This document shows positions 1 to 64,000 of a stretch of 64,000 nucleotides of DNA, piece by piece. The stretch is from a bacterium (GTDB lineage Bacteria > JAMCPX01). Within the stretch, counting starts at the first letter, position 1; each line of letters begins with the position of its first letter. Position numbers and translations under genes: made by a program. The notes below the pieces were generated by a model, which saw only the letters and a program-made list of their open reading frames with translations, ran no database searches and was not told the DNA's origin. The DNA lies in assembly GCA_021792615.1 (NCBI GenBank), contig JAJYUJ010000002.1, positions 1 through 64,000 on the forward strand, read 5' to 3'.

Positions 1-489
1 GAGGTATATCAGAAAAATATTCCCAAGACCTGCGGCAAGTGTCACGGAGCAGAGTATTATAAATTTACCCAGAGTTTCCATTATAAAAAGCTTGAAACAA
101 CCGGTCAGGGACCAAACTGCGTAACCTGTCACGGTTCCATGGTAACTACGGTGCTGCAACCCGACGATCTGGCGAATGTTTGCGAGCGATGCCATAATGC
201 AAGACTGGGCGTGTTCCCGTATGTTCCTGAGAAAGCCAAGGCTATATTACTCTTACTGCAGGAAAACAAGTCGCTCCTTTCTGCAGACAAAAAACTGTAC
301 ACATCGAAGTCCGATCTTAAACTGCTCGATGCAGCACAGGCAAATATCTCATCCGCACGTCTCGAGTGGCACACCTTCGACCTGGATGCAATTTTAGGAT
401 ACTTACAGAATGCATACGGATCGCTTCAGCAGTTGAACCAACCCGCAAAAACAGCTATACAGAAAAAACCTGCCACAAAGAAGAAATAA
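1..489 (+). CDS. Multiheme c-type cytochrome, 3' part (5' end outside window)
   Basis: The frame is open from base 1, so the start lies upstream; 162 residues are visible. Three CxxCH heme-binding motifs are seen: CGKCH (residues 11-15), CVTCH (40-44) and CERCH (61-65). A mostly helical tail follows, ending in a Lys/Ala-rich stretch. Spacing of the motifs and the histidines between them resemble periplasmic multiheme cytochromes c that carry electrons between the membrane and periplasmic enzymes in anaerobes. More hemes may lie in the missing N-terminal part, so the subfamily cannot be named. A hairpin follows the stop and separates this gene from the convergent ankyrin gene. Confidence 0.85.
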   Translation, partial: EVYQKNIPKTCGKCHGAEYYKFTQSFHYKKLETTGQGPNCVTCHGSMVTTVLQPDDLANVCERCHNARLGVFPYVPEKAKAILLLLQENKSLLSADKKLYTSKSDLKLLDAAQANISSARLEWHTFDLDAILGYLQNAYGSLQQLNQPAKTAIQKKPATKKK

Positions 490-502
490 TACCTGCAGAG
501 AA

Positions 503-546
503 TCTTGCATTATAGCGCGCATCTTCTACGCCGCTATAATGCAAGA
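503..546. terminator. Perfect 15-bp inverted repeat between convergent genes, probable bidirectional terminator
   Basis: Arms 503-517 and 532-546 are exact reverse complements (TCTTGCATTATAGCG and its complement) around a 14-base loop. The element sits 14 bases after the cytochrome stop and 6 bases from the stop of the opposite-strand ankyrin gene. There is no clean T-tract on either side, so factor-independent termination is inferred from position; it could also be a palindromic repeat. Confidence 0.55.
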
Positions 547-551
547 ATACA

Positions 552-1025
552 TCAATACGATTTGTCTATCTCGGCCTTTTTCAGAAGATTGACAATGTCC
601 GTATGGTCTTCTGCTGCTGCCCATGATAAGGCACTGTCGCCGAATTTGTCTATGACATTTATAAAGGCGCCGTGCTTCAGTAAGAGCTTGACTGTGTCTA
701 TATGTCCCGAGTACGCTGAGAGCATGAGGGCCGTCTGTCCATCAGCATTCTTTGTATTAACATTCATGCCCGCCTGCAAAAACAGTTCGACTACCTTAGT
801 GTTGCCTTCCCTTGCACTGTTCAAAAATTGTTCCGGAGTATACTGAACATTCAGCTTGCTTAAATCCTTGCGTGCTGTTTCCGGGCTCCTGGTACATCCC
901 ATAAAAGCCACCGACGATAAGAATAATAGAATAAACAACGCTCCTGCATACTGATAAACCGATCGTGCCCCTCGCTTCTCCAATCTTTGAACATCCCCCA
1001 TACCAAACATTTGTTTGATTTCCAT
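552..1025 (-). CDS. Ankyrin-repeat lipoprotein
   Basis: 157 residues. An N-terminal hydrophobic segment ends in a lipobox-like FMGC (Cys44), which suggests export and lipid anchoring. The rest (about residues 60-155) is two to three ankyrin repeats, visible as DGQTALMLSAYSGH and the degenerate FGDSALSWAAAEDH. Ankyrin repeats bind other proteins, so a scaffolding or inhibitor role in the periplasm is the most that can be said. The long charged stretch before the signal segment makes the true start uncertain; Met6 or Met9 are alternatives. A purine-rich ribosome site (GGGAGGAGGG) precedes the first ATG. Confidence 0.75.
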   Translation of the reverse strand: MEIKQMFGMGDVQRLEKRGARSVYQYAGALFILLFLSSVAFMGCTRSPETARKDLSKLNVQYTPEQFLNSAREGNTKVVELFLQAGMNVNTKNADGQTALMLSAYSGHIDTVKLLLKHGAFINVIDKFGDSALSWAAAEDHTDIVNLLKKAEIDKSY

Positions 1026-1115
1026 TTTTCCCTCCTCCCATTATATCTTTATTCAAATAAATTACGAATGTCAATATGATAAAACAATGGTTCTTGTTCC
1101 TGTTCGCGATAACCT

Positions 1116-1144
1116 TTGACTCGAAAAGGGAGATACCGTATAGT
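1116..1144 (+). promoter_or_regulatory. Sigma-70-type promoter for the MFS gene
   Basis: TTGACT (1116-1121), a 17-base spacer and TATAGT (1139-1144), about 30 bases before the GTG start at 1174. Each box is one mismatch from consensus and the spacing is ideal. Confidence 0.6.
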
Positions 1145-1173
1145 GCACCTATCATAGTAAGGAGGAGGTTACA

Positions 1174-2406
1174 GTGGAACAAACTCAGGCAAAATACGGT
1201 TCTTACCGGTGGGTGGTTTTGGTACTCTTCATGTTTCAGGTTATTCTCACGCAGTTCTTATGGCTTAACTTTGCCGCTATACAGCCGACGATCGAAAAGC
1301 TTTTGAGCATATCCGATTTTCAATTCGTTTTGCTGCTCTCTGTTTTTAATATATTCAATCTTCTGCTTTCCCTGCCTGTAGGGGCCATACTTGATTCAAA
1401 GGGCTTTAAATTTACCGTGGGTCTGGGATCGATCATCATGGCTGTTGCCGTATTATTAAGACTTAAATCAGATAGTTATGGATGGATCCTTGCAGGCCAG
1501 ATCGGCGTTGCCATTGCCCAGCCTTTTATCGTGAACAGCGGCGCAAAGCTCGCATCCGTGTGGTTCAATAAAAACGAAGAGGCCCTTGCAAACGGGCTTG
1601 CATCCATGGCCATGTTCATCGGCATGATAGCAGGTCTTGTCATAACCCCGATCATTATCCAGCATATGGACCTCTTTCATGTCATTGCAGTATACGATGC
1701 GGTGATCGTATTCGGTTCCGTTCTGTTCCTGCTCTTTGCCAAAGATAACCCGGCTATCAGTACGACACTCAAACATGAAGAACAGGCTTATCATCCTATA
1801 CAGGCATACAAACAGCTCTTTCAAATCAAGGAGATGATTGTGCTCGCCTGTATCATGTTCATCGGCGTCGGCTTTTTCAACGGATTCACCAACTGGCTGG
1901 ATAAGCTTTTGCTCCCCCAGGGCTTCTCTGAAGATCAAAGCGGGATTATTGGAGGTATTCTCGTTGGAGGGGGCATTATCGGCGCTGTTGTCATACCAAT
2001 CCTGTCGGATATAGTTAAAAGAAGAAAACCATTTCTTATTATTGGAACAATAGCTGCGGGTGTTTTTATGTACCCGCTAACACATACAAAAGATTATACC
2101 ACGGCAATCGTGCTCGCCGGAATCCTCGGGTTCATGGTCATATCGTTGCTGCCCATCCTGTTCCAGATGACCATAGAAGTTGTCGGCGAACGGCTGACCG
2201 GCAGCGCCACAGGCATGCTCTGGGTATTCGGTGCAACCGGGGCAATCATAACCATCTACAGTATGGAATTTATCGGTGAGCGGACAAAAGATTTCCGCAA
2301 TGGTATATGGGTTTTGATGGTTTTGTTCCTCATCGCCTTCATCCTGTCTCTCCTGTTGAAAGAAACCTATGGCCGTCAGCACAACAACGCGTCAACAAAG
2401 CAATAA
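1174..2406 (+). CDS. Major facilitator superfamily transporter
   Basis: 410 residues with about twelve hydrophobic segments in two halves and a charged central loop near residues 195-215, the usual MFS plan. The loop after helix 2 (PVGAILDSKGFK) matches the family's conserved inter-helix 2/3 region. The inner membrane is the expected site; the substrate cannot be told from sequence. It starts with GTG, chosen because a strong ribosome site (AAGGAGGAGG, 1159-1168) lies just before it. The lipid kinase follows 9 bases later, so the two are probably co-transcribed. Confidence 0.85.
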   Translation: MEQTQAKYGSYRWVVLVLFMFQVILTQFLWLNFAAIQPTIEKLLSISDFQFVLLLSVFNIFNLLLSLPVGAILDSKGFKFTVGLGSIIMAVAVLLRLKSDSYGWILAGQIGVAIAQPFIVNSGAKLASVWFNKNEEALANGLASMAMFIGMIAGLVITPIIIQHMDLFHVIAVYDAVIVFGSVLFLLFAKDNPAISTTLKHEEQAYHPIQAYKQLFQIKEMIVLACIMFIGVGFFNGFTNWLDKLLLPQGFSEDQSGIIGGILVGGGIIGAVVIPILSDIVKRRKPFLIIGTIAAGVFMYPLTHTKDYTTAIVLAGILGFMVISLLPILFQMTIEVVGERLTGSATGMLWVFGATGAIITIYSMEFIGERTKDFRNGIWVLMVLFLIAFILSLLLKETYGRQHNNASTKQ

Positions 2407-2415
2407 GAGCCGTCG

Positions 2416-3348
2416 ATGATCGATTTGTTAAAAACATTTGCCGTCGTTAATCTACGGTCGGCAAATGGCAGGACTGAGAAGCTTTGGCCTGACATAAAAC
2501 AGACTTTATCCGAAGCCGTCGGCAACTTCGATTTTGCATTCACAACCGGGCAATACACGGCTCCGGATATCACAAAAAAGGCAATCAAATCCGGCTTTGA
2601 CCGCATTATATCCGTCGGCGGTGATGGAACTCTGAACGAAGTTGTCAACGGTTTTTTTGAACATGATATGCCGGTAAACCCTAAGGCAGCCCTCGGCGTC
2701 ATCTCCATGGGAACAGGGGCCGATTTCATTAAGACCATGGGCATACCAAAACCATACAAGGATGCCGCAAGGATTATAAAAAATGCAAAGACAAAGACAC
2801 TGGATGTTGGCAAAATCAAATTTATGGCACACAACGGGAAGGAAACAGTCCGGTATTTTATCAATATTGCGGATGCGGGTATCGGGGGCGAAACAGTCGA
2901 CCGGGTAAACAGGACGACCAAGGCGTTTGGCGGCTTTATCTCTTTTCTTTGGGGTACCGTCATGACGCTCATCACCTATAAGAATAAAAATATCACCATA
3001 ACACTTGATACCGGCAAACCCTACACCACGGAGATCAACATGCTTACCATTGCAAACTGCCAGTTCTTCGGAGGCGGCATGCACATTGCTCCGAAGGCAG
3101 TGCCGGACGACGGCGTGTTCGATATCGTGACCATAGGGAAAGCAGGGTTTATAGATTTTCTAAGAAATTCATCGAAGATCTACAAGGGCACGCATATCAA
3201 TGATCCCATGATCGGGTACACGAACGCAAAACATGTCGAGCTTACGTCCCCGGACAGGGTCTTGCTCGATGTGGACGGCGAGCAGCCGGGCATGCTGCCG
3301 GCAACATTCGATATTCTGCCCGGCAGTATAAAGGTAATCGTACCATAA
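2416..3348 (+). CDS. Diacylglycerol/lipid kinase family protein (DagK catalytic fold)
   Basis: 310 residues. The nucleotide-binding signature GGDGTLNEV is near residue 63 and a GTGADF loop (usually GTGNDF) near residue 98, with the two-domain layout of the YegS/BmrU/DgkB lipid kinases. Members phosphorylate diacylglycerol, sphingoid bases or phosphatidylglycerol with ATP; the lipid used here is unknown. Length is normal for the family (about 300). It follows the MFS gene closely and precedes the ferritin-like/VIT gene by 16 bases, so the three may form one operon. Confidence 0.88.
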   Translation: MIDLLKTFAVVNLRSANGRTEKLWPDIKQTLSEAVGNFDFAFTTGQYTAPDITKKAIKSGFDRIISVGGDGTLNEVVNGFFEHDMPVNPKAALGVISMGTGADFIKTMGIPKPYKDAARIIKNAKTKTLDVGKIKFMAHNGKETVRYFINIADAGIGGETVDRVNRTTKAFGGFISFLWGTVMTLITYKNKNITITLDTGKPYTTEINMLTIANCQFFGGGMHIAPKAVPDDGVFDIVTIGKAGFIDFLRNSSKIYKGTHINDPMIGYTNAKHVELTSPDRVLLDVDGEQPGMLPATFDILPGSIKVIVP

Positions 3349-3364
3349 TCCATAGGTAAGAACT

Positions 3365-4243
3365 ATGAACGAAAAGATTTCGAATCCAGAATTGAAAAAC
3401 GCCCTTTTAGCATTCCAGAAAAACGAGATTACAGAGCACTTTGTTTATAAGAAACTATCGCAGGGATCGAAGAACAAAAACCAGGATGTGCTTTCAAGGA
3501 TAAGCGAGGATGAGCTCCGGCATTATGGAATATGGAAAAAATATACCCATGCCGAGGTAAAGCCGGACACTCTCAAAATCTTTTTTTACGTAGCTCTCGT
3601 GAAACTGTTCAGCCTGACATTTGCAATTAAGTTGATGGAGAAGGGAGAAGACAATGCACAGTGCAGTTATAAGCAAATTGTCGATGATTTTCCGGAGGCA
3701 TCACAGGTTATGGCAGAAGAGGAAAGACACGAGAAAGAACTCATAGCCCTTATAGATGAGGATAAGCTGAACTATATCAGCTCTATGATCCTCGGGCTCA
3801 ACGACGCCCTTGTGGAACTGACCGGCACACTTGCAGGATTGTCGTTTGCATTCAAAAACACCAGGCTCATCGGCATAGCGGGGCTGATAACCGGGATTGC
3901 CGCTGCGTTGTCTATGATGTCCTCGGAGTATCTTGCGAAAAAATCCGACAAGGGTGATAAAAATCCCCTCAAGGCATCCCTGTATACCGGTATCGCCTAT
4001 GTAATCGCGGTAGCATTGCTGGTCATGCCGTTTTTTATCTTCCACCTTTACTATACTGCCATCTTCTCAACACTTGCCATTGCCGTTGTCGTCATACTGT
4101 TCTTCACGTATTTTATCTCCGTTACGAAAGAGGTGCCTTTCCTGAGCAGGTTCCTTGAAATGAGTGCCATAAGCCTCGGTGTTGCAGGACTATCGTTTTT
4201 AATCGGCTACGGCCTCAGGGTATTCCTGCACGTAAACATGTAG
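3365..4243 (+). CDS. Ferritin-like (rubrerythrin-type) domain fused to VIT1/CCC1 membrane domain
   Basis: 292 residues. The N-terminal half (about 5-130) looks like a rubrerythrin four-helix bundle with EDELRHY and EEERHEKE, the Exx(R)H-type di-iron ligand motifs. The C-terminal half (about 135-290) has four to five hydrophobic helices beginning with SMILGLNDALVELTG, the VIT1/CCC1 signature. This matches the erythrin-VIT (MbfA-like) architecture, membrane proteins linked to iron or manganese export and peroxide tolerance in bacteria. Direction of transport and metal are inferred from the family. Good ligand conservation suggests an active ferroxidase-like site. Confidence 0.85.
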   Translation: MNEKISNPELKNALLAFQKNEITEHFVYKKLSQGSKNKNQDVLSRISEDELRHYGIWKKYTHAEVKPDTLKIFFYVALVKLFSLTFAIKLMEKGEDNAQCSYKQIVDDFPEASQVMAEEERHEKELIALIDEDKLNYISSMILGLNDALVELTGTLAGLSFAFKNTRLIGIAGLITGIAAALSMMSSEYLAKKSDKGDKNPLKASLYTGIAYVIAVALLVMPFFIFHLYYTAIFSTLAIAVVVILFFTYFISVTKEVPFLSRFLEMSAISLGVAGLSFLIGYGLRVFLHVNM

Positions 4244-4422
4244 GTACCGCACTACGACAAAACAGGCAATCTGAAGTAGGATTTTTAAATGAAACACAAG
4301 CGTAATATAATATCAATGTCAGAAACAAGGAACATTGATCTTCTTAGGTTAGATGGTATGATTGGGTGCAAAGGTGTTGTGACTTATACGTGGTATTTGA
4401 ACAATATTAAAAGGAGGACAAA

Positions 4423-4611
4423 ATGAAAAAAGATACAGAAATGATATCTGCACGCCAATTACATGAACGAGGATGGAATGCGACATTAATATATTATTAT
4501 TTTCCTACTCCACACAATGTACGTATAGGTAACCAGGGTAATTTGGCACGCCTATATTATTTAGATCAAGTTGAAGCAATAGAAAAAACAGATGAATTTA
4601 ATAAAATATAA
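4423..4611 (+). CDS. Small uncharacterised protein with RGW-type N-terminal domain, possibly truncated
   Basis: 62 residues after a strong ribosome site (AAAAGGAGGA). The pattern ISARQLHERGW, a short hydrophobic helix, then RLYYLDQVEAIEKTDEF resembles a small domain seen in many bacterial hypothetical proteins (RGWT...LY...VE..E). After the TAA at 4609-4611 the same frame continues for 18 codons (to the TAG at 4666-4668) with a Ser/Lys-rich sequence of the kind that normally finishes this domain. The stop may therefore be a recent nonsense change. The function is unknown. Base composition is clearly more AT-rich than in the genes before it. Confidence 0.5.
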   Translation: MKKDTEMISARQLHERGWNATLIYYYFPTPHNVRIGNQGNLARLYYLDQVEAIEKTDEFNKI

Positions 4612-4684
4612 AATAGCCGAGCAAAATCATACAGTGTACCTATAAAAGAAGTAAAAGAAAAAGTATAGAGGCGGATAAAGTAAA

Positions 4685-5269
4685 ATGAAGAAAATTATAT
4701 TAATGTTGTTAATATCAATTATAGAGATTACAGTCATAGGATGTAACCGCGATTATTACGGAGATGTAGCTACTCTTCGTAACCCACAATATAACGATGC
4801 GAAAATTTCTAAAATCATGGTATTTGTGCCAGTAAGAAATATTGCACTCCAAAAAGCCACGGAAAAGCGGTTTGTTAAAGAATTTTTAAATAATGGCGTA
4901 AAAGCGGTCGAAAGCTATACTATATTTTCGCCTCTGAAATCGTATTCTCCACAAGAAATGACAGATATATTCAGAAAAAATGGAATAGATGCTTATATGA
5001 TAGTGAGTTTCACAAACACTTCCACCTCCATTAGTACTTATTATAACACATATACTACTGATTGGAGAACAAGTGGAAGTTCAAATACAACCTTAAATTA
5101 TTTCACAGATACGAAATTGTTTTTGGTAAATGAAGCCGATCCAATCTGGGAAGCACAGTATATTCTCTATGATTATCTTATTTCAGATTATAATGATATA
5201 GGTTATTTTGCGAGGCAGATAGTAGGCGCGTATGTCCGAGATTTTAAGAAAACTGAACACAAGCAATAA
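4685..5269 (+). CDS. AT-rich lipoprotein of unknown function
   Basis: 194 residues with a lipoprotein signal peptide ending in VIGC (Cys20). The mature part has a mixed alpha/beta pattern: a strand-like segment KIMVFVPV, an acidic-basic helix, FRKNGIDAYMIVSF, then a long Ser/Thr/Tyr-rich loop. The layout recalls small outer-membrane or periplasmic lipoproteins with a DUF4136-like fold, but I do not recognise it firmly. Codon usage favours AT-ending codons far more than the neighbouring housekeeping genes, which suggests horizontal transfer along with the rest of the 4.4-9.2 kb island. Confidence 0.65.
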   Translation: MKKIILMLLISIIEITVIGCNRDYYGDVATLRNPQYNDAKISKIMVFVPVRNIALQKATEKRFVKEFLNNGVKAVESYTIFSPLKSYSPQEMTDIFRKNGIDAYMIVSFTNTSTSISTYYNTYTTDWRTSGSSNTTLNYFTDTKLFLVNEADPIWEAQYILYDYLISDYNDIGYFARQIVGAYVRDFKKTEHKQ

Positions 5270-5314
5270 ATGATGAGAGATGCCCGGCTTAAATATTGAG
5301 ATTCGGGATTCTGG

Positions 5315-5335
5315 ATTCCGTGTCAAGCACGGAAT
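5315..5335. repeat. Short hairpin of the 'ATTCCGTG' dispersed repeat type
   Basis: ATTCCGTG (5315-5322) and CACGGAAT (5328-5335) form an 8-bp stem with a five-base loop, inside a longer stretch of the GGATTC...GGAATGAC style repeated elsewhere in this window (7954-8006, 9650-9812, 30430-30490). It lies 46 bases after the lipoprotein gene. Confidence 0.5.
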
Positions 5336-5418
5336 AACAGAATGGGAAGCGGGCGTGATAGGTATTATAGGAACATCTGGCCCTGTTTTCTTATTTTCCT
5401 CTTCAATAGAAGTCCCGC

Positions 5419-5447
5419 TTGATTTTGTATTCATAATCGAATACAAT
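5419..5447 (+). promoter_or_regulatory. Sigma-70-type promoter of the HTH-MNT/HEPN pair
   Basis: TTGATT (5419-5424), a 17-base spacer and TACAAT (5442-5447), about 30 bases before the ATG at 5477. It is overlapped by the inverted repeats listed next, so the promoter looks repressible. Confidence 0.6.
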
Positions 5448-5467
5448 TGTATTCAAATCTGAATACA
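5426..5467. promoter_or_regulatory. Tandem operator: two TGTATTC-N6-GAATACA inverted repeats
   Basis: TGTATTC-N6-GAATACA occurs at 5426-5445 and again at 5448-5467, 22 bp apart (two helical turns). Between them the half sites also create a perfect 16-bp palindrome at 5439-5454. The first copy covers the promoter spacer and -10 box, the second covers the probable transcription start. The next gene encodes an N-terminal winged-helix domain, so autoregulation is the simplest reading. Confidence 0.7.
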
Positions 5468-5476
5468 GACAAAGTT

Positions 5477-6061
5477 ATGTTAAATAGTTTATTCAAATCA
5501 AAGATAAGAAAGAACATTCTTGCCAGATTTTTTGCAAATGAAAGCAAGCGGTTTTATATCAACGAAATGGCAAGACTTGCAGGCACAACACAGGGAACCT
5601 GCAGGCGCGAGCTCAACAAGCTTGTTGATACGGGCATACTGCATACTTCAAGAGAGGGCAACCTACAATACTATCGGATAAATACAGGCTATCCTCTTTA
5701 TAATGAATTCAGGTCTATAATAATAAAGACTGTGGGGATTGAGGCAAGCATACGTAGCGCCTTGCACACGGTACAGGGGATTGATTACGCCTTTATCTTC
5801 GGTTCGTATGCGAAAGATGAATTTAAACCTGAATCCGATATTGATGTTGTGGTTATAGGTACAGTAAAAGAGCCGCATCTGGTTAAAGTAGTTACAGACA
5901 TTGAGAAGTCTACGGGTAGAGAAATAAATTATCACCTCTATTCGTTGGCAGAGTTCAAAAGTAAGCTTCGTTCAAATTCATTTATGAAGAACATAATAAA
6001 AGAATATATACTGGTGGCGGGAGATGGAAAAGCATTTGGAAAGCTCCTTCAGGGAACTTGA
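5477..6061 (+). CDS. HTH domain fused to MNT nucleotidyltransferase (antitoxin-like)
   Basis: About 194 residues from the ATG at 5477; an upstream TTG at 5447 lies inside the operator and is less likely. An ArsR-like winged helix (about residues 5-75, with YINEMARLAGTTQG and a wing GNLQYYRIN) is followed by a minimal nucleotidyltransferase domain with the signature GSYAKDEF...ESDIDV, that is GS-x10-DxD. MNT proteins of this kind are antitoxins of HEPN toxins (MntA type) that modify the toxin with AMP. Here the DNA-binding domain is in the same chain. It overlaps the HEPN gene by 38 bases, so translation is coupled. No good ribosome site is seen, so the leader is short and possibly weakly translated. 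Confidence 0.8.
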   Translation: MLNSLFKSKIRKNILARFFANESKRFYINEMARLAGTTQGTCRRELNKLVDTGILHTSREGNLQYYRINTGYPLYNEFRSIIIKTVGIEASIRSALHTVQGIDYAFIFGSYAKDEFKPESDIDVVVIGTVKEPHLVKVVTDIEKSTGREINYHLYSLAEFKSKLRSNSFMKNIIKEYILVAGDGKAFGKLLQGT

Positions 6062-6494
6062 AAGAAAAGGTTTGCTCAAGAAAGAAAATATCGGCATTGA
6101 TCAGGTGAAAGCCCTGCTGGAAAGCGCATCAAGGAATATTTATGCCTCGGAAAAGAATATCACGATTGATGAAGAGGCATGCTATACGCTTGCGTACAAT
6201 GGAATGTTGAAGATTGCAAGGGCTGTTCTTTTTATCAATGGATACCGCCCGTATGGCGGACAGCAGCATGCAACGACTATCCGGGTTGCCGGGGAAACAC
6301 TCGGAGATAAGTTCAGAGAACTTATAGGGGTTTTCGATAAAATGCGCAGGAAGAGAAACCAATTTACGTATGATCCCATGCTGCCATTGAGCCGGACAGA
6401 AGCAGAGAACGCACTGCAAACGGCGAAAGATTTTTACAGGAAAGTAAAAATCACATTAGACAATGAATATCCACAACTGAAGTTATTTGACTGA
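6024..6494 (+). CDS. HEPN-domain protein, partner of the HTH-MNT gene
   Basis: 156 residues, all-helical, with the central YNGMLKIARAVLFINGYRP helix and a later MRRKRNQFTYD helix typical of HEPN proteins paired with nucleotidyltransferases. Canonical HepT RNases carry RX4-6H followed by a modifiable Tyr; here the equivalent segment reads RKRNQFTY, with no His at the usual place. It may therefore belong to the RN...Y HEPN subgroup and have altered or no RNase activity. A GGCGGGAG ribosome site immediately precedes the ATG inside the MNT gene. A toxin or nucleic-acid-binding role is inferred from the pairing. Confidence 0.75.
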   Translation: MEKHLESSFRELERKGLLKKENIGIDQVKALLESASRNIYASEKNITIDEEACYTLAYNGMLKIARAVLFINGYRPYGGQQHATTIRVAGETLGDKFRELIGVFDKMRRKRNQFTYDPMLPLSRTEAENALQTAKDFYRKVKITLDNEYPQLKLFD

Positions 6495-6739
6495 CGAGCC
6501 CATTCTTTTCGCATTTTCTTTAATTCGAGTATGGGATCAGATTTTTTGTGTTTCCACATGCCTCTAGCCCTTTCCAAGATCAGAACACGCTCGTGATACG
6601 TGATCAAAGGATATATTGATACTATTGATTTTGCATTAGTTTTGTAAGGCATATATATTACATATAAATATTTATTCAGGAAAAAATCAAATCTTTCTAC
6701 ATGCTCCCAGCTTGTCCCCTCTTGGTTTCGATCGTACAA
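6434..6739 (-). pseudogene. Possible decayed antitoxin-like gene
   Basis: An open frame of 101 codons whose middle section (about 6483-6655) contains ERARGMWKHKK...ELKKMRKEW. That pattern resembles the C-terminal helix of small ribbon-helix-helix or VapB-like antitoxins. The last 20 codons run into the 3' end of the HEPN gene on the other strand, and the N-terminal 30 codons do not look like a family member. I read it as a remnant rather than a working gene; chance resemblance is possible. Confidence 0.3.
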
Positions 6740-6888
6740 GGCAAAAAGGAAGCCATGTTTTTTATAGTCATGCCGATGGAAGAATCACCACGGTTCCCGA
6801 TCATTCGGGGAGAGATCTTGCGCGCCATTTGATTTGAGAAATATTAAGGGAAATTGAGATTACACCGGACGAATTAAAGCTATATTGA
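6721..6888 (+). pseudogene. hicA toxin remnant (5' truncated, in-frame TGA)
   Basis: Frame 1 from 6721 reads LGFDRTRQKGSH, then VFYSHADGRITTVPDH, SGRDLARHLI, a TGA stop at 6835-6837, and EILREIEITPDELKLY before TGA at 6886-6888. This is the HicA double-stranded-RNA-binding-like toxin fold, including the catalytic-His context GSH and the TTVP..H strand. The stop probably replaced a CGA arginine codon (LIREIL). The first 20 or so residues and a hicB partner are missing. The sequence upstream of 6721 shows no HicA similarity, so the 5' end was lost by rearrangement. Confidence 0.65.
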
Positions 6889-7016
6889 AAAAGATATGAA
6901 ATCAGTTACTAAAAATTGCTATAACGGTTTGAACAATAGCCTTTTACCACTCTTTTTATAATCTTATCTTTTCTTTCCGATAAATTTCCGGTATCTATCG
7001 TCTTATAAGTAAACCA

Positions 7017-7087
7017 CGTTAGAAGTTCCTCAATCAATGGTGGATTTTTCATGGGGCAAAAAGTTATAAGCCGCCTAACTTCTAACG
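7017..7087. repeat. Inverted repeat upstream of the HNH nuclease gene
   Basis: CGTTAGAAGTT (7017-7027) and AACTTCTAACG (7077-7087) are exact 11-bp complements 49 bases apart, ending 17 bases before the nuclease start. It could be a leader stem or the ends of a lost small element. Confidence 0.4.
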
Positions 7088-7104
7088 GGGTAAAAGCAGG
7101 AGTT

Positions 7105-7662
7105 ATGAAAAACAAATTAAGAACAATGATGATGTTGCTTTTGTTGGGGATGTTTGCTCTGCCAACGATGGGTTCCGCTCAAATGAACCCGATCAATAAG
7201 CATACAAAAACCTTATCGCAACATCACTACTTAAAAATCCATACGATCATTGGGATAATCTACACGCCCACCACTATCGAAGGCTGCTTTTGTACTACTA
7301 CTTCAAAAGATTTTGCAGGACTGAGGTATAATCATTCTGTCCCTTATTGCAAAAGGCATGTCACCATGCACGAAAAGAACGAAATCGCTGGATTTTATAA
7401 CATCAAACCCCAGCAATACAAACACTATGAATTTGACCACCTCATCCCTCTATCTATCGGCGGGTCTAACAATGCATGTAACATCTGGCCCCAGCCGATC
7501 CGGCAGGCAAAGATTAAAGACAAGCTCGAACTGGAACTATACTATGCCGTTAAAGCCGGCAAGATTACCAGAAATCAGGCTATTAAAATAATATCCTACT
7601 GGTTCCACCACCCGTGCTCCGGCCTTGATAACCACAACCTGTGCAGGAATCACCGCCGATAA
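7105..7662 (+). CDS. Secreted HNH endonuclease-like protein
   Basis: 185 residues from the ATG at 7105, chosen because AGGAG lies 2 bases before it and a clean signal peptide follows (MKNKLRTMMMLLLLG...ALPTMGSAQ). Near residue 112 is YEFDHLIPLSIGGSNNACNIWPQP, an HNH motif (DH, N, N) with the typical WPQP and a downstream AKIKDK helix. Several cysteines (CFCTT, PYCKRH, HPCSG) suggest disulfides, consistent with export. The family is widespread but poorly characterised; it probably nicks or cuts DNA in the periplasm or outside the cell. No immunity gene is recognisable beside it. Confidence 0.75.
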   Translation: MKNKLRTMMMLLLLGMFALPTMGSAQMNPINKHTKTLSQHHYLKIHTIIGIIYTPTTIEGCFCTTTSKDFAGLRYNHSVPYCKRHVTMHEKNEIAGFYNIKPQQYKHYEFDHLIPLSIGGSNNACNIWPQPIRQAKIKDKLELELYYAVKAGKITRNQAIKIISYWFHHPCSGLDNHNLCRNHRR

Positions 7663-7765
7663 AATACCGTCCTTCCTTAAAAGCCCCCTGATGAGGGGGC
7701 CACAGGGGTTAAGCGAACCCACCTTCCGAAAAAAATCCGGGCATTGGGGGTCACACCTTGACACT

Positions 7766-7896
7766 CTGTTGAAAAACTCGGATTACTGTCATTGTGAACG
7801 AAGTGAAGCAATCTCGGTTTTTATAAATCAATAACTTATAGATTGTTTCATCGCAAAATCGCTCCTCGCAATGACATGCAGGGGCTTTTTCAACAG
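7766..7896. mobile_element. 131-bp MITE-like palindromic element
   Basis: It is bounded by an 11-bp terminal inverted repeat, CTGTTGAAAAA (7766-7776) and TTTTTCAACAG (7886-7896). Inside are imperfect inverted copies of the common GTCATTGCGAGGAGCGAAGC...GAAGCAATCT repeat (about 7789-7828 and 7838-7875). No coding capacity; it would need a transposase supplied in trans. Confidence 0.6.
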
Positions 7897-7953
7897 CCTG
7901 TTGACGTTGGACATTGATGGGATAGGAAGTGGTTGAAGATAAAATATGTGGAT

Positions 7954-8006
7954 CTGGATTCCCCCGCATCAGGGGCGGGGCAGGCTCCTCAAGTGCGGAA
8001 TGACGG
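7954..8006. repeat. Dispersed CTGGATTCC...GGAATGAC repeat
   Basis: It begins CTGGATTCCCCCGC and ends GCGGAATGACGGGG, matching the termini of the elements at 5310-5340, 9650-9812 and 30430-30490 in this window. Confidence 0.5.
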
Positions 8007-8172
8007 GGATGGGGAAGGGGAACAGATAAGGCTGAAGGAACGGGGACGCGTCTAAACATTACACTAACCGGAGAGCACGAAGGAGAGAGACGTGCTTGAT
8101 AACCTCGGCACGGCAGATTGCCGCCAGGTTAAAACCTCTGAAACCGGCATTGAGCAAGGAGATTGAACGGGT

Positions 8173-8233
8173 GCTCGCCGCAATCCCCGCTATTTATAGC
8201 AGCGGGCACACAGCGAAGCTGGGTCGGGCGAAC
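8173..8233. repeat. Hairpin repeat, copy A
   Basis: It shares a diverged core of the form YTCGCCGCAATCsCC...ACACAGC.AAGC with 12912-12967. In both copies the segment is bounded by an inverted CTCGCC/GGCGAA-type pair. It lies inside an open frame I consider spurious. Confidence 0.45.
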
Positions 8234-8484
8234 TATACGATTAACATATTCCTTACCGACGAAGAACCACACTGTTTACAGTTTGGTTCTTCAATTACTT
8301 GTGCAAAGAATAAAGCAAACAAAGTTCAGAATATAATATATAAGTATTACGGTTTTCGATTTAAATGCAAAGATAATGTCCCCTTATGCTCTCATGGAAT
8401 TTGCACTATCTGTGTTGTTTTTCCAGCAGATTGAATATCCATAACATAATGTGATATATAACTGCATGATTGGGAGCTCATGCA

Positions 8485-8871
8485 ATGAAAAAGGATGAAA
8501 TTGTAAAATACTGGCTTGATTCTTCAGATATTGATTTTAAGGCCATGGACAGCCTCTTTAACAATGGTCATTATGTATGGACGTTGTTTGTAGGTCATCT
8601 TGTTATTGAAAAACTGTTGAAGGCCTACTTCGTGAAGGTTGTGGATAATAATGCACCGCAGATACATCACTTGTTACAAATAGCAGAACGGTCAGGGCTT
8701 TCCCTTTCAGATTCTCAGAAAGATTTTTTATTGGAAGTGACCACCTTTAACTTGAAAGCCCGTTATCCGGATTACAAACAAAGGTTCTATAAAAAAGCTA
8801 CAAAGAGCTTTGCAGAAGAGTATATGAATAAGATTAAGGAGTTTAGAACATGGCTGTTAAAAAAATTATAA
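8485..8871 (+). CDS. HEPN-domain protein (HepT-like), first gene of second HEPN/MNT pair
   Basis: About 128 residues from ATG 8485 (a GGGAG site lies 8 bases before it). All-helical, with WLDSSDIDFKAMDSLF, then VGHLVIEKLLKAYFV, HHLLQIAERSGL and FNLKARYPDYKQRF, the order and motifs of the HEPN family linked to minimal nucleotidyltransferases. The RYPD segment takes the place of the RX4-6H catalytic motif, so canonical HepT RNase activity is doubtful. It overlaps the MNT gene by 22 bases. Its sequence is unrelated to the HEPN protein at 6024-6494 apart from the fold. Confidence 0.8.
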   Translation: MKKDEIVKYWLDSSDIDFKAMDSLFNNGHYVWTLFVGHLVIEKLLKAYFVKVVDNNAPQIHHLLQIAERSGLSLSDSQKDFLLEVTTFNLKARYPDYKQRFYKKATKSFAEEYMNKIKEFRTWLLKKL

Positions 8872-9173
8872 GACCGATCGAACAAGTTATTCGGAAATAT
8901 TTAAAGATCCTACGGGAAAACAATATACCAATATGGCACATATATCTGTTTGGTTCTTATGCAAAAGGCAGTCATAGTAAAGATAGCGATATAGACCTTG
9001 CTGTTTTCTGGGATAAGGATAACATTGACGGCTTTCTTGAAGATGTTCAGCTTCTCAAATTTACAAAAGACATCGATTTACGAATAGAACCTCATTCTTT
9101 TGCCAGAACGGACTTCGATAAAACAAATCCCTATATAAAGGAAATACTCAAAACCGGAAAAAGGGTCGCATAA
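8850..9173 (+). CDS. MNT-type nucleotidyltransferase (MntA-like antitoxin), second pair
   Basis: 107 residues. The signature GSYAKGSHSKDSDIDLAVF (GS-x10-DxD) is near residue 34, followed by a third acidic strand KDIDLRIEP. This is the standalone minimal nucleotidyltransferase of HEPN/MNT systems, where it AMPylates and silences the HEPN toxin. An AAGGAG ribosome site lies inside the HEPN gene. Unlike the pair at 5477-6494, this protein has no DNA-binding domain and comes after its HEPN partner. Confidence 0.85.
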   Translation: MAVKKIIRPIEQVIRKYLKILRENNIPIWHIYLFGSYAKGSHSKDSDIDLAVFWDKDNIDGFLEDVQLLKFTKDIDLRIEPHSFARTDFDKTNPYIKEILKTGKRVA

Positions 9174-9175
9174 TA

Positions 9176-9352
9176 GCCGCAAAATGGTTTTTGGTTCGTC
9201 CTGTTCCCTGTATCACGGTGTCCAATGCCGCGGAAACGGCATACTCTCTTGTTGAGACCATAGTGGTTTCGTGCATTCTGGGCATTTTGACGGCGATCTT
9301 TTTGAACACCGATACTGTTCAACATTTCCTTGGACTTGTGAAAATTATTTAA
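9176..9352 (+). pseudogene. Possible 3' fragment of a membrane-protein gene
   Basis: Frame 2 is open up to TAA 9350-9352 and reads WFLVRPVPCITVSNAAET followed by a strong hydrophobic helix (SLVETIVVSCILGILTAIFL) and a short tail. It has no ATG; GTG 9218 is possible. The helix near a C-terminus recalls the end of ABC-type permeases, but this is not enough to name a family. It may be a stub left by the rearrangements in this island. Confidence 0.25.
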
Positions 9353-9555
9353 TGAGAGACTATGGACAGAGCTGTGCAATCAGGGCGTAGCAAGCCCTGC
9401 CCCTCCAATAAAACAATTTCAGCATCCCCACTGGCAATTTATCCTGACTAAGGCGGGACGCTAAGAGAGGAGGATCTGCAGGCGGATATCGGAACTCAGC
9501 GCAATGATTAAAGATGGCGTCTGACGGGTTATTTATCCAATGTTCAGTATACTTC

Positions 9556-9987
9556 TGTCATTTAAAATTGAAAAGTGCGCTAATTTAAACTATACAAATT
9601 AGTTTATGGGAAAAAATTGATTGGTAGAAACATATCAATCTCAACGAGCTCGTCATTCCTGCCCATGGGCTTCTCCGCAGATATGCTTGAACAGGAATCC
9701 AGTTCTTAAAATAGTTCTCTGATTTCGCAGGGACGACGTCTAGATTCTAAATTTCTCGGAAATGACAAAGGAGTGCGAAACTGGATTCCCACTTTCGTGG
9801 GAATGACACAAAACCAGCGTAGACAGATTTATATAACCATTATCACAGACGGTGATTTGTTCTTTGATTCTCAATGGAGCAGAGATAAGATTAAGAAACG
9901 GCATTATTGCGTAAATGTAGAATTATTCGATCTAAAGTCAGTGCACTTTTGAACTTTATGGAGTTCACTTTTCAATTTTAAGCAACA
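9556..9987. mobile_element. IS21-like terminal repeats without transposase (solo ends or MITE)
   Basis: TGTCATTTAAAATTG... at 9556-9577 and its inverted partner at 9966-9987 match at 19 of 22 positions, including an uninterrupted TTAAAATTGAAAAGTG. The right end carries a second related copy (9941-9957), like the multiple terminal repeats of IS21-family elements. The 432-bp interior has no istA/istB, so this is a deletion derivative or a non-autonomous element. No target duplication is evident. Confidence 0.55.
9650..9812. repeat. GTCATTCC...GGAATGAC palindromic repeat nested in the IS21-like element
   Basis: It begins GTCATTCCTGCCCATGGGC and ends CACTTTCGTGGGAATGAC, with internal GGAATCCAG and CTGGATTCC copies in opposite orientation. 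Confidence 0.5.
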
Positions 9988-10005
9988 CCATTAAGGATAC
10001 TTCCC

Positions 10006-10473
10006 TTACCGGTGAGGACGGGATTGCTTACGTTTCTTTTCGAAGAACTCTTTCAAGAGCGCAGATGCTTTTTGATCGAGGATGCCCGGGACGACCTCAA
10101 CCCTGTGGTTCAGTCTTCCGTCGCTGAACATATCAAACAGTGTTAGTGCCCCTGCCTTCTCGTCGTAGGCACCGAATATAAGCTGCTGAATCCTTGCCTG
10201 TATCATTGCTCCGGCACACATGGTGCACGGTTCGATGGTAACATACAGCCTGATCCCTTTCAGCCGGTAATTGCCGAGTTTGTGCCCTGCCTCTCTGAGG
10301 GCAAGTATCTCCGCATGGGCAGAAGGGTCTTTCATGGCAATAACATTGTTGTGAGCACGGGCTATGACCATATCACCCATTACGGCAACGGCACCAACAG
10401 GTACCTCGCCCTGATCTTCTGCTTTGCGCGCTTCATGGAGCGCCATGGTCATATAATAAGCGTGGGTGTGCAT
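10006..10473 (-). CDS. tadA: tRNA-specific adenosine deaminase TadA
   Basis: 155 residues. It has the CDA-fold zinc motif HAEILALREA (His and catalytic Glu) near residue 53 and PCTMCAGAMIQARI near residue 82. TadA converts A34 to inosine in tRNA-Arg(ACG), needed to read CGN codons. Length is normal. It follows the amidase gene by 21 bases on the same strand and is probably co-transcribed. The IS21-like end lies only 18 bases past its stop. Confidence 0.95.
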   Translation of the reverse strand: MHTHAYYMTMALHEARKAEDQGEVPVGAVAVMGDMVIARAHNNVIAMKDPSAHAEILALREAGHKLGNYRLKGIRLYVTIEPCTMCAGAMIQARIQQLIFGAYDEKAGALTLFDMFSDGRLNHRVEVVPGILDQKASALLKEFFEKKRKQSRPHR

Positions 10474-10494
10474 ACCGGATTACAACGGCCTAAC

Positions 10495-12318
10495 TCATTG
10501 TTCTGCCATCTTTATCTTTGTTCCATACCTGAGTATGCCTTTGACGACCCCGTCCACAATACTCTCCTCGTATCGCTTTTCTTCGAGCTGGTGTTCTTCG
10601 GTCGGGTTTGTCACAAAAGAAGTTTCTATGAGGATACTCGGCATATTAGCATGCATAAGTACAAAGAATGGTGCACTCCTCACCCCAAGGTTCGGTGTGG
10701 TATAGCCGTCTTTCCGTAAGCTTTCGACCATGTCTTGCTGGATGTCGTTTGCAAAAATTGCAGATTCGTTTATCTTCGCTGTTTTCATAAGGTCCTCGAG
10801 AATCAATTGAAGATCACTCAGTTTTTTTGTTGATGTGGCATTCTCCCGCGCAGCGACAAGCATGGATGATCGGTCGTGCGTTGTACTTAAATAATATGTT
10901 GTTATACCCTTTGTCCTGTGGCTCAGGCTTGCATTGGCATGGATGGATATGAAAATATCGGCATTGCTCATGTTCGCAATAGCCGTTCTTTCTTCAAGCG
11001 GAATAAAAACGTCTTTATTCCTTGTCATAATTACATGGAACCCCATTGCCCGCAATCTTTTCGCAAGCATGGTACCGATCTTGAGTGTTATGTTCTTTTC
11101 CTCGACGCCGTTGGGGCCGATTGCTCCGGGATCATGGCCGCCGTGGCCTGGGTCGATAACGATTTTCTTGATGGACAAAGAGGCATTGCTCTGCGGGGTC
11201 ATTACCGGTATTATGGGTTGCGCTTGCTTGTTTATAGTCTCATAATCTTTTATAATCCTTGCTATGGAGAGTCTGGCATCTCCCGTTGCCTGGGTCGGCT
11301 GTTCCGCGGTGGTTTCAGAGAGTTTCCCGCCCTGTGCTTCTTTTTCTGCTCCGACTTTTTTGCCCTTAACATCGATGATGATCCTGAACGGGTCTTCCAG
11401 ATTGAATATGGAATAGTCGCTTATGTCTCCGACATCCAGTACGACCCTGGCCGTGTTGCTGTTGAATTGTCCGGCCCTGACCTCTTCAACGAGTCCGTCT
11501 TTTACGGATATGGGCGGGGTATCGCAGGTGAGCGTTGTCCCTTTTAGGTCAACGTATATTCTTTTCCCCGGCATATCGTCTTCCTTTTGTTCAAGCAAAT
11601 GACCCGAGTAAACCACCTCATTCGAGACGTTGATTACGACACGGGTATAATCGGCCGCCGACCATACCTTTATACCGTTCACGACGGCAGCTATTTTTTT
11701 TGCATGGGCCGGTTGTTTTACCGTTATACTCCCTCCCAATTTTTTTACCCATATTCTCGCCATGGGTGCAGAGTTACTGCCCGGATATTTTTCGAGTATC
11801 ATTCTATAAAAACGGAGTGCGGTTTCCGTATCGCCCTTTTTTGTCCTGTAGATTTCAGCAATCTTAAACAGGGCATCGTCTGCGAGTGTATTCTTTTTAT
11901 AGACCTGCTGGAGCGTTCTAAATGCGCTTATGCCGGCGTCGAGATCTTTATCAAGAAATGATCTTGTGTAAAGATTGTTATAAAGGTTGCCGATGTTATA
12001 CAGCGCCTTGGGTGCATAACTGCTCTTTGGATATTTTTTGTATACTTGCTCAAATTCATTGATAACATTGAGCCAGGTATCTCTGTATTGCTGTTTTTGT
12101 TTGCTGGAGATGAGGATGTAGTAGTTTTTTACACCTGCGGCATACAACTGTTCCGCCTTGTTGTTTTTTGCCGAGCCATACGCGGATACATGTGCGGTTA
12201 AGGACAGGGCTAAAACGGTAAATCCTGTGAGTGCAGTTTTAATGGCGGTTTTACCCTTAAGAAGAAACAAATATTTTCTTTTTTCTCCACCCGTATTAAA
12301 TGCTCGGTTCCATGGCAT
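10495..12318 (-). CDS. N-acetylmuramoyl-L-alanine amidase with TPR-like and AMIN domains
   Basis: 607 residues. An N-terminal signal segment (about residues 22-48) is followed by helical TPR-like repeats (50-200, with APKALYNIGNLYNNL and ADDALFKIAEIYRTK), an AMIN domain (about 215-320) and an Amidase_3 domain (about 385-595). The amidase zinc ligands appear in VIDPGHGGHDPG, the Glu in GVEEKN, and SIHANAS; IETSFVTN carries the catalytic Glu. It cleaves the amide between MurNAc and L-Ala during cell separation, placed at the septum by the AMIN domain (AmiC type). The extra TPR region is common in this phylum. Start codon choice is uncertain as no clear ribosome site precedes the first ATG. Confidence 0.92.
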   Translation of the reverse strand: MPWNRAFNTGGEKRKYLFLLKGKTAIKTALTGFTVLALSLTAHVSAYGSAKNNKAEQLYAAGVKNYYILISSKQKQQYRDTWLNVINEFEQVYKKYPKSSYAPKALYNIGNLYNNLYTRSFLDKDLDAGISAFRTLQQVYKKNTLADDALFKIAEIYRTKKGDTETALRFYRMILEKYPGSNSAPMARIWVKKLGGSITVKQPAHAKKIAAVVNGIKVWSAADYTRVVINVSNEVVYSGHLLEQKEDDMPGKRIYVDLKGTTLTCDTPPISVKDGLVEEVRAGQFNSNTARVVLDVGDISDYSIFNLEDPFRIIIDVKGKKVGAEKEAQGGKLSETTAEQPTQATGDARLSIARIIKDYETINKQAQPIIPVMTPQSNASLSIKKIVIDPGHGGHDPGAIGPNGVEEKNITLKIGTMLAKRLRAMGFHVIMTRNKDVFIPLEERTAIANMSNADIFISIHANASLSHRTKGITTYYLSTTHDRSSMLVAARENATSTKKLSDLQLILEDLMKTAKINESAIFANDIQQDMVESLRKDGYTTPNLGVRSAPFFVLMHANMPSILIETSFVTNPTEEHQLEEKRYEESIVDGVVKGILRYGTKIKMAEQ

Positions 12319-12339
12319 GATAAATGTTTATAGCCTGCC

Positions 12340-12891
12340 TTAGTACCAGAAGGGTCCATAAGGATAATATCCCCAGGGAGGGAACAGAGCGGGGCCATAA
12401 TCAAACCCGAGGCCGATGGAATATGCCGGCAGATTACTCCGGTGAACGATTGGCCACAGTTTGATATAGGTTGTGTCTATAACAGGAAAAACGTACGGCA
12501 TACTGCCTATGGTCCCCTTTTGGGGTGCTGCAACAACACCGACAACGGTAACAAATCTGCCCGGTCTGAATATGTGCGTTTCGAGGTACCCCCTGTATAC
12601 GGCTATGAATCTTCCGGACGACCGGTCGCCTTTTTCCGGCTTGTAATTGCTTTCGAGCGGCAGTTCCATTATTTCAAGCGAAGTGGTCCCGCTACTTTCA
12701 TTTACAGAGCTGATAACCTCGCCTCCTGTCATGACCGTTTTGCCCTTATAGCCAGACGGGTCCTTTATCAGCAGATTGAATGTTATGGCCGTATCAACAT
12801 TTGAAATTATATTTTGAGGAATCTCCTTTGCACAACCGGCAACTGCAATCAATGAGATTACAAGTAACATAGAGCTTAATGTCTTTACCAT
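12340..12891 (-). CDS. Slp-family outer membrane lipoprotein
   Basis: 183 residues from ATG 12891, preferred over a start 138 bases upstream because an AAGGAGGAAG site lies just before it and a lipoprotein signal ending VAGC follows. The mature part shows the OB-like pattern of the Slp/YeaY family (GGEVISSV, LEIMELPL, GRFIAVYRGYL, VTVVGVV). It ends in an aromatic, Pro/Gly/Tyr-rich tail (PPWGYYPYGPFWY), a common end for such proteins in this group. Its role in the outer membrane is not established. It is 21 bases upstream of the amidase gene. Confidence 0.8.
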   Translation of the reverse strand: MVKTLSSMLLVISLIAVAGCAKEIPQNIISNVDTAITFNLLIKDPSGYKGKTVMTGGEVISSVNESSGTTSLEIMELPLESNYKPEKGDRSSGRFIAVYRGYLETHIFRPGRFVTVVGVVAAPQKGTIGSMPYVFPVIDTTYIKLWPIVHRSNLPAYSIGLGFDYGPALFPPWGYYPYGPFWY

Positions 12892-13230
12892 ACTTCCTCC
12901 TTGAGCAGGCCGTTCGCCGCAATCGCCTCCGTGTATACCGGCGCGAACACAGCAAAGCCTGGCGAACTCTATTATAAACCAATTACTCGCCAGGGAAGAA
13001 TCCATGCTGTGTACAGCACAGCTCTGCACTGTTTTACACAGTATATATCATCTTTCATAAAATTTAAAGCTATTGTTGCTTCTCCACAGTCGTGCGACAG
13101 ACGGCGACAATACCGGGCTTGCAGATTGAACAGATCAAACTACACAAAAAACAGAAATCCGGTAATTTGTTTTATTATAATTTCCTCCCGGTTCCTTTAC
13201 ATCCTGCCGCATTTTTATTAAATAGATTGC
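12892..13230. other. Divergent intergenic region with hairpin repeat
   Basis: It lies between the Slp operon (minus) and the histidine kinase (plus). Apart from the repeat at 12912-12967 and a TGTGTACAGCACAGC-type short palindrome near 13007, nothing is recognised; promoters for both directions must lie here. Confidence 0.4.
12912..12967. repeat. Hairpin repeat, copy B
   Basis: It is bounded by GTTCGCC (12912-12918) and GGCGAAC (12961-12967), exact complements, with a core similar to 8173-8233. Confidence 0.5.
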
Positions 13231-14268
13231 ATGCAGATGCAAAACAACGTTATCAATAAATGGCTTCTTATAATCGTCATCTCTTTTTTTACGATTATGT
13301 TTCACTATATGTACGGTATGTCACACGCATCGGTGCTGGAAGCATTCCACAGAAGGCTGTGCTATATACCGATTGTTCTTGCAGGTCTGTGGTTTGGAAT
13401 AGAAGGAGGCATCGTAACGGCAGCGGGCATCTCGCTGGCAGTGCTCCCGTTTATTTATATGCAGAGATCCATGGGACATGATTTTGTTTCAGGAGAGCTT
13501 GTCGAGGTCCTGTTTTACGGGGTTATCGGAGTTCTGACCGGTACGCTTTCCGATGCGCAAAGGCGTGAACGTAAAAAAAATGATGAACTGAAAGAACAGG
13601 TCAGGGTATCGGAACGTCTCTCCACCATAGGTGAACTGTTTGCCTATATGATGCACGAGATTAAAAACCCTTTGAGCTCAATCAAAGGTGCTGCGGACAT
13701 CGTTGCGGATGAATCAGTAATTCCGGAACGAAAAATTGAGTTTGCCGGTCTGTTAAAAAGCGAGATAGGAAGGCTGAACCGCACGCTTGATTCGATGCTT
13801 TCTTTTACACGGACGAATCTTGCTTTGGAAGCATGCGACATGGGTGCAGAGATCGGCAGGATCATAAGCTTATTCAACGTACAAACCGAAAAAAGCCATG
13901 TAAGAATAAGTCTGTCCTTAAAAGAGCCTATTACCATCCGTGTTGATTGCGATAAAATGCGGCAGGTTTTTATTAACCTTATGCTTAATGCAATACAAGC
14001 CATGGGCAATGGCGGGAAGCTGGAAATAACCATCCGGAGAGCGGGCAATGACGGTGTCGAGATTTTGTTCGTAGATACAGGCCCCGGTATACCGCCCGAT
14101 CTTATCAATAGCGTATTCAAGCCTTTCTTTACAACCAGGAAGGACGGATCAGGGCTTGGGCTTGCCATTGCAAAGCGAATTGTTGAGGAACATAAAGGAA
14201 AAATCCTTGTTCAGAGTACGCCTGGTAAAGGTACGATATTTACGGTGAGGCTGCCATGGGGACAGTAA
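13231..14268 (+). CDS. Membrane sensor histidine kinase (NtrB/ZraS-like)
   Basis: 345 residues. Three or four N-terminal hydrophobic helices (about 9-110) form a membrane sensor region with no large periplasmic loop. Then comes a HisKA domain with the phosphorylated His in MMHEIKNPLSS, and a HATPase_c domain with N box (INLMLNAIQAM), G1 (DTGPGIP) and G2 (GSGLGLAI). The signal is unknown. It overlaps the sigma-54 activator gene by 13 bases and is clearly its cognate kinase. Confidence 0.93.
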   Translation: MQMQNNVINKWLLIIVISFFTIMFHYMYGMSHASVLEAFHRRLCYIPIVLAGLWFGIEGGIVTAAGISLAVLPFIYMQRSMGHDFVSGELVEVLFYGVIGVLTGTLSDAQRRERKKNDELKEQVRVSERLSTIGELFAYMMHEIKNPLSSIKGAADIVADESVIPERKIEFAGLLKSEIGRLNRTLDSMLSFTRTNLALEACDMGAEIGRIISLFNVQTEKSHVRISLSLKEPITIRVDCDKMRQVFINLMLNAIQAMGNGGKLEITIRRAGNDGVEILFVDTGPGIPPDLINSVFKPFFTTRKDGSGLGLAIAKRIVEEHKGKILVQSTPGKGTIFTVRLPWGQ

Positions 14269-15587
14269 CCATCCTTATCGTCGATGATAATGAGGTTCAA
14301 AGAAAGGTCATAGAGTTTAACGTTTCCAGAGAAGGCTATACGGCCATTGGTGCAGGTACGGTCAGTGATGCCCTGGTGCTCGCGAAGCAGCATCAGCCCA
14401 AACTCGTCATAACCGATGTTATGTTGCCGGATGGCAATGGTATTGAGCTGCTGGAAAGACTCTTGAGTACAAATCCGGAGCTTCCTGTGATAGTAATAAC
14501 GGCATACGGAACCGTTCGCATGGCGGTTGATGCGATAAAAAAGGGAGCTTTTGACTACCTGACAAAGCCTTTTGAAAAAGAAGAGCTTTCGCTTTCCATA
14601 AAACAGGCGTTACTCGGTAAAGGCGGAATGGAGCACCACGCCAGTCATGGTATCATCGGCTCTTCCTTGGCCATCAAAGAAATACTCGGCACAATAAAGC
14701 GTATTGCTGATTCGGATGTGCCGGTCCTCATCACGGGTGAGTCAGGCACCGGCAAGGAGGTCATCGCACGCGCTCTCCATTCCTCTGGCAACAAAAAAAA
14801 TAAGGCATTTGTTGCCATCAATTGTGCGGCCATTCCTTCGGACCTGCTTGAAGCCGAGCTGTTTGGATACGCAAAAGGCGCATTTACCGGCGCTATCAAA
14901 GATAAAGAAGGCAGATTTTCGCTCGCAAACCAGGGCACCCTGTTTCTCGACGAAATAGGGAGCATGGATATCAGATTACAGCCAAAGCTGTTGCGTGCGA
15001 TAGAAACCGGCACCATAGAAAGACTCGGTGATGTCGAGGTAAAAAAGATCGATGCAAGGATCGTATCAGCCACGAATGCCGACCTTGCGGACTTAATCAA
15101 AAAGGGAGCATTCCGGGAAGATCTCTATTACAGACTCAACGTCGTCCATATACACATTCCTCCACTGCGGGAACGCAGGGAGGATATATCCCTGCTCGCC
15201 GGACATTTCTTAAGCCAGTATGCTCCCGGAGGAAAGCTCGTGCTCAGCAATAAAGCAATAAACAGGATTGTCAATCATCCATGGTACGGAAATGTACGGG
15301 AGCTCCAGAATTTTATACGGCGGGCCGCGGTGATAAAGGACGGCGGGACGATCACGGAGCAGGACGTTGAATCGAACCTGTCTCCATCCGTTTCCCTGCA
15401 CGAGCATACGTCTGCTATCGTTGATGAATCCATGGATGAGGCCGAAAAACGCATGATCGTATCTGCTCTGGATAAAGCAGGATACAATAGGTCCAAAGCG
15501 GCAAAGATTCTAAAAATACCGAGATACAAGCTTATCTATAGAATAAAAAAATATAAGATAGTTGCCCCAAAAGATGCATTCGAATGA
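14256..15587 (+). CDS. Sigma-54-dependent response regulator
   Basis: 443 residues: receiver domain (about 4-118; phospho-Asp in ITDVMLPDGNG, Lys in LTKPF), AAA+ domain (about 135-370; Walker A GESGTGKE, the sigma-54 contact GAFTGA, Walker B GTLFLDEIG, Arg finger region FREDLYYRLN) and a C-terminal Fis-type HTH (NRSKAAKILKIPRYKLIYRI). All key residues are present, so it should activate RpoN promoters when phosphorylated. Targets are not evident in the window. It ends 27 bases from the convergent YkgJ gene. Confidence 0.95.
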   Translation: MGTVTILIVDDNEVQRKVIEFNVSREGYTAIGAGTVSDALVLAKQHQPKLVITDVMLPDGNGIELLERLLSTNPELPVIVITAYGTVRMAVDAIKKGAFDYLTKPFEKEELSLSIKQALLGKGGMEHHASHGIIGSSLAIKEILGTIKRIADSDVPVLITGESGTGKEVIARALHSSGNKKNKAFVAINCAAIPSDLLEAELFGYAKGAFTGAIKDKEGRFSLANQGTLFLDEIGSMDIRLQPKLLRAIETGTIERLGDVEVKKIDARIVSATNADLADLIKKGAFREDLYYRLNVVHIHIPPLRERREDISLLAGHFLSQYAPGGKLVLSNKAINRIVNHPWYGNVRELQNFIRRAAVIKDGGTITEQDVESNLSPSVSLHEHTSAIVDESMDEAEKRMIVSALDKAGYNRSKAAKILKIPRYKLIYRIKKYKIVAPKDAFE

Positions 15588-15614
15588 TAGCTCTGCTTGT
15601 GTTTGAAATTATTT

Positions 15615-16349
15615 TTATTTCTTCTTCTCCGCCGCATCTTTTTTAAGGACCAGGGTCCTCTCACCCAGCAGGCCGAACTTCAACCATTTAAATCCGAACT
15701 TCAAAAGTTCCTGGTCGTCTGCTTTCATGCGATCTGCCGTAGTCGGATCCACCTCGAAAAGATCGAGGAATTTACTTTCAAAGACAAACTTTCTGAACTT
15801 ATCGATATTATAGCAGGTCATATAAAACATATCGATTACGGATTTGTCCGGTACCTTGTCTTTCCAGCTGCTTTCCACACCGGTGATCTCTCCGAACATC
15901 GAATTCATGTTGTCGTAGGTTATAAATCCCTGATCCTCCAGCCAATCTTCCAGGATCCATTCTTTCGGTTCCTTCTGGCCAAAACAGAAATCTTCGCCAA
16001 CGATAAGTTTGAATTCGTCCTCCTCGGTGGTGTCTTTATCGAGCGGATACAAACGGCATGACCACGGCCTGTCCTCATAGATACTGCACCCTTCTTCGGT
16101 GAGGAACTGGCAAGCTTTATCTCCGTCTTCCCTCATTCTGAATAAGACGACCGGCAGGCTGGCCCCGTTACCGATCAGAGTCCTCGTGTATTTTTCAAGA
16201 AACTCTTCCGATGAAATGCCAAGCTTTTTTTTCATTCTCAGAATATCATACGGCGTCAAAAATATGTTTACGTTCCTGCAGCACTTTGTAAAACACGCCA
16301 CTCCCTTGTGGCACGAAAACCTGAACTTACCGTACATCGATATATTCAT
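15615..16349 (-). CDS. YkgJ-family cysteine cluster protein
   Basis: 244 residues. Cysteines in the pattern GVACFTKCC near residue 17, KACQFL and GCSIYEDRPWSCRLYPL (about 79-102) define the YkgJ (Fe-S or Zn cluster) family. Molecular function is not established. It lies 12 bases after the PEP-synthase-like gene and is probably co-transcribed with it as the end of the sulfate-reduction transcription unit or a sub-operon. The C-terminal Lys-rich tail is probably unstructured. Confidence 0.85.
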   Translation of the reverse strand: MNISMYGKFRFSCHKGVACFTKCCRNVNIFLTPYDILRMKKKLGISSEEFLEKYTRTLIGNGASLPVVLFRMREDGDKACQFLTEEGCSIYEDRPWSCRLYPLDKDTTEEDEFKLIVGEDFCFGQKEPKEWILEDWLEDQGFITYDNMNSMFGEITGVESSWKDKVPDKSVIDMFYMTCYNIDKFRKFVFESKFLDLFEVDPTTADRMKADDQELLKFGFKWLKFGLLGERTLVLKKDAAEKKK

Positions 16350-16361
16350 AATCCTTCCTCA

Positions 16362-18920
16362 CTATGCCTGCATAATATCTTTTATAAACGTTTCCACGTA
16401 ATCTTCAAGGACACCTGCATTTTCCGGCATAACCATATCAAGCTGTTTTGTATAAATAGTCAATCTTCCCAGCATATCCATGATACTTTCGAATTTATTT
16501 TGTTCGCATTTTGCACATATGCCCCTGACGGTATCATCCGTCCGTTTTACATAAAACTGGTACTTTTTAAGGACCATGGTTATCAATTCTGCCCTTTTTA
16601 TTCTCCTGTCAAAATCAGCGCCTCCGCCCTGGAATATAAACCGGATATAATTATCGTTGGGGTCCTGAGTGCAGAGACCTTCTATGGTCGATATATGGTA
16701 TCCCATTCGTATGTTGAAATTCATATATTCATTGCTTATCAGTGCCAGATTTTTTTCATATAATCTTTCCTGAAGCTGCGGGTTTGCCAAGGTATTCATA
16801 AGCACAGAAACAAAACCTTCTTTACTCACGGACCGGATGGCTGCCGGTTCCTTCTTTATGCCGCGCCAGAACGCAAGGAACGGTATGGAGATAATCGATG
16901 CCTCCGTTATCTCTTTTTCTTTTTTTAAACCGCCTCCGAGGTCTATGATATAAACCTCGAACTTCGCCGCCGTTTTGAGCCGTATAGCAGAAACTTTATC
17001 AACGGACACATTCTGTGCGATAAGAAACATCTCATTCATGGATGCCTGGTGTGCAAACCGTATAATGTCATGCATGGTATGGATGGAATCCATGGTAAAA
17101 TTGGTACCGTAAGGATCTATGAGGTTTAACGGCGTTACATACTCAAGGAATTTATTCATCATGAGAAGAGCCGGGGTGTCTTTAAAAATACCTTTTTTGG
17201 AATGCGGTTGTTTGAACAACTCGCCGGCATAGCCCTCGTATACGCGCCCATGGTCCGCATCTACGCTAACCAGGACACCGTTACCGATTGTAGCGGCGGC
17301 ATGGCGTGCATTGACGATCGCGGGTATCTGAAACTCCCTGGCAAGCGTCGCCATGTGTCCCGTTGGACTTCCGATATCCGCTACGATGGCCTTCGCCCTG
17401 TTCATTATACTGACGAACCTGGGAGAAGAATTCTTTACCACTGCAACCCCGCCGTTGGGAAACCTTGAGATGTCTTCATCCGTATCGACAAAAAATACCG
17501 GCCCATACCCAATACCCGATGATGCTGTTTCTGCATTGCTAATGAGCAGTTTATGCCTTGTTGGATTTACGGGAACGTCCGGTACGCTGCGCTTCAATAT
17601 GCCGAGCGGAGTTGTTTGCAATAGATAAAGTTTATCGTGGTCATCGTATGCCCATTCTATCATTTGCGGACGCCGGTAGTGCTGTTCTATCTTCAACGCA
17701 CAATCCTTAAGTTCTTGTATCTGCTGCACGCTCATGGCCGGTTTTCCGGAAGTCCATTCATCCACCTTGATCTCCGCGATCCCTTTGTCTGTTTGTGACA
17801 TGACAAGCATTTTGGTTTTATTAGCTATCTTGGATTCGATAACAGTTCCATCGGTCTTCGATACAATGAAGAGATCCGGTGCTATATCCCCATCTACGAT
17901 ATACTTACCGAGCCCCCAGATAGCATTTATGATAATGGCATTATTCCCGTGCGCAGCAAAAGGATCTGCCGTATAAATCACGCCGCTTGACTTCGCACGC
18001 ACCATTGTCATACAACCGACACTCATTGCTATATCATCCTGCCGGAAACCCCTGTTCGTCAGATAAAACAACGCCCGTTGACTGAACCTGCTCGCAACGA
18101 CTTCCTTGTAGGATTGCAGAATATCTTTTATGCCTACATTGAGTGCCGTTGTATATTGCCCTGCAAAACTGAACTCCGTACTTTCACCTGCGGCACTACT
18201 CCTCACGGAAAAAGAGGTGTCGCTCCCTTGTTTATCCATGAGCTCTTTGCAATGGGCTTCGATAGCCTGACCGAGCTTTGGGGGTAAAGAACTATCCATG
18301 ATTATTTTCTGTACCTGTGAACTTATTTTTACCGTAGACTCAAAATCATTGATATCAAGCCCCGAAAGCAAATTTTCTATCCTCTGTTCGAGATTATTGT
18401 TTTCAAGAAAGGCTTTATACGCGTATGCGGTTATGGCAAAACCACCGGGTATGGTCAAGCCGAGCTTGTTTTTCATTTCGCCCAGTTGTGCATTTTTTCC
18501 CCCGACACTGTTGATTCTTTCCGCTGTTATATCTTCATAAGGCACTACAAGATCATCAAAAGGTATATCGTTTTTTTGAGAAAGGATCCGGTCAATGTTT
18601 TCTTTTAAATCATCGTATATTTTGTTCAAACCGGCGTATTTGTTGCCGGAAAGCCCGTTGAGGCGGTTCAGTATTTTTTTGATCACTTTTAACATTGCCT
18701 CGGCGTTTATGCGCAAATAGCCTATTTCAAATGCCTCGTCACCGGATGATTTTTCCTTTAATTCGGCCATGATTCGCAAAACGAGATCATTGTTGGACAA
18801 CAATCTCAGGTAATCGGTATATTTTTGTTGTAACACAACAGTATCAAAAGATGCTTTTTCTCTTAAAAGATTGATCCTCACCTTTTCGTAACCCTCATCA
18901 CTGTTTATAGTGTATACCAC
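16362..18920 (-). CDS. PEP synthase/PPDK-like protein with divergent ends
   Basis: 852 residues. After a novel helical N-terminus (1-120) comes the ATP-binding half of the PEP-synthase/pyruvate phosphate dikinase family (about 130-460: NSVGGKNAQLGEM, FAVRSS-like FSVRSSAAGEST, PQMIEWAYD) and the swivelling phospho-His domain (about 470-570; IGSPTGHMATLAREFQIPAIV). The final 270 residues do not look like the PEP/pyruvate TIM barrel, so this is probably not a true PEP synthase. It may phosphorylate another acceptor, as rifampin phosphotransferase-like relatives do. The start is 26 bases downstream of the TauE gene. Confidence 0.8.
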   Translation of the reverse strand: MVYTINSDEGYEKVRINLLREKASFDTVVLQQKYTDYLRLLSNNDLVLRIMAELKEKSSGDEAFEIGYLRINAEAMLKVIKKILNRLNGLSGNKYAGLNKIYDDLKENIDRILSQKNDIPFDDLVVPYEDITAERINSVGGKNAQLGEMKNKLGLTIPGGFAITAYAYKAFLENNNLEQRIENLLSGLDINDFESTVKISSQVQKIIMDSSLPPKLGQAIEAHCKELMDKQGSDTSFSVRSSAAGESTEFSFAGQYTTALNVGIKDILQSYKEVVASRFSQRALFYLTNRGFRQDDIAMSVGCMTMVRAKSSGVIYTADPFAAHGNNAIIINAIWGLGKYIVDGDIAPDLFIVSKTDGTVIESKIANKTKMLVMSQTDKGIAEIKVDEWTSGKPAMSVQQIQELKDCALKIEQHYRRPQMIEWAYDDHDKLYLLQTTPLGILKRSVPDVPVNPTRHKLLISNAETASSGIGYGPVFFVDTDEDISRFPNGGVAVVKNSSPRFVSIMNRAKAIVADIGSPTGHMATLAREFQIPAIVNARHAAATIGNGVLVSVDADHGRVYEGYAGELFKQPHSKKGIFKDTPALLMMNKFLEYVTPLNLIDPYGTNFTMDSIHTMHDIIRFAHQASMNEMFLIAQNVSVDKVSAIRLKTAAKFEVYIIDLGGGLKKEKEITEASIISIPFLAFWRGIKKEPAAIRSVSKEGFVSVLMNTLANPQLQERLYEKNLALISNEYMNFNIRMGYHISTIEGLCTQDPNDNYIRFIFQGGGADFDRRIKRAELITMVLKKYQFYVKRTDDTVRGICAKCEQNKFESIMDMLGRLTIYTKQLDMVMPENAGVLEDYVETFIKDIMQA

Positions 18921-18946
18921 TTCCTTGCTGATTTGAAGACAAATTA

Positions 18947-19909
18947 TTAATGAAGTACTGATGCGCCGAGTTTTATGCCGACGATTATTACGGCGACAAA
19001 AGCAATAAGGGAGAACAGCATCCTTACATTGGGTCCGCCCGCTTTCCTTGTAAACGATGCCCCTATCACGGAGCCTATGGTAGAGCTTATAAGAAGAGAG
19101 GTCACAAGCACCAAATCTATATTGCCCTCAAGCGAGTAGGTAAACGATCCGTATGCAGCGGTAAAGAGGATGCTGAAAAGGCTCGTTCCCACAGCGATTA
19201 CCGTGGGACACCCTATGATATAGATAAGTGCCGGCATCATGATAAACCCGCCGCCTATGCCCATAAATCCGCTCAGCACACCTGTAACGAATGCAATGCC
19301 GGTAATAACCCACAGGGAAATTCCCGGAATACCGGAGGCATTGAATCTCAGCATGGGCTTCCATTTCAAAGCCCTTATTTTTTTTACACCTTGGGATGCC
19401 TCGGGCTCACCCGAGCCTTGAGCCCCGGACGCCACCCTTCTCGTCATCTTCATTGTCTTCAAAGACTCTCTGAAGATCGATAAACCGATCAAGCTGAGCA
19501 TTACGATATAGGAAATGCTCAGGATAATCTCCAACAGATCCACATGATGTCCTCCGGTCGAAGGCAATAAATTCTGCAAGCCCTTGATGAGATTGAGAAG
19601 CTTTGCACCCGCCTCAACCCCGGCGGATGTTCCCAAGACCATGACAATTCCCAGTTTATAGTCAATATTACCGTACTTACTGTGTCTGATAGTCGAAGCC
19701 ACCGTGATCCCTACGAGAAGAGAAAGACTCGAACCGACTGCTACAGGGTAAGGAACTCCGAATATGGCATTCAGCATGGGGGTTATAAGAAATCCTCCGC
19801 CGACACCAAAAAATCCAGCCATGCCGCCGACAACAAAACCAAAAAGCAGCATCCACACGAGATTGACATGTACATGGGCAATGGGCAGGTACATGCTGTA
19901 CATGTTCAA
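18947..19909 (-). CDS. TauE/SafE-family sulfite/sulfonate exporter
   Basis: 320 residues with eight or so hydrophobic helices in two repeats; each repeat starts with the family glycine motif (GGMAGFFGVGGGFLITP and GVLSGFMGIGGGFIMMP). TauE/SafE proteins move sulfite, sulfoacetate, thiosulfate or similar anions. Placement right after qmoC supports a sulfur oxyanion substrate, perhaps sulfate or sulfite, but this is inference. A Gly/Ser/Glu-rich cytoplasmic loop separates the halves (about 155-180). It overlaps the 60-residue membrane protein by 4 bases (ATGA). Confidence 0.9.
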   Translation of the reverse strand: MNMYSMYLPIAHVHVNLVWMLLFGFVVGGMAGFFGVGGGFLITPMLNAIFGVPYPVAVGSSLSLLVGITVASTIRHSKYGNIDYKLGIVMVLGTSAGVEAGAKLLNLIKGLQNLLPSTGGHHVDLLEIILSISYIVMLSLIGLSIFRESLKTMKMTRRVASGAQGSGEPEASQGVKKIRALKWKPMLRFNASGIPGISLWVITGIAFVTGVLSGFMGIGGGFIMMPALIYIIGCPTVIAVGTSLFSILFTAAYGSFTYSLEGNIDLVLVTSLLISSTIGSVIGASFTRKAGGPNVRMLFSLIAFVAVIIVGIKLGASVLH

Positions 19910-20088
19910 TGCCCTCCGCCGATATGTATTTTAAAGGCCTTTTCTAAAAACATTATGGTGTAGGTTACAACAGCACCTATTATTGCCGGCAGTAAAATGG
20001 AGCATGCACTATAAAGCCAATGTGCATGGAACCCTTTGTCAGGAGTGGTACTTTGAGATATGTGTGCTATCCAGTTAAAAATATCCAT
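19906..20088 (-). CDS. 60-residue membrane protein between qmoC and tauE
   Basis: Small but credible: it overlaps tauE by 4 bases, and has one hydrophobic helix (YSACSILLPAIIGAVVTYTIMFL), a preceding amphipathic segment with GFHAHW and a basic helix ending IHIGGGH. The His-rich ends could bind metal or heme, but nothing shows that directly. I do not know a named family; the context suggests an accessory subunit of TauE or QmoC. Only a weak ribosome site (AAAAGG) precedes the ATG. Confidence 0.6.
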   Translation of the reverse strand: MDIFNWIAHISQSTTPDKGFHAHWLYSACSILLPAIIGAVVTYTIMFLEKAFKIHIGGGH

Positions 20089-20142
20089 CGCTTGCGACCT
20101 TTTCTCTTCCTTGTAAAAAAGAGCCTGCGACGATGTACTATC

Positions 20143-21312
20143 CTACGCAACACTCTTTACTTCTGTTTTCTCAGTCACTGCATCCTCAGCAGGTTCGCGC
20201 ATACCGGCATACTTTGCGTAAACGATTGCTACAAATCTATACATAAGGTGAGCAAACTTTGAATACGGTAAATATGCAATCAGGAAAAACACAAACACAA
20301 GATGGACAAAATATGTCCAATAGGCAACGGGGGCATTACCCGAAAGTCTTACAAGTTCCGCAAGAAGACCTGTTATGCCTATGATGAACAGTATACCGAG
20401 GAACAGCCAGTCATAATAATAGCTTTCACCTGATGTGTCTTTTTTGTTTAACCTGTTGTAAACCGCAATGGTACATCCGGTAATAAGTGCAACCGCACCG
20501 ATATTTGCGAGTATTTTTACAGGATTTGTCAGTTTAAGCGGGAGTTCAAGGCCAAACACATACAGACCGAAAAATACAATGGTCGTAACTGCAAAAAGCG
20601 CCATAAACCCATAAAATATAGCAAGATGTCCGGAATATCTTAGATTGTTAGCGTCACACTTTTTAAACTTATTATGGGTGAGTATCTCTTCTGCAGCGAG
20701 GATGCCGCTCTGAAGAATACTTTTTTCCCCATAATGATTTCCGTGGGGATTGTTCGTGTCCATATTCTTCCAGAATTTCGTAATACTCATGGCCATGGCC
20801 CCTGCAACAATCGCACTCACCGATATAAAGATAGGATCAACATATAAATGGGGAATAAACTTTGCAAAAACTATTTCGCCGGCAGGAACAGAGATTAAAT
20901 TCCCAACATGCGCAAGCACGAGCAAAAACAATATCACCGGAACTGCAAAGAGCAGCGGCAGATATTTTGGACTGCTCAGTGCCGTACCCATAAATTTCGG
21001 GAATGCATAGTTTTTAAAACTATAGTTCCTTATAGCACCCATTACTTCAGCCGGTTTTGCACCCCTTGGACAATGCACGGAGCAATCTCCGCATTGATAA
21101 CATCTCCACACATCGGGATCGGAAATAAGCTTATCTTTTAATCCCCACTGTGCCCATATCATTTCTTTTCTGGGAAAGGGCTTATCATCCGATGACAGGT
21201 TGCATACAACAGAGCAGGTTGCACATTGAAAGCATTTCTTTAAAGAGCCCCCGCCAAGTTTTGTAATGTCGTTTACAAAATCAATATCGCTTTCTATCAA
21301 ATTGTTCGCCAT
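20143..21312 (-). CDS. qmoC: Quinone-interacting membrane-bound oxidoreductase subunit QmoC
   Basis: 389 residues. The N-terminal HdrC-like domain has two 4Fe-4S motifs (CFQCATCSVVC near 27, CYQCGDCSVHCP near 70). About six hydrophobic helices follow (from residue 110), with histidines such as SGHLAIFYG and YFVHLVFVF placed as in HdrE-type cytochrome b. It should take electrons from menaquinol and pass them through QmoAB to APS reductase. It follows qmoB by 10 bases. Confidence 0.95.
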   Translation of the reverse strand: MANNLIESDIDFVNDITKLGGGSLKKCFQCATCSVVCNLSSDDKPFPRKEMIWAQWGLKDKLISDPDVWRCYQCGDCSVHCPRGAKPAEVMGAIRNYSFKNYAFPKFMGTALSSPKYLPLLFAVPVILFLLVLAHVGNLISVPAGEIVFAKFIPHLYVDPIFISVSAIVAGAMAMSITKFWKNMDTNNPHGNHYGEKSILQSGILAAEEILTHNKFKKCDANNLRYSGHLAIFYGFMALFAVTTIVFFGLYVFGLELPLKLTNPVKILANIGAVALITGCTIAVYNRLNKKDTSGESYYYDWLFLGILFIIGITGLLAELVRLSGNAPVAYWTYFVHLVFVFFLIAYLPYSKFAHLMYRFVAIVYAKYAGMREPAEDAVTEKTEVKSVA

Positions 21313-21322
21313 AGTTACCTCT

Positions 21323-23467
21323 CTAAAAACTCTTATATGGATTGGGACCGAGCTCGGTTACCTTTGCCATAAAGTCATTCATAATATCCGGCAGCCTGTT
21401 ATAATCGGAAATCTCGAGTTGCATAACCCTCACCCTTTCAGGTTCAAGCACAAGTCTTTGAAGCACTTCTTTCAAATTTTCCATTCTTCTGTTGGCAATC
21501 TCGCTTCCCTTTATGAAGTGGCACTGATAATCTTCGCCATATTTGCACCCCATAAGCATTATGCCGTCGATGCCCCTTGATAGTGCATCTGCTATCCAAA
21601 CAATATTAACGGAACCAAGACACCGAACCGGTATGATCCTTATATTCGGATTGAGTATCGTGCGGTTTATACCGGCTATGTCGAATGCAGGATATGCGTC
21701 GTTCTCGCATGCAAGCGCAAGGATTCTGAGCTTCTCTTCCTCTTCTCCCGGGACCTCTATGGATTTTAGCATTGAAGAAACGATATCTACCGAATAGTTC
21801 TCAAAGGAAACGATCCTTTCGGGACATGCCCCCATGCAAACACCGCACCTTCTGCATCTGTTTGGATTTGGTTTCGGTGAGCCCTTTTCATCCTCATCAA
21901 TGGCCCCAAACGGACATTCCTCCGTGCATCGTTTACACTGCGTACATTTTTGCATAAAGAATATCGGATACGATAAATCTCCTGCCCGCGGATGAACAGC
22001 GGAACCTATCGATTCGAGCTCAAGGGCCTGGATTGCCTTCAATGCTGCTCCTGTTGCATCATCTTTGCATGTTTTACTCTCTGCCGGCTGCCGAACACAG
22101 CCTGCAGCATAGATGGCTGTCCTCTGGGTCTCATAAGGAAAACAGATAAAATTAGAATCAGGGAACCCATACTTCAGCATCGGTAATTCCTTTCCTTGCC
22201 TGTACTGGAGATTCAATATGCCCGAATCCGTGGCAGGTACCATGCCTGTTGCGAGTACGACCATATCAGCCTTTATTCGTATATCTTCGCCAATCAAGGT
22301 ATTCTTAATATTAACCTCGAGTGATTTATCCGGGTTCTCTGTTATGCCCGCAATGTCTCCCTTGGTAAGGAACACCCCGTTATCGGCCTGTTTATCTTTA
22401 TAAAAATTTTCATATTGCCCCGGGGTACGCATATCCTTATAAACGATGTAAACTTTGGCATCCGGATTGCTGTTCCTTACGTAAGAAGCCTGTTTCAATG
22501 AGGTCAGACAGCATACGGAAGAACAGTAGGGAAGATGATTTTTATCCCTTGACCCGGCACACTGCACAAACACAATGGATTTTACATCTTTGTTGTCCGA
22601 TGGACGTTTAATCTTACCCTTTCCCTGAACCGTTATATCTTCCATCATAACATTGTTAACAACATTGGCATATTTTCCAAAACCAAGACCATCCACTTTG
22701 CCAGCATCATAGGGCTTCCAGCCGGTTGATACAATTATTGACCCGGCCCTTTCAATAATGGTTTTCCCGTCCTGTTTTATCGAAACATCAAACATGCCGG
22801 GTTGTCCGGACACATTCTCTATTTCGGCAGAGGTGAAAAGCTTAATATCGGGATGTTTCTTCACTTCATTGATCGTCTTTTCAATATCTACATCCTGCAA
22901 TTCTTTATACGGGGGCCTTTGCGGAAGCTGTTTATACCATCTCCGCATCCAGCCGCCGAGAACGGAAGCCTTTTCCACAAGTATGACCTTATAGCCTGCT
23001 TTTGTAGCTTCAATAGCCGATGTCATACCGGTTATGCCCCCGCCGATAACGAGAACGGTCTTAGTGATATTTTCTATATACGGTTTTGGTGCATTTGCCT
23101 TCTTTGCCCTTATGATACCCATTCTTATGTAGTCTTCTGCCAGCATCTGCGTATCTTCCTCTTTCGGTACATGCGACCACGCAACGTGTTCCCTGAGGTT
23201 AACCCGTTCTACATACACGGTTGGATCGAAAGAGAATGTATCGAAATGAACCCTTGGAGAACAGGCAGCAACAACGACCGAGTTTACGCCCTGTTCCTTA
23301 ATGTCCTTTTTGATAAGCTCTACACCTTCTGCACCGCACAGGTTTGCATGTTTTATACAAACCGGTATTTTTTGTTCTCCCTGAGCAACGGTGAGAAGTT
23401 TATCTACCTCAACCGATTCTCCGATATCACAACCCGAACATATATATACACCTAATTTTTTATCCAC
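21323..23467 (-). CDS. qmoB: QmoB, HdrA/MvhD-like flavoprotein subunit
   Basis: 714 residues. An HdrA-like flavoprotein: FAD site VIGGGITGMTSAIEA near 143, an NAD(P)-like second fold, then two 4Fe-4S motifs CTQCKRCTEECP and CRRCGVCMGACP (about 505-550). The last 130 residues resemble MvhD/FrhD (VRCLGSVN, LMGCKYGEDYQCHF). Fusion of HdrA and MvhD is the hallmark of QmoB. It works in the cytoplasmic face of the Qmo complex, passing electrons between QmoC and AprBA. Length agrees with other QmoB proteins. Confidence 0.95.
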   Translation of the reverse strand: MDKKLGVYICSGCDIGESVEVDKLLTVAQGEQKIPVCIKHANLCGAEGVELIKKDIKEQGVNSVVVAACSPRVHFDTFSFDPTVYVERVNLREHVAWSHVPKEEDTQMLAEDYIRMGIIRAKKANAPKPYIENITKTVLVIGGGITGMTSAIEATKAGYKVILVEKASVLGGWMRRWYKQLPQRPPYKELQDVDIEKTINEVKKHPDIKLFTSAEIENVSGQPGMFDVSIKQDGKTIIERAGSIIVSTGWKPYDAGKVDGLGFGKYANVVNNVMMEDITVQGKGKIKRPSDNKDVKSIVFVQCAGSRDKNHLPYCSSVCCLTSLKQASYVRNSNPDAKVYIVYKDMRTPGQYENFYKDKQADNGVFLTKGDIAGITENPDKSLEVNIKNTLIGEDIRIKADMVVLATGMVPATDSGILNLQYRQGKELPMLKYGFPDSNFICFPYETQRTAIYAAGCVRQPAESKTCKDDATGAALKAIQALELESIGSAVHPRAGDLSYPIFFMQKCTQCKRCTEECPFGAIDEDEKGSPKPNPNRCRRCGVCMGACPERIVSFENYSVDIVSSMLKSIEVPGEEEEKLRILALACENDAYPAFDIAGINRTILNPNIRIIPVRCLGSVNIVWIADALSRGIDGIMLMGCKYGEDYQCHFIKGSEIANRRMENLKEVLQRLVLEPERVRVMQLEISDYNRLPDIMNDFMAKVTELGPNPYKSF

Positions 23468-23498
23468 GCTTTATACCTCCCAATTGCCTTGCCCGGGC

Positions 23499-24761
23499 CT
23501 AAACAAATATTTGAATGGCCTTTAGTGCTGCACCGGTTGCATCCTGAATACAGCTTGCAACATCCGCAGGTTTCTTAGCGCAGCCCGCCGTATAGATTCC
23601 GGGTGACTGAAGATCGGGAACAATAAAACCGAATTCATCATAAACAATATCAGCCGGCATCTGCGACTTTATGCCATTCGGCACCATACCGGTTGCCAGC
23701 ACAACCATGTCTACCGTTTTATAAATCTTCTGTCCCGAAAGGATATCTTCTGCTACCACGGTAAGCGATTTTGTATCAGCGTCTTCTGTAATTTTTGCAA
23801 CCTTGCCCTTTATAAAGGATATTTTATTGTCGGCTTGAACCTTTGTATAAAAATCCTCAAATCTGCCCGTTGCTCTTATATCGATATAAAATATATAAAT
23901 ATCGGCATCCGGATATTGACTCCTGACATACGTTGCTTGTTTCATTGACGCAAGACAACAAATCGACGAACAATAGGCAAGATGGTTTTCATCCCTCGAC
24001 CCTGCGCATTGCACAAAGGCTATGCTCTTTATCTCTTTTTTATCGGATGGTCTCAGGATTTTGCCTTTTGTCGGTCCGTTCGGTGCGGCAAGCCTTTCCA
24101 TTTCTACGTTCCTCACAACGTTTTTATAAATTCCATACTTAAGATTATCTATCTTTGCAGCATCATATGACGACCATCCCGTTGCCAGCACAACAGAACC
24201 GACGTTGATGTTGAGTGTCTTCGGCTTCATGGATAATTCAATTGCATCGTACTTGCACGCAGCTAAACACTTTGCACACTGTTCTTTCAGACAAACCTTG
24301 TCATCGATTACGTACTTCATAGGGAAGGCCATCTCGTGCGCGAGGTAAACAGCCTTTGTTTTATCCATAGCGTAGTTGTAATCGCTTGATCGTTCGACAG
24401 GGCACACCTCGGCACATTTGTTGCATGCCGTACATTTATCATTCACATACCGCGGGTTTAAACGTATCGTTACGTCGAAATTCCCCGGTGTGCCTGAAAT
24501 CTTTTCAACCTCTGCGAGTGTAAAATACCGAATCTTTGGATTTACCCTTATTCTCTTGTAGTTTATTTCAACACCGCATTGCGGAGGACAAAGCTTGGGA
24601 AAATACTGGTTCATCTGAACCACCCTGCCTCCAAGGGAAGGGGACTTTTCTATGAGATATACTTCATAGCCTACTTCTGCAGCTTCTATGGCTGTTGTCA
24701 TCCCGCTGATCCCTCCGCCAATTACACACACACTTTTATTATCATTAGTCATAGATTTCAT
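23499..24761 (-). CDS. qmoA: QmoA, HdrA-like flavoprotein subunit
   Basis: 420 residues. FAD-binding VIGGGISGMTTAIEAAEVGY at the N-terminus, a 4Fe-4S motif CTACNKCAEVCP (about 111-122) and a second Cys cluster CLKEQCAKCLAAC. It ends with the HdrA-like FAD domain (VVLATGMVP, ATGAALKA). QmoA is the small HdrA-like subunit of the complex that connects the menaquinone pool with APS reductase. A second ATG three codons in (MTNDNK) is an equally possible start. It lies 115 bases after aprA, with a strong hairpin between. Confidence 0.95.
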   Translation of the reverse strand: MKSMTNDNKSVCVIGGGISGMTTAIEAAEVGYEVYLIEKSPSLGGRVVQMNQYFPKLCPPQCGVEINYKRIRVNPKIRYFTLAEVEKISGTPGNFDVTIRLNPRYVNDKCTACNKCAEVCPVERSSDYNYAMDKTKAVYLAHEMAFPMKYVIDDKVCLKEQCAKCLAACKYDAIELSMKPKTLNINVGSVVLATGWSSYDAAKIDNLKYGIYKNVVRNVEMERLAAPNGPTKGKILRPSDKKEIKSIAFVQCAGSRDENHLAYCSSICCLASMKQATYVRSQYPDADIYIFYIDIRATGRFEDFYTKVQADNKISFIKGKVAKITEDADTKSLTVVAEDILSGQKIYKTVDMVVLATGMVPNGIKSQMPADIVYDEFGFIVPDLQSPGIYTAGCAKKPADVASCIQDATGAALKAIQIFV

Positions 24762-24829
24762 TACCTCTTATTACCAGCCTATATACCGAGCATGTTCTGT
24801 CAATACGCTGGCATGATAACGTAGTCTGC

Positions 24830-24856
24830 GCAGGGGCAGGATTACCCTGCCCCTGC
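24830..24856 (-). terminator. Perfect 11-bp hairpin between aprA and qmoA
   Basis: GCAGGGGCAGG (24830-24840) pairs with CCTGCCCCTGC (24846-24856) around a five-base loop. On the transcribed strand no T-tract follows, so complete termination is unlikely. It may stabilise the 3' end of the sat-aprBA message or reduce qmo expression relative to aprBA. Confidence 0.5.
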
Positions 24857-24876
24857 TGCAAATTTTAATTGTTCTC

Positions 24877-26763
24877 TTACTGTATTATCTTTACTACCGG
24901 TTTCTTCGACATCTGCCAGTTCCCTGTCTGTGGATCCCATTTCGAGTTAACAAATACCTTCCAGTTTGCTTCATCGATCTTGGGGAAGTCCGATCTATAC
25001 AGGTAACCAGGATACCGTGTCTCTTCTCTGAACATCACGTGCCTCAGATGGACTTCTGCTGTCCATAGTCTGTGGTAGTTCTCCCATGCCCTCATAAGCT
25101 CGTGCAGATTTTCTGCGCCAAGCTTCTCGGAGTCCTCTTTGAGCATGGCAAGTAATTCAAGCCCTCTTTCGAGCATGGGTTTATTGGTTGTATACCATGT
25201 TGATGTTCCACCAACATACTCGTCCATAATCTTGTTCAGTCTGAATAAGAACATTTTTGGCTTGATATAATTCGGATTGATGTTCGAGTCGCTCGATAGT
25301 GTTTTGTACTGTTCAAACGTTTTGAGCGGTTTATATGTTTTTTCTTTTAATGTATCTATCTTCTTCGGATCTATTGTTGGAGCCTCGGGGTGATCCTTTA
25401 TGAATCTTATCGCTTCTTTACCGGCAATCCTGCCTTCTGTACATGACCCGGATGAGAATTTGTGGGCATTACCACCTACACCGTCACCTGCTGTAAACAG
25501 ACCTTGTACGGTACTCATTCTGTTATAGCCCCATGTGTATTCTTTTGGTGCAATATCGGCAGGACCGCTCACCCATGCGCCTGCACACGACGCATGCGAA
25601 CCGATAAAGTACGGCTCTGAAGGCATGATCTCGGAAGGTTTTTCCTCTGGTGAAATATTCATCGATGCCCATAGGCCTGCCTGGGTTATCGTCATATCAA
25701 GAAAATCTTCCCATGCCTCTGAGTCGAGCTCTTTCAATCTCTTCTTTTTGTCTTTGTCCGTACCCGGGGTGGTGTCCGTAATCTTCTTTATGGCCTCTTC
25801 TGTTCTCATGTAAACCGGCCCTCTTCCTTCTCTGAGCTCTGTGATCATCTGATGGTTACGGAGGGGAGTTGGAACCGGTTTTGCACTTGCATACGGCTCC
25901 CATTTCTTGATCTCTTCTGCTTGTGTTTGCAAGTAATCCTCACCAAACGCGTTTGTCGCCCTTGACTTGAAGAGCAGGAACCATGCACCTACCGGGCCAT
26001 ATCCGTCCTTGAACCGTGTAGGTATAAATCTGCTTTCCATCTGGGTCATCTCTGCGCCTACCTGCAGCATTGTTGCATAGCTTGAACCTGAATTCCATGG
26101 CGGGTACCATGCCCTGCCGAAGCCTTCACCGGTTGACCTTGGCCTGAATATATGGACAGCACCGCCTGCTGCAACCATAACTGCCTTGGCTTTGAATACG
26201 TAGAATTTGTTCTCTCTTACACTGAATCCAACCGCTCCTGCTATCTTATTGGGGTCCTTTTCGTCCGTAAGAAGATTGACGATAAACACCCTCTCATAAA
26301 CGTTGTCCATTCCAAGTGCGCTCTTTGCTGCCTCTGCCACGATGACCTTGTATGACTCGCCGTTTATCATGATCTGCCATCTGCCTTCATGGACATAATT
26401 ACCTTTTTCATCCTTCCATATAGGCAATCCCCATTTCTCAAACAGGTGAACAGTGGAATCAACGTGCCGTGCTATATCATACACAAGGTCTTCTCTTACG
26501 GTTCCCATCTGGTCGTTCCTTACATACTTGACAAAATCCTCGGGAGAGTTTGCGCCGTCCTTAATACCGATGTAGGTGTTGATGGCCGAAAGACCCATTG
26601 CAACTGCACCGCTTCTCTCCATCGCTGCCTTGTCGACCAGCGTTACTTTTAATCCGTTTTTCTTTGCCCAGTAGGACGCTTCAACGGCAGCACCGCATGC
26701 AGCCATGCCGCCGCCCACAATCAATAAATCCGTATTTACTTCTATCGTTTCAAAATTATCCAT
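24877..26763 (-). CDS. aprA: Adenylylsulfate reductase alpha subunit
   Basis: 628 residues. FAD-binding LLIVGGGMAACGAAVEA at 13-29, substrate-loop and fumarate-reductase-like domains (GGAVHIFRPRS, FSSGSCTEGRIAG) and the long C-terminal helical part typical of AprA. It reduces APS to sulfite and AMP using FAD and electrons delivered by AprB. Length and order after aprB are as in sulfate reducers. Sequence alone does not separate reductive from oxidative use, although the Qmo operon favours reduction. Confidence 0.97.
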   Translation of the reverse strand: MDNFETIEVNTDLLIVGGGMAACGAAVEASYWAKKNGLKVTLVDKAAMERSGAVAMGLSAINTYIGIKDGANSPEDFVKYVRNDQMGTVREDLVYDIARHVDSTVHLFEKWGLPIWKDEKGNYVHEGRWQIMINGESYKVIVAEAAKSALGMDNVYERVFIVNLLTDEKDPNKIAGAVGFSVRENKFYVFKAKAVMVAAGGAVHIFRPRSTGEGFGRAWYPPWNSGSSYATMLQVGAEMTQMESRFIPTRFKDGYGPVGAWFLLFKSRATNAFGEDYLQTQAEEIKKWEPYASAKPVPTPLRNHQMITELREGRGPVYMRTEEAIKKITDTTPGTDKDKKKRLKELDSEAWEDFLDMTITQAGLWASMNISPEEKPSEIMPSEPYFIGSHASCAGAWVSGPADIAPKEYTWGYNRMSTVQGLFTAGDGVGGNAHKFSSGSCTEGRIAGKEAIRFIKDHPEAPTIDPKKIDTLKEKTYKPLKTFEQYKTLSSDSNINPNYIKPKMFLFRLNKIMDEYVGGTSTWYTTNKPMLERGLELLAMLKEDSEKLGAENLHELMRAWENYHRLWTAEVHLRHVMFREETRYPGYLYRSDFPKIDEANWKVFVNSKWDPQTGNWQMSKKPVVKIIQ

Positions 26764-26773
26764 GTCTTCCTCC

Positions 26774-27217
26774 TTACTTCTTTGGCACTGAAAGTTGAGC
26801 TAATCCCAATGAATCCGGCTCAGTCACAAGTAATGGGCTCTTGAGATCATCCGAGCCCGGCTTGAAATCTGCATACGGCTTAACTTCCCCTTCTGCTGTT
26901 GTTCTGATCGGGAACTTAAACCTCTTGATAGTTCCGTTACGGAATTTTACCGTCCACATAATATCCTGCGAACCTCGCATGGGTGTTACACTGGCGCCCA
27001 GGGGCATAAAATCCGCATATCCTCTCACGTCAATTGCCTGCTGAGGACATATCTTTACGCATGAATAGCATTCCCAGCACATCTCCGGCTCTCTGTTGAA
27101 GGCCTTCATCTTCTCCCTGTCCAGCACCATAAGGTCGTTCGGGCATATATATTGACAAGCTGTTCTTTGAAGCGCCTTGCAACCATCACATTTTTCCGTT
27201 ATTACATAACTTGGCAT
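26774..27217 (-). CDS. aprB: Adenylylsulfate reductase beta subunit
   Basis: 147 residues. Two 4Fe-4S ligand sets: CDGCKALQRTACQYICP (10-26), with the insertion typical of AprB, and CWECYSCVKICP (about 47-58). A C-terminal extension (about 70-147) wraps AprA in known structures. It passes electrons from QmoABC to the AprA flavin. It lies 10 bases before aprA and 27 bases after sat. Confidence 0.97.
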   Translation of the reverse strand: MPSYVITEKCDGCKALQRTACQYICPNDLMVLDREKMKAFNREPEMCWECYSCVKICPQQAIDVRGYADFMPLGASVTPMRGSQDIMWTVKFRNGTIKRFKFPIRTTAEGEVKPYADFKPGSDDLKSPLLVTEPDSLGLAQLSVPKK

Positions 27218-27244
27218 ATAGTAACCTCCTTTTATTTTTTATCT

Positions 27245-28480
27245 TTATTTATTTTTTGCGTCCATACCTATGCCTTCGGAAGCTGCATGGGTCTTAATTT
27301 CGACCTTGTGTTCCAGATGAGCATAGTAATCCTTCAGGATCTCGAGAACCTCTGGCCGGCTGAAATCTTCGGAAACAGGTTTACCTTCCGATAAAGATTT
27401 ACGCAGCGCAGTTCCGCTGAGCAGAAGCCTGTCCTCCTTGCCGTGGGGACATGTTCTCATAGAAGCCATACCGCGGCACTTTGAGCAGTAGAATGTCCAG
27501 TCAATATTAAATGGCTTTAGTTCAAGTGCATCTTTTGGTATCTCGTTAAATATCTTCTGTGCATCAAACGGACCGTAATAGCTGCCGACGCCTGCGTGGT
27601 CTCTTCCGACTATCAAATGGGTACATCCGAAGTTCTGTCTGAATACACCATGCAGCAAGGCTTCACGAGGTCCTGCGTATCTCATCTCCATTGGGTATCC
27701 ACCCATGACGACGGTGTTCTTAACAAAATATTTGTCCACAAGGACGTTTATGCATTTGGTCCTTACATCCGCAGGAATATCGCCTTCTTTCAGTTTCCCA
27801 ACGAGCTGATGAATAAATACGCCGTCGACAACCTCGATCGCTATTTTTGCAAGATATTCGTGCGATCGGTGCATCGGGTTTCTTAACTGCAATGCCGCTA
27901 TGGTATGCCATCCCTTTTCTTCAAAGATTTTACGGCTTGCTGCAGGTCTCATATAGATATCCCCGAACTGCTTTGGATAATAACTTTCGCTCAATACCTT
28001 TACCGGCCCGGCAAGATTAATATCCGCCTGTAACATTACCTTTTGAACACCGGGATGTTCTGTATCGTTTGTTCTGAAAATCTCTTTACATTCGTAAGCC
28101 TTATCGATCGAGTACTTTTCCGTTATCTTCATGGTACCCATAATTTCCGAGGTTTCTTCATCTACAAGTGCAACCTCTATACCGTTTTTCATGCCATCTG
28201 CCACAGATTTTGCTGTTGAAAGGGTTATAGGAATAGGCCAGAACAGACCATTTTTCATCTTATATTCTGAACATATACCTTTCCAATCATCATATCCCAT
28301 AAATCCATCGAGGGGAGTGAATGCCCCGATCCCAAGCATGATCAGATCGGATGTTTCCCTGCTCGTCATTTTAACCTTTGGTAAGCCTTGAGCCTTCTTG
28401 AGCTCTTCCTCCCGTGCTTTTCCTTCCAGCAGAAGGGGCTTTAAAACCTTAGAACCATGCGGCGAAATCAATTGTCCCAT
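27245..28480 (-). CDS. sat: Sulfate adenylyltransferase (ATP sulfurylase)
   Basis: 411 residues of the homo-oligomeric Sat family. The ATP-site motif [12 protein letters not shown] is near 197 and GRDHAGVG near 290. A Cys-rich insert [17 protein letters not shown], which binds zinc in the Archaeoglobus and sulfate-reducer enzymes, is complete. It activates sulfate with ATP to give APS and pyrophosphate, the first step of sulfate reduction. It heads the sat-apr-qmo unit; a good promoter lies upstream. Confidence 0.97.
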
Positions 28481-28515
28481 CTTGTTACCTCCTTTCCTTT
28501 ATTAATTATGTATAC

Positions 28516-28543
28516 AATATACAATATATTTATTTTGTGTCAA
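28516..28543 (-). promoter_or_regulatory. Sigma-70-type promoter of sat-apr-qmo
   Basis: On the minus strand TTGACA (28543-28538), a 16-base spacer and TATATT (28521-28516), followed by an AT-rich leader and a GGAAAGGAGGT ribosome site before the sat ATG. A TGTATAT-TGTATAC direct repeat (28523-28510) covers the -10 box and may be an operator; a near-identical motif lies upstream of the next gene. Confidence 0.65.
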
Positions 28544-28596
28544 GTAAATTCTTGTTTTCTGTGTATGAAAACTCGAAAATGGATTCACCCCTTTAT

Positions 28597-30285
28597 TTAA
28601 CTCAGCCAGGTATATCCGAACATACCACATTCCATGTAGCTTATACGCTGAAAACCTTTGTTTTTCAACACAGTATATGCCTCATAGGCACGCGTTCCGT
28701 ACTGGCAGGTACAAATAATCTCTTTGTCCCGGGGTAACTCATTGATACGGGCGCGCAGATTTTCCAATGGTATGCACATAACTCTTCCATCATCAATACT
28801 CTTGCCTTCCGTTATTTCTTCTTTTGTGCGTAAGTCCAGCACTATAAAGTCTTCCGTGATTTTAAGCCGGTGCCTTACTTCAGCAGGCGGCATGGTTTTG
28901 ACCGAGCCTGACAGCTTATTGCGCATGATGTTTGCGGTATGGATAATACTGTCCATGGCACCTGCAAACGGAGGAGCATAACAGAGATCCATGGATGCAA
29001 TATCGTCGATCCTAGCTTTAAAATATAATGCCGTAGCAGAAACATCGAGTCTTTTTGCAATATCTCCGGTCCCGGCAATCTGTGCTCCAAGAAGTCTTCT
29101 GTCTGGCACGGATGCTATCAATTTGATAACGATGTTCTTACTGCCGGCAAGGAAATGTGAGGTGTCCCTGGTTACAGAAAGGCATGTCTCTGTCCTATAT
29201 CCGTATTTCTTTGCCTGTTTTTCCGTCAAGCCTGTTTTTCCTGTCTTTAATCCAAGACTCATTAAAATGCAGGAGCCAACAACCCCGGGAAAGGTATCTT
29301 TTACGCCTGTTATATTGTTCGCTATAACGCGGCCGTGTTTATTCGCTACGGACCCGAGAGGCATGTGGATCTTTTCCCCGGTAACAATGTCTGTACATTC
29401 GACACAGTCGCCACCTGCATAGATACCGGGTATGTTCGTTTGCATACATTCGTCGACTGCTATTGCGCCGGTTGCTCCGATCTGTACACCTGCTGATCGT
29501 GCAAGCTCTACATCGGGCGTTATGCCGACTGCAAAAATAACGATATCGGCATCAAGCTCCCTTTTATCGGTTATGACCTTTTTTACCATAGTATTCTCAT
29601 CACCGGTAATTTCTACGACGGACTCGGACAAGTATAGATTAATCTTCTCGGAACGTATTGTATTGGCAGGATAGTGCGACATATCGCTATCGAGCACATC
29701 GGGAAGCACCTGTTCTGCCATCTCTATTATCGTTATAGAAAGTCCCTGGGCATTGAATGCATCCGCAAGCTCAAGCCCGACCCTGCCGGCTCCAACGATC
29801 ACGGCATTCTCTATGCCTTCCGATTCTACAGCCTTTCTGATCGCCTCTGCCTGTTCAAGGCTTCTCAAAACAAAAACATTCTTTAACTGTATGCCCTTAA
29901 CCGCGGGGACCTTTGCCTTTGCCCCTGATGCAAGGACAAGTTTTGAATAATCTATATTTTTGATTTCACCGGATGCGGTGATGATTTTTATAGTCTTGCC
30001 CGCCGGGTAGATAGATTGAACAGAAGTTTTTGTATAAACCGTAACATCCTTTGAATCCATGAAGTACTTTGCATCTCTTACCGTACCCCACAGCATGCTC
30101 ATAAGTTCCGACGGCCGCTCGACCGCACCTGCTATATAGTAAGGCATACCGCATCCTGCATACGATACATAAGGACCTTTTTCTATCATGACAATTTCCG
30201 TATCCGCAGAATTTCTTCTTGCCCGTGCTGCCACCTTTGCCCCGCAAGCCCCGCCGCCGACAATGACGATCCTCTCTTTATTCAT
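28597..30285 (-). CDS. CoA-disulfide reductase-like flavoprotein with C-terminal rhodanese domain
   Basis: 562 residues. A pyridine-nucleotide-disulfide oxidoreductase: FAD site IVGGGACGAKVAARAR at the N-terminus, the single redox Cys in YAGCGMPYYI (near 44), and an NAD-binding Rossmann fold VIVGAGRVGLELA near 165. The last 100 residues are a rhodanese domain with active-site loop CTCQYGTRAYEA. This CoADR-RHD (or Npsr) architecture reduces CoA disulfide/persulfide or polysulfide with NAD(P)H, and occurs in sulfur-metabolising anaerobes. The exact substrate is unknown. It is upstream of sat on the same strand but sat has its own promoter. Confidence 0.9.
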   Translation of the reverse strand: MNKERIVIVGGGACGAKVAARARRNSADTEIVMIEKGPYVSYAGCGMPYYIAGAVERPSELMSMLWGTVRDAKYFMDSKDVTVYTKTSVQSIYPAGKTIKIITASGEIKNIDYSKLVLASGAKAKVPAVKGIQLKNVFVLRSLEQAEAIRKAVESEGIENAVIVGAGRVGLELADAFNAQGLSITIIEMAEQVLPDVLDSDMSHYPANTIRSEKINLYLSESVVEITGDENTMVKKVITDKRELDADIVIFAVGITPDVELARSAGVQIGATGAIAVDECMQTNIPGIYAGGDCVECTDIVTGEKIHMPLGSVANKHGRVIANNITGVKDTFPGVVGSCILMSLGLKTGKTGLTEKQAKKYGYRTETCLSVTRDTSHFLAGSKNIVIKLIASVPDRRLLGAQIAGTGDIAKRLDVSATALYFKARIDDIASMDLCYAPPFAGAMDSIIHTANIMRNKLSGSVKTMPPAEVRHRLKITEDFIVLDLRTKEEITEGKSIDDGRVMCIPLENLRARINELPRDKEIICTCQYGTRAYEAYTVLKNKGFQRISYMECGMFGYTWLS

Positions 30286-30321
30286 ACTGCCTCACTTTCT
30301 GTACTGCGCCTGCAGATTATT

Positions 30322-30342
30322 GCATACAGTATACATCGTCAA
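30322..30342 (-). promoter_or_regulatory. Promoter region with the TGTATAC-TGTATGC direct repeat
   Basis: Minus-strand TTGACG (30342-30337) is followed 1 base later by TGTATAC-TGTATGC (30335-30322), a 7-bp direct repeat that matches the sat promoter's TGTATAT-TGTATAC at 12 of 14 positions. A possible -10 (TAATCT) follows at 17 bases. Confidence 0.45.
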
Positions 30343-30429
30343 GAAAGAACGAATAAATTGGATTGATAAGAAATTGCATTGAGGAACTACAAAGGACGTG
30401 GTGTGTAAAAGAATGCGTTCTTTATTTTC

Positions 30430-30490
30430 ATTCCCGTATAAACGGGAATACCAAAAAGACAGAATTCCTGCTTTCGGAGGAATGACAGAA
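30430..30490. repeat. Dispersed ATTCCCGT/ACGGGAAT hairpin repeat
   Basis: ATTCCCGT (30430-30437) and ACGGGAAT (30442-30449) form a stem; the stretch ends in GGAGGAATGACAG, like the other copies of this family in the window. Confidence 0.5.
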
Positions 30491-30504
30491 ATCAAACGTG
30501 AGCT

Positions 30505-30532
30505 AAAAAAAGGGCGACCCGCCGGGCCGCCC
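30505..30532 (-). terminator. Intrinsic terminator of the nine-heme cytochrome gene
   Basis: On the minus strand a 9-bp stem (GGGCGGCCC / GGGTCGCCC with one G-U pair, 30532-30512) is followed by seven T (30511-30505). It lies 23 bases after the stop codon. Confidence 0.85.
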
Positions 30533-30554
30533 ATAATGCTCTGGTTTAGATAAT

Positions 30555-33128
30555 TTAATACAGTGTTGCGCCCGGTATATTTGAACCGGTCAGATCGTAG
30601 AACGCCTTCTGGAGTAATTCAACATCGAACTCCGTATTGTGAATACCCATACTGCCTTCATTCGCAACAACATTATAATTGTACACAGCATCCAGTTCTT
30701 GTTGAGTAAAGGTGTCCGTAAAACTGAATCCTGCAGTACCATTCGAAGGTGATAAGACATTGGCGGTCCCTCTTGCTGTAGGTATATTAACCGTCCAAAC
30801 CACAGGGTTACCGTTTATATCAACCGTATTTGCCGTGCAGGTGCCTGCAGATGTTGGAGTACTGGTTGTCGTAATAGCACATGCGATCACACTCAAGAGT
30901 CCCTGGACGCGGTCCTGCACTCCTTCCTGGCCCTCAATTGCTGTTGAACCGTCCCAGTCCGGGACAGAGGTTGCAAGTCTTGGCTCAACCCACGTATCAA
31001 AGCCGGTCACGATATTCCCATCACCTGTTCCTGTCGGTACCCCGACTATATGGCACTGGGCACACGACTCTGTATCATCAACAAGCCCGTCAGACATGGC
31101 AAAGCTATGGTTGCCCGTCGTAACTGTAAAGTACGATGGATTGTACATATGACACGTCACGCACAGGTCTTTACCGTTCGTAGATGACAGGGCGCCTGTC
31201 GTATGCGGTGAACTCTGCACCGTAGCAGCATACGCACCCGCACCTACCAGGGTAAATCCTTGTCCCGCTGCAAACACCTCGGCTGTTGTGTGATGTATAT
31301 CAACTGCTGAAGCGGCTGCTGCTGCTGCTGACGTAGAGCCTGCCTGGCTCAAAGCCAAAGCGTTCTGAATAGCTGAATTGGGGTTTGACGTCTGGTCCGT
31401 ATGACACATGGTACATATCGCACCCGCGCCAACGTTGGTGAGGGTAAAGCTGCCACCTGCAACAGCCTCCGACCCATAAAGTCTGAGTTGATTTGGATTT
31501 GCAGCACTGTGCGGGTCATGACACGCAACACAGTTTACCGGGTATGGATTTGTTACTATGGTAGGTGGCTGACCTTCAAAGTTTACTGCCACTATCTCTT
31601 GAGAAACGTGGCACTGAACACAGCCTAAATTCTTGGTCACAGATCCGCCTGCTGCTGTCAGGCTCTGTGCATGTACCGATGTCCTCCATTCATTTGGTAT
31701 ATCCTCGTCATCTGTATCATCGTGGCACTGGAAACACACGGACTGATCGTAGCTGAGTGTACCGGTATGAACGCTGCCCGGGCCATGACAATTTTCACAC
31801 TGTATATTGCTCATGTTCTTCAGCGACTGCGGCATAGTGTTCCAATTGTTATAGTTTATTGCATAGCTGTCATTGTTTGCTACAAACGGGAATATCCATC
31901 CGGATGCCTCATAAGCACTCCACCACCCGTTACTTGAAACCGTTTGTTCCGGCGTATCCCCCAGTGTATGGCAGCCGGCACAATGAAGTGTATAGTTATC
32001 ATCATCCTGATAGTCGCCGTTAATCATTTTGGTAAACATGGTTGCATGCTTTGTTCCGAGCCATGGGCCAACCGTCAAAGGTGCATTTGCCACGTTGCCG
32101 TTATGGCACTGCGCACACTCCTGCCATCCCACGTAGGTTCCCGCATTCACGGTGAGTTCCTGACCCGACACAGCCTCGAGGAACACATACTGTCCCGCAA
32201 TATCCGGTGTAAAACTGGGTGTTTGAGATGCCGGGTTTGTAAGGGCAGTTACATCCGAGCCGCCGGGTGCGGAAACAACCTGCCAGTTCCAGGTCGATTG
32301 TGTGCCCCCGTTTGTACCGCCGTCAAGGTACTGGGTAATACCTATGGGAACATTTTTTAAACCGCTGGTCATGGACGCAGGGGCTATATAAACTGTCGTC
32401 GTCGAGGTATTCGTACCATCGGAAACGGTGAGCTGAAATGCAAAGTCATTGCTATTGGCATAATTACCGGCCCCAAGCCAGGCCGAGATACCAAGCATAC
32501 CAAACCTGTCCGGTATCTGGACCGGCACATCGAGTGATGAGAAAAATTGCTGTAAGGTCGGCAGTTGAACTTGCAATGTCGCGTTACTTGTACCGTTAAG
32601 AAATGTCACGGGCGCGGCTATAAATTGCCCTGCATAGTTTGGAACCTGTGTCCATGAATAGGTTAACGACTTCCCGGACGCGCTTGTACTTGCACTGCCG
32701 TCTATAGTAACGACAGCGCCGTATCCCACATCCCATTGATCTTTACCCGCATTGGCGATGATCGGTACAGACGGCGGAGCAGAAAGCTGGAATGGTATGT
32801 TCATGGTCTTACCCGCGACGATAGAAATATACCCCGTAGTTTGTGATATGAAACCGCCCATTGACGCTGTGATCTGATAGATACCGACCGGTACATTTTG
32901 AATTGTAAAATTGCCGTTTGTATCCGTTGTAGCGGAAAACAAGGCAGGTGAGACTGTTACCAGTGCGCCGGGTAACGGCTTTTTCGTTGCGGTATCAACA
33001 ACACTTCCGCTTATGGTACCCGAGCTCAACCCTGCGGAGCCTGTCGAACCTTTACAACCTGCCATTACAAGACTTACGAAAAGTCCTGCAATAAATAGAC
33101 ATATATATTGTTTAGAAACTATTTTCAT
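30555..33128 (-). CDS. Nine-heme cytochrome c lipoprotein with carboxypeptidase-regulatory-like domain
   Basis: 857 residues. A lipoprotein signal ends VMAGC (Cys24). A carboxypeptidase-regulatory-like beta domain (about 37-112: GSVVDTATKKPLPGALVTV, TDTNGNFTIQNVPVG) is followed by PKD/Ig-like beta domains (about 115-330). The C-terminal half holds nine CxxCH motifs (CAQCH, CAGCH, CENCH, CFQCH, CVQCH, CVACH, CTMCH, CVTCH, CAQCH; about residues 338-690). It is probably on the outer membrane or in the periplasm and conducts electrons, perhaps extracellularly; the partner is unknown. It has its own terminator and a divergent neighbour, so it is likely a single-gene unit. Confidence 0.88.
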   Translation of the reverse strand: MKIVSKQYICLFIAGLFVSLVMAGCKGSTGSAGLSSGTISGSVVDTATKKPLPGALVTVSPALFSATTDTNGNFTIQNVPVGIYQITASMGGFISQTTGYISIVAGKTMNIPFQLSAPPSVPIIANAGKDQWDVGYGAVVTIDGSASTSASGKSLTYSWTQVPNYAGQFIAAPVTFLNGTSNATLQVQLPTLQQFFSSLDVPVQIPDRFGMLGISAWLGAGNYANSNDFAFQLTVSDGTNTSTTTVYIAPASMTSGLKNVPIGITQYLDGGTNGGTQSTWNWQVVSAPGGSDVTALTNPASQTPSFTPDIAGQYVFLEAVSGQELTVNAGTYVGWQECAQCHNGNVANAPLTVGPWLGTKHATMFTKMINGDYQDDDNYTLHCAGCHTLGDTPEQTVSSNGWWSAYEASGWIFPFVANNDSYAINYNNWNTMPQSLKNMSNIQCENCHGPGSVHTGTLSYDQSVCFQCHDDTDDEDIPNEWRTSVHAQSLTAAGGSVTKNLGCVQCHVSQEIVAVNFEGQPPTIVTNPYPVNCVACHDPHSAANPNQLRLYGSEAVAGGSFTLTNVGAGAICTMCHTDQTSNPNSAIQNALALSQAGSTSAAAAAASAVDIHHTTAEVFAAGQGFTLVGAGAYAATVQSSPHTTGALSSTNGKDLCVTCHMYNPSYFTVTTGNHSFAMSDGLVDDTESCAQCHIVGVPTGTGDGNIVTGFDTWVEPRLATSVPDWDGSTAIEGQEGVQDRVQGLLSVIACAITTTSTPTSAGTCTANTVDINGNPVVWTVNIPTARGTANVLSPSNGTAGFSFTDTFTQQELDAVYNYNVVANEGSMGIHNTEFDVELLQKAFYDLTGSNIPGATLY

Positions 33129-33310
33129 AGCGTCTCCCTTCTTGTACTATTCTATTACTTTTGGGAATATCTTAAATAAAGAACTTATGCAATAAAAATT
33201 TTAACAGTGAGTGGCATAAAAACAATTTACGGACAGTCTGCCCAATGGTGTATATGCAATCGGTTGTTTTTGTTTTGCTTTAACGATGAATATCGGGTAT
33301 AAAAACAGGG

Positions 33311-33799
33311 ATGAAGAAGATTTACAATACGGTTATTTTAATTGTCGCCACCGGCATGTTTATCGGATACCTGCCCTTTGCACCGGGCACATTCGGCAGT
33401 ATACTGGGTGGGGCACTCTCTTATTTTGTCTCAAAATATCTGGACCCCTATCAGTCACTCATGGTACTCGGCGCGCTGCTGGTCATCGGGACCCTCGCTG
33501 CGGGTAAGGCGGAAAAGATTCTGAACGAGCAAGACAGCGGGAAAATAGTCATTGACGAGATTGCCGGTATGTATATCACTTTGTTGTTTATACCGCCGGG
33601 CATTGTACCGCTAATCATCGGGTTCCTCTGTTTCAGGGCCCTTGACATAAGCAAACCCTACCCGATTTCATACCTTGATAAGAATGTCCACGGTGGTATC
33701 GGTATTATGCTTGATGACGTAGCCGCGGGGATAGCCGCAAATATTCTTGTCCGTATACTCATTTTTTTATTGGAGATACTGATAGGCCGGTCCCTATGA
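33311..33799 (+). CDS. pgpA: Phosphatidylglycerophosphatase A
   Basis: 162 residues. The family motifs FAPGTFGSILG, IVIDEIAGMYITLL and LDISKPYPISYLDK are all present, with four hydrophobic segments. PgpA removes phosphate from phosphatidylglycerophosphate to give phosphatidylglycerol in the inner membrane. It opens the pgpA-thpR-recA-pilT-alaS-rpmB run and overlaps thpR by 4 bases. Confidence 0.93.
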   Translation: MKKIYNTVILIVATGMFIGYLPFAPGTFGSILGGALSYFVSKYLDPYQSLMVLGALLVIGTLAAGKAEKILNEQDSGKIVIDEIAGMYITLLFIPPGIVPLIIGFLCFRALDISKPYPISYLDKNVHGGIGIMLDDVAAGIAANILVRILIFLLEILIGRSL

Positions 33800-34368
33800 T
33801 AAGGGCGTTTATCGCATTACCCGTAGAAGAAGCTGCACGTTCTGCTTTGCGAAAGGTCATCGATGAGCTGCGCCCCGTGGGCATGGGCGACAGGTATTCG
33901 GTGCGATGGGTTGAAAGAGACAATATTCATCTTACGCTCAAGTTCCTCAATTCTATCGACGGGCAGCAGATAAAGCGGGTAACCGGGGCGATGGACACAC
34001 TCAAGGGAATGAAGGCATTTAGGATCGAGTTGCATACCATAGGTGCATTCCCTTCTCTTGCAAGACCAAGGGTTTTGTGGATAGGTATAGAACAACAAGA
34101 ACAGGTAAAGGCATTATTTGACAAGTTAGAAGTTTCTATTCATGACCTCAACGGCGAAGACAGGCCGTTTACCGCACACATAACCATCGGACGGGTCAAT
34201 GGTACCGTGGACAATCAAGGCCTTGAAAAAATAATTAAGGTGTGGGATGATATTTTAATAAGTAGTTCTTTTGTTGACAGGGTAGTCCTGTTTCAAAGTA
34301 TACTTGGTTCCAAAGGCGCTGTTTACCGTTCTTTATATACTGTAGACCTGAACAAGGAGGCATTATGA
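33796..34368 (+). CDS. thpR: RNA 2',3'-cyclic phosphodiesterase
   Basis: 190 residues of the 2H phosphoesterase family. The two catalytic motifs HLTLKFL (near 51) and HITIGRV (near 131) are intact. ThpR (LigT) hydrolyses or ligates 2',3'-cyclic phosphate RNA ends; its role in vivo is unclear. It overlaps pgpA and recA by 4 bases each (ATGA), so translation is coupled. Confidence 0.93.
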
Positions 34369-35408
34369 CAGTTATTGATACACAGAGTAAAAAGAAGGCC
34401 CTCGATATGGCCCTCGCAAACATCGAAAAACAGTTTGGCAAGGGCAGCATCATGAAGCTTGGCACGACAGGGGCCATCGTTGATACGCCCGTTATACCGA
34501 CAGGCTCACTCGGCCTGGACATAGCACTTGGCGTCGGCGGCATTCCCAAGGGCAGGGTCGTTGAAATTTTTGGTCCCGAATCATCCGGTAAAACGACCCT
34601 GACACTTCACATCATTGCCGAGGCACAAAAGGCCGGCGGTGTTGCAGCCTTCATCGATGCGGAACATGCCCTTGATATCAACTATGCCCGAAAACTCGGT
34701 GTTAATATCGACGAACTGCTTGTTTCCCAGCCCGATTCCGGGGAACAGGCACTGGAGATAACGGACACCCTGGTGCGAAGCGGTGCCATCGACATTGTTG
34801 TCATAGATTCCGTTGCGGCACTCGTGCCGAAGTCGGAGCTTGAAGGAGATATGGGGGATGCGCAAATGGGCGCCCAGGCAAGGCTTATGTCTCAGGCGCT
34901 GCGTAAGCTTACGGCGAACATAAGCAAGACCCAGACAATCGTTATTTTTACCAATCAGATAAGGATGAAGATCGGCGTATTTTTCGGCAACCCTGAAACA
35001 ACGACGGGAGGCAATGCCTTGAAGTTCTATGCATCCGTCAGGATAGATATCCGCCGCGTCAACAATATCAAGGAAGGCGACTCTATCATAGGGACAAGGA
35101 CCAAGGTAAAGATAGTAAAGAATAAGGTAGCACCTCCGTTCCGGGAGAGCGAGTTTGACATATACTACGGGGAGGGCGTTTCAAAAACCGGCGAGATCAT
35201 TGACATCGGGACGGAGATAAAGGCAATAGATAAGAGCGGGGCGTGGTATACGTTCAACAACGAGCGTATCGGCCAGGGCAGGGACAACACGAGATTGTTC
35301 CTGAAAGAACACCCCGAGATTAGCGAAAAAATAGAGGAAAAGATAAAACAGCATTTCAGTCTTATTAAAAACGACAAGGCACAAAAAAGGGAACAGGAGA
35401 AGGCTTAG
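34365..35408 (+). CDS. recA: Recombinase RecA
   Basis: 347 residues. Walker [10 protein letters not shown] near 68, MAW-type loop, L1 and L2 regions ([20 protein letters not shown]) and a Lys/Glu-rich C-terminus are as in all RecA. It promotes homologous pairing and LexA self-cleavage. No LexA box is recognisable inside thpR upstream, and the overlap with thpR suggests expression from the operon promoter. It is followed directly by pilT. Confidence 0.98.
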
Positions 35409-36560
35409 ATGGAGTTAAATGACATCCTTAAGGTTGCAACGAAGGCAAACGCATCCGATATACACTTAAAGGCAGGGCTGCCTCCCATATTCAGAATAAA
35501 CGGCTCACTGGTGCCGTACAAAGAAGCCCCGCGGCTTACACCCGAGGACCTCGGAAGGATGACCTTTGGAATCATGACCCCTGTCCAGAGAGAGAAGTTT
35601 AAGACCACCTATGAGCTGGATATGGCGTATGGCGTACCCGGACTGGGAAGGTTCAGGGTAAATATATTTCAGCAGAGGGGAACCATAGGCGCTGTATTCA
35701 GGGTTATACCTTTCGGTGTGCCGTCCTTTGATCAGTTGAACCTTCCAAAGGTTATAGAGAAAATAGCGTTGGAACAAAGAGGGCTTGTGCTGGTCACCGG
35801 GACAACAGGCAGCGGAAAATCGACGACCCTTGCCTCGGTGATCGATCATATCAATGCGAACAGGACATCCCACATCATGACCATAGAGGATCCGATCGAG
35901 TATCTGCTGAGGGACAAAAAGAGTATCGTCAATCAGCGGGAACTCGGTGTCGACACCCAGAGCTTCGCGACAGCGCTGAGGAGTGCACTGAGGGAAGACC
36001 CGGACGTCATTCTCGTCGGAGAAATGAGGGATTTTGAAACGATCGAAACAGCCATAACCGCCGCTGAAACGGGACATCTCGTTCTCAGCACCCTGCACAC
36101 ACTCGATGCAAAGGAATCGATAAACAGGGTGGTGTCTATTTTCCCTCCTTATCAGCAGAAGGCGGTCCGCCTGCAGCTCGCATCGATTCTAAAAGCAGTT
36201 ATCTCCCAGAGGCTTGTGCCAAAGGCTGATAATAAAGGAAGGGTACCTGCAATCGAGGTCATGATAGCGACGGCGAGAATACGGGAGCTTATCGCTGACG
36301 AGGAAAGGATCGCGGAGATCCACGACACCATAGCAAAGGGATTTACAACCTACGGCATGCAGACATTCGATCAATCCCTGCTTCAATTGTTCAGACAAAA
36401 CCTCATAACGTATGAAGAGGCACTGCGGCAATCGACCAACCCGGACGATTTTGCCCTGAGGGTCAAAGGCATAACATCGACCTCCGATATGTCATGGGAC
36501 GACTTCGATAAAAAATCCGCTGCCGGCAAAGACGAAGATTTCAAGATAGAGAAGTTTTGA
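35409..36560 (+). CDS. pilT: Type IV pilus retraction ATPase PilT
   Basis: 383 residues. PilT signature order: N-terminal PAS-like domain, Walker A GTTGSGKSTTLA near 132, Asp box EDPIEYL, Walker B ILVGEMRDFETI, His box TGHLVLSTLHT, and AIRNLIRE-like region replaced by ATARIRELI. The Asp/Ser/Lys-rich tail is normal for PilT. It powers pilus retraction for twitching. It begins immediately after the recA stop; a pilus gene within a recombination/translation operon is unusual, although isolated pilT genes are common. Confidence 0.93.
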   Translation: MELNDILKVATKANASDIHLKAGLPPIFRINGSLVPYKEAPRLTPEDLGRMTFGIMTPVQREKFKTTYELDMAYGVPGLGRFRVNIFQQRGTIGAVFRVIPFGVPSFDQLNLPKVIEKIALEQRGLVLVTGTTGSGKSTTLASVIDHINANRTSHIMTIEDPIEYLLRDKKSIVNQRELGVDTQSFATALRSALREDPDVILVGEMRDFETIETAITAAETGHLVLSTLHTLDAKESINRVVSIFPPYQQKAVRLQLASILKAVISQRLVPKADNKGRVPAIEVMIATARIRELIADEERIAEIHDTIAKGFTTYGMQTFDQSLLQLFRQNLITYEEALRQSTNPDDFALRVKGITSTSDMSWDDFDKKSAAGKDEDFKIEKF

Positions 36561-36563
36561 TCG

Positions 36564-39206
36564 GTGAATACGAAAGAAGTCAGAGACACCTTCCTTAGAT
36601 ATTTCGTTTCAAACGGGCATAGGCTTGTGCAGAGTTCTCCGCTTATTCCTCAGAACGATCCGACCCTGCTTTTTACCAATGCAGGCATGGTTCAGTTCAA
36701 AAAGATATTTACCGGCGAAGAAACAGCCGGCTACACCAGGGCATGCACATCGCAGAAGTGCGTACGGGCAGGAGGAAAACACAACGACCTTGAAAATGTA
36801 GGCTACACGGCACGGCACCATACCTTTTTTGAAATGCTCGGCAATTTTTCTTTCGGCGATTATTTTAAGAAAGATGCAATCCGGTTTGCATGGGAGCTTT
36901 TGACCGAACATTTCAAACTGCCCGCTGAACGGCTGTGGATAACCGTTTTTAATGATGACGATGATGCGTACCATCTATGGCAGAACGATATAAAAATACC
37001 CTCGAGTCATATCGTGCGGATGGGGGAAAAGGACAACTTCTGGTCCATGGGAGACACGGGTCCGTGCGGTCCTTGCTCCGAAATCATATTCGACCAGGGC
37101 GAGGCGGTTCCGTGTGATAACCCTGAAGACGGTATAGGCTCCGATTGCGACCGGTATCTTGAAATATGGAATCTTGTCTTCATGCAGTACAACAAGCAAC
37201 AGGACTCATCCTTTGTCCCCCTTCCGAAACCGAGCATCGACACCGGCATGGGGCTCGAAAGGATAAGCGCCGTGCTGTCCGGGGTAACGAGCAACTACGA
37301 TATAGATATTTTCAAAAGCATCATCGCCGGTTTGTCCGACACACTTCATACAACGTATGAGCGGGACAAACTCACCGGCACCGCGTTGCGGGTAATAGCC
37401 GACCATATCAGGGCAGCGGTCTTTTTAATCAACGACGGCGTATACCCTTCCAACGAGCAGCGCGGATACGTTCTGAGAAGAATCTTACGGCGTGCATTGC
37501 GCTATGCGTTTATGATAGGCATGCGGGAGCCGCTCCTGTATACCTCGGCAGGCCGCGTTGTCGAACTCTACAACGATACTTATACAGACCTTTCCGCACA
37601 TGAGGCCATAATCAGGTCTACCATTCAAGAAGAAGAAACGAAATTTTTAACGACGCTTGAAAGGGGGCTGGCGTTTATCGACGAACACCTGCACGCGCTG
37701 CAATCATCCGGTGTCAAGACCATAGACGGAGAGTTCGCCTTTAAGCTCTATGATACGTACGGCTTCCCCATCGATATCCTGTCCGACATTGCAAAAGAAA
37801 ACGGGTCGAGCGTTGATTATCCGGCGTTCAGCCGGCTTATGGACGGGCAAAAAAAGAAGGCACGGGAGGCAAGCAGGTTCGGCAAGGCCCTGGACATAAA
37901 AGACACCTCGCTGTACAACCAGATAGTGCAGGCCCTTGGTCCGACGGAGTTTGCCGGTTACCGGAGATTGACATTAAAAACACCCCTTGAGTACATCATA
38001 AAAAACGATCAGCTCGCCGATGAACTTAAAGAAGGAGAGGAAGGTATCCTCATTTTCAAGGAAACGCCGTTCTATGCAGAGTCGGGCGGCCAGGCAGGTG
38101 ACAGCGGGATGATATCTGCCGGCTACAACAAATTCGCCGTGTCGGACACGGTCAAACCGCTTGAAGGGCTCGTAGCCCACAGAGGAAAGGTAGAACACGG
38201 GCGTTTCATAAAAGGACAAAATCTTGAGCTCGCGGTGAATAGGGAGAGCCGTCAGGCAACAGCTTTGCACCATACGGCAACACACCTTTTACAGGCGGCA
38301 TTGAGGAAACTGATCGGTTCACACATTACACAGGCAGGCTCATTCGTCAGTCCGGCGAGGCTCAGGTTTGACTTCACGCACAATCGTCCGGTCAGTCCGG
38401 AAGAAATTCTCAGGATTGAAGAAACCGTAAATCAATGGATACGGGAGAACCACGAAGTCAATATAACCTTTTCGTCATTGGATGACGCTGTAAAGGAAGG
38501 CGCCATGGCACTGTTCGATGAAAAGTATAAAGACGTCGTCAGGGTCATCACCATCGATAAAATCAGCAAGGAGCTGTGCGGCGGCACCCACATAAAACGT
38601 ACAGGCGACATCGGCTTGTTCGTTATAACAAAGGAATCGTCCGTGTCGGCAGGCGTGAGGAGGATAGAGGCAGTGACCGGCGACGTTGCCTATAAATTCG
38701 TACGGGAAAAGATGTCCCTGCTCAAAGATATTTCCGCAGAATTGGGAACAGCCGAGCCGGATATTATGACCGGCCTGAGCAAGCAGCGGCAAAAAATAAA
38801 AGAACTGGAAAAAACCGGAACGCACACGGCAAAACCCCTGTCCGAACTTTCAAACGATATACTTTCAAAGGCAGTACACCTTGATGGGATGAGAATCGTC
38901 AGTGCTGTTCTTGATCAGGGTACGCTCGACGATGTGCGGGCATTATCCGATACCATAAAGCAAAAACTGCAATCAGGCATAGGGGCCATAGGGATCACCA
39001 TCAACAACAAGGCAAACATCATAGTTTTTGTTACGGCTAATCTTACGCAGCGCTATGACGCAGGGAAGATAGCGAAACGGATGGCAGTCATTGTCGGCGG
39101 CAGCGGTGGGGGTAGGAAGGATTTCGCACAGGCAGGCGGGCCGTCTGTGGATAAACTGGGGGATGCCGTCGGGCAGATCGTAACTTTGGTAAAAGAAGAA
39201 GCATAG
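36564..39206 (+). CDS. alaS: Alanyl-tRNA synthetase
   Basis: 880 residues starting with GTG. Class II aminoacylation domain (1-about 250, GNFSFGDYFKK, TGMGLERI), tRNA-recognition domain, editing domain with HTATHLLQAALR (near 573) and C-x3-H-type zinc ligands (CGGTHIKRTGDIG), and a C-terminal oligomerisation/C-Ala domain with the glycine-rich GGSGGGRKDFAQAGG. All motifs are complete. GTG was chosen because it lies 3 bases past the pilT stop and matches the conserved family N-terminus (MNTKEVRDTFLRYF). Confidence 0.97.
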   Translation: MNTKEVRDTFLRYFVSNGHRLVQSSPLIPQNDPTLLFTNAGMVQFKKIFTGEETAGYTRACTSQKCVRAGGKHNDLENVGYTARHHTFFEMLGNFSFGDYFKKDAIRFAWELLTEHFKLPAERLWITVFNDDDDAYHLWQNDIKIPSSHIVRMGEKDNFWSMGDTGPCGPCSEIIFDQGEAVPCDNPEDGIGSDCDRYLEIWNLVFMQYNKQQDSSFVPLPKPSIDTGMGLERISAVLSGVTSNYDIDIFKSIIAGLSDTLHTTYERDKLTGTALRVIADHIRAAVFLINDGVYPSNEQRGYVLRRILRRALRYAFMIGMREPLLYTSAGRVVELYNDTYTDLSAHEAIIRSTIQEEETKFLTTLERGLAFIDEHLHALQSSGVKTIDGEFAFKLYDTYGFPIDILSDIAKENGSSVDYPAFSRLMDGQKKKAREASRFGKALDIKDTSLYNQIVQALGPTEFAGYRRLTLKTPLEYIIKNDQLADELKEGEEGILIFKETPFYAESGGQAGDSGMISAGYNKFAVSDTVKPLEGLVAHRGKVEHGRFIKGQNLELAVNRESRQATALHHTATHLLQAALRKLIGSHITQAGSFVSPARLRFDFTHNRPVSPEEILRIEETVNQWIRENHEVNITFSSLDDAVKEGAMALFDEKYKDVVRVITIDKISKELCGGTHIKRTGDIGLFVITKESSVSAGVRRIEAVTGDVAYKFVREKMSLLKDISAELGTAEPDIMTGLSKQRQKIKELEKTGTHTAKPLSELSNDILSKAVHLDGMRIVSAVLDQGTLDDVRALSDTIKQKLQSGIGAIGITINNKANIIVFVTANLTQRYDAGKIAKRMAVIVGGSGGGRKDFAQAGGPSVDKLGDAVGQIVTLVKEEA

Positions 39207-39246
39207 TTTTATATAGAAATAATTTAGATTTGAATGGAGGAAAAAA

Positions 39247-39438
39247 ATGGCAAAGGTTTGCAAAATATGCGGTAAAGGATCCCTGTACGGGAACAATGTC
39301 AGTCATGCCAACAACAAAACCAGAAGAAGGTGGGAACCAAACCTTCAGAGGATAAAAATTGTATTGGACGGCAGTGTCAAAAGTGTTTATGTGTGTTCAA
39401 GATGTATAAAATCCGGCAAGATCCAAAAAGCCGTATAA
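39247..39438 (+). CDS. rpmB: 50S ribosomal protein L28
   Basis: 63 residues. [21 protein letters not shown] and a C-terminal [10 protein letters not shown] give the four-Cys zinc-ribbon form of L28 (C+ type). A GGAGG site precedes the ATG. It lies 40 bases after alaS. Confidence 0.96.
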
Positions 39439-39453
39439 CGAAAGGATGTGTCT

Positions 39454-39570
39454 ATGAGAGAAAAGGATCGTGAACTCCGCAGAAAGCAGAGGAGAAAACA
39501 GAAGAGGCTCAAACTGAACAAAAAGGCAGCTATGCAAAAGAAGGCAGAGCAAAAAGAGGCTGAATCGTAA
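39454..39570 (+). CDS. 38-residue, very basic protein after rpmB
   Basis: ATG 39454 to TAA 39570, after an AAAGGA site. About half the residues are Lys or Arg, arranged as one long helix (REKDRELRRKQRRKQKRL) with a Lys/Glu/Ala tail. Similar tiny basic proteins occur in the phylum and could be nucleic-acid or ribosome binders; no function is known. Position 15 bases behind rpmB suggests co-expression with the ribosomal protein. Confidence 0.6.
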   Translation: MREKDRELRRKQRRKQKRLKLNKKAAMQKKAEQKEAES

Positions 39571-39693
39571 CACCGGCTTTTCTGCACGGGAACAAAAGCT
39601 GCGTCCTTCCGTAAAGGACTATAACGAGCAAATAAAATGTTGTAAATTGTAAAAATATGTTTTACATAGAATAAAAAAACAGGAGGAGGGAAA

Positions 39694-42150
39694 ATGTGTA
39701 AAAAACATTTATTTTTATTTCTTTCATTGATGTTTTTTATTGGTTTCACCGGCATGGCAGGTTGCGGCAGAACCAGCACCAGCAATTCGACACCGGCTTC
39801 GCCATACTGGGGAGCAAACGGCTATTCTCTGAGCCCGGCAGGCGTCCAGATCGGGAACAGTTCTTTTACCGCGCCTGATCGCAAAGCCATACCCCAACCG
39901 AGCGAGATGGCGGTAACGCCGGATGGGAAAACAGCCCTTGTTTTGAGCACAGGATGGGTCACGTATGCAGGCAAGAGCCACATGATAACGGCCATAGACA
40001 CTGCGACAGACCAGATTGCCTCATACATTTCTCTGACGACACCACCGCTCGGATACGAGAGTTTTGACGGTATGGCAGTCAATAGTTCGAGCACGGACGT
40101 GTACATACCGGGTATAGAAGCACAGAGGGGCTACGTGCTTGATGTGGGGATAGGAACAGGCAGCAGTCTTAGCTTCAAACAGGCAATACCTCTCAAGCCT
40201 TACATAACATCCACCTTTGGTTCACCGACGCAGGTGTGGCCGACAGCAGCAGGCATTGCAGTATACGGCAACATCTTAATTACCGCAAATAATGTCGCTT
40301 ATGACGCCATCGGCAATCAGTGGCCCGGTGAAACAGTCTCTATTATAGACCTTTCAACGAATACCCAGACTTTTACCTTAACAACGGGAGGATTTTACCC
40401 ATGGGCGGTAGCCATAACCCCGAACGGCCAGGATGCTTATGTCGTCAACCGGCAATCCAATAACGGTGCGGGGACTGTTTCCGTCATTTCTTCCCTCGGG
40501 TCAACACCGACGGTTACAACGATAATACCGTTAAACCAGGTAGGCTCTGCAGCAATCATATCTTCTTTGAACGGGAGCAAGATGTACGTTGCAAATACAC
40601 TGAGCGATACGGTCAGCGTTATTGATACATCAACCAACTCGGTAACCGGCACCATATCCCTTGCAATGTTCAGCACCGAGCCTTCCATGGGAGGCATGCC
40701 GAACAACCTTGCGCTCTCAGGAGACGGCAAGTACCTGTATGTATCCATGGGTTCTGACAATGCCATCGCTGTTATTGATACTGCATCAGATCAGGTTGTA
40801 GGAAGGATCCCTACTGCCGTGTACCCATCCGGCGTTGCATTTGACACGGCGAACAACCATATTTTTGTTGCGAACATGTACGGAGTGGGACACGGGCCCT
40901 ATATACCCGCAAGCTATAGTCATGTCTATGACTTTGCAAATTATGCGTGGTTTTGCTATGGCTCCGTATCGGACATACCCCAGCCATCTACCGCACAGCT
41001 TGCGGCATATACAAACCAGGTGCTGAACAATGATTTCGTACCCACAAAGAACCCGCACCCGCCTGTTCCGGCAAATATCATGAGTGCATGGTCGAATATA
41101 AAGCACGTCATTTATATTCTGAGAGAAAACAAAACAACCGATATGGAATTCGGGGATCTTGGTACACAGGCAAATGTCGCTCCCGTTCCATGCCCGTTCC
41201 TTTCTGCCGGCAGCATTTATGCTTTCAGTTTATTACCTGCATCGTATGGCTGCAGCAACCCGAACGCCAACGGAGCCGGTATCGGGTTTACCACACCCAA
41301 CACCCATGCACTGGCGAGTCAGTTCGCCCTCGATACGAACTTTTATCTCGATATCGTGCCCTCGATATGCGGACATCCCTCGTCGTTTCAGGGCATGATC
41401 AGCGATTATCTCCAGAGGATCTGGTCTATCAATACGGGGTACGGTGGTAAGAACAGGTCAGGAGATTCCGGCGAACCCATAGCATCGGTCCCGAGCGGGA
41501 CGATCTTTGATGCACTGAAGAATGCGGGCATAACATTCTCTGTTTTCGGACAGGGCATGCCCTCGATCTACAATGGTCCCTTTAACAATAATAATCCGTT
41601 AAATTTATTGCCTGAAATTGATCAATCCTACAGCGGGAATGACATTAGCGATGTAACAAAGGCAGATTACTTTATTAAGAATTTCGTTCAAACCAACAAC
41701 CTGCCAGACTTTGTATTTATGTCATTGGGAGACGACGGATACGAACCGACAGATACCCCCATAGCTGCTTACACGGAAAACGATGCTGCAACAGCAGCGG
41801 TTGTGCAAGCAATTTCAAACAGTAAATACTGGGGCTCTACCGCTATATTCATCGATGAGGACGACCCGCAGCCCGGCTTCGATCATATAGACCAGGAGCG
41901 CTCGTTTATCATTGTTGTCAGTCCGTACGCGAAGCACGGATATATTTCTACCGCCCACTATGGATTTGCGAGTGCGCTCAGGACCATAGAAATTATCCTG
42001 AGCCAATCTACCGGCAAAACCCTCTCACCGATGACGGAGTTTGATGCCACAGCCTTGCCGATGTATGATATGTTTCAGGCAACCCCGATCATGACACCGT
42101 TTACGGCAATGCCCGTGACATGGAATTCGGTTGGATGGTCGCGCAATTAG
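39694..42150 (+). CDS. Beta-propeller and phosphoesterase (PLC/acid phosphatase family) lipoprotein
   Basis: 818 residues. A lipoprotein signal ends MAGC (Cys24). Residues about 60-420 form YVTN-type beta-propeller repeats (TAIDTATDQIASYI, VSVIDTSTNSVTGTI, IAVIDTASDQVVGRI). From about 465 there is a phosphoesterase domain of the alkaline-phosphatase superfamily: HVIYILRENKT, NTHALASQFALDTNFY, FIDEDDPQPGFDHI, VVSPYAKHGYI. It may hydrolyse phospholipids or phosphate esters in the periplasm or outside. A broken relative lies at 55600-55950. A good ribosome site (AGGAGGAGGG) and a downstream terminator suggest a single-gene unit. Confidence 0.88.
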   Translation: MCKKHLFLFLSLMFFIGFTGMAGCGRTSTSNSTPASPYWGANGYSLSPAGVQIGNSSFTAPDRKAIPQPSEMAVTPDGKTALVLSTGWVTYAGKSHMITAIDTATDQIASYISLTTPPLGYESFDGMAVNSSSTDVYIPGIEAQRGYVLDVGIGTGSSLSFKQAIPLKPYITSTFGSPTQVWPTAAGIAVYGNILITANNVAYDAIGNQWPGETVSIIDLSTNTQTFTLTTGGFYPWAVAITPNGQDAYVVNRQSNNGAGTVSVISSLGSTPTVTTIIPLNQVGSAAIISSLNGSKMYVANTLSDTVSVIDTSTNSVTGTISLAMFSTEPSMGGMPNNLALSGDGKYLYVSMGSDNAIAVIDTASDQVVGRIPTAVYPSGVAFDTANNHIFVANMYGVGHGPYIPASYSHVYDFANYAWFCYGSVSDIPQPSTAQLAAYTNQVLNNDFVPTKNPHPPVPANIMSAWSNIKHVIYILRENKTTDMEFGDLGTQANVAPVPCPFLSAGSIYAFSLLPASYGCSNPNANGAGIGFTTPNTHALASQFALDTNFYLDIVPSICGHPSSFQGMISDYLQRIWSINTGYGGKNRSGDSGEPIASVPSGTIFDALKNAGITFSVFGQGMPSIYNGPFNNNNPLNLLPEIDQSYSGNDISDVTKADYFIKNFVQTNNLPDFVFMSLGDDGYEPTDTPIAAYTENDAATAAVVQAISNSKYWGSTAIFIDEDDPQPGFDHIDQERSFIIVVSPYAKHGYISTAHYGFASALRTIEIILSQSTGKTLSPMTEFDATALPMYDMFQATPIMTPFTAMPVTWNSVGWSRN

Positions 42151-42178
42151 AATTCTGACTATTGAATCTTCAATTTAA

Positions 42179-42208
42179 AGAGGGCGGGTTTTCCCGCCCT
42201 CTTTTTTT
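42179..42208 (+). terminator. Intrinsic terminator of the phosphoesterase gene
   Basis: AGAGGGCGGG (42179-42188), TTTT loop, CCCGCCCTCT (42193-42202) and a T-tract to 42208. A textbook rho-independent terminator. Confidence 0.92.
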
Positions 42209-42536
42209 ACGCTGGTAAATGAATAATCCGGAAAATGCTACAAGGAAGTTTACTTATTCCCGCGATCCACAACCTCCTCATTCCCCCTCGACAGGGGTAA
42301 GTCCCCCCTTATCAGGTCGTCCGACAACGCGCTTTTTTGTCCCTCCCTTGACGGGAGGGATGTAAGGGAGGGTGATAAAATCATTAAATATCCGCAACTT
42401 TCACCCTCTCTCTGTCTCCCCCGTCAAGGGGAGAAGTAATTTTATATATTATTGGACAGCCTGATAAGGGGAAAAGGGTGGGCTAAAAACGAGCTTTTAG
42501 TCTGTATTTTCAAACGCATTTTTCGGGTTAAGGGGG
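42209..42536. other. Intergenic stretch with short purine/pyrimidine palindromes
   Basis: No gene. Several CCCTCCCTTGACGGGAGGG-type hairpins (near 42341-42359, also CCCCCTCGACAGGGG at 42283 and CCCCGTCAAGGGG at 42420) occur. Comparable pieces are at about 7684 and 47252-47381, so this is another dispersed repeat family. Confidence 0.5.
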
Positions 42537-44528
42537 TTATTTGATCCTTGTCCCGTTTGCTGCGTCCCTGTCAAGCGTGAGCAGGCCAAGATGCTCGGCA
42601 TCGCCGGCAGCAAGCAGCATGCCCTGCGATTGTATGCCGAACAACTCCGCGGGCTGCAGGTTTGCAACAATAATGATTCGTTTGCCCAAAAGCTCTTCGG
42701 GTTTATACGATTTCCCGATACCGGCAACAATAGTTCTTCTCTCACCGATATCAACATCAAGCTTTATAAGCTTATTCGATCCCTCCACCCTTTGAGCAGC
42801 AAGTATGGTGCCGACCTTAAGCTCAACGGTTTTGAACTGGTCTAGAGTAATGAGCGGTGTAATCGACGGATTAACAGACTGTGCTGCCTGCTTTCCAGAA
42901 GCAATCTTTGGCTGAGGTGCAGAAGGCGGTTCTTGCCCTTTTATGCCGGCACCCTGAGTGCCTGGTCCTGCCTTTGCAGGATCTGTTTTTTTTTCAAATA
43001 AAGGTTGTGCCTGGGCAATATTGACAGAAGGCACAGCAACGCCCCATCGGGCTAATTGTTCAAGGCTTTTTCCTTTTGTGTCCTGGGCTATGGCATTCAA
43101 TATCTTGCTTGCCGTATCCGGCATAAACGGCAACAGATAGACTGCTGCAATCCTTGTTGCCTCGATGGTATGATAAAGTCTTGTGTTCAGCCTTACCGCA
43201 TTTCCCGATTTTGCATCCTGCCATGGCTTTGTCCTGTCCACATATTTATTTGCCTCGCCGATAAACTCCCATAAGACCGAGAGCGCAGTATGAAACTCCA
43301 AGTTGTTCATGGAAGTTTTATATGCATCATAGAGCTGTGCAGCTTTTTGCTGAAGTGCTGTATCGAACTGGTCGGGGACATCCGGCACGGGCAATACGCC
43401 GCCTGCAAACCGCACGACCATACCCGTTGCCCTTGAAAGCAGGTTACCCAGATCGTTTGCGAGATCGCTGTTGATACGCGTCTGCATTGCAGTGCCCGAA
43501 AAATTACCGTCAAGGCCGAAGGGGACCTCGCGCATCAAAAAGTACCGCGTTGCATCGGCGCCGTAGTCATTGACCAGGGACTCGGGAGAAACGACGTTAC
43601 CGAGGGATTTGCTCATCTTCACATCTTCGATGGTCCACCATCCGTGTGCAAATATATGTTCGGGCAGAGCTATGCCTGCGGACATGAGGAATGCAGGCCA
43701 GTACACGGCATGAAACTTTATGATGTCCTTGCCCACGATGTGGATACTGGGCGGCCAGAAATCTCCAAACTTGCCTTCATCGCTTGAGAACCCGGCTACG
43801 GTCAGATAGTTTAAAAGAGCGTCCAGCCACACATAGATCACCAGCTTAGGGTTATCGGGGACTTTAATGCCCCATTCAAACCCCGCTCTTGTTATGCTCA
43901 GGTCCTTCAGCCCGTCTTTTACAAAGCTCAGGATCTCGTTCCTCCGGGAAACGGGAAGGATGAACCCGGGATTCGACTCGATATGCCGGAGCAAGGGCTG
44001 CTGGTACTTTGACAATCTGAAAAAGTACCCTTGCTCCTGCACCCTTTCCACGTCCCTGCCGCAAACAGGACACTTTCCGTTTACAAGCTCCTTCTCGGTC
44101 CAATACGACTCATCAGGAACACAGTACCACCCTTCGTACAATCCTTCGTAGATGTCCCCGTTCTGCTTCATCCTTTGCCAGATCTCGTATACAACTTTCG
44201 CATGACGCTCTTCGGTGGTCCGTATGAAATCATCGTTGCTTATGTCGAGCAGGCTCCAGGCGTTTTTAAATCTTTTTACAACGGTATCCGCAAGCGCAAT
44301 GGGCGTTATGCCCTGCTGCTCTGCAGACCTCTGTATCTTTTTGCCATGTTCGTCGGTACCGGTCGCAAAAAGCACCTTCTCCCCGCACAGGCGTTTAAAC
44401 CGTGCAAGAACATCCGCTGCAACCGTTGTATACGCGTGACCTATGTGAGGAACGTCATTTACGTAGTATATCGGTGTTGTTATATAAAATCCTTTGTTTT
44501 CCGTTTTTAAGATCGGATCTCCCGCCAT
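42537..44528 (-). CDS. metG: Methionyl-tRNA synthetase with C-terminal tRNA-binding domain
   Basis: 663 residues from ATG 44528 (GAGAGGAG lies 8 bases upstream; a TTG 15 bases earlier overlaps the ricT stop). Class I motifs PHIGHAYTT and KMSKSLGN, a zinc-knuckle remnant KCPVCGRD, an anticodon-binding helical domain, an Ala/Pro/Gly linker and an Arc1p/Trbp111-like domain (about 560-663: VELKVGTILAAQRV, NLQPAELFGIQSQGMLLAA). It charges tRNA-Met; the last domain dimerises and helps bind tRNA. Confidence 0.96.
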   Translation of the reverse strand: MAGDPILKTENKGFYITTPIYYVNDVPHIGHAYTTVAADVLARFKRLCGEKVLFATGTDEHGKKIQRSAEQQGITPIALADTVVKRFKNAWSLLDISNDDFIRTTEERHAKVVYEIWQRMKQNGDIYEGLYEGWYCVPDESYWTEKELVNGKCPVCGRDVERVQEQGYFFRLSKYQQPLLRHIESNPGFILPVSRRNEILSFVKDGLKDLSITRAGFEWGIKVPDNPKLVIYVWLDALLNYLTVAGFSSDEGKFGDFWPPSIHIVGKDIIKFHAVYWPAFLMSAGIALPEHIFAHGWWTIEDVKMSKSLGNVVSPESLVNDYGADATRYFLMREVPFGLDGNFSGTAMQTRINSDLANDLGNLLSRATGMVVRFAGGVLPVPDVPDQFDTALQQKAAQLYDAYKTSMNNLEFHTALSVLWEFIGEANKYVDRTKPWQDAKSGNAVRLNTRLYHTIEATRIAAVYLLPFMPDTASKILNAIAQDTKGKSLEQLARWGVAVPSVNIAQAQPLFEKKTDPAKAGPGTQGAGIKGQEPPSAPQPKIASGKQAAQSVNPSITPLITLDQFKTVELKVGTILAAQRVEGSNKLIKLDVDIGERRTIVAGIGKSYKPEELLGKRIIIVANLQPAELFGIQSQGMLLAAGDAEHLGLLTLDRDAANGTRIK

Positions 44529-44539
44529 GCATACTCCTC

Positions 44540-45358
44540 TCAACCGAACAATCCCTTGAGCTTTACCTCGGTATGTTTGAACTTGGCCTTTTCCCCGTTT
44601 TCCAGCAAGACGATCACGTTCATACCCAGCACATCATGACCCACGACCTCGCCGGTGCCGAGCGGGGTTGAAACCTTCTTGTTCAGTTTCGGCAAAATAT
44701 TGAGCGCCTCCACATACAGATCGTATTCATACGTCAGACAGCACATGAATTTTCCACAGACGCCGGAAAGCTTATGGTATGTCTGTGGTAAGCCCTGCGG
44801 CTTTACGTGTTTGAGCGTAACGGAGTTAAAGGTTTTCAAAAATGTGCTGCAGCACAATTCCCTGCCGCATGGACCGACACCGCAGATAATTTTCGACCGG
44901 TCTCTGGCACCTATCTGGCGCATCTCTATATGCGTGTGGAAACGCTTTGCAAGATCCTTTATCAGATCACGGAAATCAACCCGTGTCTCCGAGACAAAAT
45001 AAAACAGCGCCCCGCTGCCGTCAAAGAAAAACTTAACATCGACGACGGAAAGCGTCAACCCGAGTTCTGTTGCTTTATTCTGGCAGTACATCTTTGCCTC
45101 TTTTGCCCGCTGCAGCAGGATTTGTTCTTTCTCGGCATCGTCGAGCGTAAACGGCCGTACCACCTTTAACAGAGATTTTATATTTTCATCCGGCATTTCC
45201 ATCTCGAACGGTTCCACTTTGACCCTTCCGGTCGATATCCCGTTCTTTGTCTCGATGATGACCTTTTGGTTCCGTTGTATTTTTAAATCCGACGAATCGT
45301 ATACCTGAAGCTCGTGGGAAAACTCCGGCTGGATTTTTGTAACCCGTTTAGTTGTCAT
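44540..45358 (-). CDS. ricT: PSP1-domain protein RicT (YaaT)
   Basis: About 272 residues from ATG 45358, favoured over a GTG 9 bases upstream by an AGGTGA site. The PSP1 C-terminal region holds two Cys pairs and motifs GVGPCGRELCC and SGVCGKFMCCLTYE, which bind a 4Fe-4S cluster in RicT of Bacillus. There the Ric complex affects RNA processing and phosphorelay; in this phylum the role is unknown. It overlaps holB by 11 bases and sits between holB and metG as in many Desulfobacterota. Confidence 0.92.
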   Translation of the reverse strand: MTTKRVTKIQPEFSHELQVYDSSDLKIQRNQKVIIETKNGISTGRVKVEPFEMEMPDENIKSLLKVVRPFTLDDAEKEQILLQRAKEAKMYCQNKATELGLTLSVVDVKFFFDGSGALFYFVSETRVDFRDLIKDLAKRFHTHIEMRQIGARDRSKIICGVGPCGRELCCSTFLKTFNSVTLKHVKPQGLPQTYHKLSGVCGKFMCCLTYEYDLYVEALNILPKLNKKVSTPLGTGEVVGHDVLGMNVIVLLENGEKAKFKHTEVKLKGLFG

Positions 45359-46337
45359 TATTGTCACCTGTTAGTTGGAATAGTACATGCTCCATAATCA
45401 TTTGAGGGCTTATGTTCAGTTCATAGGCAGAACGCGCCTTTTCGAGGGATACGGCAGCATTTATTATGGCATGAGACCGGAATTGCCGGGAAAATGCGGT
45501 TATTTCCTGCTGGAACCCTTTATTCCGTATCAACCCGGGGTTGTTCTGAATAAGAACTGAATCGATGAAGAATGACAACATGATATCGACAATCTGTTCA
45601 AAATGTTCTTTATAGGTTTGTAATTTAAATTTTTCTGCAAGTTTTACCATAGAAGCCGGCTCTTTTAACTCTGCCAGTAATGCTATCATCTTTTTTACAT
45701 CGTTTTCAATGTCATCCGGTGCCGTATATTTTATACCCCCGTCCGAGAGAAAACTCAAATAATTTAATTGTTCTTTATTAAGCGTAGTTATAGAGGCAAG
45801 TATTTCTTTTATGCTTTCTTCGGAAAGCCTGTTGAACCCGACCTTTATAAGCCTCGACTGAACGGTCGGCAGCAGACGCGCATAGGATGACGTTATGAAT
45901 ACGATCGTGACCCATGGCAGCGGCTCCTCAAGGGTTTTCAGCATGGCATTCTGTGCATGCACATTCAATTCCGACGCATCGTCCACGACGAGTATTTTTT
46001 GTTTGCCTTCAAAAAGCGGCATGTGAAGCCATTCTATGACACGCACCATGGTTTCCATCTGCGAAGACTCATCCGGTATCGGTACGGTGATCTGCATGAC
46101 ATCGGGATGAATGTTGTTTTCTATCTTCTTACAGCTTACGCATGCATCGTCGGACAACCATGCCCGTTGTTTTTCCCCGATGCAGTTTATGGCCTTTGCC
46201 ATATTCAAGGCAGTAAGGTGCTTACCGATACCCGGCCTTCCAAAGAAGAGAAACGAACTGTTTATACTTTTATTCTCTATAAACTTTTCTATAATGGTTA
46301 TGGCCCTTTGCTGGCCTTTTATATCGAGGAGTGACAT
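45348..46337 (-). CDS. holB: DNA polymerase III delta' subunit
   Basis: 329 residues. AAA+ clamp-loader features: FFGRPGIGKHLTALNMA (Walker A-like), a zinc-module relic CVSCKKIE, ILVVDDASELNVHAQNAMLKTLEEP (Walker B and helix) and the SRC-like motif QSRLIKV where Arg is present but Cys is not. It is part of the clamp loader that places the beta clamp on DNA. It lies between tmk and ricT with tight spacing. Confidence 0.9.
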   Translation of the reverse strand: MSLLDIKGQQRAITIIEKFIENKSINSSFLFFGRPGIGKHLTALNMAKAINCIGEKQRAWLSDDACVSCKKIENNIHPDVMQITVPIPDESSQMETMVRVIEWLHMPLFEGKQKILVVDDASELNVHAQNAMLKTLEEPLPWVTIVFITSSYARLLPTVQSRLIKVGFNRLSEESIKEILASITTLNKEQLNYLSFLSDGGIKYTAPDDIENDVKKMIALLAELKEPASMVKLAEKFKLQTYKEHFEQIVDIMLSFFIDSVLIQNNPGLIRNKGFQQEITAFSRQFRSHAIINAAVSLEKARSAYELNISPQMIMEHVLFQLTGDNNDN

Positions 46338-46356
46338 GTTTTGTTGTTTAAATCTT

Positions 46357-47172
46357 TCATCTTGATTTTTTATTATTGAATCTTGAATTTCTTCCTTCTT
46401 GAGTTTGTAATCTTGAATCTTTAATCTTGAGTTTTGAATTTCTTCCTTCTTGGGTTTGTAATCTTGAATCTTTAATCTTGAGTTTTGAATTTCTTCCTTC
46501 TTGGGTTTGTAATCTTGAATCTTTAATCTTGAGTTTTGAATTTCTTCCTATGCCTGCCCATCCGAAAAAATCATCCCTAATCTGTTCGTGTATCTCACCA
46601 ACACCCTTATTCGCATCTATAACCGCTATTCTTTCCGGCTCCTGATGCGCTATAGCCAGATATCCTTCCCTGACTCTCTCGAAAAACACCCTATCCATCA
46701 TTTCAATGCGTGTTTCGTCGCTCCGCGCCGTCATCCTCCGCTTTGCCGTTTCATAGGAACAATCGAGCAAAAATGTCCGGTCCGGCCGAACCGGTAAAAT
46801 AAATATATTCTCCAGCACCTTGATGGTATCCAGGTTCAGGCCCCTCCCGTAGCTCTGGTAAGCAACCGTTGCATCATGGAACCTGTCGCACAGTATTATT
46901 TTGCCCTTTTGCAGCCCGGGTTTGATCGATTCTTCGATGAGCTGTACCCTGCTCGAGAAAAACAACAAAAGCTCTGCATCGGGCGCTATATAAAGCCGCT
47001 TATCCGCGAGCAAAGACCGTATTTTTTCTCCTGCCTTCGTACTGCCGGGCTCGCGCATTTTGATCACACCGGCTTTTTTTAATAATAGCTCTTTATACAG
47101 CAATTGAAGCTGCGTCGTCTTGCCGGATCCGTCGATCCCCTCGAAGGTTATGAACAATCCCCTTTTTATCAT
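46357..47172 (-). CDS. tmk: Thymidylate kinase with repeat-derived C-terminal tail
   Basis: 271 residues from ATG 47172 (a GAGAGG site 4 bases upstream; another ATG 15 bases earlier lacks one). P-loop FEGIDGSGKTTQL, DR(F/Y) motif LCDRFHDATVAYQ and a lid-like RRMTARSDETRIE are complete. The enzyme phosphorylates dTMP for DNA synthesis. Ordinary Tmk ends near residue 205; here the last 60 or so residues are four copies (the last diverged) of GRNSKLKIKDSRLQTQE encoded by a 51-bp tandem repeat. The tail is basic, probably disordered, and unlikely to be needed for catalysis. Confidence 0.93.
   Translation of the reverse strand: MIKRGLFITFEGIDGSGKTTQLQLLYKELLLKKAGVIKMREPGSTKAGEKIRSLLADKRLYIAPDAELLLFFSSRVQLIEESIKPGLQKGKIILCDRFHDATVAYQSYGRGLNLDTIKVLENIFILPVRPDRTFLLDCSYETAKRRMTARSDETRIEMMDRVFFERVREGYLAIAHQEPERIAVIDANKGVGEIHEQIRDDFFGWAGIGRNSKLKIKDSRLQTQEGRNSKLKIKDSRLQTQEGRNSKLKIKDSRLQTQEGRNSRFNNKKSR
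46386..46550. repeat. 51-bp tandem repeat inside the 3' end of tmk
   Basis: Three full copies (46386-46436, 46437-46487, 46488-46538) differ by a single base and are followed by a partial copy to 46550. The period is 17 codons, so the frame is kept. A diverged 51-bp copy lies outside any gene at 48142-48192. Confidence 0.9.
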
Positions 47173-47187
47173 TGACCTCTCACTCAT

Positions 47188-47399
47188 TCTTTTTTAAAAC
47201 TCATGCGGCTTTTAGCCGCAACGAAACTTCTCATTCCCGGACTTCTGCGTTACCCCTCTTATATAAGAGAGGTTAAGGGAGTTACTTTCCTCCATTTCTT
47301 ATCCGCATTCTGTAGAGAACCTGCAAAGTAAGAATTGAATTCCCCTCTTTGACCTTCTCTCGGGAAAGGAGGGGAAGACAGCCCGTAAGTTTATCTCTT
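47188..47399. repeat. Intergenic short palindromes between rpe and tmk
   Basis: It contains CCCCTCTTATATAAGAGAGG near 47254 and TTCCCCTC/GAGGGGAA arms near 47340-47378. They resemble the CCCTC..GAGGG elements after 42280. Confidence 0.4.
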
Positions 47400-48062
47400 T
47401 TATTCATCCCGGACGGATTTCAGCTTCTCGATAGCCCCTTTGTAACTTTTCGATCCGAATATTGCGGTGCCTGCAACGATTATGTCCGCCCCTGCTTTTA
47501 CCACAGACGCAGAGTTCTGGACATTGATACCGCCGTCGACTTCTATCATGAGCGCCGGGTTCAACTCGCGCTTCAGGCCGTCGAGCTCTTTGATCTTTTT
47601 AAGCGTCGAACTGATAAATTTCTGGCCGCCAAATCCGGGATTGACCGTCATGATAAGGACCAGATAAAGCTCTTCTATAATGTCTTTGAGCATAACCACC
47701 GGCGTTGCTGGATTCAGGGATATGCCTGCTTTTTTTCCCGCATCCTTTATCATTGCAGTTGCCTTGTGGAGATGATTGCAAGCCTCGAGGTGGATCGATA
47801 CGATATCGGCACCGGCATCGATAAAGCTCTTTATGTGTTCCATAGGCTCGGTTATCATGAGGTGCACGTCGAGCGGCAGCCGGGTAACTTTTCTTATGGC
47901 ACTGACCACCGGCTGGCCTATGGTAATATTCGGCACAAATCTGCCGTCCATCACATCTATGTGCAGCATGTCTGCCCCTGCCTTCTCTACTGCCTCTATT
48001 TCATCGGCAAGCTTTGAGAAATCGCATGCAAGTAATGAAGGTGCTATTTTTATCCGTTTCAT
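47400..48062 (-). CDS. rpe: Ribulose-phosphate 3-epimerase
   Basis: 220 residues, TIM barrel. Metal and catalytic motifs are present: LLACDFSKLADEI, HIDVMDGRFVPNITIG, DVHLMI, HLEA, VNPGFGGQKFI, EVDGGI and GTAIFGSKSY. It interconverts ribulose-5-P and xylulose-5-P in the pentose phosphate pathway, feeding the transketolase at 57082. Length is normal. Confidence 0.96.
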   Translation of the reverse strand: MKRIKIAPSLLACDFSKLADEIEAVEKAGADMLHIDVMDGRFVPNITIGQPVVSAIRKVTRLPLDVHLMITEPMEHIKSFIDAGADIVSIHLEACNHLHKATAMIKDAGKKAGISLNPATPVVMLKDIIEELYLVLIMTVNPGFGGQKFISSTLKKIKELDGLKRELNPALMIEVDGGINVQNSASVVKAGADIIVAGTAIFGSKSYKGAIEKLKSVRDE

Positions 48063-48105
48063 ATCGATTTCTTTCCCAATCTTTAATTCTTAATTTATAT
48101 TCTTG

Positions 48106-48200
48106 AATTTCTTTATCTTGAATCTTTAATATTGAGTTTTGAATTTCTTCCTTCTCGAGTTTTTAATCTTGAATCTTTACTATTTAATTTTGAATTTCTT
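48106..48200. repeat. Intergenic copies of the tmk 51-bp repeat
   Basis: A shortened copy (about 48106-48141) and a full-length diverged copy (48142-48192) of the unit found in tmk, starting AATTTCTTCCTTCT. Located upstream of rpe, in no reading frame of any gene. Confidence 0.75.
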
Positions 48201-48235
48201 CATGATACCAGATGCAATCAACCTGTTTTACTTAA

Positions 48236-48264
48236 GCAGGGGACTCAAAATTTGAGCCCCCTGC
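48236..48264 (-). terminator. Hairpin after the DsbA-like gene
   Basis: GCAGGGG...CTCAAA and TTTGAG...CCCCTGC form a 13-bp stem with one mismatch, 15 bases past the stop of the minus-strand gene. Only a weak T-rich stretch follows. Confidence 0.65.
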
Positions 48265-48279
48265 CCTCTCAGAAGAAAT

Positions 48280-49125
48280 CTACTTCAATATTTCATTGAT
48301 AATCTGCACAAACGCCTCTTCCGGCTGTGCGCCCTGGACGATCCTGCCGTTTATGACAAAGGTCGGCGTTGCACTGACTCCGATGCTGTTTCCCTCTTTT
48401 ACGTCCCTCTCAACCATCGGCTTCGTCTGCTGTTTGTCAACGCATGTTTCGAATTTGCTTACGTTCAGCTTGGTATCTTTGGCATATCCCTTGAGCTTGT
48501 CACCGACATTATCAGGCGTTATAGAACCCTGCTCCTGAAACAGGTGATCATAAAAATACCAGAACGAGGCATGGTTCTGTTCATACGCACAATCAGCGCC
48601 GATCGCAGCCTTCATTGCCCACGGATGCATAGGGAGAGGGTAGCTCTTGTATACGAGCTTTATCTTACCCGCGTATTTCAGCAAAAGATCCTCTACCGTA
48701 CTGTAAGCCCTTCCGCAGAAAGGACACTCGAAATCCGTAAACTCGACCACCGTGACCTTTGCCCCTGCGGCACCCCTTACCGGTGAGCCGTTGAGCGTAA
48801 TCTTGCTCCAGGTCTCTTTTAACGGGTCCTCATTAAGATTGAAGACCTTGCCGAGGATAAGATATTTGCCGTTCCTTGATATATAGATATCCTGGGTTTG
48901 CTTCCTTTCACCGATAGAAACATTAACGACGGACTTTTCCAGTCCCGGCACCTCTGATGCTGAAATATGTCCAACAGAGATTTTTACATTCGCGGGTATA
49001 TTAAACGCCTTTCGCATGTATGCGGTAATTTTTTCTTTTAACACGGTCTCATTCGTCAACCCATAAGCAATACCGCTGCTCAATAAGAGCAATGATAGTG
49101 CAACTGCCACATTTTTCAATCTCAT
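48280..49125 (-). CDS. DsbA/DsbG-like periplasmic thiol-disulfide protein
   Basis: 281 residues. A Sec signal peptide (cleavage near AYG, residue 22) is followed by an N-terminal alpha/beta domain (about 25-105) similar to the DsbC/DsbG-like dimerisation or 'DUF' part, then a thioredoxin fold with CPFC (near 135) and cis-Pro in SATPTFVINGR. It should oxidise or shuffle cysteine pairs in exported proteins; cytochrome c maturation partners are plausible given the cytochromes nearby. No dsbB or vkor is seen in the window. Confidence 0.88.
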   Translation of the reverse strand: MRLKNVAVALSLLLLSSGIAYGLTNETVLKEKITAYMRKAFNIPANVKISVGHISASEVPGLEKSVVNVSIGERKQTQDIYISRNGKYLILGKVFNLNEDPLKETWSKITLNGSPVRGAAGAKVTVVEFTDFECPFCGRAYSTVEDLLLKYAGKIKLVYKSYPLPMHPWAMKAAIGADCAYEQNHASFWYFYDHLFQEQGSITPDNVGDKLKGYAKDTKLNVSKFETCVDKQQTKPMVERDVKEGNSIGVSATPTFVINGRIVQGAQPEEAFVQIINEILK

Positions 49126-49206
49126 ATCTTCTCCTTTTCGTTGATATTCATTGGTTTATACGTGAAAGATTTAAAAAGGTCAATCTGATCCTTTCGCAGT
49201 TTGCAC

Positions 49207-49236
49207 CAAAAACAAAGGGCGGCTTTCGCCGCCCTC
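49207..49236 (-). terminator. Intrinsic terminator of the 49263-50414 gene
   Basis: Minus-strand GGGCGGC, loop GAAA, GCCGCCC (49234-49217) followed by TTTGTTTTT. It lies 27 bases past the stop. Confidence 0.88.
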
Positions 49237-49262
49237 ATACGTAAGATAATTTTATCCGGATA

Positions 49263-50414
49263 TTAGAATTTGCAAAGCGGGGAGTTCGGTGTAGGTGTAC
49301 CGTTTTCAGTTACTGCAGCACATCCGCACGTCTGGCCAGTAAAGGTGAACACATATACGTTGTTCGCTTGAATGGTAAGCCTACCACTGGAAGGATAACC
49401 AGGGCATACACTCGGGTCAAATACAATCGAGGAATAGGTCACGATGACCTTTCCTGAGTATGAACTCGTTCCGGTAGAAGCAGACACACCATAGGTACCG
49501 CCGCCGTCCAGAGTCATAGAGCTAACCGGAATACCTGTCGTTGTCATGGTTATTGAACCGACACCATAGGTACCGAACTTTGAGCTGCCGGAATCCATCT
49601 CGGACCCGTCACTGAAGGTATATATGAGTTGAGAAGGCGTACCGGTAAAGCTATCGTCAATGTCTATCCATCCTGAAACAGTATAGCTCCCATTTGGATT
49701 GGTGATTGTTGCATTGATATTCGTATGGCCCTTTTCCGTGTAGGTGATGCTTGTTGTACCTGCAATAACACCGGCACCCGTTATTGTTTCACTGCCGTTT
49801 AAACTAACAGCTTCATTTACTCCTGTTGTCGGGTCGTCGAGTGTAAACTTAAGATTATCCGTTTCTGTAAGATCCATATTCCCTAGGGAGGTGTCATACG
49901 TACCTATGACTGTGATCGTTCCGTCGATGGTCATGGTCGAGCCCGAGAAACTGCATATAGCATTATTCCAGGTAACGGTAAAATCAATGTTACCCGTGCT
50001 TGAATTGTCTGTATAGGTCGGCGATGTGCAGGAACCGGATGTTGCGGCTTGCTGAAACATGGACAGGGCATTCACTGTTGCTCCTTTCATGGACTGGGGC
50101 TTTACAATAACATTTTTACTCCCGATTCCCTTCAACAAAAAGGATAAGGTCGGAATAGTTGCGCTTGTTGATCCGTTTACGGTGGTCGATGTTATTGTTG
50201 ATACATCGCTCGGCGGCGGATTGTCTGCACCTTTCAGTGCCTGGCTTGCAGCGCTGCCAACGTTTTGAACGGTCAGATTTGCAGGCGGTAAAGCATTTAA
50301 GCCTGATGACACCTGGTTTCCTGACGATCCGCTTGACGTGCTTCCGCATCCAATACCTGCACTGGCTAAACCTATAGCCAGGAGTACTACGGTTAAGATT
50401 TTAATTTTCTTCAT
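49263..50414 (-). CDS. Ser/Thr/Gly-rich beta lipoprotein of unknown function
   Basis: 383 residues. A lipoprotein signal ends GIGC (Cys23). The mature chain is a low-complexity linker (GSTSSGSSG) followed by beta-strand-rich sequence with many Thr, Ser, Gly and Asn (TMTIDGTITVIGTYD, SYTVSGWIDIDD, GKVIVTYSS), and ends with a CGCA and a C-terminal Cys that may form a disulfide. I do not recognise a family; the composition is that of outer-surface beta proteins. The gene is alone with its own terminator. Confidence 0.7.
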   Translation of the reverse strand: MKKIKILTVVLLAIGLASAGIGCGSTSSGSSGNQVSSGLNALPPANLTVQNVGSAASQALKGADNPPPSDVSTITSTTVNGSTSATIPTLSFLLKGIGSKNVIVKPQSMKGATVNALSMFQQAATSGSCTSPTYTDNSSTGNIDFTVTWNNAICSFSGSTMTIDGTITVIGTYDTSLGNMDLTETDNLKFTLDDPTTGVNEAVSLNGSETITGAGVIAGTTSITYTEKGHTNINATITNPNGSYTVSGWIDIDDSFTGTPSQLIYTFSDGSEMDSGSSKFGTYGVGSITMTTTGIPVSSMTLDGGGTYGVSASTGTSSYSGKVIVTYSSIVFDPSVCPGYPSSGRLTIQANNVYVFTFTGQTCGCAAVTENGTPTPNSPLCKF

Positions 50415-50552
50415 AAAACTTCCTCCTTTTTCGTTATAATTCCCATACCCTTATAACTTTGTCAATGATCAAGATCACACCGTTCCCGCACCCTGTTTTT
50501 TCTTAAAAGCTTGCATTTTATGCATATCTTAATAATACTGAGAAGCAACTTT

Positions 50553-50774
50553 ATGAAACAGTTACGGGAACTCATTGGAAAAGAAGTGGAGGTTGTAGCC
50601 AATGGCATAGTATACAAAGGCGTACTCAAGGATGCGTCCGAGTACGCAATAAGCATACTTTCAATGTCCGGCTGGCTTGAGATTAGTATGTCGTCTATCA
50701 ACAGGATCAGTGAGGCCGGAACTCAGGTATTTGAACCAAAATATGTTGACCCGTCATTTTACAAGGACAAATAA
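50553..50774 (+). CDS. Small Sm-like/Hfq-fold-like protein
   Basis: 73 residues from the second ATG (50553), which follows a GAGAAG site and matches a compact fold. KQLRELIGKEVEVVANGIVYKGVLKDASEY...ISILSMSGWLEISMSSINRI has the five-strand plan of Sm-like proteins, with the GxxYKGxL turn of strand 2. Related short proteins are found across the phylum, but their role is unknown; RNA binding is only suggested by the fold. It precedes pepA by 90 bases. Confidence 0.6.
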   Translation: MKQLRELIGKEVEVVANGIVYKGVLKDASEYAISILSMSGWLEISMSSINRISEAGTQVFEPKYVDPSFYKDK

Positions 50775-50864
50775 TAATAAAGAGCCGATGACCCCGCCCT
50801 GGCCCACTTCAATAAAAGGGGATAAAAACCAAGGGGGTATTCCTAAAAGGAGGACGAGCTAAAG

Positions 50865-52316
50865 ATGAAGATAGTGCCCGGTGCAGGTGATTATAAAAAG
50901 GCCGATGCGGAATTAAAGGTATATGGATATTTCAAGGACGATCTTGAAGCACTTTTGAAAGCGCTGGAACCGGATAGTGCCCGGCATATTAAGCCGCAAT
51001 TAAAGGACCTCAAAAACGGATTAAGGTTTTTGAATAAACAGGGCACGTGGTATTCATTTTTAAAACTTGATGAAAAACAGAAAACAACGGCAGAATCATT
51101 CAGGAAATTCGGTGCCGCTCTTGCAAAAGAGGCGGATGCAGTATCCGCAAAAAATGTCGTTGTACTCATGCCTGCGGCGGAAAAAGTAACACCGGATGAT
51201 GCTGCCGCTGCTTTGACCGAGGGCATTGTCCTCGGTATGTATACTTATGATGAGCTAAAAACATCGGATAAGAACAACGGTCCCGGATTAAAATCCATAG
51301 CTGTCTATACGTGCGGGAAAACCAGAATATCACAGAAGGCCATCGATCGCGCACAACGCGTTTCAGAGGCAACCAATGAGGCACGCAGGCTTGCAGACGC
51401 TCCGAGCAATCTGATGACACCGGCTATATTCGCCAGGATAGTGACCGGTAAGGCAAAAAAAGAAGGCATCCGGGTAAAGGTGCTGGAAAGACCTGTTCTC
51501 GAAAAGGCTGGCTGGGGTGCATTCCTCGGGGTTGCCCGCGGGAGTTACGAACCGCCGAAGGTCGTTATTCTCGAATATCATGGCGGCAAAGGACAAAAAA
51601 AACACGTCATCGTAGGCAAGGGCATTACCTTTGACAGCGGCGGGATATCGATAAAACCAAGCAGCGGTATGGAGGAGATGAAGTTCGATATGGCAGGGGC
51701 TGCTGCGGTTGCCATGACCGTCATCCTTGCGGCAAGATTAAAAATACCGGTAAATCTTGCAGCCGTTATACCGCTTACGGAAAACATGCCGGGAGGCAAG
51801 GCGCAGAAGCCCGGCGATGTCGTGAAAACCCTCTCCGGCAAGACCGTCGAAATTATATCCACGGACGCAGAGGGCAGGTTGATACTTGCGGATGCCCTGT
51901 ACTATGCGGTAAAAACATTCAAACCCGAATCCATCATCGACCTTGCAACACTCACCGGCGCATGCGTTGTTGCACTGGGAAGTGAGGCAAGCGGTATCAT
52001 GGGGACCGGGGACGGACTTATCGACGAGATCATCGAGGCAGGAGAGCGGAGCGGAGACCGGCTCTGGAAGCTTCCCCTGTGGGATGATTATAAAGACCTG
52101 CTCAAAAGCGATGTCGCGGACATCAGGAATTCAGGCTCGCGCTGGGCAGGCGCTATACAGGGCGGCATATTCCTGAAGGAGTTTGTCGGAGATGCCCGCT
52201 GGGCACACGTCGATATCGCAGGCACCGCCTACCTTGAACGGCCAAAGGCCTATTTTAAAAAAGGAGCGACCGGTGCCGGTGTACGGTTTCTTATCAAATT
52301 TTTCGAGGAACAATAA
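50865..52316 (+). CDS. pepA: Leucyl aminopeptidase (M17)
   Basis: 483 residues. The C-terminal catalytic domain has the two-metal motifs KGITFDSGGISIKP, DMAGAAAV, and NTDAEGRL-type STDAEGRLILADAL, all intact. The N-terminal domain is divergent but present. It removes N-terminal residues from peptides in the cytoplasm; some M17 members also bind DNA. An AAAAGGAGG site is upstream. The cobO gene begins 10 bases after it, so they may be co-transcribed. Confidence 0.95.
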   Translation: MKIVPGAGDYKKADAELKVYGYFKDDLEALLKALEPDSARHIKPQLKDLKNGLRFLNKQGTWYSFLKLDEKQKTTAESFRKFGAALAKEADAVSAKNVVVLMPAAEKVTPDDAAAALTEGIVLGMYTYDELKTSDKNNGPGLKSIAVYTCGKTRISQKAIDRAQRVSEATNEARRLADAPSNLMTPAIFARIVTGKAKKEGIRVKVLERPVLEKAGWGAFLGVARGSYEPPKVVILEYHGGKGQKKHVIVGKGITFDSGGISIKPSSGMEEMKFDMAGAAAVAMTVILAARLKIPVNLAAVIPLTENMPGGKAQKPGDVVKTLSGKTVEIISTDAEGRLILADALYYAVKTFKPESIIDLATLTGACVVALGSEASGIMGTGDGLIDEIIEAGERSGDRLWKLPLWDDYKDLLKSDVADIRNSGSRWAGAIQGGIFLKEFVGDARWAHVDIAGTAYLERPKAYFKKGATGAGVRFLIKFFEEQ

Positions 52317-52326
52317 TTGACCTGCT

Positions 52327-52854
52327 ATGGAAGGCCCGGGATTAATTCAGATATATACGGGTAACGGCAAGGGAAAGACCACCGCGTCTTTGGGCCTGGC
52401 ATTAAGGGCAGCAGGTCATGGCTACAAGACCATAATAATCCAATTCATGAAGGGTAAGATAGATTACGGGGAGTTAAAGGCACAAAAATTGCTTGAACCC
52501 TATCTTAAGATCGTTCAGGCGGGTGGGCCGCATTTTATAAAAAGGGGCAGCCCCTCTGAACAGGATATAAAGATGGCACATGAAGGTCTTGAAGAAGCAA
52601 AAAGGGCCTTTACGGAAGGGTCCTATAACATCGTTATTCTTGATGAATTGAATGTAGCAATTGACTTCGGGCTTATTACCCTCACCCGGGCACTTGAACT
52701 GATAAAACAAAAACCGCCGGATGTTGAGTTGATCATCACCGGCAGGTATGCACGGCAGGAGATTATAGATATCGCGGACCTTGTGACCGAGATGAGAGAG
52801 ATAAAGCATTATTACCAAAAGGGAGTGCAGGCACGGGATGGCATCGAAAAGTAA
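52327..52854 (+). CDS. cobO: Cob(I)yrinic acid a,c-diamide adenosyltransferase (CobO/CobA type)
   Basis: 175 residues. P-loop [19 protein letters not shown] at the N-terminus, IIQFMKGK and [11 protein letters not shown], the CobA/CobO/BtuR set. It adds the adenosyl group to Co(I) corrinoids, making adenosylcobalamin. It overlaps the mutase gene by 17 bases, an arrangement that directly links cofactor activation to the cofactor's user. Confidence 0.93.
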
Positions 52855-54472
52855 ACCTATAGACAAGGAAAAATATTCAGGTAAAAGGCTCAAGCGGTAT
52901 TCGACCATCTCCGATAAAGAGCTTGATTCTATCTATACACCGGAGGATACCGCCGGTTTTGATTATAACGATAAACTCGGCATGCCCGGCGAATACCCGT
53001 TTACGCGCGGCGTTTACGATACCATGTACCGGGGAAGGCTCTGGACCATGAGGCAGTTCTCCGGATTTGGCACTGCCGAAGAAACAAACAAAAGATTTAA
53101 GTATTTGCTGTCGCATGGACAAACAGGCCTGTCCGTCGCATTTCATATGCCAACCATCATGGGATACGATTCAGACCACCCGCGCTCTGCAGGAGAGGTG
53201 GGTAAATGCGGGGTTTCCATAGATACGCTTCAGGATATGGAGGTGCTTTTTGAAGGCATTCCTCTTGATAAGATCACGACATCCATGACGATCAACGCAC
53301 CTGCCATCGTACTGCTTTCGATGTATATAGCTGTTGCCGAAAAACAGGGGGTCAGCCCGGATGTCATCAGCGGCACTATCCAGAACGACATTCTCAAAGA
53401 GTATATAGCCCAGAAATCATGGATATACCCTCCCGAGCCGTCCATGCGTATCATTACCGACATATTCGAGTACTGCACCCGGCATGTGCCTCGATGGAAC
53501 ACCATCAGTATCAGCGGCTACCATATACGGGAGGCCGGGTCAACCGCAGTCCAGGAACTTGCGTTCACGCTCGCGGACGGTATTGCCTATGTTCAGGCAG
53601 GCAGGGAACGCGGATTGGATGTGGATAGTTTTGCACCCCGGCTTTCTTTCTTTTTCGATGCACATAATGACTTCTTTGAAGAAATAGCGAAGTTCCGCGC
53701 AGCACGCAGGATGTGGGCAAAGATCATGAAAGAAAGGTTTCATGCAAAGAAAGAAGAATCCCTGCGATTGAGATTTCATACCCAGACAGCAGGGTGCAGC
53801 CTTGTTGCGCAGCAGCCCATGAATAATATTGTCCGCGTTACGCTCCAGGCGCTTGCCGCTGTGCTCGGGGGAACACAATCGCTGCACACCAATTCAATGG
53901 ATGAAACACTTGCACTTCCCACGGAGCAGGCAGTGACCGTTGCACTCCGAACCCAGCAGATCATTGCCGGGGAGAGCGGTGTTGCAAATGTCATAGATCC
54001 GCTCGGCGGCTCGTACTTCGTGGAAAGACTCACCGATGAAATGGAGCAGGAGGCATGGGATTATATCAATAAGATCGACCGGATGGGCGGGATTATACCA
54101 GCGATAGAAAAGGGCTACCCTCAGATGGAAATAGCGGACGCGGCCTACCGGTACCAGAAACAGATAGATAATTCACAGAAGGTCGTTGTCGGCGTCAATA
54201 TGTACAAGATGCAGGAGAAAGAAACAATTCCAACGCTGACGATCTCTCCGCAGGTTGAGCAAAACCAGATAGAAAAGACCCGGCGCATAAAATCAACGAG
54301 GGACACTGGCCGCGTCAGGACTTCGCTTGACCGGTTAATGCTTGCTGCAAAGGGCAGGGACAACCTTATGCCGTTTGTGCTCGAAGCTGTTAAGGCGTAT
54401 GCTTCCATCGGAGAGATCATGGACGTTATGAGAGCGGTCTTCGGAGAGTACAGGGACCCGGCGCTTTTTTAA
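52838..54472 (+). CDS. B12-dependent acyl-CoA mutase large subunit, isobutyryl-CoA-mutase type
   Basis: 544 residues, the catalytic TIM-barrel chain without the C-terminal cobalamin domain, so a separate small subunit is expected; none is in the window. The usual label is methylmalonyl-CoA mutase, but the two residues that hold the substrate carboxylate there (Tyr and Arg) are replaced by Phe74 (MRQFSGFG) and Gln192 ([12 protein letters not shown]), 118 apart, the pair known from isobutyryl-CoA mutase. Ala101 rather than Asp argues against 2-hydroxyisobutyryl-CoA mutase. His103 in AFHMPTIMG replaces a usually conserved Asp. It would interconvert isobutyryl- and butyryl-CoA or a near relative. 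Confidence 0.85.
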
Positions 54473-54487
54473 ACGGCGATTACCGTT

Positions 54488-55444
54488 TCAGGTGTTGTAG
54501 GACTTGCTGTCGAAAAGGGATATCTTGTTTCTTCCGGTGTTTTTCGAAATGTATAAGGCTTCATCCGCTGATTTCAAAAAATCACTTATACTGTTGATGG
54601 CTGATTCGGGCAGGTACGCTATACCGATTGAGCAGGAAACACTCTTAATCTTTCCGCATATATCGGTAGCGGCATATTCCCGTATTTTGTTCAGATACCT
54701 CTGAGCAACCGCAACTGCCCCGGTTTTGTCCGTTTCCGGCAGCATGGTGATAAATTCATCGCCGCCGTACCGGGCACACACATCCATCCTCCTCAGCCCT
54801 GTCGTGAGTATCCTCGAAACAACCGTTAAAACCCTGTCACCCACGGGATGCCCGCATTTGTCATTGATGGATTTAAAATGATCCATATCGATCATCAGCA
54901 GGGACAGCGTCCTGTTGTACCGTTTCAATCTCTCGAATTCTTTTTCCAGTGCATTTACAAAAAATCTTCTGTTGTAAAGTCCGGTCAAAGGATCGATGTT
55001 GGAAAGCGTTTCAAGCACCTGAAGTTTCTTCTGTGCTGCCACAAGCTCGTCCTGAAGTATTTTTATTTTGAGATTGGATTTTACGCTCGCAATCAACTCG
55101 ATAGGGGTAAATGGTTTTGTCACATAGTCCTGGGCGCCCTCTTCAAGGATATGAAACTTATTGTTCAGTTCTTTTTTATTTGCGACGACGAGAACGGGTA
55201 TTGCATTGAGGTCCTGATGTGATTTCTTCAACTTAAGGAACTTGAACCCATCGGATTCCGGCATAAACAGATCGCATATTACAATGTCCGGTCGGCTGGA
55301 AACCATCTCTTTAAAACCGGCAAGACCGTCACTCGCTTCATAAAACATATCGAACAGCCCGGCATCGGTCAGCACGGATCTGATCTGTTTCCTTGTTGCA
55401 GCAGAATCATCAATAATAAGTATACTTCTCCGCATTACACACAC
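54488..55444 (-). CDS. Response regulator with diguanylate cyclase (REC-GGDEF)
   Basis: 318 residues. Receiver domain (about 5-120; phospho-Asp in VICDLFMPESDG, Lys in VTKPFTPIEL), a short helix and a GGDEF domain (about 150-312) with intact RYGGDEF and the product-inhibition I-site RRMD upstream. It makes cyclic di-GMP when phosphorylated, PleD/WspR style. No kinase is beside it. It ends 15 bases from the convergent mutase gene. Confidence 0.94.
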   Translation of the reverse strand: MCVMRRSILIIDDSAATRKQIRSVLTDAGLFDMFYEASDGLAGFKEMVSSRPDIVICDLFMPESDGFKFLKLKKSHQDLNAIPVLVVANKKELNNKFHILEEGAQDYVTKPFTPIELIASVKSNLKIKILQDELVAAQKKLQVLETLSNIDPLTGLYNRRFFVNALEKEFERLKRYNRTLSLLMIDMDHFKSINDKCGHPVGDRVLTVVSRILTTGLRRMDVCARYGGDEFITMLPETDKTGAVAVAQRYLNKIREYAATDICGKIKSVSCSIGIAYLPESAINSISDFLKSADEALYISKNTGRNKISLFDSKSYNT

Positions 55445-55530
55445 TCATGGCAAAAACAAGCGCAGATGTCAAGGATTTCAGCGCCTGTTTTAAAGTTTTG
55501 AACGGCGCACTTGTTTATTTTTAAACACAA

Positions 55531-55563
55531 CGCTGTCTGTAGAACAGCGCGGGGATTTTTTTT
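55531..55563 (+). terminator. Orphan terminator-like hairpin
   Basis: CGCTGT (55531-55536) and ACAGCG (55544-55549) followed by GGGGA and eight T. No plus-strand gene precedes it; either a small RNA of about 100 bases ends here or it is a leftover of a lost gene. Confidence 0.35.
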
Positions 55564-55599
55564 GTTCAATCGGAAGCACCGGTATCCCGAAACCGCATT

Positions 55600-55950
55600 A
55601 CCTGTCCATGACCATGATCCTGAACGGTATTTGGAGAACAGGTGTTTGTTTATCTGTATGAGAAAGACCGTTGCATGGGCGCCATTCAGTCGCTGGTGTC
55701 TCTGTACTTATGATTGACCCTCTGCGTAAAAATTATCCGTCAAACAAAACCTGTCTGCAAGGGCGTGGCTGTTGGGTGTATATGTTTTCCCGTATATCGC
55801 AAGTGCAGGGCCACCGTTTCCCCTGCCGAGGTCACCGAAGCAGGCATCGTATGTTTTGTTTTCGCGGATGATGAACACGGCATGCTTGAGTTTGCTCCAC
55901 TGAAAATTGGTGTTTTGCTCCCATGCGTACGGGCAGTTGTTTGCAGCCAC
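55600..55950 (-). pseudogene. Phosphoesterase-family gene remnant
   Basis: From 55950 the minus strand reads FQWSKLKHAVFIIRENKTYDACFGDLGRG, IYGKTYTPNSHALADRF, TDNFYAEGQS, then TAA at 55708; beyond the stop the same frame goes on with VQRHQRLNGAHAT. These are consecutive motifs of the phosphoesterase domain seen intact at 39694-42150 (HVIYILRENKT, NTHALASQF). Both the upstream propeller part and the downstream metal-site part are missing, so this is a fragment with at least one nonsense change. Confidence 0.7.
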
Positions 55951-56101
55951 CCGAATAGTTGTCGTGCTTATCCTGCGATCACAAATATATTGTCAAACGG
56001 AATCCAGAAATGATAGCAGTAAAACAGAAGGGTGCATGAAACAAGCGGTACGCTATAACAGAGTTTTAAAATAAAAAGTTTCCATTCTACAGGAACGAGA
56101 G
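55951..56101. other. Spacer between the phosphoesterase remnant and the ROK kinase
   Basis: No gene is seen. A GGAACGAGAG ribosome site precedes the ATG at 56102. Confidence 0.4.
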
Positions 56102-57085
56102 ATGACGGAAAACAATTGGACAGTCGGTATTGATATTGGTGCAACAAAAATCGAGGTAGCCGGTATCGATAGAAACGGCAACGTCCTCCACCATATCAGG
56201 CGTAAAACGAACACCGGCTCAAGCGCCGAAGCCATAGAGTCCGGGACAGCGGACGCGGTACGGGAACTCATGAGAACGATTGGTACAAGGCCCGTGGCTG
56301 CCGGTGTCGGCATGGCCGGACAGATCGATCCTTTGCAGGGTGTGGTTGTTTTTTCGCCCAACCTGGACTGGCATAATGTGCCGCTCCGGAAAGGACTTGC
56401 CGCAAAACTGGGGATGCCTGTTGCTGTCACGAATGATGTTCGCGCTGCAACATGGGGCGAATGGCTCTATGGGGCAGGCAGGGGATATGATGATATGGTG
56501 TGTGTTTTTGTCGGTACCGGTATCGGCGGAGGTGTTGTCAGCCATGGAGCCATGCTTACGGGATGCAGCAACACCGCGGGAGAGATAGGACATATAACGA
56601 TCGATATCAACGGCCCGGTCTGCACGTGCCGCAACAAAGGATGCCTCGAGGCATTGGCAGGCGGGTGGGCAATAGCACGGGATGCACAGAACGCGGTTGC
56701 GGACAATCCGGTTGCTGGCACTGCGATGCTGGAGCTTGCAGACGGAGACCCCAAAAACATAACGGCAAAGGTCGTGGCAATGGCTGCACAGAAGGGAGAC
56801 GCTCTTGCTCTGCAGCTCGTTGAACGCGTATCCGGAGCACTTGTTGCCGGCGCGGTCAGTCTTGTACATGCGTTTAACCCATGCCTTCTGGTTTTTGGCG
56901 GAGGCGTTATAGAAGGTCTGCCCGGGCTTGTCGGCAGCATAGATTACGGCATACGCAGCCGTGCACTCGGTGCCGCAATAATAAACCTTAAGGTTGTCCG
57001 CTCGCAACTTCACAGCCACGCAGGGGTTATAGGGGCCGCGGCATTTGCAAATCATTCATTCAGAGACAAAGGAGATACAGTATGA
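56102..57085 (+). CDS. ROK-family sugar kinase (glucokinase-like)
   Basis: 327 residues. ATP-binding [15 protein letters not shown] at the N-terminus, catalytic Asp in [13 protein letters not shown], and the ROK signature ([20 protein letters not shown]) followed by the zinc-type [15 protein letters not shown]. It most likely phosphorylates glucose or a related hexose, giving glucose-6-P for Pgi (62663). It overlaps the transketolase gene by 4 bases. Confidence 0.9.
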
Positions 57086-59172
57086 GGAAGAAAAAGCTTT
57101 CGACGGGATTTTCCAAGATTGACGAGTTGTGTATAAACACGATCCGTTTCCTCTCAATAGACGCAATAGAAAAGGCAAACAGCGGGCATCCCGGCATGGT
57201 GATGGGAGCGGCCCCCATGGCTTATACCCTCTGGACAGGCTTCCTGAAACACAACCCTGCAAATCCTGGCTGGTTCGACAGAGACAGATTCATTCTGTCT
57301 GCAGGGCACGGCTCAATGCTTTTATACAGTCTGCTTCACCTTACCGGTTATGGGGTTTCGCTCGATCAGATTAAACAGTTCAGGCAATGGGGCAGCATAA
57401 CCCCCGGACACCCGGAACGCGGCATTGTGCCCGGTGTCGAGGTGACGACCGGTCCTCTTGGCCAGGGGTTTGCAAATGGGGTCGGAATGGCGATTGCGGA
57501 GGCATACCTTGCATCGCGCTACAACCGTCCAGGGTTTAAGATCATAGACCATTACACCTATGCAATCGTGAGCGACGGTGATTTGATGGAAGGGGTGACG
57601 TCTGAAGCAGCATCCCTTGCTGGTCATCTTGGACTGGGTAAATTGATATACCTTTATGACGACAACCGGATTTCTCTTGCCTCTTCGACGGATATCACCT
57701 TCACGGAAAACCGGAAAAAGCGCTTTGAGGCATACGGCTGGCACACGCAGACGGTAAAAGACGGGAATGATACCGGCGCCATGAAAGCAGCTATCCGTGC
57801 TGCAAAAAACGAAAAAGACCGGCCATCCATACTGCTCATAAGAACGCATATAGGATACGGCGCACCAAAAAAACAGGACACATTCGAAGCACACGGGGCA
57901 CCCCTCGGTAAAGAAGAAACAGCAATGGCCAAGAAGCGTCTGAACTGGCCGGTAGAACCTGATTTCTACATACCGGAGCAGGCGCTCGGACATTTCAGAA
58001 AGGCACAAGCATCGGGTAAAAAAGCCGAAGCTGATTGGGAATCGAAATTCCGTGCATACGCAAAATCGTTTCCCGGACTTGCCGAAGAGCTTCTTCTCTT
58101 AAAAGACGGCGGATTGCCGGAAGGCTGGGACAAGAACATCCCTGTATACCCGGCGGACGCAAAAGGTATGGCCACGCGTGTGGTGTCCGGAAAGGTCCTG
58201 AACGCACTTGCACCGGCGCTACCCCATTTGATAGGCGGTTCGTGCGATCTGAACCCGTCTACCCATACGGCTTTGAAAGATATGGGTGATTTCGGTAATC
58301 CGAAAAATATTCATGAAGACCGGCAGGGTTCTGTCGGCACCTCATGGAGTTTTAACGGCAGGAACATCCACTTCGGAGTACGGGAACATGCCATGGGCGC
58401 AATGCTCAACGGTATGGCAGCGCACCGGGGTGTTCTGCCGTTCGGTTCCACGTTTTTGATCTTTTCGGACTACATGCGGCCTGCGATCCGTCTTGCAGCC
58501 TTGATGGGTCTCAAGGTTATTTATGTTTTTACCCATGACAGTATCAGTGTGGGAGAGGACGGGCCCACACACCAGCCCGTAGAGCAGCTCACCAGCCTGA
58601 GGGCTATTCCGGATCTGATCATCATACGGCCCGGTGATGCGAATGAAACGGCTGCGGCATGGCGCGTTGCAGTCGAAACAAAAGACCGTCCGGTCGCACT
58701 GATTCTCACGCGTCAGAATGTTCCCACGTTCGACCGCCTGAAAACCGCAGGCGCTGACGGACTGAAAAAAGGGGCATACATATTGTCGGATCCGGAAAAC
58801 GGACGTCCGGACATACTCATCATAGCAAGCGGGTCGGAGGTCAGCCTGGCAATGGATGCGGGGCAGAAGCTGGAACGTGAACATGGTATCAAGGTCAGGA
58901 TCGTATCAATGCCGAGCTGGGAGCTGTTCGAAGAACAATCACCCGGATATAAAGACTCCGTGCTGCCCCATGAAATCACCGCGAGACTCACGATCGAAGC
59001 AGGCTCCACCCATGGCTGGCTCAGATATGCCGGAGAGAAAGGAGGATCCATTGGAATCGACAAATTTGGTGCATCCGCCCCGGGAGGTATCGTCATGAGG
59101 GAATACGGCTTTACCGTGGACAATGTCTGTACGCAGGCTATCGGGATCCTAAGACGGACACAGCAGTCGTGA
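57082..59172 (+). CDS. tkt: Transketolase
   Basis: 696 residues. Thiamine-PP domain with [17 protein letters not shown] and [26 protein letters not shown], a pyrimidine-binding domain ([26 protein letters not shown]-like [14 protein letters not shown]) and the C-terminal domain. It moves two-carbon units between sugar phosphates in the pentose pathway. The N-terminus carries a short basic extension. ATGA overlap with the ROK kinase suggests one operon. Confidence 0.96.
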
Positions 59173-59235
59173 CACCCTGGAAGAGACAGGTGGACTTTGG
59201 TTACAGGCAGGAAAGATCGTACAGAATGAACCCTT

Positions 59236-60024
59236 ATGAATAAGGATGTTATCATTATCGCGATAGGCAGGGAATTGGTCAACGGCAGGACACTGGACAC
59301 CAATTCAAGGTACCTTGCGAGGAATATCACGATACTCGGTCTCAGGGTCGCAAGTATTCATGTGATAGACGATATCCCCGCGGATATCGTTAAAACGATA
59401 AGAAGGGCACTCGCCGAAAAACCCTGGCTTGTCATTACGACCGGAGGACTCGGCCCCACGGTTGATGATATGACCCTTCAGTCAGTGGCAAAAGCTCTGA
59501 ACAAGGGCCTTGTAAAAAACAAAAAAGCCATGGCAATGCTTGAAAAGCGTTACGATGAACTGTATCGTAAAGGGCTGCTGCATACAAAGGGATGGAATGA
59601 GGGCAGGATAAAGATGGGCATAATGCCCGCAGGGGCAAAACCCCTGAAAAATCCTGTCGGTACCGCTCCGGCGGCCTTTATAAAAAAGGATGGGACTGCC
59701 CTGTTCTGCCTGCCCGGTGTGCCCGCCGAAGCACAGGCTTTTTTTGACACCTCCATACTCGCGTGGATAAAACAGCATGCCGCAAACAGCTTCTGGTTCG
59801 AACAATCGCTCGTGACCAAAAGCTATGACGAAAGTGTTTTAAGGATACTGCTGGACAAGGTCTCCGCCGCATTCCCTGATGTGTATATCAAATCAAGTCC
59901 TGCGGGATTCTTAAAAGAGAAGTCTCTGGAGGTATTCTTCACATCTGTGGGTAAAGACAAGGCTTATGTCCGGGACAGGGTAAACGGTGCAATGGATAGG
60001 GTAAGGAAGCTTCTGCATCATTAA
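59236..60024 (+). CDS. CinA N-terminal-domain (molybdopterin-binding-like) protein
   Basis: 262 residues. The MoaB/MogA-like fold motifs GRELVNGRTLDTNSRYLAR, ITTGGLGPTVDDMT and a LPGVPAEAQAFF loop are those of the CinA N-terminal domain, which has ADP-ribose pyrophosphatase activity in some members. The C-terminal nicotinamide-nucleotide amidase domain of full CinA is absent, replaced by about 90 residues of the usual CinA KH-like linker. Probably involved in nucleotide or NAD repair; not linked to pgpA/recA here, where cinA is often found. Confidence 0.88.
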   Translation: MNKDVIIIAIGRELVNGRTLDTNSRYLARNITILGLRVASIHVIDDIPADIVKTIRRALAEKPWLVITTGGLGPTVDDMTLQSVAKALNKGLVKNKKAMAMLEKRYDELYRKGLLHTKGWNEGRIKMGIMPAGAKPLKNPVGTAPAAFIKKDGTALFCLPGVPAEAQAFFDTSILAWIKQHAANSFWFEQSLVTKSYDESVLRILLDKVSAAFPDVYIKSSPAGFLKEKSLEVFFTSVGKDKAYVRDRVNGAMDRVRKLLHH

Positions 60025-60078
60025 CAAATAGCTTGTTTATTTAAAACAGTGTGATAAAAAATAAATAAAAAGGAGGTA

Positions 60079-60555
60079 ATGGGTATGGCAATTCCTTTTC
60101 CAAGTGAAGAATGGATAGCGGAGTACAAGATAAAGATCAATTCAAACCCCAACTACAAAGAATCGGGGGCAAACTGGGAACACGGCACCATTGCTCTTAT
60201 TTTGCAGCTTGACGACGAGAATGCCCTTCAAAAGGCACGGCAGGATCCTATTTTGAGCAAGCAGCTCAAAGCGGATGAAACCGCAGTCGGGGTATGGCTT
60301 GACCTTTACCATGGCGTTTGCAAAGAGGCAAAGCGGGTATCGGTGGATGAGGCAAATAAGGCCAAATTCGTGATCTCCGGCGGATATGCACGCTGGAAGG
60401 CCGTTCTCAAAAAGGAGCTTGACCCGGTAAAAGGTATGATGCAGGGGAAATTAAAGCTCAAAGGAGATCTCCCCACAATCGTACGGTTCGTAAAAGCAGC
60501 CCAGGACCTGGTAGATTCTGCAACCATGATAGACACCAAGTTTGTGGATGAGTGA
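60079..60555 (+). CDS. SCP2 sterol-binding-domain protein
   Basis: 158 residues (a second ATG two codons in is equally likely). The C-terminal two thirds fit an SCP2-like lipid-binding fold: HGTIALILQLD, VGVWLDLYHGVC, KFVISGGYARWKAVL, MMQGKLKLKGDLPTIVRFVKAAQDLV. Such proteins bind fatty acyl or other hydrophobic molecules. An AAAAAGGAGG site lies upstream. It ends with a strong terminator, so it is the end of its transcription unit. Confidence 0.85.
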   Translation: MGMAIPFPSEEWIAEYKIKINSNPNYKESGANWEHGTIALILQLDDENALQKARQDPILSKQLKADETAVGVWLDLYHGVCKEAKRVSVDEANKAKFVISGGYARWKAVLKKELDPVKGMMQGKLKLKGDLPTIVRFVKAAQDLVDSATMIDTKFVDE

Positions 60556-60584
60556 TAAACAGGTTTGATACCGGCAGTGATGTA

Positions 60585-60629
60585 CAGGGGCTTGCCCGGA
60601 AAAGTTCAGGCGGGCCAGCCCCTGTTTTT
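60585..60629 (+). terminator. Intrinsic terminator after the SCP2 gene
   Basis: CAGGGGCT (60585-60592) and AGCCCCTG (60617-60624), extended inwards by GCCCG/CGGGC, then five T. A 13-bp stem with one bulge. Confidence 0.9.
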
Positions 60630-60652
60630 AACATTCAGTAAAGGAGTTGTTT

Positions 60653-61813
60653 ATGTATGACGCTGATCTGAATTTTATATTTCGTAACCCGACAAAGATC
60701 ATCTTTGGCAAAGGCTCTGCAAGCGAGGTATTACAGGAGGTAGAAGCCCTGAAAGGAAAAAAGGTTTTGCTGATAACGGATAAATTCCTTGAAAAGAGCG
60801 AGATGGTCGAGAAGGTAAAAAAGGCATTGTCCTCGAAATTCGCGGGTATGTTCTCCGATATAGAACCGGACACAGGCACCCATATCGTGAATAAAGGCGC
60901 GGATTATGCTAAATCCATAGGTGCGGATTGCATCGTAACGGTCGGGGGCGGCAGTTCCATAGACACGGCTAAGGGCATCGCCATAGTCCTTGCTCTGGGA
61001 GGGAAGATAGAAGATCATTCAGGTATAAATTTTCTTAACGGACCCATTACGCCGCACATCGTTATCCCGACCACAGCAGGGACGGGCAGCGAGGTCACGT
61101 ATGCTGCGGTAATAAAAGACCATTCGAAACACAGGAAACTTCTCTATGCGGACAACTATATAATCCCGAATGTCGGCATACTCGATCCCCTGATGACCCT
61201 CAGCATGCCTGCAAATGTCACCGCAGGTACAGGCATGGATGCAATGAGCCATTGTATTGAAGCAATGCATTCCCAGCAGGCAACACCGATCACAGACGGT
61301 CTTGCACTGCAGGGGATTCGGTTAATAGTCGAGTTTCTGCCTCAGGCGGTTGATAACGGTAAAGATATCAAGGCAAGGGGACAGATGCAGATAGCAGCGA
61401 ACCTGGCGGGTGTAGCCTTCGGCAATGCACAGGTAGGGGTAGTCCATGCCCTTGCCCACAGTGTCGGCGGCAGATTCGGTGTCCCGCATGGCGTTGCAAA
61501 CAGCATCCTGCTGCCGTATTGCATTGAGTACAATCTTGATGCTGTTGCAGACAAGTATAAGCTTGCAGCCCAGGCTATGGGTGTCGATATCAAAGGGCTG
61601 AGCGATGAAGCTGCGGCACATAAAGCCGCAGAGGCGATCTGGACACTGACAAAGCGTATAAAAATGCCCCAGAAATTAAGAGAGGTCGGCGTAAAAGAAG
61701 ACGGCCTGAAACAGGTTGCCGAAGATGCTATATCAGACGGTTCCATTGTATATAATGCAAAGCCGATATTCGATCCCGAAGAAACGTTAAAGATACTGAA
61801 ACAGGCATTTTGA
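60653..61813 (+). CDS. Iron-containing (group III) alcohol dehydrogenase
   Basis: 386 residues from ATG 60653; AAGGAG at 60641-60646 lies 6 bases upstream. NAD-binding VGGGSSIDTAKG near 100, PTTAGTGSEVT, and the iron ligands in GMDAMSHCIEAM and HALAHSVGGRFGVPHGVAN. It reduces an aldehyde or oxidises an alcohol or hydroxy-acid (for instance 1,3-propanediol, butanol or 4-hydroxybutyrate); the substrate cannot be told. It heads a run with an SCP2-like protein, a thioesterase and pgi. Confidence 0.93.
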   Translation: MYDADLNFIFRNPTKIIFGKGSASEVLQEVEALKGKKVLLITDKFLEKSEMVEKVKKALSSKFAGMFSDIEPDTGTHIVNKGADYAKSIGADCIVTVGGGSSIDTAKGIAIVLALGGKIEDHSGINFLNGPITPHIVIPTTAGTGSEVTYAAVIKDHSKHRKLLYADNYIIPNVGILDPLMTLSMPANVTAGTGMDAMSHCIEAMHSQQATPITDGLALQGIRLIVEFLPQAVDNGKDIKARGQMQIAANLAGVAFGNAQVGVVHALAHSVGGRFGVPHGVANSILLPYCIEYNLDAVADKYKLAAQAMGVDIKGLSDEAAAHKAAEAIWTLTKRIKMPQKLREVGVKEDGLKQVAEDAISDGSIVYNAKPIFDPEETLKILKQAF

Positions 61814-61815
61814 AA

Positions 61816-62235
61816 ATGGCCGGCATCACTATAGACCAATCAGCCCGGGACAATGGGTTGGCTGCAATGATACGGGACCTTATCACCCAGAATATAGTGA
61901 ACCACCCGGAAAGGGCGAAGGATTTAAATGCATTAAAGGGCAATATCGGGATCTCGGCCGGGGATATCGAGGTAAGCCTTACCCTGCAATGTAAGGAAGG
62001 TAACGTGGTTATCTATGACGGGATACAGCAGCCGTGCAAACTCCTCATAGCGACAGACTCGGACAATATCCTCAAGTTGAGCACCTTGAAGATAAAGGCT
62101 GGACTACCGTATTATTTTGACAAGACGGGCAGAGAAATTGTCGGCATGCTCTTCAATGGCAAGCTCAGGATTCAAGGGTTGTTCGCACATCTTCTGCTTC
62201 TTACCCACGTAACGAAGTTGTTCTCGGTCTATTGA
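61816..62235 (+). CDS. SCP2-like lipid-binding protein
   Basis: 139 residues from ATG 61816, 2 bases after the dehydrogenase stop. It has the second half of the SCP2 fold: DIEVSLTLQCKEGNVVIYDG, PCKLLIATDSDNILKL, GREIVGMLFNGKLRIQGLFAHLLLLTHVTKLF. It is only distantly like the SCP2 protein at 60079. Perhaps it carries an acyl chain for the neighbouring dehydrogenase or thioesterase. Confidence 0.7.
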   Translation: MAGITIDQSARDNGLAAMIRDLITQNIVNHPERAKDLNALKGNIGISAGDIEVSLTLQCKEGNVVIYDGIQQPCKLLIATDSDNILKLSTLKIKAGLPYYFDKTGREIVGMLFNGKLRIQGLFAHLLLLTHVTKLFSVY

Positions 62236-62245
62236 GGTCAAACCA

Positions 62246-62659
62246 GTGGAAGGGTTCAATCTCAAAACACAGGTAAGGGTTCGGTTTGTTGAAACCGATG
62301 CCCAGGGTATCGTCAACAACGGCACCTATATGACCTACCTTGAGGTTGCCAGGATAGAGTTTCTCAGGAAGGCCGGTATATCGGTAAAAGACAGATTGAA
62401 ATACGGAATAGATTTTGTGCTCGTGGAGGCATGCATCCATTATAAGAGCGCTGCGACTGCGGATGATGTCTTAAATATCTATGTCAAATTAAAGGAGTTG
62501 AAGGACAGGGCATTTACCCTTGAATACGTCATAACACAGGACGAAGATAACGAGCGTATCGTTGCGACCGCACATACGGTAACTGTTGCGGTCAACCCTG
62601 CAGTCATGAAGGCGTGCATGATTCCACAGAATGTACGGGAAATGTTTTTGTCGGTATAA
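62246..62659 (+). CDS. Acyl-CoA thioesterase of the YbgC/4HBT hotdog family
   Basis: 137 residues beginning with GTG. VRFVETDAQGIVNNGTYMTYLEVAR carries the catalytic-loop Asp and Asn common to YbgC-type enzymes (D..G..N...Y), and FLRKAGIS begins the long hotdog helix. It hydrolyses an acyl-CoA; chain length is unknown. Spacing to both neighbours (10 and 3 bases) supports one operon with the dehydrogenase and pgi. Confidence 0.9.
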   Translation: MEGFNLKTQVRVRFVETDAQGIVNNGTYMTYLEVARIEFLRKAGISVKDRLKYGIDFVLVEACIHYKSAATADDVLNIYVKLKELKDRAFTLEYVITQDEDNERIVATAHTVTVAVNPAVMKACMIPQNVREMFLSV

Positions 62660-62662
62660 ATT

Positions 62663-63979
62663 ATGAACATAGGCGATATATCCATAAACACCAATTTTGC
62701 CATGAGCCAGTACCTCTCTTCAAAGGACGGCATTCCGGCACATATGATAATGGCGGCCCAGGACAAAATAAATGTAACCGCTGAGGATCTTCTTCAATCA
62801 ATAACGAACAATAAGATAGGATTTTTGACTGTCCTTGATGATGCGGCAATGATAAAAGATATAAAGACCCTTGCCGGGAAATATCCCGCATCGAAATATA
62901 CAGACATTGTGGTCCTGGGCATCGGAGGTTCCGCACTCGGCGCACGTGCCATAAAACAGGCCTTCACCGGCACCTCAAAATCAAAAGTAACCGTCCATAT
63001 CCTCGACAATATAGATCCGGTACCGTTTTCCGCTCTGCTCCAGGAGATCCATCTGCAAAAAGCACTCGTTATTGCCATAAGCAAATCCGGCGAGACGGTT
63101 GAGACCATGGCACAGCTGTTTATCCTTATTAAGGATTTCAAAAAATTGATTGGCGCAAAGGCAATGGACAAACACTTTGTGTTTATAACCACACCCGGCA
63201 GCGGCGCGCTGTACCAATTGTCCCAGAAGTACGGTATTCCTGTTCTTTCCATCCCTCAGAACCTTGGAGGCAGATACTCCGTATTGTCTCCGGTAGGATT
63301 ATTCCCGGCTTCGTTTATGGATATAACCGTATCCGACTTCGTGGATGGCGGAAGGAAGATCCGCGATGTATTTATGAAAAGCAAGGGCGTGAACATAGGG
63401 GAAATAGCCGCCGTATATTACCTTATGCACAGGCAATTGAATAAAAACATCATGGTTTTTATGCCGTATTCTTCGCTTCTTACGGATTTTACCGAATGGA
63501 TTGCCCAACTATGGGCAGAAAGTCTCGGGAAAAAGCATTCGAGGGACGGCAAGGAGATTTATACCGGCAGTACCCCGGTCAGGGCACTCGGCGTCACAGA
63601 CCAGCACTCACAACTCCAGCTTTATAAAGAGGGACCCGCCGACAAGCTCATAACATTTATCGAGATAGCCAGGACAACTGCCAAAGAAAAGAAGATTGTG
63701 CCCATGCCTCCGGTGGATGTTGAATTTGGACACCTTTTCGGCAAAACGCTCGATATGCTGCTTCATGCGGAAATGAATGCCACGAGGATGTCGCTGATAA
63801 ATTCTGCGCGCCCATCGGTAACGATATCCATACCGGAACTTACCCCTAAAATCCTTGGTGAACTTTTTGTGTTCTTTGAATTGCTTGTCGTGTTCGTTGG
63901 GTACCTCTATCAGATAAACCCCTTTGACCAGCCGGGCGTGGAAGAAGGAAAAAGAATTCTCAAACAGCTTTTACACTAA
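62663..63979 (+). CDS. pgi: Glucose-6-phosphate isomerase
   Basis: 438 residues. SIS-type fold with GIGGSALGARA near 92, SKSGETVETMAQ and GGRYSVLSPVGLFP, the short (about 430-450 residue) Pgi form also found in Bacillus-like and some deltaproteobacterial genomes. It interconverts glucose-6-P and fructose-6-P. It lies 3 bases after the thioesterase gene. Its stop is 21 bases from the window end, so the whole gene is included. Confidence 0.95.
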   Translation: MNIGDISINTNFAMSQYLSSKDGIPAHMIMAAQDKINVTAEDLLQSITNNKIGFLTVLDDAAMIKDIKTLAGKYPASKYTDIVVLGIGGSALGARAIKQAFTGTSKSKVTVHILDNIDPVPFSALLQEIHLQKALVIAISKSGETVETMAQLFILIKDFKKLIGAKAMDKHFVFITTPGSGALYQLSQKYGIPVLSIPQNLGGRYSVLSPVGLFPASFMDITVSDFVDGGRKIRDVFMKSKGVNIGEIAAVYYLMHRQLNKNIMVFMPYSSLLTDFTEWIAQLWAESLGKKHSRDGKEIYTGSTPVRALGVTDQHSQLQLYKEGPADKLITFIEIARTTAKEKKIVPMPPVDVEFGHLFGKTLDMLLHAEMNATRMSLINSARPSVTISIPELTPKILGELFVFFELLVVFVGYLYQINPFDQPGVEEGKRILKQLLH

Positions 63980-64000
63980 TTTTTACAGGACCCGAAAGGC

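Follow-up and report, generated by a model that had tools for sequence, protein, structure and literature searches.

Introduction

What does a lipid-anchored protein that joins beta domains to nine c-type hemes do in a bacterium whose lineage carries dsr, apr and sat genes? The gene in question lies close to a sulfur gene cluster in a 64,000-nucleotide stretch of contig JAJYUJ010000002.1 (assembly GCA_021792615.1), referred to here as the window, and is the type A nonaheme of its lineage. The original prediction, made from the letters of the DNA, described a nine-heme lipoprotein with CarboxypepD_reg and PKD-like domains that is transcribed independently of the sulfur genes and moves electrons at the cell surface, possibly to solids or partner cells. 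Our analysis suggests that the product is probably an outer-membrane lipoprotein, in which a stalked nonaheme of the OcwA type exchanges electrons outside the cell.

A lipid anchor, a stalk and nine hemes

The CXXCH count, Pfam and the lipobox confirm the predicted architecture (Table 1). The nine CXXCH motifs occur at residues 338, 383, 444, 465, 503, 533, 572, 656 and 689, compared with a mean of 0.015 and a maximum of one in 2000 shuffles of the protein, and no further CXXC pair is found in the 857 residues. The sequence LVMAG-C25 matches the general lipoprotein lipobox pattern, and Gly24 and Cys25 are invariant across 17 aligned lineage sequences, the window's included. The protein is acidic (pI 4.5, with 21 Lys and Arg in 857 residues), while AprA and Sat have pI values of 6.9 and 8.0. 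Not all exported proteins here are acidic: the thioredoxin-like product at 48283-49125, a member of a lipoprotein family, has a pI of 8.8. The genome holds 418 CXXCH codon patterns against 170 for a control pattern. The invariant lipobox, the acidic pI and this genomic excess were counted in favour of a stalked surface cytochrome.

Table 1. Positions of the nonaheme gene, its protein segments and its flanking signals in the window.
Feature	Position	Strand	Basis
Ribosome-binding site AAGGGAG	33134..33140	(-)	6 nt upstream of ATG
Nine-heme stalked lipoprotein gene, type A of lineage	30555..33128	(-)	ATG start, 857 aa
Signal peptide and lipobox, lipidation site Cys25, Lys at +2	33054..33128	(-)	Sequence
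CarboxypepD_reg (prealbumin-like) domain, residues 36-118	32775..33023	(-)	Pfam, structure comparison
PKD/Ig-like domain, residues about 121-251	32376..32768	(-)	Pfam, modelled beta strands
Third beta domain, directly ahead of heme 1, residues about 256-331	32136..32363	(-)	Model, lineage profile
Nine-heme core, residues 332-733	30930..32135	(-)	CXXCH motifs, alignment, model
C-terminal part, residues 734-857	30558..30929	(-)	NrfA/OcwA-type helices and small beta insertion
Intrinsic terminator, immediately 3' of stop codon	30512..30532	(-)	Nine-pair stem and seven T

The first beta domain matches PF13620 with 63.1 bits (cut-off 32.3, residues 38-115), and its model matches 5aq0 with a Z of 14.0 over 81 residues. 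The second matches a K319L-like PKD family with 29.6 bits (cut-off 27, best stretch residues 136-167), and its model matches 2yhg with a Z of 10.4. A lineage profile finds the third in 72 of 80 relatives, which are the best 80 of at least 326 and were selected with a stalk-containing profile, so that stalk frequencies are biased upwards. These segments had been called adhesion-type domains. They are indeed beta domains, but no result here shows adhesion, and the CarboxypepD_reg and Ig/PKD-like ones have the appearance of a stalk or spacer. The third domain was absent from the original prediction, as were the kinship with OcwA and NrfA and the two further nine-heme paralogues that the genome encodes.

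Two same-genus orthologues of the type A protein are 84% and 85% identical to it, and one of them gives a dN of 0.094 and a dS of 1.89, which is near saturation. The terminator region (71 nt) has a folding energy of -25.9 kcal/mol (z -3.95), and 269 nt separate the gene from the start of the next downstream gene, so the predicted independent transcription is plausible. Against this, the promoter scan finds no convincing promoter directly 5' of the gene, and neither the terminator scan (6 versus 4.7 in shuffles) nor the promoter scan (12 versus 9.3) gives a clear excess overall. A transcript shared with the sat cluster is unlikely, given the strong terminator between them.

Kinship of the heme half

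OcwA and OmhA are homologues of the nine-heme half, which belongs to the NrfA superfamily, and both are closer to it than NrfA in sequence and fold. Searched against the PDB, a profile of 68 family members (alignment A3, 67 of the 80 loci plus the window) finds OcwA (6i5b) with E 2.4e-32 and 6qvm, over its C-terminal heme core, with E 3.4e-25, while the best NrfA reaches E 3.6e-16 and the best eight-heme nitrite reductase E 1.4e-13. The undecaheme S-layer cytochrome 6qvm is taken to be OmhA because species, heme number and length (681) agree. Homology to OcwA is also found with profile A1 (E 1.1e-9), while the single sequence by itself reaches only E 0.0018.

The 50 rows listed by Foldseek for the whole model are mostly Ig-tandem, pilin and carboxypeptidase chains, uninformative on the hemes, which led to a separate model of the heme half (residues 325-857; pLDDT 76.5, pTM 0.81). 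This model matches OcwA with a VIA Z of 15.2 (325 of 483 residues, rmsd 3.4) and 6qvm with 14.9, compared with 9.3-10.8 for eight-heme and five-heme nitrite reductases, although fold models and profiles share the same kind of alignments and are not fully independent. Three chains in the Foldseek listing have E <0.001, namely 6qvm and two of 6i5b, and their TM of only 0.41-0.44 indicates that the overall packing is loose.

Candidate distal histidines are near-invariant at residues 361, 454, 486, 540, 642 and 674, and at 830 in the C-terminal part, where helices span residues 737-753, 809-824 and 832-847 and His830 falls within the motif EGSMGIHN. We infer the pairing of individual histidines with individual hemes. 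His642 is conserved in 52 of the 53 rows of alignment A2 (52 of the 80 loci plus the window) and stands opposite a Met-containing stretch of OcwA; heme 9 is therefore probably bis-His rather than His-Met. His612, in a stretch with a pLDDT below 50 in the whole-protein model and about 70-80 in the heme-half model, is probably in the heme-5 pocket. It is kept in 51/53 rows, and an open heme-5 site is thus probably retained.

An open site of this kind would also suit a lipoprotein of the outer membrane that faces the periplasm and acts as an NrfA-like enzyme, which would reduce nitrite, hydroxylamine or some other small oxyanion, or detoxify NO, at heme 5. The heme half does match NrfA and the eight-heme nitrite reductases by profile and fold, and His612 aligns with the THPAS of NrfA, whose His is the active-site residue. 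A catalytic role is possible because OcwA also reduces nitrite and hydroxylamine, the nitrite slowly according to its published description (kcat 1 per min; PMC6703420). The closer kinship is nevertheless with OcwA and OmhA, both described as surface proteins, relatives carry T9SS sorting domains or sit beside porin-like gene sets (see below), all nine motifs are CXXCH with no additional CXXC pair, and no nrfH-like multiheme gene is adjacent. Such an enzyme is, in our view, unlikely.

Two other family assignments were rejected. The Pfam MtrC/MtrF domain II/IV model matches the protein with 40.6 bits (cut-off 30), but it lacks specificity, as an octaheme and 50 of the 53 relatives match it too; TIGR03507, the MtrC/OmcA family, has a cut-off of 209.3 and scores 22.1 bits here, and the hemes number nine. 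MtrC, OmcA and OmcS chains are not among the fold matches listed, which does not in itself exclude a likeness. The UshA-like family NF041198 reaches 66.4 bits against a cut-off of 275, its best stretch covering just residues 328-476.

Paralogues and the heme-2 site

Nine CXXCH motifs are also present in the uncut paralogues of the lineage, and a CarboxypepD_reg domain is also found on types B and C. In a tree of 71 of the 80 loci and 17 lineage sequences (quick search, SH-aLRT support only), the nonahemes of the lineage form two separate clades, A+B and C+D. The lineage relatives include MAGs named only ‘bacterium’, such as DBS2-1.bin173 and WY2.bin9, and one ‘Deltaproteobacteria’ MAG; going by the sample names, an origin in acid mines can be guessed at.

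These types differ near heme 2. Of the 88 tree rows, the 81 that have exactly nine CXXCH were compared. All 14 rows belonging to types A, B and D have no His near this heme, whereas HH is kept in 4/4 of type C, and OcwA and most relatives also keep a His. In type A, the segment from heme 4 up to the Trp that precedes His486 has DDTDDED in its place and contains no His. A simple rule scored 33 rows as single H, and in four of these (L068, L082, L084 and L091) the residue scored is probably the distal ligand that follows.

A storage or wiring cytochrome would be in keeping with the lost heme-2 pocket. Such a protein would carry electrons over the cell surface or from one cell to another, for instance to a syntrophic partner or to other surface cytochromes, with no terminal acceptor. 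The presence of several nonaheme paralogues in one genome points the same way. The retention of His612, however, speaks against a purely conductive protein, and we regard this role as distinctly improbable.

Relatives in other phyla

Nonaheme relatives are spread over many bacterial phyla, and the 80 loci considered here are the best of at least 326. The type IX secretion (T9SS) sorting domain TIGR04183 stands at the end of all nine relatives tested from Bacteroidota, Ignavibacteriota, Calditrichota and Marinimicrobia and is absent from a single Verrucomicrobiota control; in a broader set it occurs on 7 of 53, with the T9SS-phylum loci L131 and L135 and their unplaced tree neighbour L137 outside the scan. 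A literature search on T9SS and multiheme cytochromes in extracellular electron transfer matched no paper, although articles that are differently phrased or behind subscriptions may describe such a pairing.

In 14 of the 80 loci, a nonaheme gene, a gene for a seven- or eight-heme protein and a barrel-like gene follow in a row, and the nonaheme would there hold the place of MtrC in a porin-cytochrome conduit. Only one barrel in these 14 loci passes the MtrB_PioB model; the barrel of L065 scores 38.2 bits (cut-off 23). None of the nine genomes of the window's family has a PF11854 (MtrB_PioB) match, and 14 control genomes also all fall below the cut-off, which leaves the sensitivity of this search uncertain. 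A query with the barrel of L067, run without a positive control, likewise gives 0/9. In the window, no multiheme ORF stands beside the nonaheme gene, the sole other one lying at 1-489, and no periplasmic multiheme partner is encoded alongside it.

A loose tie to the sulfur genes

The closeness of the gene to the sulfur cluster, remarked on in the original prediction, is kept within the genus. Type A lies near a sat homologue on the same strand in all four same-genus genomes found to have it (G000-G003, the window and L053, L054 and L055), and has different neighbours in G005 and G006. Since the neighbourhood is not kept in these two, a link to sulfate is not needed. Furthermore, aprA and dsrA are below cut-off in G006 and G007 (92% and 95% complete, so their absence is not certain); both genomes keep other nonahemes, and G006 keeps type A. 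The tie of the nonaheme to sulfate reduction is consequently loose.

It is highly improbable that the nonaheme is a partner of the adjacent sat-apr-qmo genes, serving sulfate reduction or reverse sulfide oxidation: the conserved position in the genus and, in another lineage, the nonaheme of L065, encoded divergently to a group of genes that includes aprBA homologues, favour it, but type A changes neighbours, nonahemes persist in genomes with neither aprA nor dsrA above cut-off, a strong terminator intervenes, and Sat and AprAB work in the cytoplasm, with Qmo at the inner membrane.

Proposed function and significance

A surface electron-transfer role, as the original prediction had it, is supported by the descent that the heme half shares with OcwA and OmhA, by the T9SS sorting domains on relatives, and by relatives that adjoin porin-cytochrome-like genes. 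The surface exposure of a lipoprotein is not readable from its sequence; we infer this exposure, together with the direction of electron flow, the partner and the acceptor, including a solid or a partner cell as the target.

In the proposed mechanism, the three-domain stalk would hold the OcwA-type nine-heme domain away from the outer membrane. The heme domain would take up electrons at one point of its chain, and these would pass to an external acceptor or come from an external donor. Candidates for this outside partner are Fe(III) minerals, humics, soluble shuttles and neighbouring cells. Of the hemes, seven would serve as bis-His electron carriers, heme 5, an NrfA-like site with His612, would stay open for a substrate or shuttle, and the OcwA-type heme-2 site would here be without its distal His.

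More tentatively, and with somewhat more doubt than conviction, OcwA-type nonahemes on beta stalks may represent a broad, mostly diderm class of outer-surface electron-transfer proteins in the place of MtrC/OmcA, being T9SS-secreted in some phyla, associated elsewhere with MtrAB-like conduits, and, in the sulfur-gene lineage, lipid-anchored with no conduit found in the two barrel searches. If so, electrons in the window's lineage, with its dissimilatory sulfur genes, would cross the outer membrane by a route not yet described. OcwA was known before from Gram-positive thermophiles, as their terminal reductase, and the OmhA study groups it in one subclade with nonahemes of Gram-negative bacteria (PMC7829351). 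What is made explicit here is the non-Gram-positive architecture, that is, a stalk with a lipid anchor or a T9SS tail, and that in some loci the nonaheme takes the outer position within a porin-cytochrome-like set of genes. This architecture is not among the matches listed in a literature search on nonaheme or multiheme lipoproteins with PKD or CarboxypepD domains and on OcwA with porins. It provides a searchable signature of outer-surface electron transfer in uncultured phyla that MtrB and OmcA/MtrC markers miss, and it places such a nonaheme in a lineage carrying dsr, apr and sat genes.

Comparison with known systems

Putative porin-multiheme complexes have been described in freshwater Verrucomicrobia (He et al. 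2017, PMC5615132). Similarly, related nonahemes sit beside seven- or eight-heme and barrel-like genes, whereas no such barrel was detected in the nine genomes of the window's lineage. MtrC and OmcA share with the nonaheme a lipid anchor and the combination of beta domains with multiple hemes. Their ten hemes, however, are divided between two pentaheme domains, and two split barrels go with these, while here nine hemes form one block behind three beta domains.

Pentaheme NrfA and the octaheme nitrite reductases, which are periplasmic enzymes, share the superfamily fold and the C-terminal helices, but have fewer hemes. The nonaheme also lacks the CXXCK active heme that the OcwA study describes for most NrfA (PMC6703420). 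OmhA of Carboxydothermus ferrireducens resembles the nonaheme in the fold of its C-terminal heme core and in its cell-surface location, which for the nonaheme is predicted, and differs in having eleven hemes and a Gram-positive host. To our knowledge, no lipobox-stalk arrangement occurs in OmhA. It is described as a surface cytochrome whose abundance is highest in ferrihydrite-grown cells (PMC7829351).

OcwA of Thermincola potens JR is described as a Gram-positive cell-wall protein with a beta-sheet domain inside its heme domain, acting as a terminal reductase at the cell surface (PMC6703420). Its heme 1 is near the N terminus, whereas the nonaheme has a lipobox and three beta domains ahead of this heme, and OcwA has a distal His-His at the open hemes 2 and 5, of which the heme-2 motif is lost here. 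In common, both proteins have nine c-type hemes and the His of the heme-5 region, and their aligned pieces, individually weak at hemes 1 and 2, keep the same order all the way from heme 1 to the G(I/V)HN motif in the C-terminal helix.

Stalked architecture of the nonaheme protein

The product of the nonaheme gene is a nine-heme lipoprotein with carboxypeptidase-regulatory-like and PKD-like domains, as the original prediction held. The open reading frame encodes nine CXXCH motifs (mean of 0.015 in shuffled versions), CarboxypepD_reg and K319L-like PKD domains that both exceed their Pfam cut-offs, and a lipobox ending in Cys25. Both G24 and C25 are kept without exception across an alignment of 17 sequences from the lineage, that of the window among them. 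A ribosome-binding site lies 6 nt upstream of the ATG, and a strong stem followed by seven T lies directly 3' of the stop codon; terminator and promoter matches across the region show no clear excess over shuffles. Identity to two orthologues is 84% and 85%, and for one of these dN/dS is approximately 0.05 (0.094/1.89, with dS near saturation).

AlphaFold, run on a 53-row alignment, gave a full-length model (pLDDT 79.7, pTM 0.74) with three beta domains in series (residues 36-118, about 121-251 and about 256-331), followed by a mostly helical heme part with C-terminal helices at 809-824 and 832-847. Of the three, the first resembles the transthyretin-like domain of carboxypeptidase D (structure comparison, Z 14.0). 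Profiles built from the 17 lineage sequences detected the third domain in 72 of 80 relatives, and the first and second in 17 each; these counts are biased upwards, since the relatives were picked by similarity to the whole protein. By these counts, the stalk is variable at its membrane end and near-constant beside heme 1. Based on typical Ig-domain length, the three domains could raise the heme domain an estimated 10 nm or so off the membrane, a height that would favour contacts outside the lipopolysaccharide layer and let the domain reach flexibly to a donor.

Features of the window and of related loci
Location	Strand	Feature
Window 30555-33128	-	Type A nonaheme gene; ORF with ATG start, product 857 aa
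Window 1-489	+	Multiheme C-terminal end, three CXXCH, cut by contig start
Window 39694-42150	+	Predicted lipoprotein, 818 aa, pI 4.6; YncE-like beta-propeller and phosphoesterase domain (PF04185, 56 bits)
Window 48283-49125	-	Thioredoxin-like; Rcas_1661 (seleno)lipoprotein family, 106 bits, below cut-off of 190
L153:1509-9196 (C67:65508-73195, just past the window)		16-heme cytochrome; HmcA model, 425 bits (cut-off 400)
L150:5873-13709 (G000:C32)		11-, 7-, 9- and 17-heme proteins clustered with a short membrane-type protein
L020:6302-10851 (G000:C71)		Octaheme cytochrome (Pfam Multi-haem_cyto, 110 bits); in divergent orientation, a TonB-dependent receptor carrying a CarboxypepD_reg domain, plus a TonB gene (Pfam)
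L065:2371-15018 (Deltaproteobacteria MAG Meg19_1012_Bin_441)		Consecutive nonaheme, 8-heme and MtrB_PioB barrel genes; in divergent orientation, molybdopterin oxidoreductase and 4Fe-4S-type genes with aprBA homologues
L017:12253-14292		Glycoside hydrolase family 31 gene adjoining a type C/D nonaheme

Kinship of the heme part

OcwA, the nonaheme of Thermincola potens (PDB 6i5b), was matched by the single window sequence only at E 0.0018; the profile of the 17 lineage sequences reached E 1.1e-9, and one built from 68 heme cores reached E 2.4e-32. Next for the 68-core profile came 6qvm (E 3.4e-25), which we take to be OmhA of Carboxydothermus ferrireducens from its species, eleven hemes and length of 681. 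Further matches were NrfA (3.6e-16) and eight-heme nitrite reductases (from 1.4e-13), with MccA (4.3e-9) and cytochrome c554 (5.2e-5) weaker. Modelled alone (68-row alignment, pLDDT 76.5, pTM 0.81), the heme half aligns with OcwA at Z 15.2 over 325 residues and with 6qvm at Z 14.9, against 9.3-10.8 for nitrite reductases and 7.0-7.7 for hydroxylamine/hydrazine-type enzymes. Foldseek returned three chains at E <0.001, every one 6qvm or 6i5b; their TM of about 0.4 indicates loose overall packing of the model. Profile and predicted fold thus agree, though with an alignment common to both, in placing the heme part in the OcwA/OmhA branch of the NrfA superfamily.

Heme ligands and pockets

Seven non-motif histidines are near-invariant among 53 aligned sequences: His454 and His540 (53/53), His361, His486, His642 and His674 (52/53 each), and His830 (51/53). 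Seven candidate distal ligands for nine hemes would leave two hemes open, as in OcwA; the pairing of histidines to hemes is an assignment by alignment. OcwA has six bis-His hemes and a His-Met heme 9, and its hemes 2 and 5 are left open, each close to a His-His motif (PMC6703420). The window protein has His642 in the region aligned with the Met ligand of OcwA, and its heme 9 is probably bis-His.

His612, present in 51 of the 53 sequences, falls between hemes 7 and 8, where it aligns with the THPAS of NrfA and near the HHP of OcwA and OmhA. From this alignment, it probably marks the heme-5 pocket. Its stretch is modelled at pLDDT <50 in the whole protein and at about 70-80 when the heme half is folded alone. 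The other OcwA pair falls between hemes 4 and 5 in the profile alignment, and is equated with the published heme-2 pair via a numbering offset. Here the window protein has DDTDDED. In the 81 rows that have exactly nine motifs, the site holds HH in 29, a single H in 33 (4 of them doubtful) and none in 19, 14 of which are types A, B and D of the window's lineage; HH is kept in all four type C rows. One of the two OcwA-type pockets has therefore most likely been lost from the window protein.

Evidence for a cell-surface location

For the window's lineage, the presumed surface location of the protein rests on the predicted lipobox and stalk, on acidic composition and on the relatives described below. 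The protein has a pI of 4.5, and such acidity is not general among the exported proteins here. All nine tested relatives from Bacteroidota, Ignavibacteriota, Calditrichota and Marinimicrobia carry a C-terminal type IX secretion (T9SS) type A sorting domain above cut-off; it was not found on one Verrucomicrobiota control. T9SS substrates are exported to the surface.

Gene maps of 14 of 80 loci place a 7- or 8-heme gene and then a barrel-like gene after a nonaheme. This nonaheme is the matched family member in three loci and a second nonaheme (549-643 aa; 181-229 bits against the family profile) in 11. A Pfam scan of three barrels identified that of L065 as MtrB_PioB, the outer-membrane barrel of porin-cytochrome conduits (38.2 bits, cut-off 23); those of L066 and L067 matched no Pfam family, yet are similar to it. 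The remaining 11 resemble the L066 and L067 barrels, not that of L065 directly. MtrB_PioB was detected in none of the nine family genomes, in a scan without a positive control. Porin-multiheme clusters, several with an extracellular cytochrome, were described for Verrucomicrobia by He et al. (2017, PMC5615132).

Sulfur genes and other neighbours

The nonaheme gene is followed downstream, on its own strand, by a CoA-disulfide-reductase-like gene that includes a rhodanese domain (below that family's cut-off) and then by sat, aprB and aprA, a pair of HdrA-like genes standing where qmoA and qmoB would be, and qmoC. Of these, sat, aprB, aprA and qmoC pass NCBIfam cut-offs. Type A lies close to a sat homologue in each of the four same-genus genomes where it was detected (window, L053, L054, L055). 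It has different neighbours in G005 and G006. Above cut-off, aprA occurs in five and dsrA in seven of the nine family genomes, and neither passes in G006 and G007 (92% and 95% complete), although G006 retains type A and both retain other nonahemes. The nonaheme is therefore probably not part of the sulfate pathway, though both co-occur in the window's genus. L065, from a different lineage, also has a nonaheme next to sulfur genes.

Iron-sulfur and membrane subunits adjoin the 16-heme cytochrome, forming an Hmc-type complex a few kb beyond the window end. The L150 cluster is possibly an inner-membrane quinol-cytochrome complex. Multihemes similar in size to the L020 octaheme match in other family genomes. 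Besides L017, a glycoside hydrolase family 31 gene adjoins type C/D nonahemes in L044, L045, L046, L047 and L064 (by Pfam for L017 and L045, otherwise by similarity); L045 and L064 are apparently one contig from two collections.

Distribution and evolutionary history

Matches occur in all nine family genomes sampled (G000-G008). Among matches listed in 51 other sampled genomes none spans the whole protein, the best covering residues 383-854 (G014, E 2.9e-19). The window's genome encodes three nine-heme paralogues: A (the window protein), B (45% identical) and C (32% over 13-514). A scan of named genome contigs gave at least 326 relatives among 586 pattern matches, the best 80 of which were analysed. 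Relatives occur in Verrucomicrobiota, Chloroflexota, Myxococcota, Acidobacteriota, Ignavibacteriota, Nitrospirota, Bacteroidota, Calditrichota and others. Chloroflexota are mostly monoderm, so the family extends beyond diderms. A quick tree built from 88 heme cores resolves A+B and C+D as two clades (SH-aLRT 100 each) on either side of a split with support of 100; the lineage thus holds two separately derived kinds of nonaheme.

Comparison with known systems

The balance of evidence favours, with reasonable confidence, a stalked, lipid-anchored OcwA-type nonaheme that most likely transfers electrons at the outer surface. Two points slightly temper this confidence: the negative barrel scan had no positive control, and the family extends to monoderm phyla. 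Among the literature matches listed, there was no description of this architecture for OcwA relatives, of T9SS tails on the family, or of OcwA relatives in porin-cytochrome gene sets. Gavrilov et al. (2021, PMC7829351) noted that OcwA falls within a subclade of Gram-negative nonahemes, so the kinship as such was already known. OcwA has two His-His pockets, a feature that the window protein, when tested, did not share; the latter is thus a variant, rather than OcwA itself.
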